Source of the DNA: Paludibacteraceae bacterium | GTDB taxonomy: Bacteria; Bacteroidota; Bacteroidia; Bacteroidales; Paludibacteraceae | Reading direction: 5' to 3' | Assembly: GCA_017546705.1 (NCBI GenBank) | Contig: JAFYSB010000023.1 | Span: 1 to 52,666, forward strand | DNA: 52,666 nt | Shown: positions 1 through 52,666 of the stretch, one piece after another | Layout of the letters: each line of letters opens with the position of its first letter | Numbering within the stretch: the stretch's first letter is position 1 | Notes under the pieces: model-generated | What the model saw: only the letters and a program-made list of their open reading frames with translations | Told to the model about the DNA's origin: nothing | Database searches by the model: none | Program-made: the position numbers and the translations under genes

Positions 1-1395
1 ACATTCTTTAGCTAAAAGTTTTTTGTTAGCAGCAATTTCTTCTGTATCTCGTTGATATACAATCCATCCGCGCAAACGAGCTTGCCTATTGCCTCGTGTA
101 ACAGATCTATATCCCATACTACCCATGAGTACTCCTAAACGACCTAATGCCATCGGCTTCTTGATGTTCCCATATGTCACCAATCGCTCACTGATCTGTG
201 CCGTCGTCATAAACTCGCCTCTGCCCTCGGCAGGCACATCAAAGAGTATCGGCAACAACTGCTCCTCGTTACTCTCATCCCTAAAATGCTGATTATGCTC
301 CTCCAGCACCTCTATCTCGTCGAGGTCAAACCAATAACTGAACAGTGGATCTTGAGCCAGTGCCCATGCTTGCGCATACAATTGGTCGTAAGGCAAAATA
401 GTATGAAACGGATTCAGTATGCTCTCTACCTCGAATGGTAGCCATCGGCGGTTGCCGGTGATGTCGGTGAGGAAATCCCGTCTGTTGCCGCTAGCGCAGA
501 AGCTCGCCAGTCGAATGCGTCGTTCTTTGGTGTAGGCATAAGCGGCACGCTCGTTGATATCTGTGGCTGTGATGATGGATTTGAGTTGGTTGAGTTCTCG
601 GTTGTTCATCGAGTCAATCTCATCAAGGGAGATAAGCCCAAACTCCGCAATACGCAGCCGTTCATCTTTGTTCAGATCGTTGCTATTCGCCAACTTACAC
701 GCATACGCACGCAGATGTGGCGGGATGAGATGCTCTAGCCATGTGGTCTTGTAGATGCCTTGGCGCCCGATGAGCACGAGCACCTGATGGTTGACTACCT
801 CATCTTTCATCCACGATGCTACCATAGCTACGAACCACTTTTTGAAGCAGCCGCGCCAGAGGCGGTCAGCAGAGCTGATGTTTGGAAGTTCAGACGCTTT
901 GCTGTTCAGATGTTTAGAAGTCACTCCTGAACTCCTAAACTCCTGAACTCCTGAACCCGCATTGTCCGCTGTGCGGACCTGCGAGGCGACGAAGTCTATC
1001 CAATCAGGCTGCTCTTCTGTCCATTCTCCACACGACAACACATACTCCCTCAGCGGGTGTACATCGGGTATTAGATCCGATTGCAGAGCAGTCATCACTT
1101 CGCGTGAGGTGATATTCGCATCATACTCCTGCGCACAACGACACACAATAGAGTTAATGTCATGCTTCGTCATCTCCCGCCACATCTCCTTGCCTCTAAA
1201 CTGTAGCCCCTCTGGGGCGTTCTGTAGCGGGGTCCCCGAAAAATCTACTGATTTTTGGGGTGCTCTTAGCGAAGCGTTCTCTAAACTATCCGCTATGCGG
1301 ATTTGCAACTTGTCTGCAATCACATCGTGTCTCAAACGATTGTTTTGTAGATAGTTATCTTCGATGTATTTGATGACGGCTTCTTGTTTGGTCAT
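1..1395 (-). CDS. VapE-family primase/helicase-like protein, C-terminus cut by window edge
   Basis: Reading the minus strand from an ATG at 1393-1395 gives 465 open codons running off the left edge, so the C-terminus is missing. Visible features in order: a Walker A-like GRQGIYKTT near residue 210, a Walker B-like LISLDEID near 255, the VapE signature NRRDFLTDITGNRRWL near 300-325, and a DUF3874-like tail (ALGRLGVLMGSMGY) near 430. VapE proteins are P-loop ATPases of phages, satellites and Bacteroides mobile elements, thought to act in replication initiation. The HTH gene upstream ends only 4 bases before this start, which suggests one transcript. Two linkers, around residues 30-65 and 137-170, are built from low-complexity repeat words and tiny palindromes and look inserted. 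Family call is firm; the role in this genome is inferred. Confidence 0.88.
   Translation of the reverse strand, partial: MTKQEAVIKYIEDNYLQNNRLRHDVIADKLQIRIADSLENASLRAPQKSVDFSGTPLQNAPEGLQFRGKEMWREMTKHDINSIVCRCAQEYDANITSREVMTALQSDLIPDVHPLREYVLSCGEWTEEQPDWIDFVASQVRTADNAGSGVQEFRSSGVTSKHLNSKASELPNISSADRLWRGCFKKWFVAMVASWMKDEVVNHQVLVLIGRQGIYKTTWLEHLIPPHLRAYACKLANSNDLNKDERLRIAEFGLISLDEIDSMNNRELNQLKSIITATDINERAAYAYTKERRIRLASFCASGNRRDFLTDITGNRRWLPFEVESILNPFHTILPYDQLYAQAWALAQDPLFSYWFDLDEIEVLEEHNQHFRDESNEEQLLPILFDVPAEGRGEFMTTAQISERLVTYGNIKKPMALGRLGVLMGSMGYRSVTRGNRQARLRGWIVYQRDTEEIAANKKLLAKEC
923..954. repeat. four tandem copies of the 8-mer ACTCCT(G/A)A inside vapE
   Basis: ACTCCTGA, ACTCCTAA, ACTCCTGA, ACTCCTGA follow head to tail in the vapE reading frame, encoding a stretch like GVQEFRSSGV. 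It separates two conserved VapE blocks (IDFVASQV and RCFKKWFVAM in family terms), so it is an in-frame linker expansion. Confidence 0.8.
964..978. repeat. micro-palindrome GTCCGC-TGT-GCGGAC in vapE
   Basis: A perfect 6-bp stem with a 3-base loop, in frame inside vapE next to the tandem 8-mers. It has the same architecture as the palindromes at 1206-1218, 1288-1302 and 2024-2036. Confidence 0.75.
1206..1302. repeat. cluster of three palindromes in the N-terminal vapE linker
   Basis: GCCCC-TCT-GGGGC (1206-1218), a longer imperfect hairpin with CCCC/GGGG ends around AAAAATC/GATTTTT (1234-1260), and ATCCGC-TAT-GCGGAT (1288-1302). The first and last are each preceded by the word CTCTAAACT or close variants, as is the spacer palindrome at 2024-2036. 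All stay in the vapE reading frame. Confidence 0.7.
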
Positions 1396-1399
1396 GTTT

Positions 1400-1738
1400 C
1401 TATTTTCTGATTTGGGTTAAAAATTTGATTACTTGTTTGTATATATTGAACGAAGGTATTCGTATGGAGATATGTATCGTGTTATTCGGGTCGTCTATAC
1501 GGAAAATACTATCCGTTTCGGTCATTAATGCGATGCGGTCTATTTCGAAGAAAGCAGCGAAATCGTCGATGAGATATGCGGGAAGAATGGCTTCTCCGTG
1601 TAGGATTTTGTTGAGTTGTGAGTGATCTCTATTGATACCTGTTGCCAGTTGTCGAACACTAATACAGCGTTCGTTGAGAAGTTGTTTGACATGCTTGCAA
1701 ACGAGGTCGTCTAAAGGTGTTTTCTGTTGATGTTTCAT
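1400..1738 (-). CDS. small HTH (XRE-like) regulator upstream of vapE
   Basis: A 112-residue cytoplasmic protein starting MKHQQKT. Residues about 12-60 (VKQLLNERCISVRQLATGINRDHSQLNKIL) have the spacing of a lambda-repressor-like helix-turn-helix. An in-frame ATG lies 32 codons upstream, but a TAATTTTG promoter element sits between the two at 1756-1763, so the shorter start is chosen. It ends 4 bases before vapE and is probably co-transcribed with it, as a repressor or partner of a mobile-element replication module. The rest of the protein matches nothing I recognise. HTH assignment is moderately sure; the regulatory target is inference. Confidence 0.72.
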   Translation of the reverse strand: MKHQQKTPLDDLVCKHVKQLLNERCISVRQLATGINRDHSQLNKILHGEAILPAYLIDDFAAFFEIDRIALMTETDSIFRIDDPNNTIHISIRIPSFNIYKQVIKFLTQIRK

Positions 1739-1755
1739 AACTTTGTTTTTCGCTG

Positions 1756-1763
1756 CAAAATTA
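1756..1763 (-). promoter_or_regulatory. Bacteroidetes -7 element for the HTH-vapE unit
   Basis: TAATTTTG on the minus strand, followed by GCAGC, 17 bases before the chosen HTH start. No clear TTTG -33 box is seen. It fixes the start choice for the HTH gene. Confidence 0.55.
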
Positions 1764-1940
1764 CTGCTTTTGTGGCACATAAGTGTAGCGTATTTCTCCA
1801 CATTTGCACCTCCGTGTGGTGAATTTCTCCACACAAAGCCAGTTTATTGCTGTAGAAGAGGCTCTACTCCTGTTTTATTCTGCTTCTATCGCTTCTATTT
1901 TCTCTATTTCGCCTATATGCTCCTGCAGTCGATTTAGTGC

Positions 1941-2062
1941 TCGCGGATTTCCCCGCGAATAAATATTCTTCCATTGCCTCGACTTGTAGTCGAGTATTCC
2001 CTGCCTCTAACCTCTAAACTGTAGCCGCTCCGCGGCGTCCTCTAAACTGCGAGCTTACTCGC
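1941..2062. repeat. run of four short palindromes in the vapE upstream spacer
   Basis: TCGCGG/CCGCGA (1941-1958), CTCGACT-TGT-AGTCGAG (1978-1994), GCCGC-TCC-GCGGC (2024-2036) and GCGAG-CTTA-CTCGC (2049-2062), all perfect stems. They are separated by the words CCTCTAA and CTCTAAACT. The same word plus 3-base-loop palindrome architecture recurs inside vapE. Confidence 0.75.
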
Positions 2063-2088
2063 CACACTCTACACCTAAGACACTCCCT

Positions 2089-2119
2089 AAAAGTGTAAAA
2101 AACTAGTTTTTACTCTTTT
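2089..2119. terminator. AT-rich imperfect hairpin
   Basis: AAAAG and GTAAAAA on the left pair with TTTTTAC and CTTTT on the right around a central ACTAGT. It lies between the leftward HTH unit and the rightward promoter at 2146, where it could insulate the two. No gene ends here, so a true terminator role is uncertain. Confidence 0.4.
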
Positions 2120-2145
2120 CCCTTGCTCAGTCCACTTTTTTTTCG

Positions 2146-2153
2146 TACCTTTG
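2146..2153 (+). promoter_or_regulatory. strong Bacteroidetes-type promoter
   Basis: TACCTTTG preceded by TTG at 2123-2125 with a 20-base spacer and followed by CA. It fires rightward into the folded segment at 2171-2224 and the mini-ORF at 2236, not directly into a long gene. Confidence 0.7.
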
Positions 2154-2170
2154 CACCGCAATCCAGTCCA

Positions 2171-2224
2171 CGCCTTGGGGTTATGTCATTAAGGGGTGGG
2201 CAATTACAAGACATAATAAAGGCG
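2171..2224 (+). ncRNA. candidate structured leader RNA
   Basis: CGCCTT (2171-2176) pairs with AAGGCG (2219-2224), and inside it TTATGTC (2181-2187) pairs perfectly with GACATAA (2210-2216). A GGGG internal loop and a 22-base G-rich apical loop remain. It begins about 18 bases after a strong promoter. I do not recognise it as a named riboswitch or RNA family; the fold is visible, the function is unknown. Confidence 0.4.
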
Positions 2225-2235
2225 TCATAAGCGCT

Positions 2236-2352
2236 ATGTTTTGGCTAATTGGAATCTCAGGACCTCAAGGTATGGGCAAGGAATTGTTCATGGTGTCTAA
2301 ACTTAATAAGAACCAACAAGAACCAAAGGACGTCTTGTTTGTAAAAAACTAA
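2236..2352 (+). CDS. 38-codon mini-ORF with a P-loop-like motif
   Basis: ATG at 2236, TAA at 2350. The first residues, MFWLIGISGPQGMGKELF, resemble the N-terminal strand and P-loop of phage nucleotide kinases or Zot-like ATPases, but the frame closes before any other ATPase motif could follow. It sits 11 bases after the folded leader and 33 bases before the next gene, which has its own promoter. It may be a leader peptide, a remnant of a P-loop gene, or chance. Confidence 0.3.
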   Translation: MFWLIGISGPQGMGKELFMVSKLNKNQQEPKDVLFVKN

Positions 2353-2357
2353 AGCAG

Positions 2358-2365
2358 TACCTTTG
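2358..2365 (+). promoter_or_regulatory. -7 element for the zinc-knuckle gene
   Basis: TACCTTTG followed by CA, 20 bases before the ATG at 2386. Confidence 0.6.
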
Positions 2366-2385
2366 CATACCCAATAAAGTAAGAT

Positions 2386-3126
2386 ATGAACGTACATCAA
2401 AAAGATAAAAGTGAATTGGATAGCATTATAGATGAGTTCCATAATGAGACATCAGCAACTCAACGTTATGCCTCTTTTGATTTTTGTTATGGATATTTCC
2501 AAACTCATCGCCATCATTTGGCAGAAAATATGGAGTTGTCCTGTTTGCATTTATGGGGTTATTTGGCAAGTTGGGGAATGTTACGTGGTAGTAGTAAATT
2601 GTTGCAAGAATGCAGTATGAAGTCGCTTTCGGAGGTCGTAAAGTATATAGATAAACTCCCAGAGATGGTATGGAATATTGATGTGCCAGATTATGCGAAC
2701 GAAGAAACTCAAGATAAAATTATCAAGATTTATTCAGATTTAAAAGAACGAATAGCAGATATAAAATTTGATGAAGACAATAATGGCGTTTCTCCTACAA
2801 AAACGTTAATCACAAAGATTATGCTAGGGACGTTAGGAGTTGTCCCTGCCTTTGATAATAATTTTATAAAAGCATTCAAGAATGAATTTTCTAATGCATA
2901 TCAATGCCCAAAATGTAATAGAAAAATGTCTCCAAAGTGTGCCTTCTCCGATTTGAATAAAGTAGCACTGAAATGCATATATTGTTTCTATCATGATAAC
3001 AAGCAAATACTGGAAAATCGCCATTATCCAGTAATAGGTTTTAATGGAAAACAAACAATGAACCTTACATATAAAATAGCCAAACTAATAGATATGTACG
3101 GTTTTTCTAAGGGTGCAAAGATGTGA
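2386..3126 (+). CDS. hypothetical protein with an inserted zinc knuckle
   Basis: 246 residues, no signal peptide or membrane segment, so probably cytoplasmic. The N-terminal half has an aromatic-rich helical motif (HLWGYLASWGMLRGSS, near residue 50-65) and a second block GTLGVVPAFDNNFIKAF near 148-165. Together these mark a widespread uncharacterised bacterial family that I recall but cannot name. Between that block and the C-terminus, CPKC and CIYC pairs (about residues 173-202) form a probable four-cysteine zinc site. The gene shares a promoter with the large secreted protein 16 bases downstream, so the two may be co-transcribed. Function unknown; surroundings suggest accessory DNA. Confidence 0.7.
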   Translation: MNVHQKDKSELDSIIDEFHNETSATQRYASFDFCYGYFQTHRHHLAENMELSCLHLWGYLASWGMLRGSSKLLQECSMKSLSEVVKYIDKLPEMVWNIDVPDYANEETQDKIIKIYSDLKERIADIKFDEDNNGVSPTKTLITKIMLGTLGVVPAFDNNFIKAFKNEFSNAYQCPKCNRKMSPKCAFSDLNKVALKCIYCFYHDNKQILENRHYPVIGFNGKQTMNLTYKIAKLIDMYGFSKGAKM

Positions 3127-3142
3127 AAAATAATTTAATATT

Positions 3143-6100
3143 ATGAAAAGGCTAATTAATGTTTGTATTTTGTTGTTCACTTTGTCGTTGCTGTCAGCGC
3201 AAGAAGTAACAACTAAGTTTAGCGGTATTACCGCAGATGGTCACTATTGTTTGTTGGATAGTGTCCGGGTGGAAAACTTGACTCGCGAATGGAGTACAAC
3301 AATTGATTGTTTGACAGACACGGCACTCCGCGTCTCCGTACAATCAGGCTCGGCAACGGGTATTGATAACGTTCAAGCATCAAATGTTGGAAATGGTGTT
3401 TCTCTATCTAACTATGAGAATCATATTTTGTTCCACTCTTTTGTGTTGAATGTTACAAAACCGGGTCTTGTGTCCATTGATATATGGGATGTGTTGGGAA
3501 GGAATGTGCTCTCTGTGCGGGAAAACCTCTGTGAAGGGATATATCTATATCAAGCACATTTGAGTCATCCGGCAGCGTTCTTTTTGACAGCCCGAACTCC
3601 ATCCGGTATGGCATCGTTAAAGATGCTTAACATGGTAAGTGCAGGTAGCAATGAACTATATTCTGCCACATGTGGTTCTCCAATGTTATTGCCTTATCGC
3701 GCTCCCCTACATATTGCTTCAAGGGAATATCAAAGTAATGTTGGAGATCAGATGCGTTATACAGGCTATATGTGTCGCCAAGGTCAAGTAGAAGCAAGTA
3801 CACCGGAAGTAATACCTCAAGAGGATGCAGATGCATTGGTTACTTTACAATTCTCCAGCGCTCAATATAGTCAGGAGGGAATATATGTTGGTTTGATGGG
3901 CTTTAATAATCAGCTGTATTCTTCTCCTTTCCGATTAATATCCAGCAGTAATTTAAGTACATTCAATTCTTTTGTTAATGGTCTCAGTACTGCTAATGGA
4001 ACGATTTTGTACCATGCGGTATATAATGCATTGGATAGTATTAATCGTGCACCTATTCCGAGTAAATTGGCAAATGTGACATTGGTTACCTTCACTGACG
4101 GCTTGGATGTGGGATCATTTCGTCTAAATCCGCTATTCAAGAATGGCCAAGAGTATTTAGATGCTGTAATTGAAAAAATAAATAGATCTTATATAAATGG
4201 GACAAAACTTGTTGCATCGTCATTAGGTATATTGGGGAGTGATGTTAGTGATGAAACTCGCTTTTATAGTGACTTGCAGAAGTTAGCGACAGAACCTGCT
4301 AATGTATATACGGTAACAGACATGAGTGGTGTTAGTCGAAAATTTAAAGATATAGCAGCAAACATTTCTCAAACTAATGTTTCGCATTCCCTTACTCTCA
4401 ATATTCCAGCACCCGATCCGGGAAGTAAAATACGTTTAACGTTTGATGCCGTCAGTGATGCCTCGCAATCGGAATATTATTTGGAAGGAGATTATGACTT
4501 TGGAGACTATGGAGTGCTGAATAATGTGACTTATAGTGGCATAAAGTGTTCTAATGGTTCAACTTTGGTTTCTGTGCCTGATGGATTATTTGATGTGTTT
4601 ACAATCAATAATCTCGAAAATAATCTTGGGGAACAGTTGTCTCTCACAAATTTACGACAATGGTATTATGTACCAAGCACTAATCAATGGCAACTTAATA
4701 GTGAGTTTAGTCCGGAGGGCAATACGACTACAACGGAAGAAAGAAGCAGTGCATTAGTGATGTTAGTGTTAGATTGCTCATCGTCTTTAGGTGATAACTT
4801 TACCTCTATGAAAGATGCTGCAAAAGAATTTTTAAAAATTCTTGCAGGAAGTAGCACTACAAATTATTCAGTCCCATCAATTTCTGGTGAGTCTTGTCTG
4901 TTAGGTAATCTTCAAGTTACTTGTGTCGCTTCTGCAAACAGTGTGTTGTCAATACTTGACCGCGGTATATGCATTAGTGAACATGCTAATATGGATAATG
5001 CTGTGTATTATTCTGCAGGAGGGGGCGATGGACAATTTGAGTGTGTGGTTAGTAATTTGGAGGCTGGGAAAACATATTATTATCATTCTTATGCAAGGAA
5101 CAGCATAGGCGTGAAATATGGAATTTTGCGTTCGTTTGTTGCAAAAAACATGTCTCTTCCGAGTGTAAATACAGTTGGTGCTTCGGATATCTCATATACA
5201 GGGGCAACGATAGCGGGTTTAATTGTATCGGATGGTAATGGAGATATATTTGCGAAAGGAATCTGTTATTCCTTGGATACTCTTCCAACGATAGAGTCTG
5301 GAATAAAAATCACATCTTCTGCATCAACAAATAATTATTCAGTAACAATAAATAATTTGCAACAAGGTGTTACATATCATGTCCGCGCATATGCTCAAAA
5401 CGCGATGGGAATTGCATATGGTGAAGATGTTTCTTTTACAACAAAAGCTTACTCTGTTCCCGTCGTGACAACAACTGCTGGTTCAAGTATAACATATAAG
5501 ACTTTTACATCAGGAGGTAAAATCGTAGATACAGGAGGCCAGAGTGTAACAACTCAAGGAATATGTTATTCTCCGTTCCCCAATCCGACTATAGATAATA
5601 CAACAAAAACAGGATCGAAAAAATCGGATGGAAGTTTTACCTGCTCATTAACAGGGTTGGAAATAGGAACTGTTTATTATGTGCGTGCTTACGCAAAAAA
5701 TGCAGTTGGAGTAGCTTATGGAGAGGAAGTGCAAATATCTACTAAAAATTTCTTCCCAATTTCAGTAAGTTCCAATAAGAAAGTTCAATTTTCAAAGGGG
5801 AATTTGACAGCTTCGTTAACTATCGCAAGTACTCAGTATTACATGTCAGAAACAAATACAGATTGGTTCACAGGTAAGCCAGTTACTCTAATGGGCTGGG
5901 GCACTGGTGATAACCCGACCAATACATCTGCTTATCCTTCTAGAGATTATCCTTATACAGAATGGGGAAGTAAAGTGAAAGGAGATGTAGACGGGTTGTC
6001 GTGGACCACTTTAAGTATATCTGAATGGACTTATATATTCCAAGGGCGAGAAAATGCTGGTTCTTTATATGGCATGGGAAAGATTGATGGTAAATTTGGC

Positions 6101-6442
6101 TTATTTATTTTACCTGATAATTGGGTATGTCCTCAAGGAATCAATTTCTCCGCAGGTGGCACAAATAACAATTATACTCTTGCTAATTGGCAAAAAATGG
6201 AGGAGGCCGGTGCAATTTTCTTGCCCGCTGCAGGTTATAGATTTTACAAAAATCAAGAATGGTGGGTGCAAAATGTTGGAACAGCGGGCTACTATTGGTC
6301 TTCAACAAGAGGAAGTATTAGTTCTGGAGCCAATGCTTTCTGTCTCCGTTTTAGCGCCTCGGATGGAGTGGTTACTACGGGAGAGTGGTCAAAATGTAAT
6401 GGATTCGCAGTTAGAGTAGTGCATGTCATTACAGAGTTTTGA
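3143..6442 (+). CDS. large secreted vWA / Fn3-like / FISUMP-like protein
   Basis: 1099 residues. Signal peptide at 1-19 (MKRLINVCILLFTLSLLSAQ). Residues about 105-165 resemble a type IX sorting-like beta domain (IDIWDVLGRNV). Residues about 245-410 form a vWA-like domain (VTLVTFTDGLD), with a separate MIDAS-like LVLDCSSSLGDNF near 540. Three repeats of roughly 95 residues follow (575-865), each with GICYS and YxxRAYAxNxxGxxYG signatures of Fn3-like Bacteroidales repeats. The C-terminal 220 residues end in GYYWSST and RVVHV motifs like FISUMP/lectin-type domains. Probable cell-surface adhesin or sensor. The DCSSSLG motif after the vWA block is, as I recall, the usual arrangement in this family. 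Ligand unknown. Confidence 0.8.
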   Translation: MKRLINVCILLFTLSLLSAQEVTTKFSGITADGHYCLLDSVRVENLTREWSTTIDCLTDTALRVSVQSGSATGIDNVQASNVGNGVSLSNYENHILFHSFVLNVTKPGLVSIDIWDVLGRNVLSVRENLCEGIYLYQAHLSHPAAFFLTARTPSGMASLKMLNMVSAGSNELYSATCGSPMLLPYRAPLHIASREYQSNVGDQMRYTGYMCRQGQVEASTPEVIPQEDADALVTLQFSSAQYSQEGIYVGLMGFNNQLYSSPFRLISSSNLSTFNSFVNGLSTANGTILYHAVYNALDSINRAPIPSKLANVTLVTFTDGLDVGSFRLNPLFKNGQEYLDAVIEKINRSYINGTKLVASSLGILGSDVSDETRFYSDLQKLATEPANVYTVTDMSGVSRKFKDIAANISQTNVSHSLTLNIPAPDPGSKIRLTFDAVSDASQSEYYLEGDYDFGDYGVLNNVTYSGIKCSNGSTLVSVPDGLFDVFTINNLENNLGEQLSLTNLRQWYYVPSTNQWQLNSEFSPEGNTTTTEERSSALVMLVLDCSSSLGDNFTSMKDAAKEFLKILAGSSTTNYSVPSISGESCLLGNLQVTCVASANSVLSILDRGICISEHANMDNAVYYSAGGGDGQFECVVSNLEAGKTYYYHSYARNSIGVKYGILRSFVAKNMSLPSVNTVGASDISYTGATIAGLIVSDGNGDIFAKGICYSLDTLPTIESGIKITSSASTNNYSVTINNLQQGVTYHVRAYAQNAMGIAYGEDVSFTTKAYSVPVVTTTAGSSITYKTFTSGGKIVDTGGQSVTTQGICYSPFPNPTIDNTTKTGSKKSDGSFTCSLTGLEIGTVYYVRAYAKNAVGVAYGEEVQISTKNFFPISVSSNKKVQFSKGNLTASLTIASTQYYMSETNTDWFTGKPVTLMGWGTGDNPTNTSAYPSRDYPYTEWGSKVKGDVDGLSWTTLSISEWTYIFQGRENAGSLYGMGKIDGKFGLFILPDNWVCPQGINFSAGGTNNNYTLANWQKMEEAGAIFLPAAGYRFYKNQEWWVQNVGTAGYYWSSTRGSISSGANAFCLRFSASDGVVTTGEWSKCNGFAVRVVHVITEF

Positions 6443-6456
6443 TAAACTTGATTAAC

Positions 6457-6496
6457 TTTCAAAGACCTCTTGCCGGAAGGTAGGGGGTCTTTGAAA
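6457..6496 (+). terminator. hairpin after the large secreted protein
   Basis: TTTCAAAGACC (6457-6467) pairs perfectly over 11 bp with GGTCTTTGAAA (6486-6496), starting 15 bases after the stop codon. There is no strong T-run, so it may terminate or stabilise the mRNA end. Confidence 0.65.
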
Positions 6497-6554
6497 TAAT
6501 GCTAATCTAGCGTAAGGTCTTCGCTTCGCTCAGGGCTTGTATTAAAAGAAATCT

Positions 6555-6573
6555 CCCCCCCCCCCCTTTTTTT
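6555..6573. repeat. homopolymer tract C12 followed by T7
   Basis: Twelve C then seven T in noncoding DNA between the secreted protein and the 5S-like unit. Nothing coding surrounds it; 6497-6650 otherwise holds only low-complexity words. The exact length should be treated with caution because homopolymers are error-prone. Confidence 0.8.
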
Positions 6574-6652
6574 AATAAGGTGTTCACTATCGTTCACGGC
6601 TTGCGGTCGTCTCTACGTTCCGACATTTTATTTTTGTAGCGTAGCCAGACAT

Positions 6653-6688
6653 AAAAAAAGCTCCCCATGTCATAAGACACAGGGGGCT
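6653..6688 (-). terminator. Rho-independent terminator of the 5S-like unit
   Basis: On the minus strand AGCCCCCTGTGTC and GACATGGGGAGCT pair at 12 of 13 positions (with G-U) around TTAT, followed by a run of seven T. It follows the 3' end of the 5S-like sequence by about 8 bases, the arrangement seen at rRNA operon ends. Confidence 0.8.
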
Positions 6689-6695
6689 TCAAAAT

Positions 6696-6865
6696 GGCGG
6701 CTACCTCCCCTCCCCCGATGCATTTCCGCAGTCCCATCGGCGATGCTGGGTGTGTGCGCTGCTGCCCTCTCCGCGCCACGCGCGCGTTAGCGCACACCCC
6801 TCGCGCCCCGCGCCTCTGTACGGAATGGACTGAATTTTCCCAACCCTTTCCAACGCAATACCACC
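6696..6865 (-). rRNA. 5S-rRNA-like gene or pseudogene with about 55-nt GC-rich insertion
   Basis: Minus-strand order: GGTGGTATTGCG (5S-like 5' end), CCATTCCGTACAGAG (one difference from the Bacteroidetes loop B/C word CCATTCCGAACAGAG), a 72-base segment where about 17 is normal, GCCGATGGGACTGC (one difference from GCCGATGGTACTGC), a GGGGAGGGGAGGT block, and a GCCGCC end that pairs with the 5' GGTGGT. Total is 170 nt against about 110. The extra segment is very GC-rich and contains an inverted repeat (GTGTGCGC/GCGCACAC). No 23S or 16S is adjacent. Several loop E bases are changed to G and the 5' helices II/III fit poorly, so decay is as likely as a functional expanded 5S. Confidence 0.5.
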
Positions 6866-6869
6866 CATA

Positions 6870-7592
6870 TCAACCTCTATCTACAACACATGGACGCAAA
6901 CCGAACTTTATCTCGTAGTTGGGATTGATGAGATAGTGAGTATGCTGCAAAACCTTGTATTGTTCCTTATGTATAATTTGCTCAAATCGGTGTAAACTGA
7001 TACCAGTTGCCTTGATCTCCAAAAGGGCTTTGATGGTACTATCCGACTCTCCGCCCCATTGCAATACTTTACTATATAACCAATTGGGCAGCAAATGCAA
7101 CCAAGGCGTATGCGATAGCCATTTGTTTCTGCATATCTGATGATGACCTCCGAAAGGATTACACCATACAGGAAAACCAAAGAAAACGATCGTATCATTA
7201 TGCATAAAGTCCTTAAGATAATGCATAAACTGCTCTTGATTGGGTATATGCTCTATCACATCGCGGAGCATGATAATATCAAATTTGCCTATTTCATCTG
7301 GTGTAACTGTGTAAATATCGCGTGCAATAAGGGTAAGTTTCTCATTGTGAGAATAATCAGAGAGATATTGCTTGGCTTTTTCTAATTGTGCCACATCAAT
7401 ATCCACACCCACGCATTGGCACCCAAGTTCTAAGAATGGTTTGAGATTGCCGCCTTCGCCACACCCAATCTCCAGAATGCGAAGATTGGGCGTAACGGGT
7501 AATACTTGCTCGATATAAGGGATTACGTATTTTCGAGTGCATTCTGATTGCTCTTGAAAATATATCATCCTATCTCGGTGACGTTGTTGCAT
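6870..7592 (-). CDS. class I SAM-dependent methyltransferase, C-terminally truncated
   Basis: 240 residues. SAM motif EIGCGEGGNLKPFLELG near residue 41-57, acidic strand end GVDID near 62-66, and the MLRDVIEHIPN post-motif near 108-118 identify a cytoplasmic UbiG/type-11-like methyltransferase. The acceptor is unknown; relatives often sit in surface-glycan loci. Family members continue well beyond the INPNYEIKFGL block, as far as I recall. Here the frame leaves it after FGLRP and stops within six residues, 5 bases before the 5S-like unit. This suggests that a rearrangement removed the last segment. A TAATTTTG promoter element lies 17 bases upstream of the start. Confidence 0.72.
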   Translation of the reverse strand: MQQRHRDRMIYFQEQSECTRKYVIPYIEQVLPVTPNLRILEIGCGEGGNLKPFLELGCQCVGVDIDVAQLEKAKQYLSDYSHNEKLTLIARDIYTVTPDEIGKFDIIMLRDVIEHIPNQEQFMHYLKDFMHNDTIVFFGFPVWCNPFGGHHQICRNKWLSHTPWLHLLPNWLYSKVLQWGGESDSTIKALLEIKATGISLHRFEQIIHKEQYKVLQHTHYLINPNYEIKFGLRPCVVDRG

Positions 7593-7608
7593 AATTTACT
7601 TTTTACTG

Positions 7609-7616
7609 CAAAATTA
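7609..7616 (-). promoter_or_regulatory. -7 element of the methyltransferase gene
   Basis: TAATTTTG followed by GCAGT on the minus strand, 17 bases before the start codon. Confidence 0.5.
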
Positions 7617-7840
7617 CAATAAATCGAAGATTTGCGCAATACTTTAAACCGACCTATAAAAAGAGAAATAAATAACACGCTGATTAGCAGTTTATTTTTA
7701 TGAAAAGCAATAAAATACAGGAACCAGTATTGTCTCTCTAAAATGGCAAATGCACACCAATCATATATGCTAGTATAATATACATAAAGAACATGCACAT
7801 ATGTGCGTGTTCAAACATTAAAGATAACTATGTATTAACA

Positions 7841-8014
7841 ATGTATAATGAAAAAGAGATAAAGTTATGTTGTTTGCTTAAGGCGAATTTTTCGACGAAG
7901 GAGATCAACATGCTCACTCGCCAAAGTCTTCAAACGATCTACCAGCGTAAGACTCAAATCCGTCAAAAACTCTCCATCCCCGAAGCCGACGACATCCTCC
8001 TCCACCTTTTATGA
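7841..8014 (+). pseudogene. LuxR-type HTH C-terminal fragment
   Basis: 58 residues from MYNEKEIKL. The segment FSTKEINMLTRQSLQTIYQR is a LuxR/GerE-type recognition helix region as found at the C-terminus of long Bacteroidetes regulators. The upstream sensor part is absent: only 250 bases of AT-rich DNA precede it, back to the methyltransferase promoter. An in-frame ATG at 7793 would add 16 unconvincing residues. It is probably a 5'-truncated relic, although a stand-alone small DNA-binding protein cannot be excluded. Its stop codon overlaps by a few bases the convergent end of the methylase fragment. Confidence 0.55.
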
Positions 8015-8578
8015 AATTCTTATGTCATATTGTAAATAAGAAAAATACTCTCTTAAAGCTCGACCATTAAGACTAGTTAGGAAACTATTCATTGTGATTA
8101 ATCCTATACGTCCACCAATACGAAGATTTTCAGTTGCTATTTGAAAAAATGGGATATATAAATCAGGATTTCCTGATTTGCAGACACTCCATCTCTTCAT
8201 CAATATTTTACTTTTTTCTTCCATATTACGCGCGCAGACGTAAGGTGGATTACCTACAATTATGTCTATAGGTCCGATTAAGTTAAAATCAAATTCTAAT
8301 GTATCTGCTTGCCATAAGTTAAAGCAAAAATCGGCGTCCTCTCCATTTTTTAAGGCTACTAAAGATAATAATAATTTCGTTCTTGTTATTGAATAGGAAT
8401 GAATATCTATTCCTAATATATTATTATAAATTTCGTGAAATCGTTTACCAACGCGCTCGTGAAGCATTACTGCGACATCGATTAAGAAGCTACCACACCC
8501 ACATGCTATATCTGTGAACTTATAATTAGAAAGCTCTCTCATCGTTATTCCTGACAAACGATAATATTTTTTTTGCAT
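8009..8578 (-). pseudogene. N6-adenine DNA methylase fragment
   Basis: 189 residues. SAM motif ACGCGSFLIDVAV (near residue 25-37), a second-motif block GIDIHSYSI near 57, and catalytic motif IV VGNPPYV near 108 identify a gamma-type N6-adenine methylase of the Eco57I/type I kind. Complete members are several hundred residues longer at both ends. Here the protein starts just before motif I, lacks any target-recognition domain, and stops right after the ALREYFSYLQYDI block. It is therefore a core remnant of a restriction-modification gene, probably inactive for lack of target recognition. The truncated 3' end meets the truncated LuxR fragment tail to tail. Confidence 0.72.
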
Positions 8579-8621
8579 AAATGCAAATAAAATAATTTTT
8601 TAGCAGCAAAATACACAACTA

Positions 8622-10037
8622 TTATATCACAAACAGGTCATCCATTGTTATTTGCGCATTGATGCCATTTGACCAATTGTTGCGCTTCAAACCATATGAG
8701 GTAATCATAACAATGCTCATTCCTTTTCGTGTTTTGGTTTTAGCTTGGAATGTTCCTATTTTATTTCGTAATTCCAAATCATATTTCTCAGTTAGTTCAT
8801 ACTCACCTTGTGAAAACTTCATTTCGCATAGATTGATGATGTTATCATCTCTATCTATCAGCATATCTATCTGCGTTCCCTTTTCTTCAGGACTTTTCGG
8901 AGCATATACCCACGAATATACATTACTGATTACACCCGATATGCCCAATGAGTGTTTAATCTGATCTATATGTTGAAAACAAACACGTTCAAAAGCCAAA
9001 CCACTCCATGTGTTATACACAGGTTTGGATATGATACGTGACCAATAGTCTTTCGCATTGATTGTGCCATCGGCCATAAACTTGAAGTAGAACAATGTGA
9101 AATTGTCAATCAGCTGGTAAACAGTTTCTTTCTTGGCTTTCCCAATAGAATTGTATGAACGAATAAAATCACATTGCTCTAATTCTCGTAGTGTCTTCGT
9201 CAATGTGCCACCGCTATCTCCGCGAAGAGCAGCCATAATCTCATTGCGTGTCATTCCAATCTTTTTTGTTGCAAGGACAGAAACGACATCAATATATGAT
9301 TTAGGGCATCGAAACAGCGATTTGTACAACGCATCAAACTCATTTCGCATTTTAGCATTTGGATGAAAAAACATGCGATCAATATTCTGTGCCCACGATA
9401 AGTCCTTACGCAACATATCCCAATAAAATGGGATGCCACCAAGCACCATATATGTTTCCAAAATATTTCGGCGACTCATACCTAAATTCTTTTCTAAAGC
9501 ATATTGTTCGCATTCACGCAATGTGAATGGGCGCAAATATATTTGTTCTGTTAAACGATTATGTAACCCACCATAATTCATGACCACTTTGTCTATAATC
9601 CAGGAGGTGGCACTACCGCATACAACTAAAACAATATCTTTACGAGCTGTAGCCCAACCATTCCAAAAATGATCAAGAGCAGCCACGAATTTTGAGTTAG
9701 GTGTATCTAACCATGGAAGCTCATCAATAAAGATAACCTTTTTATTTGGTATAGTACTGAGGTGTTGTCCTAACATAAAGAACGCTTGCGACCAGTTCTT
9801 TGGTCGTTTCACTTTCTTCATGCCTGCCATGATTAAAGAATTCGCAAATTCTTCTAGCTGCTCGTGTATGCTTCCTCCTTGTAATCCTGTATGTTGAAAT
9901 GCGAACTTATAGTTGAAAGTTTCGCGCACTAAATAAGTCTTGCCGACACGACGACGACCATAAATAGCCACAAACTCAGATTTATCACTTTCAAGTAGCG
10001 ATAATAGTACTCGTTTTTCTTCTTCTCTGCCAAGCAT
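8622..10037 (-). CDS. AAA/STAND-type ATPase with DUF234-like nuclease-fold C-terminus (copy 1)
   Basis: 471 residues, cytoplasmic. Walker A GRRRVGKT at residues 27-34, Walker B KVIFIDELPW near 100-110, and a sensor-like VVCGSATSW near 138. A winged-helix region (MTRNEIMAAL) lies near 265-300, and a C-terminal DUF234/PD-(D/E)xK-like part has IDMLIDRDD and NLCEMKF near 395-415. The family (ATPase_2 plus DUF234) is common in Bacteroidales and archaea; its biochemical role is unsettled. Its promoter element lies at 10066-10073. It is a distant paralogue of the ATPase just upstream, with which it shares a 30-base element at 10211-10242. Confidence 0.85.
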   Translation of the reverse strand: MLGREEEKRVLLSLLESDKSEFVAIYGRRRVGKTYLVRETFNYKFAFQHTGLQGGSIHEQLEEFANSLIMAGMKKVKRPKNWSQAFFMLGQHLSTIPNKKVIFIDELPWLDTPNSKFVAALDHFWNGWATARKDIVLVVCGSATSWIIDKVVMNYGGLHNRLTEQIYLRPFTLRECEQYALEKNLGMSRRNILETYMVLGGIPFYWDMLRKDLSWAQNIDRMFFHPNAKMRNEFDALYKSLFRCPKSYIDVVSVLATKKIGMTRNEIMAALRGDSGGTLTKTLRELEQCDFIRSYNSIGKAKKETVYQLIDNFTLFYFKFMADGTINAKDYWSRIISKPVYNTWSGLAFERVCFQHIDQIKHSLGISGVISNVYSWVYAPKSPEEKGTQIDMLIDRDDNIINLCEMKFSQGEYELTEKYDLELRNKIGTFQAKTKTRKGMSIVMITSYGLKRNNWSNGINAQITMDDLFVI

Positions 10038-10065
10038 AATTGGTATTATTTCTTATTTTGCGCTG

Positions 10066-10073
10066 CAAAGGTA
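10066..10073 (-). promoter_or_regulatory. -7 element of ATPase copy 1
   Basis: TACCTTTG followed by GCAGCG on the minus strand, 28 bases before the start. Confidence 0.65.
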
Positions 10074-10096
10074 CAAAAAAGAACTGACACTTGCAA

Positions 10097-10125
10097 CCAA
10101 ATCTCACATTTTTTTTGAGATTTGG
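10097..10125. repeat. perfect 10-bp hairpin CCAAATCTCA/TGAGATTTGG
   Basis: Stem 10097-10106 and 10116-10125 around a T-rich loop, just upstream of the ATPase copy 1 promoter. A related stem CCAAATGT/ACATTTGG follows at 10160-10189, and the word CCAAATCTCAC plus T-run recurs near 13440. Operator or attenuator function is possible but unproven. Confidence 0.6.
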
Positions 10126-10210
10126 CTTAAAAACACATATTTTTTATTCAAACACTCAGCCAAATGTATGTATTTTATCACACATTTGGAGCAAGGTATT
10201 GTCTTTTTTC

Positions 10211-10242
10211 TTTCTTTTTCATGGAATTTCTCCCCCATTTTT
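10211..10242. repeat. 30-base element upstream of ATPase copy 1 (shared with 11928-11958)
   Basis: The core TCTTTTTCA(T/A)GGAATTTC followed by TCCCCCA recurs at 11928-11958. Each copy lies about 175-190 bases upstream of the start of one of the two DUF234 ATPase genes, in the same orientation. Confidence 0.65.
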
Positions 10243-10252
10243 TCAAGGGATT

Positions 10253-10319
10253 ATAGAAAGCACACATGACTATAACACGCGCGTGTACGCGTGTTATTCA
10301 TTTATCATATGCTTTCTAT
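10253..10319. repeat. nested palindrome (10-bp stem inside a 10-bp inverted repeat)
   Basis: Outer arms ATAGAAAGCA (10253-10262) and TGCTTTCTAT (10310-10319) are perfect inverted repeats. Between them ATAACACGCG (10272-10281) and CGCGTGTTAT (10288-10297) form a perfect 10-bp stem with a 6-base loop. The intergenic stretch 10038-10419 contains no convincing gene. Confidence 0.75.
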
Positions 10320-10372
10320 CTTTCTATTTCCAAAGCCCGCTTACGCGTTGGGTGAGATTATTATCTCGCTAT

Positions 10373-10408
10373 CCTTAACCTAATCTTTAATCTAATCCTT
10401 AACCTAAT
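10373..10408. repeat. three tandem 12-mers CCTTAACCTAAT
   Basis: CCTTAACCTAAT, CTTTAATCTAAT, CCTTAACCTAAT head to tail just after the end of ATPase copy 2 on the other strand. Confidence 0.8.
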
Positions 10409-10419
10409 CCTTTTTGGAA

Positions 10420-11739
10420 TTACATATCCAGCATTGAGAGTGCAAGCAGTTCTTGTTGGTAAGTCGCTAATTGAGGATACAATGATAAAAAGTATTCCGC
10501 TTTTTCTTGCAACACATGTTGCTCTATATTCTTTGCTTGGCGTTTTACCTCGCCTATGCGGAGTAACTTATCTTGCTCATTGACAAGGATAATATCTATT
10601 TCGTGTTCACCTTTCTTATCCCAGAAATTACCGATCGTAGTATATTTGCCTTCCTCTTTGGCTCTTTGGCGGAAATATCGCTCTAACATAAGCCCAGAAA
10701 TTGTTGGATAATCACGTACAACAATATCCTTCAACTGCGCAAAGTTACCAGACTCGATATAGCTATTGTATTTATAAAAGAAACGGAACCAAATAGTCAA
10801 GAAATTGTCTGCAATAGCATATTTTACAGATTTGGATGCTGGCTTGCTATATATTGGACGATGCTGGGTAATAATACCAAATTCTTTATCTAACTTACTT
10901 AGATAGCCACCTATCTCTTTTACTCCTATCGCATTTTCTATCTCGCCACGCGTATTGATACCGCGTGCTATACATTCCAATATGGAAAAATAAATACCAT
11001 ATTCTTTCCCAACTTCTTCGATCAACAAGTTTTTGCCTTCATTGATGAATAGCGACTGCTCTCGAAAAATGGTGTCAATCATTTTCTTACATGACCACGC
11101 CTTAGCAGTCATCAATAATTCTACATACCAAGCTACACCACCCGTGAATGTGTAAAGAGCCAACAAATCCTCACTGGTATAGTTTGGATTATAATCATGG
11201 AGAATCTCTTTTAGAGTGTTAGTGCCAAACGCTTGCAAATGAATGATATGACTCGCACGAGAAAACAATGGCTCCTTCTCATCCTCAAAGATATGGCGCA
11301 TCATTGAATAGATACTACCACTCAATAACAAATTAATGTGACTGCGGTCTTTATTCAAATCCCATACACGTTGAATATCTCCAATAATAGAGCGATCTAT
11401 ATTTTCCAACTCCTGAAACTCGTCTATAATCAGCGTAAAAGGCTGAATTAATGAAATGCGCATTAAGTGTTCTAACAGCGAGGCTATATGCGTGTACTGA
11501 CCAATAGGGATATTTAATGCCCTTTCAGCCTCTTCTACAAATTGTTGACAAAGAATAGCTTCACTCTTGCGCGATACAAATAGGTACACCGCAGGCTTAT
11601 CCTCTATGAATTTTAACAACAACTTTGTCTTGCCTATTCGACGACGACCTACCAACACTGTCATTTGCGAATAATCGCGAGATGTTGCCTCGATTTCTTG
11701 CAGCAGTTGCAATTCCTTTTCTCTATTGTAGAACTTCAT
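10420..11739 (-). CDS. AAA/STAND-type ATPase with DUF234-like C-terminus (copy 2)
   Basis: 439 residues from MKFYNREKEL. Walker A GRRRIGKT at 31-38, Walker B FTLIIDEFQEL near 118-128, sensor-like LLLSGSIYSMM near 157, winged-helix-like GVKEIGGYLSKL near 290. The C-terminal nuclease-fold-like part has GEHEIDIILV and IGEVKRQ near 378-402. An in-frame start 30 codons upstream is rejected because the TACTTTTG promoter (11803-11810) lies within that extension. Same domain plan as the ATPase downstream but low overall identity, so probably old paralogues rather than a recent duplication. A palindrome-rich leader (11763-11785) between promoter and ATG suggests autoregulation. Exact function unknown. 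Confidence 0.85.
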   Translation of the reverse strand: MKFYNREKELQLLQEIEATSRDYSQMTVLVGRRRIGKTKLLLKFIEDKPAVYLFVSRKSEAILCQQFVEEAERALNIPIGQYTHIASLLEHLMRISLIQPFTLIIDEFQELENIDRSIIGDIQRVWDLNKDRSHINLLLSGSIYSMMRHIFEDEKEPLFSRASHIIHLQAFGTNTLKEILHDYNPNYTSEDLLALYTFTGGVAWYVELLMTAKAWSCKKMIDTIFREQSLFINEGKNLLIEEVGKEYGIYFSILECIARGINTRGEIENAIGVKEIGGYLSKLDKEFGIITQHRPIYSKPASKSVKYAIADNFLTIWFRFFYKYNSYIESGNFAQLKDIVVRDYPTISGLMLERYFRQRAKEEGKYTTIGNFWDKKGEHEIDIILVNEQDKLLRIGEVKRQAKNIEQHVLQEKAEYFLSLYPQLATYQQELLALSMLDM

Positions 11740-11762
11740 AATATTATAGTTTTTTACGCAAT

Positions 11763-11785
11763 CGTAACGTATGTTACCGTAACGT
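11763..11785. promoter_or_regulatory. candidate operator in the leader of ATPase copy 2
   Basis: Direct repeats CGTAACGT at 11763-11770 and 11778-11785, with GTTAC-C-GTAAC forming an 11-base palindrome at 11773-11783. They lie between the promoter and the start codon, a position suited to binding of a repressor dimer or the ATPase itself. Confidence 0.5.
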
Positions 11786-11802
11786 GCATTACTATTGCGC
11801 TG

Positions 11803-11810
11803 CAAAAGTA
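11803..11810 (-). promoter_or_regulatory. -7 element of ATPase copy 2
   Basis: TACTTTTG followed by GCAGCG on the minus strand, 63 bases before the chosen start. Confidence 0.6.
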
Positions 11811-11927
11811 CAAAAAAAAACACATACAAACAAACATTTTGTTAAAAAATCACTTTTTATGCTAATTTTTCTGCAAATTTATTATATTCACTACTTATTT
11901 TCATTGAATATGTAAATAAACTTTCTC

Positions 11928-11958
11928 TTCTTTTTCAAGGAATTTCTCCCCCAATTTT
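11928..11958. repeat. 30-base element upstream of ATPase copy 2
   Basis: Second copy of the element at 10211-10242. The rest of 11811-12270 holds no gene I can support, only AT-rich DNA with inverted repeats. Confidence 0.65.
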
Positions 11959-12135
11959 AAGTGTGCGTTCGTTTCACTCACGTCTTTTACAAGGGGTATG
12001 AAGCAAAATCTCGCATTTCTTTTTTTTACTGGAGAATGGGGACTCTTTCTTGCCATCGGATAGACAGTATACACTTCAGAGGAGCTACTTTGTACCTCCT
12101 CTTTTCTCCTCTTTTATACATCAGTCAACACATAG

Positions 12136-12190
12136 CTTGCTCCTTTTTTCTTTCCCAAAACACCAAAACTCCCACAAAAAAAGGAGCAAG
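12136..12190. repeat. perfect 14-bp inverted repeat CTTGCTCCTTTTTT
   Basis: CTTGCTCCTTTTTT at 12136-12149 and its exact complement at 12177-12190, separated by 27 bases. A second inverted repeat AAAATGCA/TGCATTTT follows at 12218-12240. Both precede the ORF6N gene promoter; either may be a terminator-like or regulatory structure. Confidence 0.65.
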
Positions 12191-12277
12191 TCAATCCCCG
12201 GCCTCTACACCTAAAATAAAATGCATTTTTTTTGCATTTTCTTTGACATACTGACAAGTTTTAGCAGTTTGATGTAG

Positions 12278-12285
12278 TACCTTTG
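12278..12285 (+). promoter_or_regulatory. -7 element of the ORF6N gene
   Basis: TACCTTTG followed by CAGC, 87 bases before the ATG, implying a long AT-rich leader. Confidence 0.6.
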
Positions 12286-12372
12286 CAGCAGATTTCTTAT
12301 TTCGCATTAAAAATACTCAAACGATAATTTCAAAAAAACAAGTAAATGTTTAACTAATAAAGACTAGCAATT

Positions 12373-13374
12373 ATGGCAAAGCAAGTACCTAATGAATTGA
12401 TTACAACCAAAGAGCAAAGTACCGACAATCAATTTCTGCAAATCGAACCTCTTATTCGCACTATTCGTGGGCAACAAGTACTATTAGATAGCGACCTTGC
12501 TATCTTGTATGGAGTAGAAACTAAGCGTTTGAACGAGCAAGTTAAACGCAATATTGAGCGTTTCCCAGATGATTTTATGTTTCAACTAACTAAAGTGGAA
12601 CTCATTAACTTGAAGTCGCAAATTGCGACCTCAAGTGCAATAGAGAATTCTCCAAGGTCACAAATTGCAACCTCAAGTCAAGAAGTAAGTTTGAAATCAC
12701 AAATTGTGACATCATGTCATGGAGGCGTGCGCTATCTTCCTTATGCCTTTACAGAAAATGGAATTGCTATGCTCAGTAGTGTTCTGCGTTCGCCAATAGC
12801 TATTCAAGTCAACATCCGTATCATGCGTGCCTTTACCGCCATGCGCCAGTTCATAGCTTCCAATGCACAAATATTCCAACGTCTGGATGTGATGGAGCAG
12901 AACCAACTGGCACTTGCTGCTCATCAAACAGAAACTGACCACAAACTTGAAGAGGTCTTCCGTCGTTTGGATAGCGGTAATGTGCAACCCCACCAAGGTA
13001 TCTTCTACGACGGACAAATATTCGATGCCTACACCTTCATCAACGATCGCATACGCGAAGCCACCACACGCATCATCCTCATTGACAACTATATCGACGA
13101 TAGCGTGCTAACCATACTATCCAAACGAGCAGATAAGGTAGCTGCTACCATCTATACCAAAAAACCAACCGCACAACTGCAATTGGATATTCAGAAACAC
13201 AACGCGCAATATCCTCCGATAGAAATTATTACCTTCGACCGCTCTCACGACCGCTTCCTCTGCATCGACGAGACAGTCTATCACCTCGGTGCCAGCATCA
13301 AAGACCTTGGCAAAAAGTGGTTCGCCTTCAACCGCATGGAGATGTCCACTACTGAACTACTCGACAACATATAA
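12373..13374 (+). CDS. ORF6N (KilA-N-like) DNA-binding protein with PLD-like C-terminus
   Basis: 333 residues, cytoplasmic. Residues about 18-165 are an ORF6N domain (IRGQQVLLDSDLAILYGVETK, then RYLPYAFTENGIAML), a phage-type DNA-binding module that also occurs in bacterial chromosomes. Residues about 212-325 resemble a phospholipase-D-superfamily module found in this family (RIILIDNYIDDSVL, then HDRFLCIDE and YHLGASIKDLGKKWFAF). Between the conserved LTKVELINL and GGVRYLPY blocks the protein carries three copies of a (L/R)(K)SQI(A/V)TS motif where relatives usually have one. At DNA level each copy contains a near-palindrome such as TCACAAATTGTGA. Likely a prophage-derived regulator or nuclease-like protein. 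Confidence 0.85.
   Translation: MAKQVPNELITTKEQSTDNQFLQIEPLIRTIRGQQVLLDSDLAILYGVETKRLNEQVKRNIERFPDDFMFQLTKVELINLKSQIATSSAIENSPRSQIATSSQEVSLKSQIVTSCHGGVRYLPYAFTENGIAMLSSVLRSPIAIQVNIRIMRAFTAMRQFIASNAQIFQRLDVMEQNQLALAAHQTETDHKLEEVFRRLDSGNVQPHQGIFYDGQIFDAYTFINDRIREATTRIILIDNYIDDSVLTILSKRADKVAATIYTKKPTAQLQLDIQKHNAQYPPIEIITFDRSHDRFLCIDETVYHLGASIKDLGKKWFAFNRMEMSTTELLDNI
12610..12720. repeat. three in-frame repeats with TCRCAAATTGYGA-like palindromes
   Basis: Copies near 12615, 12656 and 12698 read TCGCAAATTGCGA, TCACAAATTGCAA and TCACAAATTGTGA. The first and last are perfect palindromes around a central A. They encode the repeated SQIATS/SQIVTS motif of the ORF6N protein. Confidence 0.7.
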
Positions 13375-13617
13375 AGTTTGTACACACATCTTGGCCTACA
13401 AAATAGGAGGTTAACACAGATTATCTCCACAAACCCCGCCAAATCTCACTTTTTTTGCATATTTTTCCCCTTCTACTTCCCCTTCAACACCTCCATAGGG
13501 GGGCGGATAGTTTGTCAAGAGATAGCCAGCATAGCCAATACATTTGGCTGATACCTCAATTTCCGTATGGAAAGAAACAACTCCTTGAAAAAGTCACCTT
13601 TAAGGCATAACAACCTC

Positions 13618-13636
13618 GCCTATTTTACACATAGGC
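13618..13636 (-). terminator. hairpin at the galM end
   Basis: GCCTAT/ATAGGC with a 7-base loop touching the galM stop codon. It is short and lacks a T-run on the minus strand, so weak. The spacer 13375-13617 holds no gene, only a repeat word CCAAATCTCAC followed by T. Confidence 0.4.
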
Positions 13637-14631
13637 TATAAAAACTTGTATTCCGTTTGAGAGAAATATATTTCTCCTGGTCGCAATATGGCAGAAGGGA
13701 AGGAAGGATGATTGGGAGCGTCTGGGTAGTTCTGCGTTTCAAGGCAGATTGCATTTTGTGGGTGGTACATTGTGCCACTCTTACCGATATTATTTTCTAC
13801 GAAATTAGCTGTATAGACCTGTAATCCAGGCTGGGTGGTGAACACTTGCATTGTGCGTCCTGCGGCAGATAATGTAGCTGCCAATGACAACCGTTGTTCA
13901 GATGAAGGACGATGAAGCACCCAATTGGCATCTATTCCCCGAGTACGGGCAAAGCAATCATGATCTATACGGTCGCCGATGCGTGTTGGCTGGCGAAAAT
14001 CCATGGCAGTATCCTCCACCGAGAGTATCTTACCAGTGGGACAATTGGTATCATCCATCTCGGTGAATGCATCCGCATTAATCTGCAATATATGGTCGCG
14101 AATAGACTCCGCCTGTTCACCCTCAAGATTAAAATATGCATGCTGAGTGAGGTTAATCACGGTAGGTGCCGATGTTTTGGCTTCGTAGGTGATTCGCAAG
14201 GCGTTGTCTTTCGTGATTTGATAGGTGACATACACATCTACTGTTCCCGGAAACCCTTGCTCGCTATCCATGGATCGATAGTGCAGGGATACGCTATATG
14301 CCGATTGACCCACGACATCCCATATCTGCTGCTGAAAGCCTAGCAAGCCACCATGTAGCGTGTTGCCTGCGCAATTGATGGGCAGTTGATATGTCTGTCC
14401 ATCAATTGTGAAGCAACCGTTTTTGATGCGATTGGCATAGCGACCAATGACAGCATTAAATGATGGTTCGAGCATCTGCCATTCTTCCATCGAAGAGAAA
14501 CCCAGCAAGACATCTACCTTTTCTCCATCACGATTGGGTACTAAGAGACTTAGAATCTTAGCACCATAATTGGTAATAGATACTTGTAAGCCTCCCGTAC
14601 CTGTGATGGTTATAGTAGAAATTTTCTTCAT
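13636..14631 (-). CDS. galM: aldose 1-epimerase (mutarotase)
   Basis: 331 residues, no signal peptide. Interconverts alpha and beta anomers of glucose and related sugars. The catalytic pair is visible: His164 in TQHAYFNL and Glu298 in ICLETQNYPDAPN; the GNTLHGGL block near residue 89-96 also matches. Last gene of the leftward glucan operon, 3 bases after the GH9 gene. In this setting it would feed the glucose released by cellobiose phosphorylase or GH3 into glycolysis in the right anomeric form. Length is normal for the family. Confidence 0.93.
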   Translation of the reverse strand: MKKISTITITGTGGLQVSITNYGAKILSLLVPNRDGEKVDVLLGFSSMEEWQMLEPSFNAVIGRYANRIKNGCFTIDGQTYQLPINCAGNTLHGGLLGFQQQIWDVVGQSAYSVSLHYRSMDSEQGFPGTVDVYVTYQITKDNALRITYEAKTSAPTVINLTQHAYFNLEGEQAESIRDHILQINADAFTEMDDTNCPTGKILSVEDTAMDFRQPTRIGDRIDHDCFARTRGIDANWVLHRPSSEQRLSLAATLSAAGRTMQVFTTQPGLQVYTANFVENNIGKSGTMYHPQNAICLETQNYPDAPNHPSFPSAILRPGEIYFSQTEYKFL

Positions 14632-14634
14632 AGA

Positions 14635-16380
14635 TTATTGTTGCAATGCATCTAGACCTGCGGTGAGGGCAAAGAGGGTAACATTCCAGTTGATAGTTAC
14701 CTCGTTGGACGCATAGCTAGGCTGAAAATCCAAGTAACTCTCATCGGCTGACACATTCTTAGGATAGCGTACACCATCAGTTTCAGCATCTTGTCGCATA
14801 CGATTAGGTCCGCCAGCCAGGAATCCTGGCAAAGTACCTTTGGGATGGCTGTAGGAGAGACGATGGTGAGGATCTTTGGTTGGACGCGTACCAAAACCTG
14901 TCACATAGCAGAAGCCTGTCGCATTTTGACCAAGAACATGGTTGAGGCAACGTTCTGCATTTACCAAATATTTCTCCTCGCCTGTTAAGCGATATGCATA
15001 GAGACACTCTACACCGCGCCAGCAACATCCCTCGGAGTTGCACCCCCAGAAGAAATCCTCTTCTCTATTGCCATATGGCGAACGGTGAACAGAGATGGTT
15101 TCTGCTTCTTCTATATAAGGCATCAAATGTGCCAATAATGCAGTTTTTTTCTCTGCAGCGAATTCCTCTACACCTTGAGGATGTAGCATCCATTCAATCG
15201 AAGCCAACTCGGTAACATCTCCCCAAGTAGCTGGGGTAAATACTGCAGGACAATAGGCCAATGCAGCTTCGCGATATACATTATTCTGAGTAAGGAGATA
15301 AAGCTCCGTAGCAGCCCAATAGAACTCTCCTTGTACATCATAGTCATCATATGCACCAGTAATGATAGCAGGAGTATACTGCTCGTTCATGGCATTCTGG
15401 TCGTAATAAATAGCAGGATGTGCCAATGCCCAATCCCATGCTTGCAAAGCGGCTGTCGTTGCTTCTGCTACAAAGCTAGGATATACATCCTCATAAGGCG
15501 CATATACGCGTGCTGCTAATGCCATTGTGGCTGCGAAATCAAGTGCCGCTGCGGTAGTCTTGAGCACCACATAACGAGGTTTTTGACATTCGTCAGGACG
15601 AATGAAACTCTCAAACTCGGGGTTGGTAAGTTTGTGATACACGCCTCCGTCAGTGTCTTGCATAGTGAGCATCCAGCGGATGTTATACATCGCTTCTGCC
15701 AACATATCAGGTACGCGCAGTCCTGATTCTGGGATATTGAGCGACAGGGTATCATAGTAAGCCGACAGCTGCTCATATGCCATAAGGAACACTCCCATCG
15801 TATAACCGCTATTGACAATATACTTATTATAATCTCCTGCGTCGTACCAGCCGCCTGGTGACGCGATCACAGTGTTCGCAGGGCGCTCGTCAGTAGCTGC
15901 TGATGGGTGTACGAGTACATGGTCATCAGGGTGACCAGCAGGACGTGCATATCCCTCTGCGAAAGGTTCCTCAATAGGCATAGCTGTGCGTTGGTGATAG
16001 AAAGCCCGCAATGCTTGGCGGGTGAGTGAGCGATAAGGGCGCTCTGCGATAATCATTTGGGCTGATTGCTCAAGCACATGCAAGGTGTAGGTGCCAGGGG
16101 TGGTGAGAGCTGAGAAGTCCACCAGTTGGCGTGGTTTACCCGAGATAGGATTGAGCATTGTGGTTGAAGCCGTACCAGTCCAGACCGTATCGCCACTTGC
16201 CGAAAGGATAGACACGGAGCATGGCGCAGCATCTGCTGTGCATACATCAATCGTGGCTGTCTTCTCTTGCAAAGGACGAAAACCAACTTGATTGAGACGA
16301 ATCTCCAGAGAAGACGAAGTGTGCTTACACCCAGTGAGGAGGGCGCAAGCACACGCGAGAAGAAAATAGGATCGTTTCAT
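14635..16380 (-). CDS. GH9 endo-beta-1,4-glucanase lipoprotein
   Basis: 581 residues. Lipoprotein signal ending LLTGC (Cys18), so membrane-anchored, probably facing the periplasm or cell surface. Residues about 25-110 form the N-terminal Ig-like domain of CelD-type GH9 enzymes. The catalytic domain has GGWYDAGDYNKY with the base pair Asp180/Asp183, a CHxR-type HHRLS motif near 500, and the general acid Glu560 in SNEVTINWN. It hydrolyses cellulose, cello-oligosaccharides or mixed-linkage glucan; the exact substrate cannot be read from sequence. It starts 2 bases after the transporter gene. Confidence 0.92.
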   Translation of the reverse strand: MKRSYFLLACACALLTGCKHTSSSLEIRLNQVGFRPLQEKTATIDVCTADAAPCSVSILSASGDTVWTGTASTTMLNPISGKPRQLVDFSALTTPGTYTLHVLEQSAQMIIAERPYRSLTRQALRAFYHQRTAMPIEEPFAEGYARPAGHPDDHVLVHPSAATDERPANTVIASPGGWYDAGDYNKYIVNSGYTMGVFLMAYEQLSAYYDTLSLNIPESGLRVPDMLAEAMYNIRWMLTMQDTDGGVYHKLTNPEFESFIRPDECQKPRYVVLKTTAAALDFAATMALAARVYAPYEDVYPSFVAEATTAALQAWDWALAHPAIYYDQNAMNEQYTPAIITGAYDDYDVQGEFYWAATELYLLTQNNVYREAALAYCPAVFTPATWGDVTELASIEWMLHPQGVEEFAAEKKTALLAHLMPYIEEAETISVHRSPYGNREEDFFWGCNSEGCCWRGVECLYAYRLTGEEKYLVNAERCLNHVLGQNATGFCYVTGFGTRPTKDPHHRLSYSHPKGTLPGFLAGGPNRMRQDAETDGVRYPKNVSADESYLDFQPSYASNEVTINWNVTLFALTAGLDALQQ

Positions 16381-16382
16381 TA

Positions 16383-17726
16383 TTATTTCTTAATAGGAAA
16401 TTTATAGGCTAATATACCCATGATGAGTGCGATTGCCGCAGGGAAGAGCGAGAAGAGCGACCAAACCATGGTGCGCACAGATTCCTCATTGGTGATCGTG
16501 ACAATCGTCTCACCCGTTAGCACATTGGTCTCAGATACTAATCCTGCCATACCCAATAGTAGGGCTATCAAACTACCTGATATAGCTCCACCCAACTTCT
16601 GCGCCATCGTACCGGAAGAGAAGATTAACCCCGTAGAGCTAGTACCATTCTTTTCGGTGGCATAATCAGCCACATCGGCATACATGGACCATAGTAGTGG
16701 GGAATACAATCCCGCACCAATAGAGGTGAGGATGGATATAGCCACCATGAGCCAAATATAGGCGGGGCTCATTGGTATGAAGAAATAGCCTACAGAGAAC
16801 ACGCAGCAAATAACCGATGCCCATACAAAGGCCATACGCTTGGAGCCAATCCAGCGTGTGAAGACAGGACTGATGGCACCAAAGATCATACAGGTGACTT
16901 CGCTAAAGGCCATAAAGACGGTATAGTTGATAATCAGTTTTCCTACTGTGACATCTCCACCAAGGCAATAGGTAAGCATATAGCCAGCCGCAGCATAGCG
17001 GAAGCCGTTGAAGAAATTGGTACATACTGCTACCAATGTCATATACACCCAAGGACGATTGCGGAAGAGGTCGCCATATTGGCGAAAACTGAATTTCTCT
17101 GCACGCACAGGCTTGCAGCGCTCTTGCGTGAGCAAACCACAAGCGAGGGTCATAGCAGCAGCCACGAGTCCAAAGAGGGCGCCAAGTACGGCATATTGGT
17201 GTTGAGCGGTACCACCAATCAATTTTTGCAGATATGGGAAAGAGAGCAATGTGATGAATCCCATCGCGTACGCACCCACCATGCGATATGCCGAAAATTG
17301 GTTTTTCTCATTATCATCCTCGGTCATCACACCAAGGAGTGAGCCGTAAGGTACATTAACCATCGTATATACCGCCATCATGAGCAGATAGAGGGTGTAT
17401 GCCCATATGCGCTTGCCCGTCATACCCAATTCGGGTGTGAAAAATAGCAGGGCGAAGATGAGTCCAAACGGTATAGCACCAAAGATGAGCCATGGGCGGT
17501 AGGTGCCCCAGCGTGATTGGGTGCGATCAGCAATGCTTCCCATCAATGGATCGGTCACCACATCGAAGAGGCGTGCGAGCAGCATCAGCGCCGCAGTGTC
17601 TGCGAAGGTGAGACCGAACACATTGGTGAAGAACAAGGGAAAAGCGATGGACATGATTTTCCAAGTGATGCCGCCAGCAGCGGCATCACCTAGAGCATAT
17701 CCGATTTTTTCCTTAATAGTAGCCAT
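16383..17726 (-). CDS. GPH-family (MelB-like) sugar:cation symporter
   Basis: 447 residues with about twelve hydrophobic segments, an inner-membrane MFS transporter. The N-terminus GYALGDAAAGGITWK and the block RLFDVVTDPLMGSIADRTQSRWGTYRPW (read as two parts, near residue 52-79) are the glycoside-pentoside-hexuronide signature. It probably carries cellobiose or short beta-glucan oligosaccharides into the cytoplasm. The start codon overlaps the stop of the glycan-binding lipoprotein by one base (TAATG), suggesting translational coupling. Confidence 0.9.
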   Translation of the reverse strand: MATIKEKIGYALGDAAAGGITWKIMSIAFPLFFTNVFGLTFADTAALMLLARLFDVVTDPLMGSIADRTQSRWGTYRPWLIFGAIPFGLIFALLFFTPELGMTGKRIWAYTLYLLMMAVYTMVNVPYGSLLGVMTEDDNEKNQFSAYRMVGAYAMGFITLLSFPYLQKLIGGTAQHQYAVLGALFGLVAAAMTLACGLLTQERCKPVRAEKFSFRQYGDLFRNRPWVYMTLVAVCTNFFNGFRYAAAGYMLTYCLGGDVTVGKLIINYTVFMAFSEVTCMIFGAISPVFTRWIGSKRMAFVWASVICCVFSVGYFFIPMSPAYIWLMVAISILTSIGAGLYSPLLWSMYADVADYATEKNGTSSTGLIFSSGTMAQKLGGAISGSLIALLLGMAGLVSETNVLTGETIVTITNEESVRTMVWSLFSLFPAAIALIMGILAYKFPIKK

Positions 17727-18961
17727 TATTTAAAGGTAATCTTAGTTACGGTCAAACCAAATCCCACTACAGACATTGCGCCGGTACGATCAACGGCCTC
17801 TTTGCCCGCAGCCTCGTATGTGAAGCTATATGGATTAGGTTGATTTTCCATACCATCTACTTGTGGTAGGAAGTCGTAATCCCACCATGGTGTGGTAACG
17901 CGCATAGCGTGGTAATCCGCCGCAGGTACTTCGTAGTACACATAGATAGTAGCACCCACAGGCACAGCAGCCATTGCACTAGCATCTACCTTCACGAGGT
18001 CAGCATTCCAGTCGATGGTAACAGCCCCAGTCCAGATAGTAGTCTCGGATGGAACAAGGGTCTTAACCTGCTCAACGGCACCTTCGTTGGTGATGAAGAG
18101 CACAGCAGAGCCATCCTCGTTGTACATAGCAAGGGTATATTCGCCCACTTCTACGGCAGGAGCAGTAAGGGTAACTGAAGTTTCAGTGACTTGCAATTCT
18201 GTAATTTCAGTATCATTAACTTTTACCTTTGCCACATGTTGCAAGTTGACACCAGTGATTACCCATGTGTTACCCGCAGGCATTTCTTGGAAGCCAGCCA
18301 ATGCTACAGCACCATTATGTACATCTATATTATCCGCGCCATAGATTTTGCCTTCAGCATCTTGCAGAAGGAGGAAATAACTACCATCGTTTGTCTCTGG
18401 AAGGATGAATTTGAGGAATCCATCCTCTTGGTAGGTTGGGGTAATAGTATGTACTACCTTGCCGCCAAAAAGGTCGTTGGAGATAATGACATTCTTAGCT
18501 TTGCTGAGGTTTTGTCCATCGATTTGTGTCTCCACACCAGGAGCTAGGTGACGACCAGCAGCAGGAGCTGCGGAGTATGGGTCATAGTCGTATGGATGCA
18601 CGGTAACGGTACCCGTACGCTCAGTACGCAAACCAGCATCTGTTACAGCTTCTATAGTGAGGTTATAATTACCTGCAGGGAAACACATATCAATCTTAAT
18701 ACCCGTATAAACCAATTGTTTATCAAGATACCAGTTAATAGTAGTATATTTAGATGGAGTAACAGTCACCGAGTCATACAGTGGTGTATCTGGATTCAAC
18801 AAATCATAGGTAAATGTACCCGTACCCGATTCGTTGTAAGGGGTCAGGATGATAGGAGCGTCATTGGGAGACTGGGTGTCAAATGGCGCTTCTGGCTGAC
18901 ATCCTGTGAGGATAGTTGCAGCTGCTAAAGCAATAAGCAGCAATATATTTTTCGTTTTCAT
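17726..18961 (-). CDS. surface glycan-binding lipoprotein (SusE-position, IPT/TIG-like)
   Basis: 411 residues. Lipoprotein signal ending ILTGC (Cys21). Ig-like beta domains follow: a PKD-like part with CFPAGNYNLTIEAVTDAG near 92-110, then TIG-like repeats containing GQNLSKAKNVIIS and TGVNLQHVAKVKVN. The C-terminal domain is rich in Trp and Tyr (TTPWWDYDF). The position directly after susD is that of surface glycan-binding proteins that hold the polysaccharide on the cell surface. No catalytic residues. Ligand assignment (beta-glucan) rests on the neighbours. Confidence 0.8.
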   Translation of the reverse strand: MKTKNILLLIALAAATILTGCQPEAPFDTQSPNDAPIILTPYNESGTGTFTYDLLNPDTPLYDSVTVTPSKYTTINWYLDKQLVYTGIKIDMCFPAGNYNLTIEAVTDAGLRTERTGTVTVHPYDYDPYSAAPAAGRHLAPGVETQIDGQNLSKAKNVIISNDLFGGKVVHTITPTYQEDGFLKFILPETNDGSYFLLLQDAEGKIYGADNIDVHNGAVALAGFQEMPAGNTWVITGVNLQHVAKVKVNDTEITELQVTETSVTLTAPAVEVGEYTLAMYNEDGSAVLFITNEGAVEQVKTLVPSETTIWTGAVTIDWNADLVKVDASAMAAVPVGATIYVYYEVPAADYHAMRVTTPWWDYDFLPQVDGMENQPNPYSFTYEAAGKEAVDRTGAMSVVGFGLTVTKITFK

Positions 18962-19000
18962 AACTAGAAATATTAGTGATTAAATTACTATACTACTCCG

Positions 19001-20683
19001 TTATTTCACATCCCACCATAGGCGAGCATGCCATGAATAGTTGCCCACGCGATGTACAGCCGCATCGTAAGCCTCCTTGCTATAAGTTTGCTCTTTGAGC
19101 GGATAGCAAAGGCGTACAGGGATTTCAGCGCCATCAATGAGTGGGTTCTTGGAATTAGGAGCTTTGAGCTTTGGCCAGTCAGAGCGACGAAGATTGGACC
19201 AGCACTCGGCTGGGTTGTGGAAGTGGAGAATCCATGCTTGGGTATTGATTTGGCTCTTCTGTTGCTCTTGTACAGCACCAAAAGCGATAGCTGGTTGAGC
19301 GATATAGTCAGCAAACTCGGCATCGGTGATAGCTGTACAACCGTAGTAAGTAGCCAGCATGTCCATAGCAGCACGGATACCTGCTTCGTACATTGCTTTC
19401 GCATCATCAGCAGTCCATCCTAGTACAGCCGCCTCTGCGCGCAGGAAGCATACTTCGGCGTAGGTCATGATCACGCCAGGGTTGTCCGAGCGGAGGAAGT
19501 TATTAGCGAGTTTAGGCATCAACCAGCGTGGATTGCTGCCTGGATTGTAGTCAGGATGTGCAGCTTGGATACTTGCTACTTGCTCCGCCAATGGGCTACC
19601 TGGTAGTTCTGGATAGGTAGGCCAGTTGTCCCAAGAGAACTCACCAGGAGCAATCATGTGCACCACTTTCGTACCAGGATTAGCGGCTTGAGTAGCCATG
19701 ACAGCTTCTGTCATATCAATACGACCATCTGCTGATGAGAGCGACATAAAGTCGTCGATAAAGAAGCGGCAAAGGCGCAAGGTACGAGGGTCATTATTGT
19801 TGTAGAGTTGCTCCCAAAGCGTTTGGCAGATATAGGATGGGTTGTTAGCAGGGTCGTTGCCGTAGAAGAACTTGGACATAGCGTTGCCGCGGAAGTCAGA
19901 GTAGGACTCTTGTCCGAAGCTGTAACTAACATTCAAATGCTTCACGCATGCATCTTGTGCAGCGCTAGTCATCACACCAGCAGCCAATGCTGCGGTAAAC
20001 TCCTCTTTAGCCAAATCTGGCAATATATCAGAAATACGCATCGCGTAGCGCAAGCGCAACGAGTTAGCAAATGCTCTCCATGCATCGATATTGCCACCAA
20101 ACATAGGATCGCTGCTGATAGGAGTAGCATTGATGTTCATTTGAGCAGCAGCATCTTTGAGCTCCGTAAAGAACGCGCGATAGAGATCCTCTTGCGTGTC
20201 ATAAGCAGGTTTGGAGTTGCCAGTAATATAACCGAGACCTGCCTCGGCAAAAGGTACATCACCATAGAAATCAGCGAGCAGCGCACCTGTATAGACGCGG
20301 AAGATACGCAGTGCAGCATTGATATTCACTTGTTCGAGATCGTCTTTGGTATTCTCAATCGCATCGGTAAGGTTGCGAATAGCACCAGGATAGAGGTTGT
20401 TCCAAGGACGTGACATCTCGTTGTCATCCATACGGTGTTGTCCGCCGTAGTTGGTGGTGTTCCAACAACCCATGAGCTGTTGCGTGAACGCATAGGTATA
20501 GAGTCGATGCACATCGACATAGTTCATATCACCAAACATTTGAAGCTCAGCATAGGTGAGCTGCGATGCTGGATTGACATAGGCAGCCTTAGTAGGATCG
20601 GTATTGATCTCCTCGTACACCTTGTCGGAACAAGATGCAAGAACGGCAGCCACAGCGAACATTATAAAAAGTTTCTTAATCAT
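19001..20683 (-). CDS. SusD/RagB-family outer-membrane glycan-binding lipoprotein
   Basis: 560 residues. Lipoprotein signal ending VLASC (Cys18). The region around WNNLYPGAIRNLTDAIENT and ALLADFYGDVPFAEA is typical of the SusD-like_2 group, and the C-terminal WSNLRRSDWPKL block also fits. It forms a lid on the SusC pore and binds incoming oligosaccharide. Located 20 bases after susC in the same orientation, the conserved pair arrangement. Full length for the family. Confidence 0.93.
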   Translation of the reverse strand: MIKKLFIMFAVAAVLASCSDKVYEEINTDPTKAAYVNPASQLTYAELQMFGDMNYVDVHRLYTYAFTQQLMGCWNTTNYGGQHRMDDNEMSRPWNNLYPGAIRNLTDAIENTKDDLEQVNINAALRIFRVYTGALLADFYGDVPFAEAGLGYITGNSKPAYDTQEDLYRAFFTELKDAAAQMNINATPISSDPMFGGNIDAWRAFANSLRLRYAMRISDILPDLAKEEFTAALAAGVMTSAAQDACVKHLNVSYSFGQESYSDFRGNAMSKFFYGNDPANNPSYICQTLWEQLYNNNDPRTLRLCRFFIDDFMSLSSADGRIDMTEAVMATQAANPGTKVVHMIAPGEFSWDNWPTYPELPGSPLAEQVASIQAAHPDYNPGSNPRWLMPKLANNFLRSDNPGVIMTYAEVCFLRAEAAVLGWTADDAKAMYEAGIRAAMDMLATYYGCTAITDAEFADYIAQPAIAFGAVQEQQKSQINTQAWILHFHNPAECWSNLRRSDWPKLKAPNSKNPLIDGAEIPVRLCYPLKEQTYSKEAYDAAVHRVGNYSWHARLWWDVK

Positions 20684-20703
20684 AATCGTAAAGGTTTTCT
20701 GTG

Positions 20704-23700
20704 TTAGAACTTAAGGTTAACATTTAGACCATAACTACGACGGCTTGGCAATGAGCCATACTCCAATCCAAGACCAGAGGTGTTATATTGAGCGTCAGGA
20801 TCGATATCCTTGATATTCTTCCAAATGATGAATGGGTTACGAGCTACCACGCTAATACCTACATGCTTGAGTACACCCTTCTTGTCGAGCCACTCTTTAG
20901 GGAAGTCAAGACTGAGAGTGAGTTCGCGGCACTTGATATAGGAGTTGTCGTAGATAAAGAGCTCAGGAGAATTACGGGATACCTCCATCCAGTAGTCTTC
21001 TGGATTGATGTAGATGTCGTTCTCGCGGTATGTGCCATCGCCATTATCAATCACACCGTCCACTAGGTAACCGCCTGTAGCTACCCAACCACTGGTTACA
21101 CCAGCTGCACGGCGCTCCTCTTCTGATTGATACCACTCGGCACGACCTTCAAGGGTCTCAAGGGCTTTACCCGTTTCGAAAGAAGAACGTTGTGACATAG
21201 AGAAGATATCTGCACCTACCTTCACGTCGAAGAGGGCAGTCAGGCTGACCATCTTGTAGCGCAAGGTAGTGAGCACACCACCAGTCCAATCCCATTGTGC
21301 GTTGCCGAGCACTTTGTTTTCGCTAGTATAGGTAGGCAAACCTGTCTCACCATTAACGATTACGCGACCATCCTCGGTGCGAGCCAATGCAGGACCACAG
21401 ATAGCACCGTATTCTTCGCCTTCGCGAGCAGATACATATACGTTACACCAAGTAGCCTTTGCGAGTTCCAACTCACTAGTACCCTCGGTGAGCGAAAGCA
21501 CCTTGTTGTTGTTCTTAGACCAGTTGATATTCAAATCCCAGCTGAAGTCCTTGGTTTGGACTAAGCGAGAGCCGAAAGTAACTTCAAAACCTTGGTTGAG
21601 AATTTCACCAGCATTGATCATTCGTGAGTTGTATCCACTGGTAGGAGAAATAGCCATACCAATGATTTGGTCACGGGACTTCTGATGATAGAAAGTGAAG
21701 TCAAGACTGATACGTTGGTTGAGCCACTTGGTCTCAAAACCAGTTTCGATAGAGCGAGTGCGAGTAGGTTTGAGGTCGGCATTAGGAATCGTGTTTCCAT
21801 ATACATGACCAATGGTGTAACCTGAATAGCCAAATTGTGATTTGGTATAGCGCAAACTCAATTGATATGGGTCGGTATCGCTACCTACCTCAGCCCAACT
21901 GATACGTACCTTACCATAAGGTAATACCTTGCGATTGGACTTGATGAGCTCAGAGAATACCCACGAACCACTCACAGATGGATATACATACAAGTTGCTA
22001 CCGCTAGCCAAGGTAGAAGACTTGTCACCACGAACAGTAGCATCCAAATACAACATATGACGCCATCCGAAGTTGACAGAACCGAATACAGATACGATAC
22101 GCTTGTTGTATGTAGCTTCTTCTATAGATTGATCCTCGAAACTACCCATCGCAATCACCTCGCGAATACCCATGTTGGTACCTGTGTTGATGGTTGTACT
22201 GTTGTGTACATTATAGAGGTTAGCACCCGCAGTAGCAGTGAGGTCGAAGTCGCCCCAACTGTCGTTGTAGATAGCCAGCAATTCGGCATTGATCATGCGA
22301 TTGTTGAAATAGCTATTTTGCAAGCGACCAGCTTCATAACCAGGAGTGGTAGGATATTTGAAATCGGAGAATTCAAAGCGATTCAACTCAGCACCTACAG
22401 TGGCTTGCACCTTGAGTTGAGGGATGATATTGTAAACTATCTTACCATTCATACGCACAAGATCCTTGTATGATTGGTTCTTGTTCTTATTGATATCCCA
22501 GTATGGGTTCACATTGTATGGGTCCATACCATTCCAGTTTTGATACTCACCTGCTGCGGTCTCATAGTTCTTGAGCCATGATTGGTCATAGGTGGTGGAG
22601 AGTGTCATCAGGTTCTTACCTACATTGGACTTGTCGTCACCCAATGCAGGACGATTCTTCACATCTTCGTGGGTATAGTTGACGGTGAAATCCAGATCAA
22701 CAGGTCCGATGGATGTGTTGGCGCGTAGGTTCAAGGTGTTACGACTCATGCCTGAGTTAGGCAGAATGTCCTTGTTGCGCATATCGGTATAGGTGAAGCG
22801 AATACCTGTCTTACCCGTATTGGTAGATACGATGGCGGTATTCGTGGCAGTAAGACCAGTTTCAAAGAAATTAGCGGTGTTGTTAGGAATAATCAAGAAC
22901 GGATGCTCCTGACCATCGAAATAGCGAAGCATCAATCCGCCGTCAGCTTTTGGTCCCCAAGACTTGTTGGTATTGCTTACAGCATCCACGTTGTATTGGC
23001 CATCAGCTCCCATACCATATACTTGTTGTACATTATCCCACTTGCTGAGTTGGGATTCCATGGTATAAGTACCATTGTACTCTACCGCCCATTTAGAGTC
23101 GCCCGTGTCGGCCTTCTTGGTGGTGATAAGAATCACACCATGACTTGCACGGCTGCCATACAATGCGGCAGCAGCAGGACCTTTGAGTACGGACATTGAT
23201 TCGATGTCATCAGGGTTGATGGATGATATTCCATCACCGAGGTCGTAGCCACCTTCCGTGCCAGCAGAACCAAAATTGGTGTTGTCCATAGGTACACCGT
23301 CAATCACGTAGAGTGGTTGGTTGTTACCAGTCATCTCGGTCGTACCACGTAGCATGACGCGGGTTGAACCTGATGCACCAGAAGCGGTACCTTCTACCAC
23401 CAAACCTGCCACACGACCAGCCAATGAGTTGACTACATTCGTTTCTTTGGCTTTGGTCAGTTCGGTGCCTTTTACCTCGCCTACTTCATAGCCCAGCGCC
23501 TTACGATCGCGCTTGATACCCATAGCAGTAACTACCACTTCGGAGAGCACCTCAGTGTCCTCTTTCATAGTTACATTCAGGGTATTGCCAATCACTTTAA
23601 GAGTCTGAGTTGTATAACCTACATACGAGAACTCAAGTTCGTCGCCTAGGTTGGCCTCGATAGAATACTGACCATCCATATCGGTAATAGTACCGTTGGT

Positions 23701-23847
23701 GGTTCCTTTCACGTGTACACTTGCACCCATCAATGGACCATCTTTGTCCACAATCGTACCAGTTACGATGTTCTGTGCAAATGCCAAACTCGTAGTACCT
23801 AAGAATAGGGCTACGAGACACAGCATGTGTCTAAAATAGGACTTCAT
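20704..23847 (-). CDS. SusC/RagA TonB-dependent outer-membrane transporter
   Basis: 1047 residues. Signal peptide at 1-24 (cleavage after LAFA). A carboxypeptidase-regulatory-like domain covers about 26-105 (GTIVDKDGPLMGASVHVKGT). The TonB-box-like segment SEVVVTAMGIKR follows, then a plug domain with VNSLAGRVAGLVVEG, LRGTTEMTG and QPLYVIDGVPMDN up to about 240. The rest is a 22-strand barrel ending in a C-terminal Phe (NVNLKF). Imports glycan oligosaccharides using TonB energy. An unusual 15-bp inverted repeat lies in its 86-base leader. Confidence 0.95.
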   Translation of the reverse strand: MKSYFRHMLCLVALFLGTTSLAFAQNIVTGTIVDKDGPLMGASVHVKGTTNGTITDMDGQYSIEANLGDELEFSYVGYTTQTLKVIGNTLNVTMKEDTEVLSEVVVTAMGIKRDRKALGYEVGEVKGTELTKAKETNVVNSLAGRVAGLVVEGTASGASGSTRVMLRGTTEMTGNNQPLYVIDGVPMDNTNFGSAGTEGGYDLGDGISSINPDDIESMSVLKGPAAAALYGSRASHGVILITTKKADTGDSKWAVEYNGTYTMESQLSKWDNVQQVYGMGADGQYNVDAVSNTNKSWGPKADGGLMLRYFDGQEHPFLIIPNNTANFFETGLTATNTAIVSTNTGKTGIRFTYTDMRNKDILPNSGMSRNTLNLRANTSIGPVDLDFTVNYTHEDVKNRPALGDDKSNVGKNLMTLSTTYDQSWLKNYETAAGEYQNWNGMDPYNVNPYWDINKNKNQSYKDLVRMNGKIVYNIIPQLKVQATVGAELNRFEFSDFKYPTTPGYEAGRLQNSYFNNRMINAELLAIYNDSWGDFDLTATAGANLYNVHNSTTINTGTNMGIREVIAMGSFEDQSIEEATYNKRIVSVFGSVNFGWRHMLYLDATVRGDKSSTLASGSNLYVYPSVSGSWVFSELIKSNRKVLPYGKVRISWAEVGSDTDPYQLSLRYTKSQFGYSGYTIGHVYGNTIPNADLKPTRTRSIETGFETKWLNQRISLDFTFYHQKSRDQIIGMAISPTSGYNSRMINAGEILNQGFEVTFGSRLVQTKDFSWDLNINWSKNNNKVLSLTEGTSELELAKATWCNVYVSAREGEEYGAICGPALARTEDGRVIVNGETGLPTYTSENKVLGNAQWDWTGGVLTTLRYKMVSLTALFDVKVGADIFSMSQRSSFETGKALETLEGRAEWYQSEEERRAAGVTSGWVATGGYLVDGVIDNGDGTYRENDIYINPEDYWMEVSRNSPELFIYDNSYIKCRELTLSLDFPKEWLDKKGVLKHVGISVVARNPFIIWKNIKDIDPDAQYNTSGLGLEYGSLPSRRSYGLNVNLKF

Positions 23848-23886
23848 GTGAATTAGATTTTGGTTAATAATTAGTGTTATAAAAGT

Positions 23887-23917
23887 TCCTAATTGCCAGT
23901 TTAACTGGCAATTAGGA
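23887..23917. repeat. perfect 15-bp inverted repeat between PUL genes
   Basis: TCCTAATTGCCAGTT (23887-23901), one central base, then its exact complement (23903-23917). It lies in the 86-base gap between the duplicated-domain protein and susC. On the minus strand no strong T-run follows. Possible roles are partial termination, an RNase-resistant mRNA end, or a regulator site. Confidence 0.8.
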
Positions 23918-23933
23918 CATTGGATTCGATCAA

Positions 23934-24860
23934 TTAGCGAACGATCATCTTGCGACCGTTGAGGATGATGATACCTTTGTAACTCTCATCCACTATTTGA
24001 CCCATCAGGTTGTAGCGAATGCCATCGTTCTTAATAGCCACATTTTCTACCTTGGTAGGAAGAATCTCAATAGGAGAAAGACTCACTTTCTTTACATTGA
24101 AACCATGACCATGGATAGCGAATCCGCGCTCTGCCACAATAGTTTTAATATCTTGAGTAAGTACCAAAGTTGCTACAGTGTCGGTGGTAAAATCCACTTG
24201 TCCTGGAGTTCCAGGAAGGGTATTCCACCAGCCATCGTCAAACTTATATGCAGAATATGCGTTGTCCTCAGTAGGAGCTGGCTCAAATTGGAAGTACAAT
24301 GTTGTTTCTACTTCAAGTTGTGCGAAAGTCGCTTGACTGAGGAATTTCCACTCTCTGTAAGCTGCGTTTTCTGTATCGCTTTCAGCAATGTGCCATGATA
24401 CAAAATGGTCGCCCTCCCAAAGCACGTCACCTTGTGGTTGTGGTTCTTCACCCGCTTCGTCAGTCAAAGTAGCTTTCACTACATTGAAACCATGACCATG
24501 GATCGCAAAACCGCCCTCTGCAATAGCGTCCTTCACCTCTTGAGTGATAGGCAATTTAGCTACGATATTTCCAGAAAAGTCTGTACCAGATTGTCCTGGC
24601 AATAGTACCCAACTCCAGTTGTCGATTTGATATTTAGCATATTCTGCACCTACTGCTTGCTCCATGTAGAAGCAAACGGTACTCCCCACTTCATATGCAG
24701 CAAAATCTGCTTGACCAAGGTGTTTCCATTCACGGTGCTCACTACCTTCTGGCTCTTCCCAAGATACATACCAACTGCCTTCCCAAAGAACTGTTTCTGC
24801 AGCAAAAATGCTAGTCATAGCCATGATGCTAAGTACTAAAAATGTAAAAATCTTTTTCAT
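23934..24860 (-). CDS. secreted protein with two homologous Trp-rich domains and T9SS-type tail
   Basis: 308 residues. Signal peptide at 1-20 (cleavage near SIFAAE). Two related domains, about 23-135 and 147-262, each begin VLWEG, carry an (R)EWK(H/F)L(G/S)QA(D/T)FA core and end with an identical GFAIHGHGFNV motif. The last 35 residues (YNLMGQIVDESYKGIIILNG...) match the C-terminal tail common to Bacteroidales proteins targeted to type IX secretion. Not a glycosidase by any motif I know. The repeated Trp and position between GH5 and susC suggest a beta-glucan-binding surface protein. Domain family not named. Confidence 0.7.
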   Translation of the reverse strand: MKKIFTFLVLSIMAMTSIFAAETVLWEGSWYVSWEEPEGSEHREWKHLGQADFAAYEVGSTVCFYMEQAVGAEYAKYQIDNWSWVLLPGQSGTDFSGNIVAKLPITQEVKDAIAEGGFAIHGHGFNVVKATLTDEAGEEPQPQGDVLWEGDHFVSWHIAESDTENAAYREWKFLSQATFAQLEVETTLYFQFEPAPTEDNAYSAYKFDDGWWNTLPGTPGQVDFTTDTVATLVLTQDIKTIVAERGFAIHGHGFNVKKVSLSPIEILPTKVENVAIKNDGIRYNLMGQIVDESYKGIIILNGRKMIVR

Positions 24861-24907
24861 AATTCGTTCAATTTTAATAGTTAATAAATATGTTTACTTT
24901 GAATATG

Positions 24908-26161
24908 TTATTTTCTACTTGATTGTGGTGCCGTACCAGCCACCCATTGTAGCGTGTAGTTAGGGTCATTGTTCTCCCACGACTCCACCATGGCTCGTAC
25001 TACTTGTTCGCCATTGCCGATATACTTACCCGTGGCATGATTGATGATGCCAAAGCCGTCATCACCACTCTTGATGTTGCCATTATCCCAATAGATGGCT
25101 GACATCTTTCTCTCGCGCATAGCTTTGCATATATAACGTAGGTAGTATAGGCGGAAAGCTTCGTCTTGTTGGCTTACGCGGCGGACGCAACCAAACTCGC
25201 CAAAATATACAGGTATACCACGACGGATATACATGTTATATAGGCGGTTGAGCATGTTCACATATTGTGTTTCTCCACTACCTGGTACAACATCTTTTCC
25301 TGTGTGTCCCCATTCGTTGTATTTGGCTGTTCCTGCAAAATCCCATGGGTCGTAGCTATGTACAGCCACCATCAATCGGTTAGGGGTCTCATCCTCTGGC
25401 AATACCAAGTTCTCTACGGTTAGATCAGGGTTGCATACATAACCTGGTACACCGATATAGCGAGTCTTGTTCTCTCCGCCCGCAGCGCGGATAGCATCTA
25501 CACATACTTGATTCCACTCGTTGAGCACACGATATTGCGCCCCACCATCGGTTCGGTTGGCACCAGCACCCCACTGACCATCTTGTATCTCGTTCATGGT
25601 TTCGAAGACCAAGTATTCGCCTTCGTTTTGAAACCGTTGACCGATCTGCAGCCACATCATAGTAAGTTGCTGCTTGATTTGAATATTCTTCTCTTCACTA
25701 GCTACAGCAGCTGGTAGATCCAACCAGTGGTAACCACGACGAATGGCATCGGTTTCTGCGCCAAAACCATCGTGGTGGATATTAATGATGGCAATCAGCC
25801 CTGCTTTCTTAGCCATCAATACAAGTTCTTCCACGCGATCTAACCATGCACGCTCAATCGTGTAGGTTGGCGCGGGACCAATGTGTCCCATCCATGTCAC
25901 AGGGATACGCACCGATCGAAAACCAGCTTTCTTCACATTATTGAAGGTTTGTTGGGTGGCTTCTTGATTACCCCAGAAGGTCTCACCAGATACACCATTG
26001 ATATGGGCATCTAATTGGTTGCCTAAGTTCCAACCGATACCCATTGACATACCAAAATCTATGGCTGATTTCTCTGGTATTGGAGGCGGAATTGGAGTCT
26101 GTCCGTTGCAACTAATGAAGTTGCACATCAGTACGATAAATAATATAGATAACTTCTTCAT
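24908..26161 (-). CDS. GH5 endo-beta-1,4-glucanase (subfamily 4-like) lipoprotein
   Basis: 417 residues. The N-terminus MKKLSILFIVLMCNFISCNG is a lipoprotein signal (Cys19). The (beta/alpha)8 enzyme shows GIGWNLGNQLDAH near 42-54, VRIPVTW near 84, HHDG near 127, the acid/base Glu191 in ETMNEIQ, and the nucleophile Glu322 in VYFGEFGC. The IGWNLGN start favours GH5_4, active on xyloglucan, mixed-linkage glucan or cellulose. The gene is 11 bases after the GH94 gene. Catalytic residues are present, so active enzyme expected. Confidence 0.92.
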   Translation of the reverse strand: MKKLSILFIVLMCNFISCNGQTPIPPPIPEKSAIDFGMSMGIGWNLGNQLDAHINGVSGETFWGNQEATQQTFNNVKKAGFRSVRIPVTWMGHIGPAPTYTIERAWLDRVEELVLMAKKAGLIAIINIHHDGFGAETDAIRRGYHWLDLPAAVASEEKNIQIKQQLTMMWLQIGQRFQNEGEYLVFETMNEIQDGQWGAGANRTDGGAQYRVLNEWNQVCVDAIRAAGGENKTRYIGVPGYVCNPDLTVENLVLPEDETPNRLMVAVHSYDPWDFAGTAKYNEWGHTGKDVVPGSGETQYVNMLNRLYNMYIRRGIPVYFGEFGCVRRVSQQDEAFRLYYLRYICKAMRERKMSAIYWDNGNIKSGDDGFGIINHATGKYIGNGEQVVRAMVESWENNDPNYTLQWVAGTAPQSSRK

Positions 26162-26172
26162 GCTAGTATATA

Positions 26173-28626
26173 TTATAAGGTGATTATTATTTCGTGTTTT
26201 CCAACTGCATAAGGCAAGATAGTAGGCTTATCTGCATGTTGTTTGCCATTAGGATTTTGGATAGTGATCACATACTCTGCATCGCGCCATTTGCGTTTGA
26301 TGGTATATTGCTTTAAATCTGCTGGGATACATGGGTCAATCAGTAAGCCCTGGTAGGTAGGACGAATGCCTAAGATATGTTGGGTGATAGCCAGCCAATT
26401 CCATGCAGCAGTACCTGTTAGCCACGAGTTCTTACCTTCACCAGGTTTTGCAGCCTCTTTACCAGCTACCATTTGGCAATATACATAAGGTTCAACCTTA
26501 TGCAAGTGCTGGTCCTCGATCCATGCTGGTGCAATTTTGCGATACAAGTCCCATGCCTCGTTGCCGCGTCTTGCTTCGGTCTGAGCGATAATTACCCATG
26601 GATTGTTGTGGCAGAATATTCCGCCATTCTCCTTATATCCCGCGGGATAGGTGGACTGCTCACCCATTTCCAAGTGATAGCGTGTATATGCGGGATAGTT
26701 CAGTACCATTCCATGCTCGCTATCAAGCCATTTGACAGCGCTATCCAACGCCTTTTCTGGCATTTGCTTGTCGGCGCCAATACGCGCCATAGCGCACCAA
26801 CCTTGGCTCTCAATGAATATTTTGCCTTCTTCGTTAGCTGCAGAACCAATCTTATTGCCATCGAAGTCGTATGCGCGCAAATACCATTCGCCATCCCAAC
26901 CATACTGCTCTACCGCCTGACACATCGCGTCTATGTGTTGGCTAGCGCGCTCAGCCTCATCAGCCATTCCTCTCGCGCGACAAAGTTCCACATATTGACG
27001 ACCACAATAGACGAATAATCCAGCTATCATCAGTGACTCTGCCTTGCTGCCCTCGGTCTTGTTGCCCGTTGTTTGGAACGACTCGTTGGGATCCATCGAA
27101 AAGCAGTTGAGGTTCATGCAATCATTCCAATCCGCACGACCAATCAATGGCAATCCGTGAGGTCCTACATTATTGACCACATGGTCAAAACTAATACGCA
27201 GGTGTTCCATCATGGTCACCTCGCTACCTGCTCGATTATCCCAAGGAACCATCTCGTCCAAGATGCTCATATCACCTGTCTCACGGATATAAGCTGTAGT
27301 GCCAAAAATGAGCCACATGGGGTCATCGTTGAATCCTCCGCCAATATCGTTATTACCACGCTTGGTAAGAGGCTGATATTGGTGATAGCAACCTCCGTCC
27401 GGGAATTGTGTAGAAGCGATATCAATAATGCGTTGGCGTGCACGTGATGGTATCTGATGTACAAATCCCACAAGGTCTTGGTTCGAGTCGCGGAAACCCA
27501 TACCACGACCTATGCCACTTTCAAAGAAGGATGCCGAACGACTCATGCAGAAGGTAACCATACATTGGTACTGGTTCCAAATGTTTACCATACGGTTCAA
27601 ACGCTCATCCGAACTCTCTACTTGATACTTACCGAGCAGGTCATCCCACAAAGCTTTCAACTCAGAAAAAGCAGCATCAACCGCCTCTATGGTCCCAAAA
27701 CGACGAATCACTTCGTGCGCGCGTACCTTATTAATGATGTGATGATCACGTTCTCCTAAACTGGTAATCTCCCCATTGGACGCAACAAACTTCTCCTCTT
27801 GTGGATTTTCTTCGTAGCCCAATACAAATATCAAATCACGACTCTCGCCAGGGGCAAGGTGAATCTCAATATGGTGACTAGCAATAGGACTCCATCCGTG
27901 AGCAAGAGTATTCGTAGCTTGTCCGTTGAGTACTGCTTCTGGCTCGGAAAAATCATTATATAGTCCAATAAACGACTCTCGGTCGGTATCGTATCCATCT
28001 GCAGGGCAGTTTACTGCATAGTATGCGTAATGATTACGACGTTCCTTGTATTCGGTCTTGTGATAAAGAGCCGTGAAAGCAGCATTTTTCTCAATCTCCA
28101 CCTCACCTGTAGAGAGATTGCGTTGGAAATTCTCACCGTCTGTAGCAGCATTCCATAGACACCATTCGGTGTAACTAAAGAGCTTGAGTTGTTTTTTCTC
28201 TGCAGAGAAATTGGTGATAGTCATGCGCTGAATCTCTGCTTTTACACCTATAGGTACAAAATAAAGCACACTAGCGCGCACACCATCCTTTTCGCCTGTA
28301 ATACGAGTATAGTTAAGACCATGACGACATTCGTAGGTATCTAGTGGAGTTTTACAAGGTTTCCATCCCGGATTCCACACTACATCGCCATCTTTCAAAT
28401 AGAAATAGCGACCACCATTATCCATCGGTACACTATTGTAACGATAGCGTGTGATACGTCGAAACTTGGCATCCTTATAGAATGTGTAGCCACCTGCTGT
28501 ATTACTAATTAGACCGAAAAAGTCTTCATTACCCAAATAGTTAATCCAAGGAAAAGGTGTCTTGGGGTTGGTGATGACATATTCACGATGTGCGTCATCA
28601 AAGTGTCCATATTGTACTTTTGCCAT
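26173..28626 (-). CDS. GH94 cellobiose phosphorylase
   Basis: 817 residues from [11 protein letters not shown]; no signal peptide, hence cytoplasmic. It closely follows known cellobiose phosphorylases: [20 protein letters not shown] near 40-60, [11 protein letters not shown] near 98, [23 protein letters not shown] (read in parts, near 365-387), the general acid Asp502 in GRADWNDC, and [13 protein letters not shown] near 745. It splits cellobiose with phosphate to alpha-glucose-1-phosphate and glucose. A 17-codon upstream extension is rejected because the -7 element (28649-28656) falls inside it. First gene of the nine-gene operon. Confidence 0.95.
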
Positions 28627-28648
28627 GGTATTGTGATTTAAAACGCTG

Positions 28649-28656
28649 CAAAGGTA
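28649..28656 (-). promoter_or_regulatory. -7 element of the glucan-utilization operon
   Basis: TACCTTTG followed by GCAGCG on the minus strand, 23 bases before the GH94 start. It is the only clear promoter found for the whole operon down to galM. Confidence 0.75.
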
Positions 28657-28704
28657 CTGCTTTTTTTTATAGACCACTAATACTTTTTTGACCGATTTTG
28701 TGCG

Positions 28705-28718
28705 TTTTTTGCAAAAAA
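28705..28718. promoter_or_regulatory. 14-bp palindrome in the divergent control region
   Basis: TTTTTTGCAAAAAA midway between the two divergent promoters. Its location fits an operator for the adjacent AraC regulator, but such A/T palindromes also arise by chance. Confidence 0.35.
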
Positions 28719-28753
28719 TGTCATTTAGAGTTTGCCTTATTAATTTTTTTTAT

Positions 28754-28761
28754 TACTTTTG
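28754..28761 (+). promoter_or_regulatory. promoter of the AraC regulator gene
   Basis: TACTTTTG with TTTG at 28731-28734, a 19-base spacer, followed by CAG; 28 bases before the ATG. A good fit to the Bacteroidetes consensus. Confidence 0.7.
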
Positions 28762-28788
28762 CAGTGTCAATAACAATATCATGAATAC

Positions 28789-29646
28789 ATGAGAGAAGTT
28801 TTCAAAGAAATTACTCATCTCGAGCCATTAGATGTCTTCTATGTAGGTGAACGCTGCAAGACCATTTTTGACTATCCTGCTCATTGCCATGAGGAGTACG
28901 AACTCAATTTTGTGGAGAATGCTGCGGGAGTGGTACGAACTATCGGAGATAGTCGTGAGAAGATTGGCAACCTAGATTTAGTTTTGATGACGGGTAGTAA
29001 ACTAGTGCATGTATGGGATCAAGCCGATTGTCCTCAGCATGATATGTATGAAATTACTATACACATTGCACCAGATACTTTTCATGGCACACTGATGGAT
29101 AAGAGTGCTCTGGTGTCTATCCGGCATATGTTAGAGAGGGCGCAGCGTGGATTAGCTTTTCCTGAAGCTGCCATACAGATTGTGCGCGAAGACATTGTTA
29201 ATCTAGCGCATAGCACTGATAGTTTTGCGTCCGTTATTCGCTTACTCAACTTGCTGTATCGTCTCTCGCTGGTGAAGGATGCGAGAGAACTATCTTCCTC
29301 CTCTTTTATTGATGCAGAGGAGAGCAACGAAGATGATCGTATTCGCCAAATTAAGGATTATGTGGCTCAGCATTATATGCATGATATCCACTTGCAGGAT
29401 TTGGCCAACATGGTATGTATGTCTGCCGAGTCTTTCTCGCGCTTTTTCCGCCATCGTACAGGTCGCACGCCCAATCGCTATATCATTGACTATCGTTTAG
29501 GCGTGGCAGCGCGCATGTTGCTCAATACCAAACTATCGGTGTCGGAGATTGGTTTCTCATGTGGGTTTAATACGCTTAGCCACTTCAATCGCCTATTCCG
29601 TGAATCGAAAGGCTGCACACCATCCGAATTCCGCGAACGCTTCTAA
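28789..29646 (+). CDS. AraC-family regulator of the glucan locus
   Basis: 285 residues. The N-terminal cupin-like sensor (PAHCHEEYELNFVENAAG near residue 30-47) probably senses a sugar. The C-terminal double HTH (about 183-285) has VCMSAESFSRFFRHRTGRTP and the signature SVSEIGFSCGFNTLSHFNRLF. It is transcribed away from the nine-gene operon across a 162-base control region and upstream of the GH3 gene, so it most likely activates both on beta-glucan breakdown products. PULs more often use hybrid two-component systems, SusR or ECF sigma factors; AraC control is less common but known. Confidence 0.9.
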   Translation: MREVFKEITHLEPLDVFYVGERCKTIFDYPAHCHEEYELNFVENAAGVVRTIGDSREKIGNLDLVLMTGSKLVHVWDQADCPQHDMYEITIHIAPDTFHGTLMDKSALVSIRHMLERAQRGLAFPEAAIQIVREDIVNLAHSTDSFASVIRLLNLLYRLSLVKDARELSSSSFIDAEESNEDDRIRQIKDYVAQHYMHDIHLQDLANMVCMSAESFSRFFRHRTGRTPNRYIIDYRLGVAARMLLNTKLSVSEIGFSCGFNTLSHFNRLFRESKGCTPSEFRERF

Positions 29647-29681
29647 CTAAGTCAATACACTAACACAATACACGCAACACC

Positions 29682-31925
29682 ATGAAAAAAATCCTTCCTA
29701 TCCTTGCATTGCTGACGCTGATAGCATGCCAGACTAAAGACCCTGTAGAGCAAAAGATTGATCAACTCATCTCGCAGATGACGCTTGACGAAAAAGTGGC
29801 TCAGATGACCCAATTAGCAGGTGGACAGATCACTGAAGATTATGAAAATCTCGTTCGTGCAGGACTTGGTTCGATGCTCAATAACGTGGGCAATGAGATC
29901 AATCATTACCAGCGTATTGCGGTGGAGGAGAGCCGATTGGGTATCCCTATGGTTTTTGCGCGTGATGTCATCCATGGCTATCGAACTATTTATCCTATTC
30001 CATTGGGGCAAGCTGCCACTTTTGATCTTGCTTTGGTGGAAGAGGCTGCCCGTCTCACTGCTAACGAAGCCATCCAAGCAGGTATCCGTTGGACTTTTTC
30101 TCCTATGGTGGACATAGCTCGTGATCCGCGCTGGGGACGCATTGCGGAGGGGTATGGCGAAGATACCTATCTCGCATCTCAAATGGGTGCTGCTACGGTA
30201 CGCGGCTACCAAGGACAAGATTCGATAATCCGACTTGCAGCTTGTGTCAAACACTTTGTCGGATATGGTGCATCAGAAGGTGGACGCGATTATAATACGA
30301 CTTGGATTCCAGAGGTGCAACTCCGCGAAACTTATCTTCCTCCTTTCAAGGCGGCTATTGATGCGGGTGCCCTTTCTCTTATGTGTGCTTTCAACGACCT
30401 CAATGGTGTGCCGATGTCTGCTAATAAGCATCTTATGAAAGATATTCTCCGCGATGAGTGGCACTATACCGGATTGCTGGTTTCTGATTATGCATCTTCG
30501 GAGAATATGATCAAGCACGGCAACTGTGCTAACCTCAAAGAGGCCACTTTGCTCAGTATCAATGCCCAGATGGAGATGGATATGGAGAATCGTAGTTATA
30601 TACCCCACTTGAAGGAATTGGTCAACGAGGGCTTGGTAAAAGAAGAATTGATAGACCAGTGTGTGCGCGACATTTTGCGTATGAAATTCCGTTTGGGCTT
30701 GTTTGATAACCCATATTGTTCGGTGGAGCATCCAGATTACTACAATGCCGAGTCTTTACAGGCAGCACAACGCGCTGCGGAGGAGTCTGCGGTATTGCTC
30801 AAGAACAACGGTGTCCTACCTCTAAACGCCCAACCAACGGTTTTGGTATGCGGTCCCCTTGCTCATAACCAACATGACCAGAATGGTACTTGGTGTTTTG
30901 ACAAATTGGACTCCGCTACCATAACGCCACTCATGGCATTCCGCCAATGGGATAAAGAGGGTAAAATTCGTCTGATTGAGCAACTGGGTAAACACTGGTC
31001 ACGTGAAGTCAATGAGCAGAATACCGTACAACTCACGCGCCTTGCTAAGCAAGCGGATGTGGTACTCTATTTCGGTGGAGAGGAGAGTATTTTGTCGGGA
31101 GAAGCACGCTGCCGTGCACATCTGGATTTGCCTGGTGATCAATCTGAGCAGATTCGTGCCATCAAGGCTACGGGCAAGCCTGTGGTGTTGACCGTCATGG
31201 CAGGACGACCTTTGTGCATAGGGGCAGATATTGATTGCGTGGACGCAACGATTTATGCTTTCCATGGTGGTACCATGCAAGGACCTGCATTGGCAAATTT
31301 GATTATGGGTAAGGTGGCACCTTCAGGACGATTACCAGTAACTTTCCCTCAAACTGTAGGACAAATACCAATGTACTACAATAAGAAGAATAGCGGTCGC
31401 CCTACATCTAATCCTGTTCTCTATGACGATATTCCCGTCGGCGCAGCGCAATTTTCTATCGGCGCCGATAGCTATTGGTTGGAGTATGGCGACAAGCCGT
31501 TGTATCCTTTTGGATATGGTCTAACTTATACTACTTTTGAGTATGGACCTGTCACCCTCTCCGATACCATCCTGCCTTTCGATTCATCACCTCATTGCCT
31601 CATTGCCTCTTGTACGATTACCAATACAGGCAACCGAGAAGCTGTAGCCGTTCCGCAACTTTATATCCGTGATTTGGTGGGTTCGCTCACTCGCCCTATT
31701 CGAGAGTTAAAAGGATTCCAGCGCATTACTATCCCAGCAGGAGAGGCACGCACTGTCCGTTTCGAATTGACAGCAGATGATCTAGCATATTGGCATTTAG
31801 CGGAAGGGGTGACTCTTGGGGCTGATGGAGCATATACTTGCTCTGCGGAGCCAGGCGAATTCCATGTCTGGATTGCTCCAAACGCTGCCGAAGGAACACC
31901 TGCTAAGTTTATACTGCAAGATTAA
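29682..31925 (+). CDS. bglX: GH3 beta-glucosidase lipoprotein
   Basis: 747 residues. Lipoprotein signal ending LIAC (Cys16), so periplasmic or surface. GH3 N-domain with MVFARDVIHGYRTIYPIPLG near 90-110 and KHFVGYGASEGGRDYN near 189-204. The nucleophile Asp269 lies in LLVSDYASSENM. The GH3 C-domain and a C-terminal Fn3-like domain (NTGNREAVAVPQLYIRD near 643-660) follow. It releases glucose from cello-oligosaccharide ends. Located 35 bases after the AraC gene, likely co-transcribed. Near residue 637-643 a PHCLIAS stretch is encoded by a tandem CCTCATTG word. Confidence 0.92.
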   Translation: MKKILPILALLTLIACQTKDPVEQKIDQLISQMTLDEKVAQMTQLAGGQITEDYENLVRAGLGSMLNNVGNEINHYQRIAVEESRLGIPMVFARDVIHGYRTIYPIPLGQAATFDLALVEEAARLTANEAIQAGIRWTFSPMVDIARDPRWGRIAEGYGEDTYLASQMGAATVRGYQGQDSIIRLAACVKHFVGYGASEGGRDYNTTWIPEVQLRETYLPPFKAAIDAGALSLMCAFNDLNGVPMSANKHLMKDILRDEWHYTGLLVSDYASSENMIKHGNCANLKEATLLSINAQMEMDMENRSYIPHLKELVNEGLVKEELIDQCVRDILRMKFRLGLFDNPYCSVEHPDYYNAESLQAAQRAAEESAVLLKNNGVLPLNAQPTVLVCGPLAHNQHDQNGTWCFDKLDSATITPLMAFRQWDKEGKIRLIEQLGKHWSREVNEQNTVQLTRLAKQADVVLYFGGEESILSGEARCRAHLDLPGDQSEQIRAIKATGKPVVLTVMAGRPLCIGADIDCVDATIYAFHGGTMQGPALANLIMGKVAPSGRLPVTFPQTVGQIPMYYNKKNSGRPTSNPVLYDDIPVGAAQFSIGADSYWLEYGDKPLYPFGYGLTYTTFEYGPVTLSDTILPFDSSPHCLIASCTITNTGNREAVAVPQLYIRDLVGSLTRPIRELKGFQRITIPAGEARTVRFELTADDLAYWHLAEGVTLGADGAYTCSAEPGEFHVWIAPNAAEGTPAKFILQD
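31590..31609. repeat. tandem word CCTCATTG inside the GH3 gene
   Basis: CCTCATTG twice plus CCTC, in frame at the boundary of the C-terminal Fn3-like domain. Confidence 0.7.
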
Positions 31926-31972
31926 AAACCTCGATCCAACGATAAAAGAGTGAAAATGGATATATTCTTAAT

Positions 31973-32008
31973 AAAAAGGTGGATTTTTACGCAAAAATCC
32001 ACCTTTTT
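31973..32008. terminator. strong bidirectional-looking terminator after GH3
   Basis: A 16-bp perfect stem (AAAAAGGTGGATTTTT and its complement) with an ACGC loop, ending in T-runs on both strands. It closes the AraC-GH3 unit and separates it from the next promoter. Confidence 0.9.
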
Positions 32009-32033
32009 ATTTTGTTTGTCCAAAAAAAATGTG

Positions 32034-32041
32034 TACCTTTG
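32034..32041 (+). promoter_or_regulatory. -7 element of the second AraC gene
   Basis: TACCTTTG followed by CAGCG, 22 bases before the ATG at 32063, with TTTG boxes at 32011-32017. It excludes the longer upstream reading frame. Confidence 0.7.
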
Positions 32042-32062
32042 CAGCGTAAAATCATTCCAACT

Positions 32063-32908
32063 ATGCAAAACGAAATACCTTTGATAGATTGCCCGATTGA
32101 TTACATCTTTGGCGAGGCAAGCGGTAAAGTGCTCAATGAGTACATGCGCTTCCCATGTAAGATTAAGTGCGGCGTATATGCATTTATGGCGGCTGGTACA
32201 GCGCGTGCAACGGTGAACATCACCCAGTACAACTTCAAGGAGAACGATGTGCTCTACCTCGCGCCCAATAGCTTCTTCCTCGTGCATGAGTTTAGCGAAG
32301 ATGCACGCGTGATGTACATCGTGCTCTCATCTTCCTTCCTGGAGAAGAATGCCTACAGCATTCGTCGCCCTCGCTTGACGGGAATGGATGCCTGTCAGAT
32401 CGTGCATGTGACGGAGGAGCAAAAGCAAGTCATCCTGCATTTCTCAGCCGTACTCGAGGAGGCGGTCAACTGCACCCCCAGCATGGTGGACACCGAACGC
32501 ATGGTGCATGTGTACAACCTTATCCACCTGGTGTTCCACGACTATTTCGTGGCAAATAGTGAGACCAAAGCCCAACCAATGGACCGCAAATCGGAGATCT
32601 ATCAGGAATACAGCGAATTGGTGATGAAGCACTATCACGAATGGCATCACGTGGCGGAATATGCTTCAGCCATGCATATCACGGTGCCTCACCTCTGCTC
32701 CACCATCAAACAAGCCAGTTCGCGTACGGCTGGCGACTTGATCGTTGAGGCGATCATCACCGATGCCAAAGCCCAACTCAAACTATCCATTGCTCCAGTC
32801 AAGGAGATAGCTAGCAACCTCGGATTTGAGAATGTGGCGTTTTTCAACCGCTTCTTCAAAACCCACACGGGCATTACACCAAAGAACTACCGAAACGGGG
32901 AAGACTAA
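32063..32908 (+). CDS. AraC-family transcriptional regulator (second)
   Basis: 281 residues from MQNEIPLIDC. The N-terminal AraC-binding domain (ENDVLYLAPNSFFLVHEFSED near 65-85) is followed by a C-terminal HTH (about 180-280) with HHVAEYASAMHITVPHLCSTI and the signature VKEIASNLGFENVAFFNRFFKTHTG (read in two parts). The start is set by the promoter at 32034, which lies inside the 28-codon upstream extension. It stands alone between two terminators, so its target is not evident; a role in carbohydrate control is possible from the neighbourhood only. Confidence 0.88.
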   Translation: MQNEIPLIDCPIDYIFGEASGKVLNEYMRFPCKIKCGVYAFMAAGTARATVNITQYNFKENDVLYLAPNSFFLVHEFSEDARVMYIVLSSSFLEKNAYSIRRPRLTGMDACQIVHVTEEQKQVILHFSAVLEEAVNCTPSMVDTERMVHVYNLIHLVFHDYFVANSETKAQPMDRKSEIYQEYSELVMKHYHEWHHVAEYASAMHITVPHLCSTIKQASSRTAGDLIVEAIITDAKAQLKLSIAPVKEIASNLGFENVAFFNRFFKTHTGITPKNYRNGED

Positions 32909-32930
32909 AGAATTATGTTTTTCATACCAT

Positions 32931-32957
32931 TCCGCTATCCTTCTTAAGGGTAGCGGA
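32931..32957. terminator. shared terminator of two convergent genes
   Basis: TCCGCTATCC and GGTAGCGGA pair with one bulged T around a short loop; T-rich on the plus side. It lies between the convergent second AraC gene and the DUF5686 gene. Confidence 0.8.
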
Positions 32958-32968
32958 TTTTATTTGAA

Positions 32969-35356
32969 CTACATACTCAAATACAGGCGGAAACGCACTG
33001 CCCACCATGGTGAGGAGGGGTCTTGTAGCTGGGTGAGGCGAAAAACACCATACACCTCGCCAATGCGCAGGATATTGCCAATACCAACACCCATCTCCAC
33101 GTAAGGCGTATTGAGTGCACTCAGTGTGCTATGGTGCGTATGGTTGTAAGGGAATGGAAGCGCGGTTTGGTGCTCCTTGCTGAGTCCTCCATATGCCACT
33201 TTCAGCTCCACCAACTCGCGCAAACGTGCATAGCGCAGCCCAGGAATCAAATTGAACAAGATACCCTTGCCATTCCAATGAGCGTGCAACGCGATGTATT
33301 TGTCAGCCGCATATTGGTAGTTGTTCATGAGTGAGAAGCGATGGGTGTCGAAGACATGTGTTTGGTTGCCTTCAAAATGGTGCAGCAATGGATAAGGCAC
33401 TTTGCCAAACACCAATCCCGCTTGCAGCAGATAATTCAATTCGCCCGCCATACCCAGGTCCACATTGTGGCGCAACATCACTTGTAAGTTGCCATACATG
33501 CGATACGATGGCATATTATCCAAGCGGTAGCTGCCCAATTCGGCGCCCACGTATATCACGGGCAAATGATTGTAGATATGTCGGCGGTGGAAATAGGTGT
33601 CCACCTTGCGCTCGTTGAAACTGATACGTGCAGAAGCGCCGAGGGTGGAGTAGAACATCGTAGGTTGGCTATGGTAGTCGCGGGTGGCTTCGCCGTATCC
33701 CGTTTGACCGACCTTGACATAGGCTTGGGTTTCTAAGTATTGATTCCACTCGTCAGCGAATTGCACACGTCCTTCTTGACGGCGTGTCATGGTGTTGTAG
33801 TAGTATTCCGTATTGAATATGGCGCCACGCAGCAGTTCGGTGACAAGGTTCAACTGAGGGTTGAATACGTTGTTCTCACGTCTATACTCTTCAAAATCGT
33901 CCACCTCGGAATACACGTATGTGTCGCTATATTTGAGTTGAACAGTATGCCTTTTCTCGCTTGGCATAGCGATGTTAATCATTCCAAATCCTTTGAACGC
34001 TCTGTCTCCAATACCATAAGCCACCAATGCCTCAAGGCTAACATGCTTCCATAGTGCTTCCGTCGTTCGCAAAGGAATACCTACACGCAAGCCCTCTTGC
34101 GGATTGTATTTGATAAGATGGTGTATCTTGCCGACTTCCACATATTTGTTGGTAGGAATATAACCCGTGTTGAATACATACGCTAAGAACTTAGCCGTCT
34201 TGAAGAGTGGCGTATTGTTGAGGCTATCCAATGCGGGCAGGATGACATCATGGTTGATGGTGTCAAAGGCGGTAAGGTTATTCAGCTCATTTGGAGTGTT
34301 AAGAGGGGTGTTCCAAGCCGTTTGACGATTGAGTAGTAGGGTGGGGAATATATGTATCGAATCGCTCAGCGTTGGTGTCTTGATGGCGAAGTCCATGAGC
34401 AGACTCATCTGCTCAGATAGCAACTGATTGTTCGGTGCAAAGGTCTGATGAATGGTAAGCTCCTTGAGGTAGTTGATACTCGTTTGTACGGGCATCTGGA
34501 CATCAATGCTGCGCAATGCACAGCTGGCAGAGTCGATGGTCATCTCGCCATTGAAGGTGGCGTAGAACGGATTCTTGGTTTTGAAATGCAATACGTAATG
34601 CTTCTCATTGCCCACTTGTACGCTATCGGCCAAGTAATACTTATAATAGGTATTGCCCGATGCCGCCAACGGACTCAGCAGCGATGTGCTGAGAAAGGGT
34701 AAACTATTGTCGTAGAAATCAAATGCTGTAGGTATTTGTCCGAGTAGCAACTGGTAGTCGGTCAATGTCAGTAGTGTGGCTTCTTCGCGTACGCTGTCCG
34801 CCAATTGCTGCCGCCAATATAGCGGAATCAGATACGTGCTATCCTCTTGCTGGATCATACCACTTTGCAGGCTCTTCCATAGTGCCCGCTTTAGATGTCT
34901 GGACTGAATGTCCGATACGTATAATGCCGTCTTGCTTGCTTGGCTGGGGGCTACGGTTGGCTTGTTGGTAGCACGTCGTGCACGTACTTTATCCATCAAC
35001 GCTAAGGCAGGGTTGTCCCCAGGCACGACAAATACCTCCTGCAAGCTGCCTACCTTCTCGCGTAGCGCAATATCAATGCCCGATTGGGTATGTGGCTCAA
35101 TCTTGAATCGTTCGGTATGATAGCCCACCGCACTCACCACCATCGTACGCGCTTTCTCCATATCCTCGCGCAGGAGGAAGAGCCCCTCTGCGTTGGTCGT
35201 TGTGCCCAACTGTGTTCCTTGTAGATACACATGTACATTCGGCAGAGGCTCACCCGTGTTGGCGTCATATACTTCGCCCACCACGATGGTCTTCTGTCCC
35301 CATAGCCCATAGCCTATAGCCCATAAGCCGAATAATATGATAAGCAGCCGTTTCAT
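32969..35356 (-). CDS. DUF5686-family outer-membrane protein with carboxypeptidase-like domain
   Basis: 795 residues. Signal peptide at 1-20. A carboxypeptidase-regulatory-like domain covers about 24-105 (VVGEVYDANTGEPLPNVHVYLQGT, read in parts), followed by the DUF5686 region, rich in beta strands and aromatic residues, ending LRFYLSM-like. Family members are predicted outer-membrane beta-barrels of unknown function. The start overlaps the xerD stop (ATGA). The signal peptide core GLWAIGYGLWG is encoded by a repeated 35301-35325 word (CATAGCCCATAGCCTATAGC...), a low-complexity insertion used as signal sequence. Confidence 0.85.
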   Translation of the reverse strand: MKRLLIILFGLWAIGYGLWGQKTIVVGEVYDANTGEPLPNVHVYLQGTQLGTTTNAEGLFLLREDMEKARTMVVSAVGYHTERFKIEPHTQSGIDIALREKVGSLQEVFVVPGDNPALALMDKVRARRATNKPTVAPSQASKTALYVSDIQSRHLKRALWKSLQSGMIQQEDSTYLIPLYWRQQLADSVREEATLLTLTDYQLLLGQIPTAFDFYDNSLPFLSTSLLSPLAASGNTYYKYYLADSVQVGNEKHYVLHFKTKNPFYATFNGEMTIDSASCALRSIDVQMPVQTSINYLKELTIHQTFAPNNQLLSEQMSLLMDFAIKTPTLSDSIHIFPTLLLNRQTAWNTPLNTPNELNNLTAFDTINHDVILPALDSLNNTPLFKTAKFLAYVFNTGYIPTNKYVEVGKIHHLIKYNPQEGLRVGIPLRTTEALWKHVSLEALVAYGIGDRAFKGFGMINIAMPSEKRHTVQLKYSDTYVYSEVDDFEEYRRENNVFNPQLNLVTELLRGAIFNTEYYYNTMTRRQEGRVQFADEWNQYLETQAYVKVGQTGYGEATRDYHSQPTMFYSTLGASARISFNERKVDTYFHRRHIYNHLPVIYVGAELGSYRLDNMPSYRMYGNLQVMLRHNVDLGMAGELNYLLQAGLVFGKVPYPLLHHFEGNQTHVFDTHRFSLMNNYQYAADKYIALHAHWNGKGILFNLIPGLRYARLRELVELKVAYGGLSKEHQTALPFPYNHTHHSTLSALNTPYVEMGVGIGNILRIGEVYGVFRLTQLQDPSSPWWAVRFRLYLSM
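35301..35325. repeat. repeat word CATAGCC(C/T)ATAG in a signal peptide
   Basis: Overlapping copies of CATAGCCCATAGCCTATAGC encode the hydrophobic core GLWAIGYGLWG of the DUF5686 protein. Confidence 0.7.
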
Positions 35357-36234
35357 CTATTCTCTGGATGGAATTTTAATACCGCCTCGCGCAGGTCATG
35401 GATATCCACATGCGTGTATATCTCGGTGGTGCTAATGCTTTCGTGCCCAAGCAGTTGCTGGATGATTCGTAGGTCGGCTCCATTCTGCAATAGGTGTGTG
35501 GCAAACGAGTGGCGCAAGGTGTGTGGCGAGATGGTCTTCTGTATCCCCGCTTCCCGTGCTAAGGTCTTGATGATGGTGAAGATCATGGCACGTGTAAGCT
35601 GCCTACCATACCGATTAACAAATGCAATATCGATGGCTTCTGGTTTGATGTCCAAGGCACTGCGGTCTTGCATCCAATATGCGAACCACTCTACCGCTAC
35701 GGGCGATACTGGAACAAGGCGCTGTTTGCTGCCTTTGCCCGTGATGCGCATGTATCCCTCCTGAAGGTACATGTCGCTCAATCGCAGATTCACCAACTCG
35801 CTCACGCGCAATCCACTGCCATACAGCATCTCAATAATAGCGCGATTGCGATGGCTCTCGCTCTTTGACATGTCTATCTGCGCAATCATTCGATCGATCT
35901 CCTCTACCGATAGCACATCGGGGAGGTGCATTTCTTTTTTTGGGGTCTCGATGAGTTCCGAAGGGTCTTGCTCAATGTAGTTGTGATAGAGCAAGAAGCG
36001 GTAAAACGAATGTATCCCTGCCACCAACCGAGCTTGTGTACGCACTGAGGCAATTTCCTTGAAGGTATCAAACACGAATGCCTGCAAATCGTCAAAACTG
36101 GCATATACCACATCTATCCCATGCTTATCAGCATACTCCTTTAGTCGCTGATAATCCATTAGATAAGCATCTACCGAATTAGGGCTTAGTCCTTTCTCTA
36201 ACTTCAGATATGTGCGGTACTCTTTTTCTAACAT
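35353..36234 (-). CDS. xerD: tyrosine site-specific recombinase XerD/XerC
   Basis: 293 residues from MLEKEYRTYLKLEKGLSP, the usual length; a 34-codon upstream extension would overlap the lipoprotein gene and is rejected. Core-binding SAM-like domain at about 1-90 and catalytic domain at 105-290. All catalytic residues are visible: Arg143 (GLRVSELV), Lys in GKGSKQR near 167, His238/Arg241 (HTLRHSFATH), His near 264 (LLGHESIS) and nucleophile Tyr273 (EIYTHV). It resolves chromosome dimers at dif. The housekeeping neighbours argue against an integrase of a mobile element. Confidence 0.92.
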   Translation of the reverse strand: MLEKEYRTYLKLEKGLSPNSVDAYLMDYQRLKEYADKHGIDVVYASFDDLQAFVFDTFKEIASVRTQARLVAGIHSFYRFLLYHNYIEQDPSELIETPKKEMHLPDVLSVEEIDRMIAQIDMSKSESHRNRAIIEMLYGSGLRVSELVNLRLSDMYLQEGYMRITGKGSKQRLVPVSPVAVEWFAYWMQDRSALDIKPEAIDIAFVNRYGRQLTRAMIFTIIKTLAREAGIQKTISPHTLRHSFATHLLQNGADLRIIQQLLGHESISTTEIYTHVDIHDLREAVLKFHPENR

Positions 36235-36241
36235 AGGTACA

Positions 36242-36772
36242 TTATCGATAGATGGCAGGACCTGTGTAGGTGGCGTGATAATGTGTGGAGTCTTCGGTAT
36301 AGAGGTTGAAATCCAACACCACATCATCCGCCTCATATGCTATGGTCATGTTGCCGCCAGTCATCAGCAGGATACGCTGTATTTGGTCTTCTGCTATCAG
36401 CAGCAAATAGGTGCCTGTCACATTTCCCTCAAAACTCATGCCACGCAAGAAAGTCATCTCCTTGGCTACACTATCCATCTCATAGTATCCCGCAGGCAAA
36501 CGCTTGGTGCTGTCTTTGGCTACAAAAATATCAGATAGATATAGGTTGCAGCCTGTACCAGAGATATGCCAAGCTGAGTCATACTCCAATCCGTCGGAGA
36601 GTAGATCTATGGCATACACCTGATGACCACTATTGTAAAAGTCTGCGTATGCCCTGAAATCAGCGGTGGTATATACGCTATCTACTTGCTGTGTAGCAGG
36701 GCGAGTAGGATTGTTGTGCGGCGTACATGCCACAGCCATCACTAATATGATGATATATAGATATGCTTTCAT
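36242..36772 (-). CDS. small lipoprotein of unknown function
   Basis: 176 residues with lipoprotein signal ending AVAC (Cys16). The mature part has a RLPAGYYEMDSVAKEMTFLRG block and a C-terminal beta-rich segment; I do not recognise the family. It sits 16 bases after the LolC/E-like permease gene and 7 bases before xerD, same strand. That position next to a lipoprotein-sorting-type permease is suggestive but proves nothing. Confidence 0.7.
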   Translation of the reverse strand: MKAYLYIIILVMAVACTPHNNPTRPATQQVDSVYTTADFRAYADFYNSGHQVYAIDLLSDGLEYDSAWHISGTGCNLYLSDIFVAKDSTKRLPAGYYEMDSVAKEMTFLRGMSFEGNVTGTYLLLIAEDQIQRILLMTGGNMTIAYEADDVVLDFNLYTEDSTHYHATYTGPAIYR

Positions 36773-36788
36773 GTCGAAATATGTAATT

Positions 36789-38000
36789 CTAAACTTTCAC
36801 TTTTCTTGCTGGTATCCACGACGATATCGCGCCCAATGCCAACACCACCATGCACACCATGACGATGTCCCAGGCTTGCACTGCTACAGGATAGGCATTG
36901 AGTACATATTCCGTGCCATTGCCCAACTTGAGCAACCCAAAATGCTCTTGCAGCAGGCATATGGTAAGTCCGATCAGCAATCCGCCAATAGCACCTAAGG
37001 TATTTACCAGCCAGCCTTCGAGCATAAACACCCTGCGAATCATTCCATCGCTTGCACCGAGGTGCGAAAGGGTGCGTATATCTTGCTGCTTATCGATGAT
37101 GAGCATGGACAGCGAACCGATGCCATTGAAGGTGGCAATCAGCAGTATGAATATCAGTAGCAATGCCGTTAATAGTTTCTCCACGCGCAAGATGCGGAAG
37201 AAGTCCTCTTGCTGCTCATAGCGGTCTTGCAGCACATACCCATCGCCCAATACCGCTGCTATCTCGCGCTTGGCATGTTTGATGCTATACCCTTCAGCGA
37301 TAGCTACTTGCAACGCACTCACTTCTTGCTCTCCATAGTCTAGCAAGCGGCGTGTGAGTCCAATATCTACTAGCATCAAGTTGTCGTCGTACTTCTGTTG
37401 ATTCACAGCGAAAGTGCCAGCAATGAAACATGCTTCTTGGTTGAAGTTCGCATCAGGACGTAGCATATTCACTTTTCCTTCTCGCTTAGGGGCATATACC
37501 TGCAATGCATGGATAAAGCGTGCTCCAATGCCCAATTTCCATGCCAATCCTTGTCCTAGCACGGCGCGATCGAAGGCGCCATCGTACACCTCATAATGAC
37601 CGTCAGTAATGATATTCTCAATACCAGTCATCTTCCCAAACACTGAATCCACACCCAGCAACTGTACGGGCATTTGCTTGTCCTCGAAATACACCAATGC
37701 TGTCTCTTGAATGCTCTCGCTCAGCATATCTACACATGGCAGGCCGAGTAGGGCATCCTTCTGCTTATCGTTGATAATGAAGGTTTTACCCGCTTTGGCG
37801 GTGATACGCAAATCGGGGTCGAACTGCGAAAACAGTTGCTCTACCATCACGCCGAAGCCATTCATCACGCTTAGCACGCAGATCATGGCTGCAGTAACTA
37901 CACCTACCGCCACCGACGATATGGCTGTAATGATATGGATGGCATTAAACTGCTTTTTAGCAAATAAATACCGCCACGCTATTTTCAACTCCGTCTTCAC
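36789..38000 (-). CDS. LolC/LolE-type ABC transporter permease (GTG start)
   Basis: 403 residues. FtsX/MacB-type topology: membrane segment near 20-45, a large periplasmic domain, then three membrane segments (about 270-295, 325-350, 375-398). The N-terminus AWRYLFAKKQFNAIHIITAIS and the LSHLGASDGMIRRVFMLEGW block near 310-330 fit lipoprotein-releasing or MacB-like permeases. The start codon is GTG (38000-37998), directly after an in-frame TAG; no ATG nearby gives the conserved N-terminus. No ATPase gene (LolD) is adjacent. Located between rbfA and the small lipoprotein. Confidence 0.85.
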   Translation of the reverse strand: MKTELKIAWRYLFAKKQFNAIHIITAISSVAVGVVTAAMICVLSVMNGFGVMVEQLFSQFDPDLRITAKAGKTFIINDKQKDALLGLPCVDMLSESIQETALVYFEDKQMPVQLLGVDSVFGKMTGIENIITDGHYEVYDGAFDRAVLGQGLAWKLGIGARFIHALQVYAPKREGKVNMLRPDANFNQEACFIAGTFAVNQQKYDDNLMLVDIGLTRRLLDYGEQEVSALQVAIAEGYSIKHAKREIAAVLGDGYVLQDRYEQQEDFFRILRVEKLLTALLLIFILLIATFNGIGSLSMLIIDKQQDIRTLSHLGASDGMIRRVFMLEGWLVNTLGAIGGLLIGLTICLLQEHFGLLKLGNGTEYVLNAYPVAVQAWDIVMVCMVVLALGAISSWIPARKVKV

Positions 38001-38031
38001 CTAAACTCTAAAGTCCCTTGTCCAACAAACT

Positions 38032-38062
38032 GTCAATTGTCAACTATCAACTATCACTTGTC
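38032..38062. repeat. GTCAA/CTATCAA simple repeat in the rbfA-permease gap
   Basis: GTCAATTGTCAACTATCAAC and a further CTATCAC, a low-complexity word overlapping the rbfA stop region. The preceding CTAAACTCTAAA (38001) is another copy of the genome word seen near vapE. Confidence 0.55.
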
Positions 38063-38395
38063 TCCCTTCAGCAACTCGTCAATGCGAGCCATTTTGTCAA
38101 TGGTTTCATCGAGGTGGAAGTGCAACTCGGGAATGATACGCAGCTGATGACGTTGCATATGTCCCATCTCGCCGCGAATCTTCGCGGTGTCTTCTTGCAC
38201 TTGTGCGATGGTGCTGGCCACTTTGTCTTGTGGGAACACACTCAGATAGACATGTGCGATGCTCAAGTCAGATGATATTCTCACTTCACTCACCGAGATG
38301 AGTGTTCCGCGCATTGCGCGCGCGTATTTCAATAAAATATCGCTCAAATCCTTCTGGATCAAGCGCTCAATCTTTTGTTGTCTTGTTGATTCCAT
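38054..38395 (-). CDS. rbfA: ribosome-binding factor A
   Basis: 113 residues, KH-fold type. RQQKIERLIQKDLSDILLKYAR at the N-terminus, VSEVRISSDLSIAHVYLSVF near 38-57 and RIIPELHFHLDETIDKMARIDELL at the C-terminus are family hallmarks. It binds the 30S subunit during maturation of 16S rRNA 5' end. Starts the block followed by the permease, and lies downstream of rpmH with three hairpins between. Confidence 0.92.
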   Translation of the reverse strand: MESTRQQKIERLIQKDLSDILLKYARAMRGTLISVSEVRISSDLSIAHVYLSVFPQDKVASTIAQVQEDTAKIRGEMGHMQRHQLRIIPELHFHLDETIDKMARIDELLKGDK

Positions 38396-38437
38396 ATATT
38401 GATTGTCTCTAAGCTTCTTAACTAATTATACGCAATA

Positions 38438-38516
38438 AGGGAAAGGAGTATATACTCTTTTCCCTATGCTGATGCCTTAGGAAAAAGCCCTAAGGTTGTC
38501 TAATCGTTGATTAGCG
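38438..38516 (-). terminator. three consecutive hairpins between rpmH and rbfA
   Basis: AGGGAAA...TTTCCCT with an inner GAGTATATACTC palindrome (38438-38465), CCTTAGG/CCTAAGG with a 7-base loop (38475-38495), and CTAATC-GTT-GATTAG (38502-38516) overlapping the rpmH stop. In the minus direction they would attenuate transcription from the ribosomal gene into rbfA. Confidence 0.65.
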
Positions 38517-38669
38517 TTTGTGACGACCTTCGTCAGCTACAGTCAATTTCTTGCGACCGTGTGCGCGGCGAGCTGCCAATACGCGACGACCATTTGCGGT
38601 AGCCATACGAGCACGGAAACCGTGTTTGTTACGACGACGACGTTGACTTGGTTGGAATGTACGTTTCAT
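38511..38669 (-). CDS. rpmH: 50S ribosomal protein L34
   Basis: 52 residues, [19 protein letters not shown]... , with the L34 core [26 protein letters not shown] (read in two parts). ATG at 38667-38669, TAA at 38511-38513. Very basic, as expected. Its promoter element is at 38733-38740. The C-terminal extension [10 protein letters not shown] is typical of Bacteroidales L34. Confidence 0.96.
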
Positions 38670-38732
38670 TGTTTTATGTTATTTTATGCCCCATCTCGTG
38701 GGCTGGTTAATAATTTCGTGCGAAAAAGCGTG

Positions 38733-38740
38733 CAAAGGTA
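38733..38740 (-). promoter_or_regulatory. -7 element of rpmH
   Basis: TACCTTTG followed by CACGC on the minus strand, 63 bases before the ATG. The 365-base gap to the next rightward gene holds this promoter, the one at 38997, and a short GC hairpin CTCGCG-TGCG-CGCGAG (38886-38901). Confidence 0.7.
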
Positions 38741-38996
38741 CTACAAAAAAAGCAAATACGCAAGAAAAATTGCAAAAAAGTTTTATTTTAATGCGTTTTA
38801 TTGCATGTTTGCCACATAAAAAATAATAAAATCAGTCAAAAAAGGAATTGAAAAACTATCTCAGTATAAAATTAGGGTACGTGTGCTCGCGTGCGCGCGA
38901 GAAATCAAGCAAGTAAAATGTAAATTTATTCGCAAAATTGAGCAAAAAAACATCGACTTTGCCGATTGTTTTCTTGCTTAATTGAAAAAAATGTAC

Positions 38997-39004
38997 TACC
39001 TTTG
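38997..39004 (+). promoter_or_regulatory. -7 element of the YfhO-like gene
   Basis: TACCTTTG followed by CAGGC, 30 bases before the ATG at 39035; it lies inside and so excludes a longer reading frame from 38966. Confidence 0.7.
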
Positions 39005-39034
39005 CAGGCTGAAAATAACGTAAACAACGCACAG

Positions 39035-41626
39035 ATGAAAATAGACTGGAAGAAAATTCTGCCCTATGCCGTGGCAATCGTAGCATTTGTGGTGGTAGCA
39101 ATGATTTATTGTGCACCTCTGCTGGAAGGCAAAGTACTGGTGCAAGGTGATGTCAATAACTGGAAGGGGGCCGCACAAGAGGCACGTGCTTTTTACGATG
39201 AGCATGGTACACGCACATGGTGGACCAACTCTATGTTTGGCGGCATGCCCACCTACCAGATCACTGGTAGCCTGCCTTCAGGTGAAATGCGTAATGGTAT
39301 AGCGAAGGTTGCTCACCTTGGCATGGAAGGCGGATGGGAAGCTATAGGTATTATCTTTGCCTATTTCTTTGGATTCTTCCTCATGCTTCGTTGTTTCAAG
39401 GTAAATCCTTGGCTAAGTATCATTGGGGGGCTAGCCGTAGGGTTCTCCACATACTTCTTTTTGATTATCCCTGCAGGACACGTTACCAAAGCAGTAGCGT
39501 TGGGGTTCTTAGCACCTATGATAGGTGGTTTTTATGCTATTTTCCGCAAACAATATTGGCTAGGAGCACCGCTCGTAATGCTTTATGGTATTATGAGCAT
39601 TAACCTCCACCCACAAATGACTTACTATATCTTTATGCTGATAGGGGTATTGGCATGTGCCGAACTCTATATTCATATTAAGGATAAAGCATGGAAAGAT
39701 TTAGGCATATCGCTTGGCGTATTGGCGTTGAGTTTGCTACTGGTTGTGGGAACAAAGGCCAGTTGGTTAGAGATGAACCAATCCTATCTCAAAGAAACCA
39801 TGCGTGGTGGACATTCTGAATTAAGTCAGCCTACCCCCGACCCCTCCCTAAAGGGAAGGGAGAAATCTGCTGGTTTGGACCTGGATTATGCTACTGCTTG
39901 GAGTTATGGAGTGGATGAGACCATGACTTTCCTTATTCCTAACTGGGAAGGTGGAGCAAGCGGCTACAATGTAGGTGCGAAGTCAGACCTTTGTGAGACC
40001 ATGGTCAAGAATCGCGTGCCTAAACGTTCGGCAGAGCAGTTTTGTCAGCAAGTGCCTACCTATCGAGGAGAGAAGGCCTTTACTAGCGGTCCAGTATATA
40101 TAGGGGCGATTATCTGCTTCCTCTTTGTATTAGGCTTATTGATTGTACCTGGACCATATAAGTGGGCATTGCTCATAGCAACACTCTTCTCTGTGGCATT
40201 GGCATGGGGTAGAAACATGATGTGGTTGACGGAGTTATTTTTTAACTATTTCCCGATGTACAACAAGTTCCGTGCGGTGGAGAGTATCTTGGTTGTGGCA
40301 GAAATCACAATGCCATTGCTCGGAATCCTCGCATTGCAACAGATAGTGGATAAGAAGATTGCATGGGAGAAACTGCGTGTGAATATGTTTATAGCAGGCG
40401 GTGTCACTGCTGGATTGTGCCTTATCTTAGCTCTCTTTACTGGCATGGTGGATGTGACGAGCAGTTATGATGCACAATGGGTGAACCAAGTGCCTGCGTG
40501 GCTCAGAGATGCAATCTACGATGAGCGTGTAGCCATGATCAAAGCCGATGCTTGGCGTTCGTTTATCTTTATCGCATTGGGCTTTGCGGTGGTATATTTG
40601 TATGCTTGGAAATCTAATTCAGAGTCTCTAAACACTAAACACTCAACTCTAAACTATGTACTATATGCGGCCCTGGCAGCATTAGTACTAGCAGATATGC
40701 TACCTGTGAATAAGCGTTTCTTTGGTAGTGACCATTTTGTGAAGGCTAAAGATGCTGATGCGTATTTTGCGATGCAACCATACGAGCAACAGATTTTGGA
40801 GGACGAATCGTATTATCGCGTATTGAACTTGGCGACAAATACCTTTAATGATGCGCGTACAAGCTACCGACTGAAGTCCATCGGTGGTTATTCGGCGGCT
40901 AAACTGCGTCGTTATCAAGATTTGATAGACGAGCATATCTCAAAGGAGATGAACCCATTGATGCAAACGATTGTGCAAACACAAGGATTCTTGCAACCCG
41001 ATGCGAACGAAGGCAAGGATTTCCCTGTATTGAATATGCTCAATATGAAGTACGCTGTTGTACCTTTGCAAGGAGGCAAACAAGCACCAGTATATAACCC
41101 TTATGCGATGGGCAACTGTTGGTTTGTGGATGAGATAATGTTGGTGGATACACCAGACGAGGAGTGCGCAGCATTAAGCACTTTGGACTTGCATAAGCAA
41201 GCAGTAGCCGATAAGAAATTCGCTGAGGCATTGAATATTACCAAACCCGAGGTAACGCCTTTGATGGCTTTTGATGAGAGTAGTATAGAACTGACAAGTT
41301 ATGCGCCAAATTGTTTGCAATATGAATCCATGAACGAGCGCAATCAAGTGGCGGTATTCTCAGAGATTTACTATCCATATGATTGGCACTTGTATATCGT
41401 AAATGCGAATGGTGAGAGAGTAGAGTTGCCTTTGGCACGTGTAAACTACACCTTGCGTGCGGCGGTAATTCCTGCAGGTCATCATCAACTCGTGATGGAA
41501 TTCCGTCCACATGCTCTGCAAACAGATAAATGGTGTATGGCTATCTTGATTTTGGCATTGCTGCTTAGTGTAGGTGGTTTGACCTATCCTTTGTGGAAGA
41601 AAGCATCGCCTAAGTCCGAAGAATAA
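39035..41626 (+). CDS. YfhO-like multi-pass membrane protein
   Basis: 863 residues from MKIDWKKILPY. About twelve membrane segments in the first 560 residues and a last one near 835-855 surround a periplasmic C-terminal region. Blocks GKVLVQGDVNNWKGAAQEA near 31-49, WWTNSMFGGMPTYQ near 61-74 and HPQMTYYIFML near 190 are typical of Bacteroidales YfhO-like proteins, GT-C-type candidates for adding sugars to surface polymers. Two short insertions break the family pattern: QPTPDPSLKGREKS near 265-278 and SESLNTKHSTLN near 529-540, both encoded by genome repeat words. The stop overlaps the next start by one base (TAATG). Confidence 0.85.
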   Translation: MKIDWKKILPYAVAIVAFVVVAMIYCAPLLEGKVLVQGDVNNWKGAAQEARAFYDEHGTRTWWTNSMFGGMPTYQITGSLPSGEMRNGIAKVAHLGMEGGWEAIGIIFAYFFGFFLMLRCFKVNPWLSIIGGLAVGFSTYFFLIIPAGHVTKAVALGFLAPMIGGFYAIFRKQYWLGAPLVMLYGIMSINLHPQMTYYIFMLIGVLACAELYIHIKDKAWKDLGISLGVLALSLLLVVGTKASWLEMNQSYLKETMRGGHSELSQPTPDPSLKGREKSAGLDLDYATAWSYGVDETMTFLIPNWEGGASGYNVGAKSDLCETMVKNRVPKRSAEQFCQQVPTYRGEKAFTSGPVYIGAIICFLFVLGLLIVPGPYKWALLIATLFSVALAWGRNMMWLTELFFNYFPMYNKFRAVESILVVAEITMPLLGILALQQIVDKKIAWEKLRVNMFIAGGVTAGLCLILALFTGMVDVTSSYDAQWVNQVPAWLRDAIYDERVAMIKADAWRSFIFIALGFAVVYLYAWKSNSESLNTKHSTLNYVLYAALAALVLADMLPVNKRFFGSDHFVKAKDADAYFAMQPYEQQILEDESYYRVLNLATNTFNDARTSYRLKSIGGYSAAKLRRYQDLIDEHISKEMNPLMQTIVQTQGFLQPDANEGKDFPVLNMLNMKYAVVPLQGGKQAPVYNPYAMGNCWFVDEIMLVDTPDEECAALSTLDLHKQAVADKKFAEALNITKPEVTPLMAFDESSIELTSYAPNCLQYESMNERNQVAVFSEIYYPYDWHLYIVNANGERVELPLARVNYTLRAAVIPAGHHQLVMEFRPHALQTDKWCMAILILALLLSVGGLTYPLWKKASPKSEE
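39829..39862. repeat. 34-bp palindromic element, copy in the yfhO-like gene
   Basis: The core CCCCTCCCTAAAGGGAAGGG is an imperfect palindrome. The 34 bases match 46275-46308 at 31 positions. Here it is read as PTPDPSLKGRE in a loop of the membrane protein. Confidence 0.85.
40626..40655. repeat. CTCTAAAC/ACTAAACACTC word inside the yfhO-like gene
   Basis: CTCTAAACACTAAACACTC followed by AACTCTAAACT, related to the CTCTAAACT words in the vapE region. Read as SLNTKHSTLN between two membrane segments. Confidence 0.7.
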
Positions 41627-42528
41627 TGATAACACTGATCATTTGCACATATAATCGCGAGAAGTATATCCGTCCTTTGTTGGAAAGTATAGTTAAGAAT
41701 GACTATCCCGCAACGGATTATGAGATTGTGTTAGTGGATAATAATTGCACCGACAATACACGCGGTGTATGCGAGAAGTTTTCCGCCTCACATCCTGAGG
41801 TAGCACTACGCTATGTCGTAGAATCCGAACAAGGTTTGTCCGCTGCACGCAATAAGGGCATCAAAGAGGCAAAAGGCGATATTATCATTTATGTGGATGA
41901 CGATGCATTGGTAGATACCGATTATATCCGTCAGTATGCCGAGCATTTTGCTGCTCATCCCGAAACAATGGCAGCAGGTGGACCAATTGAACCGCTGTAT
42001 GAGACGGAAGAGCCATCATGGATGTCTCCTTACACCAAAGCCCTATTGACAGCATGGATGAACTATGGCGACAAAGTCAGAGAGTATCCCCAAGGTCGTT
42101 ATCCAGGCGGAGGTAATGCTGCGTATCGAAAAGAGGTGTTTGATAGGGTAGGGCTATTTAATACCGAATTGGGCAGAAAAGGCAATTTGCTTTTAGCTTC
42201 GGAGGAGAAAGATATCTTTGATAAGATGAAGGCATTAGGGATGAAAGTCTTGTATCTTCCAACTCCTGTACTCCACCATAGCATTCCACAATCGAAATTA
42301 GAGGAGGACTATTTCAATCGCCTAACCCTACAAATCGGTCGCAGTGAACGCATGCGCACGCGCGCTATATCTAAAGGTAAATACCTCTCTCGATTGGCTT
42401 CGGAGGCAGTGAAATGGGGTGGTACATTAGCGTTGCTATGTATTTATGCACTACAAGGTGCACCCAAGAAGGGATGGAAATTAGTGCTTTTCCGCCGAAA
42501 TGTCACAAAAGGATTGTTTGGGGGTTAG
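41626..42528 (+). CDS. glycosyltransferase family 2
   Basis: 300 residues. GT-A fold: N-terminal LIICTYNREKYIRPLLESI, VDNNCTDNT near 38-46, ARNKGIKEAKGDIIIYVDDDA near 80-100 with the metal-binding DDD, then a GGGNAAYRKEVFDRVGLF acceptor block near 160-178. It transfers a sugar from a nucleotide donor to a surface polymer or lipid carrier. Translationally coupled to the YfhO-like gene. Its end overlaps by 4 bases the convergent licD-like gene. Confidence 0.9.
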   Translation: MITLIICTYNREKYIRPLLESIVKNDYPATDYEIVLVDNNCTDNTRGVCEKFSASHPEVALRYVVESEQGLSAARNKGIKEAKGDIIIYVDDDALVDTDYIRQYAEHFAAHPETMAAGGPIEPLYETEEPSWMSPYTKALLTAWMNYGDKVREYPQGRYPGGGNAAYRKEVFDRVGLFNTELGRKGNLLLASEEKDIFDKMKALGMKVLYLPTPVLHHSIPQSKLEEDYFNRLTLQIGRSERMRTRAISKGKYLSRLASEAVKWGGTLALLCIYALQGAPKKGWKLVLFRRNVTKGLFGG

Positions 42529-43211
42529 AAGAAACGTCTATAGCTGCGTTCGTTGCTATGCACGATACGCGTTACATAATCTTTTGCATTCCAATTTTTG
42601 ATAGGTGTCATGTACGAATCTGAGTATATGGCACGCAGCCATCCGTCAGTATCTATAGGCATATAGACTTGTAGTCCAAGGAATTCTCGTTTCTCAAAGT
42701 CGCATGCAGGCACATAACTTCTATCGCATGGGAAACCATCTGTTGCGTTGGCTTCTTTCCATTCTTTGGTTTCGTGCTTGCGGGCAATGATGCTATAGTA
42801 ATCTTCCCCCTCTTGGAAATAATAGAAAATATCCAAGTGCAGTTTGCGGTAGATATATGTCTCTTCGAATACTTGTCCATTAGCAAGTACACTTTGGCGA
42901 TGCAGTTGAAAGCCTGCTTTTGCCATTTGTTGGTGTAAGTCGTTGGGGATTTGGTCAGCCAATACGCCTAAGTCAATATCGGGGTCGTAGGAGATAAATC
43001 CCTTGTCACGATACGCACCTAATAGTGCTCCGTAGGTAAGGAAAGCAGGTATGTGCATGGCGTCAAACACCTGAGTAGCAGCATCAAGCATTTGCAAACC
43101 ATTCTTGCGCATGCGGCGTGACTGAATGGTAAATTTGACACGATTGATGTATTCAACAATCACTTGGTAAATACCTAAACGAAGGGCTATCTTAACGAGT
43201 AAGTCTCTCAT
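42525..43211 (-). CDS. LicD-family phosphotransferase-like protein
   Basis: 228 residues from MRDLLVKIA; a start 5 codons earlier is possible, and either overlaps the previous gene. The key block LTYGALLGAYRDKGFISYDPDIDLGV (read in parts, near 58-83) holds the DxD of the LicD/fukutin nucleotidyltransferase fold. Members attach phosphocholine or another phospho-group from a CDP donor to glycans. A second block KLHLDIFYYFQEG near 123-135 also fits. Last gene of a leftward operon with two cytidylyltransferase-like genes, a coherent combination for a CDP-activated substituent. Confidence 0.8.
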   Translation of the reverse strand: MRDLLVKIALRLGIYQVIVEYINRVKFTIQSRRMRKNGLQMLDAATQVFDAMHIPAFLTYGALLGAYRDKGFISYDPDIDLGVLADQIPNDLHQQMAKAGFQLHRQSVLANGQVFEETYIYRKLHLDIFYYFQEGEDYYSIIARKHETKEWKEANATDGFPCDRSYVPACDFEKREFLGLQVYMPIDTDGWLRAIYSDSYMTPIKNWNAKDYVTRIVHSNERSYRRFF

Positions 43212-44094
43212 AAATGTGATGCGCAAAATAAATGTCGTGTAAACCTAAACCTATGTTGTATGCGATGATTCGCTCTTTATCTGAAAGGCGTGCAGGAATT
43301 TGATGAAGTAGTACTTCGCTGAGTTCGTTGAACTGCTTGAATTGACTGAAGTACTTGAATCCCGATACATGAGCAGTATCATCAGCAAAGATATGGTCAA
43401 AGAACAAATCACAATTTTGGAATCCGCGTGTATGAATAGGAACGATGAGTACGCCTTCTTTATATAGTTCATTATCTTCGCAAAAGAGGGTTGGCATCTC
43501 TGTTACGGCAGAAACGATGACATCGGAGTCTTGGATAAGTTCTTCGTGACTATCCACTATCTCAAAGTGTACATGGGTATTAGCTGTAAATAATTGGGCG
43601 AACTGCTCGGCCTGTTGTTTGTATCTCAGTAGTTTGCATGTGATGGTTGTGCCCGCAGGAAGGATAGCTAATAGACATTGCATGGTTGCGATAGCTGTGT
43701 TTCCTAACCCTACAAATGCATAGGTGCTAGCTGTAGAGGATTGTAGTGCTTGAATAGCTAATGCGGCTACGGCACCCGTTCGCATTTGTGTAATCCAGTC
43801 TGCATCCATAAATGATAACAACTCTCCTGTGGATGCTTGATATAATAAGAGATCAGAATGCAACGAAGGTTTGTTCCCAGCAATACGAGATACAATTTTT
43901 ACACCAAATCTATCATAATTTTGGGGTAATAGACAAGGCATGGTGTTAAAGAAGTCATTGCCTTGAGGATGCAAACTGATTTTAGGAGGCAGTTGTGCAT
44001 CGTATTTCAGGCAAAAAGCCTCCTTGACCCAATCCACACATTCTGCAGGGGAAATACCTAAGTGGATAATATCTTCGTTGGTGATATGTCTCAT
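43192..44094 (-). CDS. ornithine cyclodeaminase / mu-crystallin family protein
   Basis: 300 residues. The NAD(P)-binding motif TYAFVGLGNTAIATM lies near 123-137. The substrate region GVKIVSRIAGNKPSLHSDLLLY near 64-85 and DADWITQMRTGAVAALAI near 96-113 carry the family's Lys and Arg. VIVSAVTEMPTL near 192 completes the pattern. Members include cyclodeaminases, alanine or ketimine dehydrogenases and opine-type synthases, so the reaction cannot be fixed. Start overlaps the fusion gene stop (ATGA). It may make or use an amino acid or imine that becomes part of the activated substituent. Confidence 0.83.
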   Translation of the reverse strand: MRHITNEDIIHLGISPAECVDWVKEAFCLKYDAQLPPKISLHPQGNDFFNTMPCLLPQNYDRFGVKIVSRIAGNKPSLHSDLLLYQASTGELLSFMDADWITQMRTGAVAALAIQALQSSTASTYAFVGLGNTAIATMQCLLAILPAGTTITCKLLRYKQQAEQFAQLFTANTHVHFEIVDSHEELIQDSDVIVSAVTEMPTLFCEDNELYKEGVLIVPIHTRGFQNCDLFFDHIFADDTAHVSGFKYFSQFKQFNELSEVLLHQIPARLSDKERIIAYNIGLGLHDIYFAHHIYERLTR

Positions 44095-45878
44095 AATGTT
44101 CGGAGTGCAGCGATGAGTTGGTTGTTATCCTTTGTATCACGGACTGCTATGCGTATGTATGGAGCATGGCACTTTGAAGTGCAATCCTTGATGAGGATCT
44201 TATGTTTCTTTAGCAGTTGGATCGCTAACTCTCTTGGTGTATGTGGAGGCAATACCTCGCAGAGCAGATAGTTAGCCTCGGATGGCACAACACGCAAATA
44301 GTTAATACTTTGCAATTCGCTAACAAAGCGAGCCCTCTCGGCGCGGAAGTCATCCATCGCTTGTTGGTAAGGACGCTCGTATTTACCCAAAATCTGCAAG
44401 AAGAACTCGGCAAAAGAGTTGATGTTCCATATCGAAACAGAGCGGCGGAGATTAGCCATTAGCATCGCATTGGAGGTTGCCAATATGCCCAATCGCAAAC
44501 CAGGTACGCCGTACGACTTGGATATGCTTTTGATGACTACGAGGTTGCTATATTGCTCCAGTATTTCGTTCGTAATAAAAGTAGGATGCTCGGTGGAGAA
44601 GTCAATAAAACTTTCATCTAAGATGAAGATAATATTGCGTTGTTGACACCATTCTGCTAAACGCAGGCAGTCTGCATATGGGATATAGTTGCCTGTTGGG
44701 TTGTCGGGATTGATCAGTACAAGCGACCAAATCTTCTTGTCCTCAAAATATGCCATCAAATCGTCAACGGTGTATGAAAAGTTAGGCGCTACTGTCTCGT
44801 ATGCTACAGTCTGCTCGGGCATCATGCGATTAGGGTATTCCTCAAAAGTAGGACGAATGACCCCCACCTTGCCAAGTACTTGCTCGAAGAGCACTTTGAT
44901 GAGTTCTGCAGCACCATTGCCAACAATCATGTAGTCCTGTTTTATGCCAAAGTCTTTGGCAGCCAATAGACTATTTACTCGTTGTCCAGATGGGTATTCG
45001 GTCAATAAGCGATTGAAACTAGCGGATAGTTCGTCACGCATGCGTTGATTTGGGAAATACGGATTGACTAAATAGCAGAAGTCCAACATGTGTGGATAGC
45101 GCCAATAGCCACCGTAGCGTGAGCAAAGTAGGTCGTATTGGTGATCTGTGAATATGGATTCTGCAATGTCAAGGTCTTGAATATCATCAATCTCATACCA
45201 TTGTTCTCCGGTTAGGGGCAATGCACGCATGCTTGAATTGTCGAGCATGGTAATGACGCGAAGCACTTGTTCGTAGTATTCGTTTTTTCCTAATGCCGTG
45301 CAATATGCCTCCATAAATGGAACATACATGTTGGCAGAGAATTGCTGCGAGAACTTATATACATTGACTGTCTTGTAATAAGACGGAATTTCTTCGTATT
45401 TAAATTGAGTATTGGGAATAAAACGCTGAATACGATTTTCTTCATCAATTGTTACTACCGTGCCATCCATCCAACTCTCGTATTTATCCACTAATGCTAA
45501 GTCTGGATATGGATGATTAATCAGTTTCTCGATGACTGCATCTTCCAAAATAAGGTCAGACTCAAAGAGCAGGGTGTCTTCTGTTGTCAAGTAATCTTTG
45601 GCGAGATAGAGCGAATAGATATTGTTGGTTTGGTCATAAACCGTATTTTCTACAAACTCGATAGGGGTACTGATGGAGATAGTGGCAAGATAGTCTTTGA
45701 GTTCTTGCGCTTTGTAGCCTACAACGAGTACAATACGCGATATAGATTGTTTATCCAACTGGTGCAACAATCGGCTGATGAGTGTTTCGTTGCCCACTTG
45801 AATCATACATTTGGTATTGCCTTTGGTCAGTTCGCCAAGGCGTTTGCCCATTCCTGCTGCTAAAATGACTGCTTGCAT
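44091..45878 (-). CDS. nucleotidyltransferase - aminotransferase fusion
   Basis: 595 residues. Residues 1-230 form a sugar/alcohol-phosphate nucleotidyltransferase (AVILAAGMGKRLGELTKGNT, then VVGYKAQEL and LLFESDLIL), LicC-like and thus possibly CTP-dependent. Residues about 245-595 form a fold-type I PLP aminotransferase of the HisC/CobD kind (GNGAAELIKVL near 318, NPDNPTGNYIPY near 391, FILDESFIDF near 417, Schiff-base Lys in KSISKSYGVPGLRLG near 450). The two-domain design recalls PntC-type 2-aminoethylphosphonate enzymes, but no phosphonate genes are visible here. Probably makes a CDP-activated amino-alcohol for surface decoration. Confidence 0.85.
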   Translation of the reverse strand: MQAVILAAGMGKRLGELTKGNTKCMIQVGNETLISRLLHQLDKQSISRIVLVVGYKAQELKDYLATISISTPIEFVENTVYDQTNNIYSLYLAKDYLTTEDTLLFESDLILEDAVIEKLINHPYPDLALVDKYESWMDGTVVTIDEENRIQRFIPNTQFKYEEIPSYYKTVNVYKFSQQFSANMYVPFMEAYCTALGKNEYYEQVLRVITMLDNSSMRALPLTGEQWYEIDDIQDLDIAESIFTDHQYDLLCSRYGGYWRYPHMLDFCYLVNPYFPNQRMRDELSASFNRLLTEYPSGQRVNSLLAAKDFGIKQDYMIVGNGAAELIKVLFEQVLGKVGVIRPTFEEYPNRMMPEQTVAYETVAPNFSYTVDDLMAYFEDKKIWSLVLINPDNPTGNYIPYADCLRLAEWCQQRNIIFILDESFIDFSTEHPTFITNEILEQYSNLVVIKSISKSYGVPGLRLGILATSNAMLMANLRRSVSIWNINSFAEFFLQILGKYERPYQQAMDDFRAERARFVSELQSINYLRVVPSEANYLLCEVLPPHTPRELAIQLLKKHKILIKDCTSKCHAPYIRIAVRDTKDNNQLIAALRTL

Positions 45879-45884
45879 AGTCGT

Positions 45885-46607
45885 TTATATATCTTCTTTG
45901 AATGTTATTTTCTTGTTTTGTTCTTCGCCTTCAACAATGTAGATTGGCACCTGAGGCATATGCTTATGTACTATGCCGCAATCGTCGGTGGCTGGCAAAT
46001 GGCATGCAGAGCAAGCCTGTATATCGCAAATATCTGTTCCGAGTGCCTTGGCGTATGCCTCGGCTATTAGCTCCAAGCGGAAAGCTTGTGGTGTCTGCGC
46101 ACGCATGATAGTAGCGCGTTGTGGAATACGCGCGACTTTACCATCTGCCATCTCATACACCGTATCAGTACTTGGAATCGCTACAGTCACCGCCTCATGT
46201 TCTTCGAGCGCCTCGCACACACGAGCAATAATGTCTTGGCTGACAAATGGGCGAGCGGCATCGTGCAATAAAATGCCTACTCCCATCCCCTCCCTAAAGG
46301 GAAGGGAGTTGTCTTGGTTCATAATGGCACGAATTGCATTCACACTCGACTCCCAGCGCTCTTTGCCGCCAGGAATGATATAGCGCACTTTCTGCCATGC
46401 GTTAGCGAGAAGCATCTGTTCGGCATGCATGATATAATCAGGGTGCATAACAATGCAAATCTCATGAATATGAGGCGATTGCTCAAAGGCATTGACTGCA
46501 TGCTCCAAGACAGAATGTCCATCAGAGAGAGGGAGCAATTGCTTTGGAGTATTTCCTCCAACGCGGGCACCTATGCCTCCTGCTAATATGACTGCGATAT
46601 TTCTCAT
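45885..46607 (-). CDS. IspD/TarI-family cytidylyltransferase with repeat insertion
   Basis: 240 residues. N-terminal AVILAGGIGARVGGNTPKQLLPL (read in parts), HDAARPFV near 117, MRAQTPQAFRLE near 165, and a DDCGIV near 205. The C-terminal PIYIVEGEEQNKKITFKEDI favours TarI-like polyol-phosphate cytidylyltransferases of capsule loci, although housekeeping IspD (isoprenoid pathway) is not excluded. A 34-bp palindromic repeat is read as DNSLPFREGMGVG near residues 99-112, just before the conserved HDAARP motif. Second gene of the operon after kdsC. Confidence 0.82.
   Translation of the reverse strand: MRNIAVILAGGIGARVGGNTPKQLLPLSDGHSVLEHAVNAFEQSPHIHEICIVMHPDYIMHAEQMLLANAWQKVRYIIPGGKERWESSVNAIRAIMNQDNSLPFREGMGVGILLHDAARPFVSQDIIARVCEALEEHEAVTVAIPSTDTVYEMADGKVARIPQRATIMRAQTPQAFRLELIAEAYAKALGTDICDIQACSACHLPATDDCGIVHKHMPQVPIYIVEGEEQNKKITFKEDI
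46275..46308. repeat. 34-bp palindromic element, copy in the ispD-like gene
   Basis: Differs from 39829-39862 at three positions. It is read from the opposite strand relative to the yfhO-like copy, so the two insertions give different peptides (LPFREG against PSLKGRE). Confidence 0.85.
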
Positions 46608-46624
46608 CGTCTCTAACCTCTAAC

Positions 46625-47125
46625 CTATTCGCTTTTAGCCTCAAGAATCATTTCACAGAGTTCGCGGATAGCGCCATCGCCGCCGTTTTTGGTGAGATGG
46701 ATAATGCCAGGGACGGCTTTGACTACGGCTACAGCATTAGCTGGACAAGCAGCTATGCCTGCGTGTTGCAAGAGATCAAGGTCGTTCACATCATCGCCTA
46801 TAAAGCAGACATTCTTCAATGTGATACCTAACTCAGCGCAAATTTGGTTAGCAGCATCGAGTTTGGTCATCTTCACGCCATCCACTACGCGGCCGACACC
46901 CGTGTAGATATATTCTAATCCTAGTTTCTGTCCACGTTTCATGCCAATGGCTGTATTCTCGCTGGTGAGGATACCGCAAGGGATTCCCGCTTTGCGCAGA
47001 AGAACAATGCCCATGCCGTCATATACGCAAAAGCGTTTGAACTCATCACCGCTTTCGGTGTAGTACATGCCGCCGTCGGTCATGCAACCGTCCACGTCGG
47101 TGAGAAAAAGTTTGATATTTTTCAT
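46625..47125 (-). CDS. kdsC: HAD phosphatase KdsC (KDO-8-phosphate phosphatase-like)
   Basis: 166 residues from MKNIKLFLTDVDGCMTDGG, with nucleophile Asp10 and Asp12 in DVDG. ILTSENTAIG near 53-62, the Lys region GVKMTKLDAANQI near 83-95 and GDDVNDLDLLQ near 108-118 complete the C0-type HAD pattern. The usual product is KDO for lipid A core; relatives act on other 8- or 9-carbon sugar phosphates. An upstream 40-codon extension is excluded by the promoter at 47146-47153. First gene of the leftward operon; the 17-base gap to ispD contains the repeat word CTCTAAC twice. Confidence 0.85.
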   Translation of the reverse strand: MKNIKLFLTDVDGCMTDGGMYYTESGDEFKRFCVYDGMGIVLLRKAGIPCGILTSENTAIGMKRGQKLGLEYIYTGVGRVVDGVKMTKLDAANQICAELGITLKNVCFIGDDVNDLDLLQHAGIAACPANAVAVVKAVPGIIHLTKNGGDGAIRELCEMILEAKSE

Positions 47126-47145
47126 TTCTTTCCTATTTATGGGGA

Positions 47146-47153
47146 CAAAGGTA
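47146..47153 (-). promoter_or_regulatory. -7 element of the kdsC operon
   Basis: TACCTTTG on the minus strand, 21 bases before the kdsC ATG. It is divergent from the promoter at 47216. Confidence 0.7.
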
Positions 47154-47215
47154 CAACTTTTTTCGTTAATATGCAAATTAAGCTGAAAATATTTGTGTAT
47201 GTTAAAAAAAAAATG

Positions 47216-47223
47216 TACCTTTG
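47216..47223 (+). promoter_or_regulatory. promoter of the GT4 - rpe - comEC run
   Basis: TACCTTTG with TTTG at 47192-47195 and a 20-base spacer; 20 bases before the ATG. Confidence 0.75.
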
Positions 47224-47243
47224 CGGGTAAAATAGTATAATCC

Positions 47244-48383
47244 ATGCGAATTGTAATTTTAGGTACAGCTTGGCCTTACAGAGGCGGATTGGCAGCGTTC
47301 AATGAACGGTTGGCAAAACAGTTTGTGATGGAAGGGCATGAGGTGGAAGTGGTGACATTTCGTTTGCAATACCCTGGTTTTCTTTTTCCAGGGAAGACAC
47401 AGTATAGCAATGAAGTTGCACCTGAAGGTTTGAAAATAACTCGCGAAATGAATTCGTGCAACCCATTAAGTTGGATCAAAGTAGGCAAAAGATTAAAAAA
47501 GGAAGCACCCGATTTGTTAATCAGTTGCTATTGGATGGCATTCTTTGCGCCATGCTATGGCGTGATTCAGAATATCGTAAAACGCAATGGAAAGACAAAG
47601 TGTATCGCATTGGTACACAATATGATACCGCACGAACCGAGCATATTGGACAAATTATTAGCGCCATTTTACGTAAAGCAGAATGATGGTTTCGTAGCGT
47701 TGTCAGATAGCGTAGTGAAGGATATTGCTTCGTTGGACAAATACAACAAACCCAAAACGTTCTCTCCTCACCCTGTATATGATCATTATGGCGAAAAAAT
47801 GGACAAAAATGCGGCATGCGAAGCGTTAGGGTTGAATCCCCACAAAAATTACATGCTATTTTTCGGTTTGGTTAGAGCATACAAGGGATTGGATTGGCTA
47901 CTAGATGCGTTTGCAAAAGTGAAAGACGAACTGACGGACTTGCAGTTGATTGTGGCGGGAGAGTTTTATGAGGATGAAGATAAATATCGTGCTCAAATAG
48001 AGACTAATGGTTTGAAAGATAGGGTAATAGTGAAGAATGAATTTGTGGCGGATGCGGACCTGAGAAAGTATTTTGGCGCGGCTGACCTGATTGTTCAACC
48101 CTACAAAACAGCCACCCAAAGCGGCGTGACGCAAGTGGCATTCCATTTTGAAAAGCCTTGTTTGGTGACCAATGTGGGCGGTTTAGGTGAGATCATTCAT
48201 CATGGAAAGATGGGCTATGCAGTGGTGCCTAAGGTGGATACCATAGCTGATGCACTGATTGATTATTATGAGAATAATCGTCAGGCAGCATTTACTAAGT
48301 ACTTAATCAAAGAAAAAGAATTGTACGGATGGAATATCATGACGCAAGCTTTCTACCGTATTTTGTTACATATGGAAAAATAA
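47244..48383 (+). CDS. glycosyltransferase family 4
   Basis: 379 residues. GT-B fold: N-terminal LGTAWPYRGGLAAFNERLAK and a C-domain with LFFGLVRAYKGLDWLLDAF near 211-229. The donor-binding ADLIVQPYKTATQSGVTQVA (near 278-297) is the E-x7-E-like region, followed by NVGGLGEII. Cytoplasmic enzyme adding a sugar from an NDP donor to a surface glycan precursor. It shares a 118-base divergent control region with kdsC and runs 13 bases ahead of rpe. Confidence 0.9.
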   Translation: MRIVILGTAWPYRGGLAAFNERLAKQFVMEGHEVEVVTFRLQYPGFLFPGKTQYSNEVAPEGLKITREMNSCNPLSWIKVGKRLKKEAPDLLISCYWMAFFAPCYGVIQNIVKRNGKTKCIALVHNMIPHEPSILDKLLAPFYVKQNDGFVALSDSVVKDIASLDKYNKPKTFSPHPVYDHYGEKMDKNAACEALGLNPHKNYMLFFGLVRAYKGLDWLLDAFAKVKDELTDLQLIVAGEFYEDEDKYRAQIETNGLKDRVIVKNEFVADADLRKYFGAADLIVQPYKTATQSGVTQVAFHFEKPCLVTNVGGLGEIIHHGKMGYAVVPKVDTIADALIDYYENNRQAAFTKYLIKEKELYGWNIMTQAFYRILLHMEK

Positions 48384-48396
48384 CAATTTTATAATA

Positions 48397-49044
48397 ATGC
48401 GAGCAATTTCTCCTTCTCTTTTAGCAGCCGATTTTGGCAATTTGCAGCGCGAATGCGAAATGATCAATGCAAGTTCTGCGGAATTCCTGCATATTGACGT
48501 GATGGACGGCGTGTTTGTGCCTAATATCTCGTTTGGATTTCCCGTGATGGAGGCATGTAAGAAACACTGTACCAAGCCATTGGACGTGCACTTGATGATT
48601 ACCCACCCCGAAAAATATGTAGAGCGTTTTTGCGATGCAGGTGCATGGAGCGTTGGATTTCACATTGAAGCAGTAGAAGATCCCATGCCTGCGATAGAGC
48701 TGATAAGGAGAAAAGGTGTACGTACTTGCTTGACAATCAATCCTAAAACAGATATTCATAGTCTTGATCCATATTTGGGTGAAGTGGATATGGTGTTGCT
48801 CATGTCAGTGCAGGCGGGCTACGGAGGTCAGGGATTCATTCCTGAGTCATTGGAACGTTTGCGCTACCTTCGCCAAACAATAGATGAGCGAGGATTCAAG
48901 ACCTTAATCGAAGTGGATGGCGGAGTAAATGCCAAATGGGCACCTGAACTTTGGAAGGCAGGAGCAGATATTTTAGTAGCAGGAAGCGCTGTATTCAACG
49001 CCCCAAATCCAATTGCTACAATCGAACAACTGAAACAAGTATGA
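48397..49044 (+). CDS. rpe: ribulose-phosphate 3-epimerase
   Basis: 215 residues, TIM barrel. ISPSLLAADF with the substrate Ser at the start, LHIDVMDGVFVPNISFG near 31-47, DVHLMITHPEKY near 64-75, LLMSVQAGYGGQGFI near 133-147 and EVDGGVN near 172-178 carry the metal-binding His/Asp and catalytic Asp residues. Interconverts ribulose-5-phosphate and xylulose-5-phosphate. The stop overlaps the comEC start by four bases (ATGA). Confidence 0.95.
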   Translation: MRAISPSLLAADFGNLQRECEMINASSAEFLHIDVMDGVFVPNISFGFPVMEACKKHCTKPLDVHLMITHPEKYVERFCDAGAWSVGFHIEAVEDPMPAIELIRRKGVRTCLTINPKTDIHSLDPYLGEVDMVLLMSVQAGYGGQGFIPESLERLRYLRQTIDERGFKTLIEVDGGVNAKWAPELWKAGADILVAGSAVFNAPNPIATIEQLKQV

Positions 49045-50450
49045 GATGGCTTGCGGCACATACGTGGTTGATAGCGTTGATGCCGTTGGTAGCAATAATA
49101 TGGTTGAGCGGCTACATGGGTAAGCCGCTTAACTTGTTAAAGGACACCGATGTAGATTATTTGGATAGAGATACTATACTAGCAATGCGCTTGCTTAGCA
49201 ATGCGCAAGAGCGAACAAAGACTTCCCGATATGAAGCAGATGTGGAAGGTGGTGGCAAAGTGTTGCTATATCTGCAGAGAGACAGCATGCCAATGCCTGT
49301 GATGGGAGATGTCTTGCTGGTGGAAACACAGGTGCGTAGAGGTGGAAAATCAGGGAAATTTGATTATGGACTCTATCTGCGGAGACAAGGGATAGTCGGC
49401 ACTTGTTGGGCGCTTAGAAGAAATTGGCAACTGATTGGTCATGAGGATGATATGGGCCTGAAAGGCCTAGCCAAGCGGAGCCAGTACTTCTTGTACCAAC
49501 AATATCGAAAGATGGGAATCGAAGGACAAGAATTGGGGATTATTTCGGCGCTAACTTTGGGTTATCGTGAGGACTTGGACAAAGATGTACAACGCGCCTT
49601 CTCTGCTTCGGGGGCAATGCACGTCTTGGCAGTTAGTGGTTTGCATACGGGAATCGTGTGGGGGATTGTCATGTGGATATTAACATTAGGTGTGCTGTAC
49701 AAACCTCTTTGGGAAGATAAGTTCAGGCGTTGGTTGCTGAATATCAGTACAATAGTATTGATCTGGGTATACGCTTTTCTCACAGGACTTAGCCCCTCTG
49801 TAATGCGAAGCGCTTTGATGCTCACGTTTTGGGCATTGAGCAGTTTGCTTGAACAGCAAACTGCAAGGTGGAATCCGTTGTTGGCTGCTGCCGTGGTGAT
49901 CTTGATAGTCAATCCATTGGCGTTGTGGAGTGTGAGTTTTCAACTGAGTTTTGCTGCCGTGGCAGGTATTATGTTATTTGGAAGCAGCATGCAGCAAGCA
50001 GTCGTGTCGAAGGGACGAGTGTGGCAATCTGTTAGTGGATTGTTGATTGTTTCATTGGCTGCACAATTAGGTACAATGCCCTTGACCTTGCACTATTTTG
50101 GACAAACCAGCAACTATTTTGCTTTAACTAACTTGATAGTAGTCCCTATGGCTGGAATACTCTTGTCTTTGGGATTCTCTACGCTTGCAATGTCGTGGTG
50201 CGCAGTTGGTGAGTGGCTAGGTTGGGCTACCAAGTGGTGTACATGGCTCCTCAATCAAGCTGTGCAATGGATCGAAAGTCTGCCATATTCCACCACCCAT
50301 ATGCATTTGTCAGAGTGGGGGGTAATGGGGCTCTATGGAGCAATTATCTGTGGATTATTAATGATGAGAGGCGGAAAAGTACATTGGTGGTGGATAATAG
50401 GGGTGATCATCTGCTTAATAGTGGTTTTGAGAGTTGAACTAATCGTTTGA
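49041..50450 (+). CDS. comEC: ComEC/Rec2-type DNA uptake channel, short form
   Basis: 469 residues, start at the ATGA overlap with rpe. N-terminal DUF4131-like region with membrane segments near 8-27, then a small soluble part. The Competence domain (about 165-440) has SGLHTGIVWGIVM near 203-215, LTGLSPSVMRSALML near 247-261 and FQLSFAAVAGIMLFG near 297-311. About ten membrane segments in all. There is no C-terminal metallo-beta-lactamase-like domain, which full ComEC proteins have. It would translocate single-stranded DNA across the inner membrane. Confidence 0.88.
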   Translation: MRWLAAHTWLIALMPLVAIIWLSGYMGKPLNLLKDTDVDYLDRDTILAMRLLSNAQERTKTSRYEADVEGGGKVLLYLQRDSMPMPVMGDVLLVETQVRRGGKSGKFDYGLYLRRQGIVGTCWALRRNWQLIGHEDDMGLKGLAKRSQYFLYQQYRKMGIEGQELGIISALTLGYREDLDKDVQRAFSASGAMHVLAVSGLHTGIVWGIVMWILTLGVLYKPLWEDKFRRWLLNISTIVLIWVYAFLTGLSPSVMRSALMLTFWALSSLLEQQTARWNPLLAAAVVILIVNPLALWSVSFQLSFAAVAGIMLFGSSMQQAVVSKGRVWQSVSGLLIVSLAAQLGTMPLTLHYFGQTSNYFALTNLIVVPMAGILLSLGFSTLAMSWCAVGEWLGWATKWCTWLLNQAVQWIESLPYSTTHMHLSEWGVMGLYGAIICGLLMMRGGKVHWWWIIGVIICLIVVLRVELIV

Positions 50451-50476
50451 ATAACAGCAAAATAGCATAAAAACTG

Positions 50477-51631
50477 ATGGAAAAGTATAGTTTGAAGGAG
50501 TTGTGCGATTGGATTCAGGAGATCGTAGAGAACGATTTACCTAATCGCTATTGGGTGTGCGCGGAAATCGCCTCTATGAGTGTGCGTGGGCATTGTTATA
50601 TGGAATTGGTTGAAAAAGCAGAGACTGGTATTCTTGCGGCTAAGGTGCGAGCTACTTGTTGGAGCAATGTGTATCATTTATTATCAGCATATTTTCTGCA
50701 AGAGACGGGGCAATCATTGCATACTGGATTGCAGGTTATGTTAGAGGTCAGTGTGGAATATCATGCGGTGTATGGATTGAGTTTGAATGTATGGAATATT
50801 GATCCCACCTATACGTTGGGCGACCTTGCCAAGCAACGCCAAGCAACTATCCAACAACTCACAGAAGATGGCGTGATGGATCTACAAAAAGCATTACAAA
50901 TTCCTTCTCTGCCTCGGCGAGTGGCTGTAATCTCTTCAGCAGATGCTGCGGGGTATGGTGACTTCTGCGATCAGTTGAAGCATAATCGTTTTGGATTTAA
51001 ATTCCATGTACAGCTGTATCCTGCTGTAGTCCAGGGAGATACTGCTGCTCGAAGTGTTGTTCAAGCGCTTAACTCGATTGCCGCACTAGAAGAGGAATGG
51101 GATGTAGTGGTCATTATTCGTGGTGGCGGTGCCAGCACAGATATGAGTTGCTTTGATGATTATAATTTGGCTAGCCATTGTGCGCAGTTTCCACTGCCGA
51201 TTATTGCTGGAATAGGTCATACACGTGATGTGAGTGTGGTAGATATGGTGGTGCATACGAGTGTTAAGACTCCTACAGCTGCTGCTGAGTGGTTGATAGA
51301 ACGCATGGCGGAACAAGTGGAGAGAGTAGGTAGCTTAATGTTGCGTTTGCAACGTGCCACACAGAATGCTGTCTCTCGAGAGAAAAATCGCTTGTTATTA
51401 TACGAGCAACAAATCTTCAATGCTGTGCGCGGAAAGGCTGTTCGTGAACGAGGTAAGTTAGACTTGTGGATGAAAACCATAGAGCTACATTCGCCAGAGC
51501 GGATATTCAAAATGGGATATAGTTTGACTATGGTAAATGGCAAAATGGTTCGTTCTCAGAGCGAGGTGAACGAGGGTGATGTGTTGGAAACGTATTTGCA
51601 TGATGGTGTAATTCAGTCGGTGGTAAAATGA
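50477..51631 (+). CDS. xseA: exodeoxyribonuclease VII large subunit
   Basis: 384 residues. OB-fold N-terminal domain (about 1-100, NRYWVCAEIASMSVRGHCYMEL). Catalytic region with RRVAVISSADAAGYGDF near 149, VVIIRGGGASTDMSCFDDYNLA near 212-233 and GIGHTRDVSVVDMVVHTSVKTPTAAAEW near 243-270. A coiled-coil stretch follows. Slightly short for the family. No xseB small-subunit gene follows directly; the next gene starts inside its stop (ATGA) and encodes an HhH protein. Confidence 0.92.
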   Translation: MEKYSLKELCDWIQEIVENDLPNRYWVCAEIASMSVRGHCYMELVEKAETGILAAKVRATCWSNVYHLLSAYFLQETGQSLHTGLQVMLEVSVEYHAVYGLSLNVWNIDPTYTLGDLAKQRQATIQQLTEDGVMDLQKALQIPSLPRRVAVISSADAAGYGDFCDQLKHNRFGFKFHVQLYPAVVQGDTAARSVVQALNSIAALEEEWDVVVIIRGGGASTDMSCFDDYNLASHCAQFPLPIIAGIGHTRDVSVVDMVVHTSVKTPTAAAEWLIERMAEQVERVGSLMLRLQRATQNAVSREKNRLLLYEQQIFNAVRGKAVRERGKLDLWMKTIELHSPERIFKMGYSLTMVNGKMVRSQSEVNEGDVLETYLHDGVIQSVVK

Positions 51632-52569
51632 AAAAAGAGCAGAAAATATACTTCCTCTTGACAGGTGAGCAATGGCTGGGTGTTGCGCTATTGGTGATGT
51701 TGGTATTAGGGACACTAATCGCCGTCAAGCATTTTCAGCCTAAGCAAGAGGTAGAGGTGAGTTGGCTAAATGACTCTACAAGAACGGATTTTGCTGATTA
51801 TCAGGCTAAGCAAGATAGTATTCGTAAAGCGCAATGGAAAAAGAAATACTCTCGTGATACCATTACAATTCATATGCAGCCATTTGATCCGAATACGGCA
51901 GATAGTACCACACTGGTGCATCTCGGTTTCAAGCCGTGGCAGGCAAAAAACATGTTGAAATACCGCGCAAAGGGTGGGAGGTATCGCAAAGCGGAGGATT
52001 TGAAGCGTTTGTATGGAATGACGGATAGTATGTTTCAGGTTTTGAAACCTTATATATGTATCGCGCGCGTAGAAGTTGATAGCATGAGGAAGGATACCGT
52101 CCGTGAGGACTCGTTACCCAAGTGGCCTGTGAAGAAAGATACGGTATTGAACCTCCGTACAGCGGACACCACCGAACTAAAGATGATTCGTGGCATTGGC
52201 TCCTATCGAGCTCGGCAGATTGTGCGGTATCGTGAGGAACTGGGAGGCTTTACTAGTGTGGAACAGGTAATGGAAGCAAAAGGGATGGGACAATTGGATG
52301 CTGATAGTGTGATGAAATATTTCTGGATAGATAGTGTTGTGGTTGAGCAGATGAATGTTAATCTAGTAGGAGTCAAGCGGTTATCACGGCATCCATATTT
52401 GCGTTTTGAACAAGCTAAAGCAATTTATGAACTTCGACGTAAGAAAATACATTTGGATTCGATACAGCAGCTACAAGAAATAGATGGTCTATCTCGCGAA
52501 ACGCTTGGGAAAATAGCACCATATCTCAGGGCAACCGCATCAAAATTTGTAATTTTGCACAAGTTGTAG
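51628..52569 (+). CDS. membrane-anchored protein with three helix-hairpin-helix (ComEA-like) domains
   Basis: 313 residues. One membrane segment near 14-34, then a periplasmic region. Three ComEA-type HhH units follow: about 87-140 (FDPNTADSTTLVHLGFKPWQA), 173-230 (LNLRTADTTELKMIRGIGSYRARQI, read in parts) and 242-305 (MNVNLVGVKRLSRHPYLRFEQA). Such units bind DNA nonspecifically; ComEA receives DNA at the outer face and hands it to ComEC. Its coupling with xseA and location just after comEC support a role in DNA uptake. The last 97 bases of the window show no gene. Confidence 0.85.
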   Translation: MKKEQKIYFLLTGEQWLGVALLVMLVLGTLIAVKHFQPKQEVEVSWLNDSTRTDFADYQAKQDSIRKAQWKKKYSRDTITIHMQPFDPNTADSTTLVHLGFKPWQAKNMLKYRAKGGRYRKAEDLKRLYGMTDSMFQVLKPYICIARVEVDSMRKDTVREDSLPKWPVKKDTVLNLRTADTTELKMIRGIGSYRARQIVRYREELGGFTSVEQVMEAKGMGQLDADSVMKYFWIDSVVVEQMNVNLVGVKRLSRHPYLRFEQAKAIYELRRKKIHLDSIQQLQEIDGLSRETLGKIAPYLRATASKFVILHKL

Positions 52570-52666
52570 CATATATGTGCTATCTAACGATGCATAAAAC
52601 AATCTTTTCTTTATGCTTTTCTTGTCATTATAATTTCTAACGATTTGTAACGCCATTTTTCGTATC

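Follow-up and report, generated by a model that had tools for sequence, protein, structure and literature searches.

Rickettsia, a genus of obligate intracellular bacteria, and REP-carrying genomes provide the closest described systems to the repeat analysed here. Rickettsia palindromic elements, in the available part of their description, are about 150 bp long, fall into ten families, and nearly half of them lie in frame within unrelated open reading frames (ORFs) (PMC10969869). GTAG- and CGTC-tagged REPs are characterised, in the source text at hand, as stem-loops of 20-40 bp, some with imperfect stems, single or paired, mostly intergenic and sometimes located within genes; the GTAG repeats listed there belong to Proteobacteria, Cyanobacteria, Chloroflexi and the PVC group, while Bacteroidetes appear with CGTC repeats (PMC3733652). 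According to the accessible portion of a third source, TnpAREP/RAYT subclass 2.4 has REPs inside the transposase gene and the motif NH[IFV]H (PMC6006769). A 188 bp intergenic repeat of Prevotella (PMC4755523) and MITEs in Porphyromonas (PMC5771137) are unlike the element, as far as the excerpts of both papers describe them. None of the open-licence papers listed by a literature search described a coding palindrome from Bacteroidales.

The element is present twice in the window, the whole stretch of 52,666 nucleotides that was analysed from a Paludibacteraceae genome (hereafter the source genome). Similar to Rickettsia palindromic elements as the excerpt presents them, it is a dispersed palindrome found in frame in unrelated ORFs and able to add a protein segment, and orthologues without the insert were identified (yfhO-like 29/29, ispD 28/29, aroC 29/29). 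Unlike those elements, likened here by description only, it is about 36 bp long, it occurs in gut Bacteroidales, and its translation uses at least four frames; the length of about 150 bp is not matched. The element is a new family of protein-coding palindrome, distinguished by the lack of detectable gene avoidance and by a purine-rich upstream side.

Structure of the element

The two copies of the window (39829-39862 and 46275-46308) share 31 of 34 bases (91% identity), as the sequence-only reading had reported, and both are in frame and free of stops within their ORFs, on opposite strands (Table 1). That reading had described a 34-bp palindrome; the palindrome stands, in imperfect form, and the length does not, since the unit comprises 35-36 bases. 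A 19-base core is found at exactly two places in the window and was absent from 100 dinucleotide-preserving shuffles. The search model R1 was built from nine copies of the source genome, and both window copies, whose scores are given in Table 1, were rows in it.

Table 1. Element copies and host genes in the window
Feature	Position	Strand	Evidence or reading
yfhO-like membrane protein gene, host of copy 1	38966..41626	+	ORF; orthologues; AlphaFold2 model
Palindromic element, copy 1	39828..39862	+	AGCCTACCCCCGACCCCTCCCTAAAGGGAAGGGAG; yfhO-like frame reads (Q)PTPDPSLKGRE; R1 model match 59.5 bits
ispD gene, host of copy 2	45885..46607	-	Pfam PF01128, E 6.5e-42; orthologues; AlphaFold2 model
Palindromic element, copy 2	46274..46308	+	TGCCTACTCCCATCCCCTCCCTAAAGGGAAGGGAG; minus-strand ispD reads SLPFREGMGVG; R1 model match 55.7 bits

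The core consists of CCC-C-TCCC, a loop TAAA or TGAA, and GGGA-A-GGG; in the structure supplied to the R1 model it forms a hairpin with a 7-bp stem, a four-base loop and one C.A mismatch. Rfam gave no match above its thresholds at four loci. A census of the family comprised 164 matches in 129 loci, corresponding to 162 distinct copies after removal of two duplicate rows; it was drawn from the source genome and from the best-scoring part of the matches listed in a search of 61 genomes, and weak and old copies are under-sampled in it. The match spans exactly 35 bases in 142 of the 162 copies. The right part is TRAAAGGAGGGG in 22 of the 142 full-length copies, and there it pairs without the C.A mismatch. 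Standard pairs make up 96.5% of the pair cells among 57 distinct rows of alignment A4, which covers 70 of the 164 matches, and compensatory changes are few (four cells, in three of the seven pairs).

CTAC, which is GTAG on the complementary strand, was found in 122 of the 142 full-length copies, separated from the stem, and is missing in the partner half. An inverted partner half near AAGTCCTTCCCTTTAGGGGAGGATTTAGGAGAGGCTT was present in 8/162 copies, at 7-19 bases downstream in seven and at 89 bases in one; four of the eight are in the source genome, in the genes for TruA, serine dehydratase, a DUF5675 protein and a VapE-like protein. Compared with a MITE bearing terminal inverted repeats, the inverted B half follows downstream in these eight copies of the 162. 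In REPs, GTAG is placed 5'. The GTAG of the element, in contrast, lies several bases off the stem and 3' of it on its own strand, and the inverted half lacks it. The occurrence of a short stem-loop in many copies is similar to GTAG REPs as the excerpted source portrays them, and GTAG on the complementary strand may be a further likeness.

Two copies, one in the source genome (L031:1501-1574) and one in genome G025 (L307:1492-1565), match over 74 bases and have an extra hairpin at the same place in the loop. By eye, the inner stems differ in sequence between the two and are self-complementary in each, and the copy of L307 lies in frame within coding sequence.

Host genes and insertion sites

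The yfhO-like protein had no Pfam match at E<=0.001, and its name comes from the sequence-only reading; a match was present in 35 of the 37 genomes of the genus, the source genome included. Sharing of the inserted peptide by descent was looked for in 29 aligned orthologues, and none of them has the element, either in the alignment or in an R1 search, which revealed nothing credible at the site. The peptide PTPDPSLKGRE had been taken to interrupt a region conserved in the family, but the site is a length-variable linker flanked by two conserved blocks, MRGGHSEL and GLDxxYATxWS. This linker has 16 residues here, 14 and 19 residues of other sequence in the nearest relatives G014 and G025, and 9-12 in the other 27. 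In the AlphaFold2 model, with a mean pLDDT of only 75.9, residues ~264-275 belong to a mostly unstructured low-confidence stretch (~256-280) that follows a helix (219-254).

For ispD, too, 35 of the 37 genomes of the genus gave a match, and the alignment comprised 29 orthologues. The insertion site is a loop of variable length directly before LHDxARP, and 28 of the 29 orthologues, those of G014 and G025 included, are without the element. In the ispD of G021, which is 60% identical, a divergent relative of the palindrome occupies the same loop in another frame (L116:1790-1822, 18.8 bits, E 0.0021), which could reflect an ancient insertion common to both genomes or a separate event in a loop that is prone to insertion. 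The proposal of two independent insertions agrees with the yfhO-like orthologues; for ispD, independence is not certain because of this related palindrome. In the ispD model, the 12 encoded residues (101-112) are placed between a helix (84-99) and a strand (110-116) and reach into the strand; the pLDDT of block 101-110 is 67, compared with a mean of 92.2.

G021 harbours a second divergent copy 0.9 kb from that in the ispD loop (L116:2687-2719, 17.1 bits). Short tandem repeats were seen by eye in the same ispD loop in seven of the 29 orthologues (L111, L112, L114, L118, L119, L122 and L129).

Besides IspD, the hosts in the source genome include AroC, TruA, a nitrilase family protein, the serine dehydratase alpha chain, an ABC-F-like protein, and DUF5675 and VapE-like proteins. 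The chorismate synthase gene aroC carries two copies. AroC was matched in 36 of 37 genomes; neither insert is present in the 29 aligned orthologues, and the best R1 score within AroC genes was 12.8 bits (E 0.1). At the first site, deleting 12 residues by eye restores the usual orthologue length, and the two best-matching solved chorismate synthases have gaps at both insert sites in the alignment. The same two AroC loops hold other short repeats in other genomes, for example LEAKGERLKAKGDEVKGE (G025), RISGLGDE units (G027) and PITNDQSPITN (G003), and AroC of G018 has SDQVTKDQG units in a neighbouring loop.

AroC orthologues with loop repeats were noted at L319, L321, L323, L327, L334 and L345, and throughout the genus the AroC and IspD loops are hotspots in which short repeats of many kinds occur. 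The AroC matches of G022 (L320) and G035 (L336) contain one in-frame stop codon each.

In a blastn comparison of 17 loci of the source genome with 48 loci of relatives, the matches were 37-75 bases long and confined to the surroundings of the repeat; shared sites emerged afterwards from protein comparison. The site in the ABC-F gene is common to the source genome and G025, and that in the serine dehydratase alpha-chain gene, by eye, to the source genome and a roe deer MAG.

Elsewhere in the window, two pairs of similar stretches (10058-10242 and 11795-11958; 79% and 94% identical, spacing about 1.7 kb) are located upstream of two ATPase-like genes.

Distribution of the family

The element had been proposed to be a dispersed palindromic repeat in unrelated genes, and many copies beyond the two in the window were found. 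The source genome has 41 R1 matches at E<=10, among which some hairpins are counted a second time through their mirror strand; in the 61-genome search it has 19 copies at E<=0.001. At the latter threshold, matches were present in 28 of the 61 genomes, corresponding to 27 of the 37 of the genus and one other. Copies per genus genome range from 0 to 69, with ten of the 37 having none at E<=0.001 and the highest counts in G022 (69), G036 (43), G006 (33) and G007 (32). In an order-wide sample, 6/295 genomes matched at E<=1e-5 (the source genome, one of the genus and four from other families) under stricter filters, with which the source genome was listed with 13 copies. One exact core pattern was detected in 47 stretches among named genomes; the carriers are Paludibacteraceae and other Bacteroidales MAGs, many of them ruminant or horse, as well as Candidatus Colicola caccequi and a Bacteroidaceae MAG. 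The element family is found in many species of gut Bacteroidales and reaches high copy numbers. A scan of viral contigs for one exact pattern found no copy.

Many of the 47 stretches belong to Prevotellamassilia timonensis An873 (L192-L236). Numerous contigs of this genome contain the core, in part tandemly repeated with a spacing of 41 bases and frequently close to contig ends.

Coding copies and reading frames

Coding state was called from a hexamer coding score over 150 bases per side, and not with a gene finder. Seventy-nine out of the 162 copies were coding in frame, 57 had one side coding and 17 neither; the remainder were on the same strand in different frames (five), on different strands (two) or in the same frame with a stop (two). 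The five copies with a different frame on each side were judged by eye to be gene junctions. The figure of 79 is a low count, because homology shows that several copies of the source genome scored as 'neither' or 'one side' are coding (both in aroC, and those in the nitrilase, DUF5675 and VapE-like genes). In-frame insertion in unrelated genes, first noticed in two of them, applies to 79 of 162 copies by this score, and AroC, TruA, IspD and others are hosts. These 79 copies represent 69 sites, of which 10 are common to two genomes each and 59 were seen in one sampled genome only; this sharing is a lower bound, as only part of the copies in all genomes was fetched.

Random positions in the same loci were coding in frame in 450 of 842 cases (261 one side, 102 neither, 29 other), and a difference from the copies in coding share was not detected (Fisher p 0.30; chi-square p 0.36), in a control that uses the same neighbourhoods and the same rough coding score and does not prove equality. 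The lack of detectable gene avoidance is the most unusual property of the element, because ordinary REPs are mainly intergenic in the available text of PMC3733652.

Of the six frames, counted over the 142 full-length copies, three are open in 140, 139 and 122, a fourth in 83, and the remaining two in 11 each. Frame use by the 79 coding copies is 31, 22, 13, 9, 2 and 2, the two rare frames each being open in 11/142, so that at least four frames are used. Common encoded peptides are PTPxPSLKGRE, SLPFREGxGVG, AYPxPLPEGKG and PSLQGGxGGRL. The insert-bearing proteins are assumed to be made and working, considering the open frames of conserved genes. The sequence-only reading had suggested a repeat adapted to coding sequence; the open frames and the lack of detectable gene avoidance fit this suggestion, but base composition together with the purging of harmful copies could also be their source.

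Flanking sequence

The ends of the element are well defined and its flanks are not conserved. The purine fraction upstream was 0.77 for copies coding on the same strand (n=46), 0.73 for copies coding on the opposite strand (n=33), 0.79 with one side coding (n=57) and 0.73 with neither (n=17), and the background at 40-70 bases upstream was 0.48-0.54 for these four classes with at least 17 copies. In the smaller classes (n=5, 2 and 2), the upstream values were 0.65, 0.62 and 0.69 versus 0.51, 0.40 and 0.62. The bias also holds for genes on the opposite strand, and therefore codon choice does not explain it. A purine-rich upstream side in coding and noncoding copies alike suggests oriented, target-selective insertion; alternatively, these purines may belong to the element itself, as a degenerate portion of it. 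Downstream, the purine fraction was 0.34 versus 0.51 in the 33 opposite-strand coding copies, for which we offer no explanation. An unsystematic look at the flanks noticed no target duplication.

Search for a mobiliser

The Pfam family Y1_Tnp (PF01797) had no match in the source genome and matches in 29/101 genus genomes. The absence of HUH/Y1 genes from the source genome was overturned by A6, a profile of a divergent Y1 family (eight rows, proteins mostly of 330-400 residues), which identified four places there; A6-type Y1 genes are present in 26 of 37 genus genomes. This family was tested as the mobiliser, and neither loci nor copy number gave a clear link to the element. Copy number showed no clear difference with the presence of A6-type Y1 genes (Mann-Whitney p 0.14; 37 genomes). 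No Y1 gene was detected in G036, which has 43 copies and a genome 73% complete, and six Y1-bearing genomes have no copy at E<=0.001 (G001, G009, G019, G020, G023 and G024). The element was found within about 0.6 kb of a Y1 gene in two out of the 20 loci read (L355 and L363). Unlike in GTAG REPs, no cognate RAYT flanked by the element was found among these loci.

At L355 (G000:C41:1200-7000), a divergent Y1 gene is surrounded by an array of ~42-base repeats, TTTGTCCATTANNCCCGNATNNNATNCGG, apparently carried in frame inside the gene too, and the gene resembles a RAYT that contains its own repeat. TTTGTCCATTANNCCCGNATNNNATNCGG is a different repeat family, with 33 places in the source genome (<=3 mismatches), over half of them on contig C41. 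A HUH/Y1 gene with arrayed copies of another repeat both within it and on its flanks is similar to RAYT subclass 2.4 as far as the excerpt on that subclass goes. However, the eight aligned divergent Y1 proteins have DHxH instead of NH[IFV]H, and none is tied to the 36-base element. The search for a linked transposase, proposed along with the first description, thus returned none linked to the element, and the Y1 locus that was fully read sits in the TTTGTCCATTANNCCCGNATNNNATNCGG array.

An inverted pair in G007, 2.6 kb apart (L140), was considered as a transposon and rejected, since the enclosed ORFs look ordinary by eye.

Origin and spread of the element

The element is probably a REP-like non-autonomous mobile palindrome, persisting in the manner of Rickettsia palindromic elements and moved by a HUH/Y1 enzyme in trans. 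Copies would arise by a copying process, most likely single-strand transposition, for which a HUH enzyme in trans would, by analogy, be the likeliest mobiliser, and would be placed in genes about as often as elsewhere. Because a full copy adds about 12 codons and is usually stop-free in three or four of the six frames, copies may survive in frame in tolerant surface loops, whereas copies causing a stop codon or a frameshift, or landing in the protein core, would be lost. Patchy copy number, insert-free orthologues, the share of in-frame copies and their use of the open frames, the oriented upstream purine bias and reduced-confidence host loops in the models are consistent with a mobile palindrome.

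Transposase-free spread from existing copies, through template switching or copying during repair and as part of a general tendency to gain short loop repeats, is possible though unlikely: it would accommodate the unrelated short repeats in the same AroC and ispD loops and the fact that no enzyme is linked to the element, but the defined ends, the non-conserved flanks and the oriented upstream purine preference exceed what random copying predicts. We consider it improbable that the encoded peptide or the RNA hairpin is selected for a function such as translation pausing or mRNA stability. The few compensatory changes in the hairpin and the ten coding sites that persist in two genomes each would agree with such a function; nonetheless, the element is translated on both strands and in no fewer than four frames, the resulting peptides are unrelated, as are the host genes, most coding sites belong to one sampled genome, and compensatory changes are also expected from a DNA hairpin needed in movement. 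Two further explanations of the window copies, ancient insertions inherited from a common ancestor and since lost in other lineages, or chance similarity of GC-rich loops, are highly improbable. The G021 palindrome and the sites shared in the ABC-F and serine dehydratase genes speak for descent, but 29 of 29 yfhO-like and 28 of 29 ispD orthologues lack the element, those of the two nearest relatives included, and the G021 form, which is read in another frame, is accompanied by a second copy nearby, as if it were a variant of the family in that genome. Against chance, none of the shuffles attained the match, and named genomes contain the core pattern repeatedly.

For a mobile palindrome, a more far-reaching proposal is that the element is shaped for coding life, by its ~12 codons, its three to four open frames, its purine targets and a burden so small that genes are not avoided at all, that exposed loops of conserved enzymes such as AroC and IspD are shared landing pads for unrelated repeats, and that such repeats are a main source of loop variation; we regard this proposal as doubtful.

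Biological meaning

The best-known protein-coding palindromes are those of Rickettsia and of some REP-rich genomes, and the same habit is described here in gut Bacteroidales. Since a loop insertion in one of these genomes may be a repeat, such insertions should be interpreted with caution. Comparison of sites with and without the insert makes it possible to study how proteins gain segments from mobile DNA.
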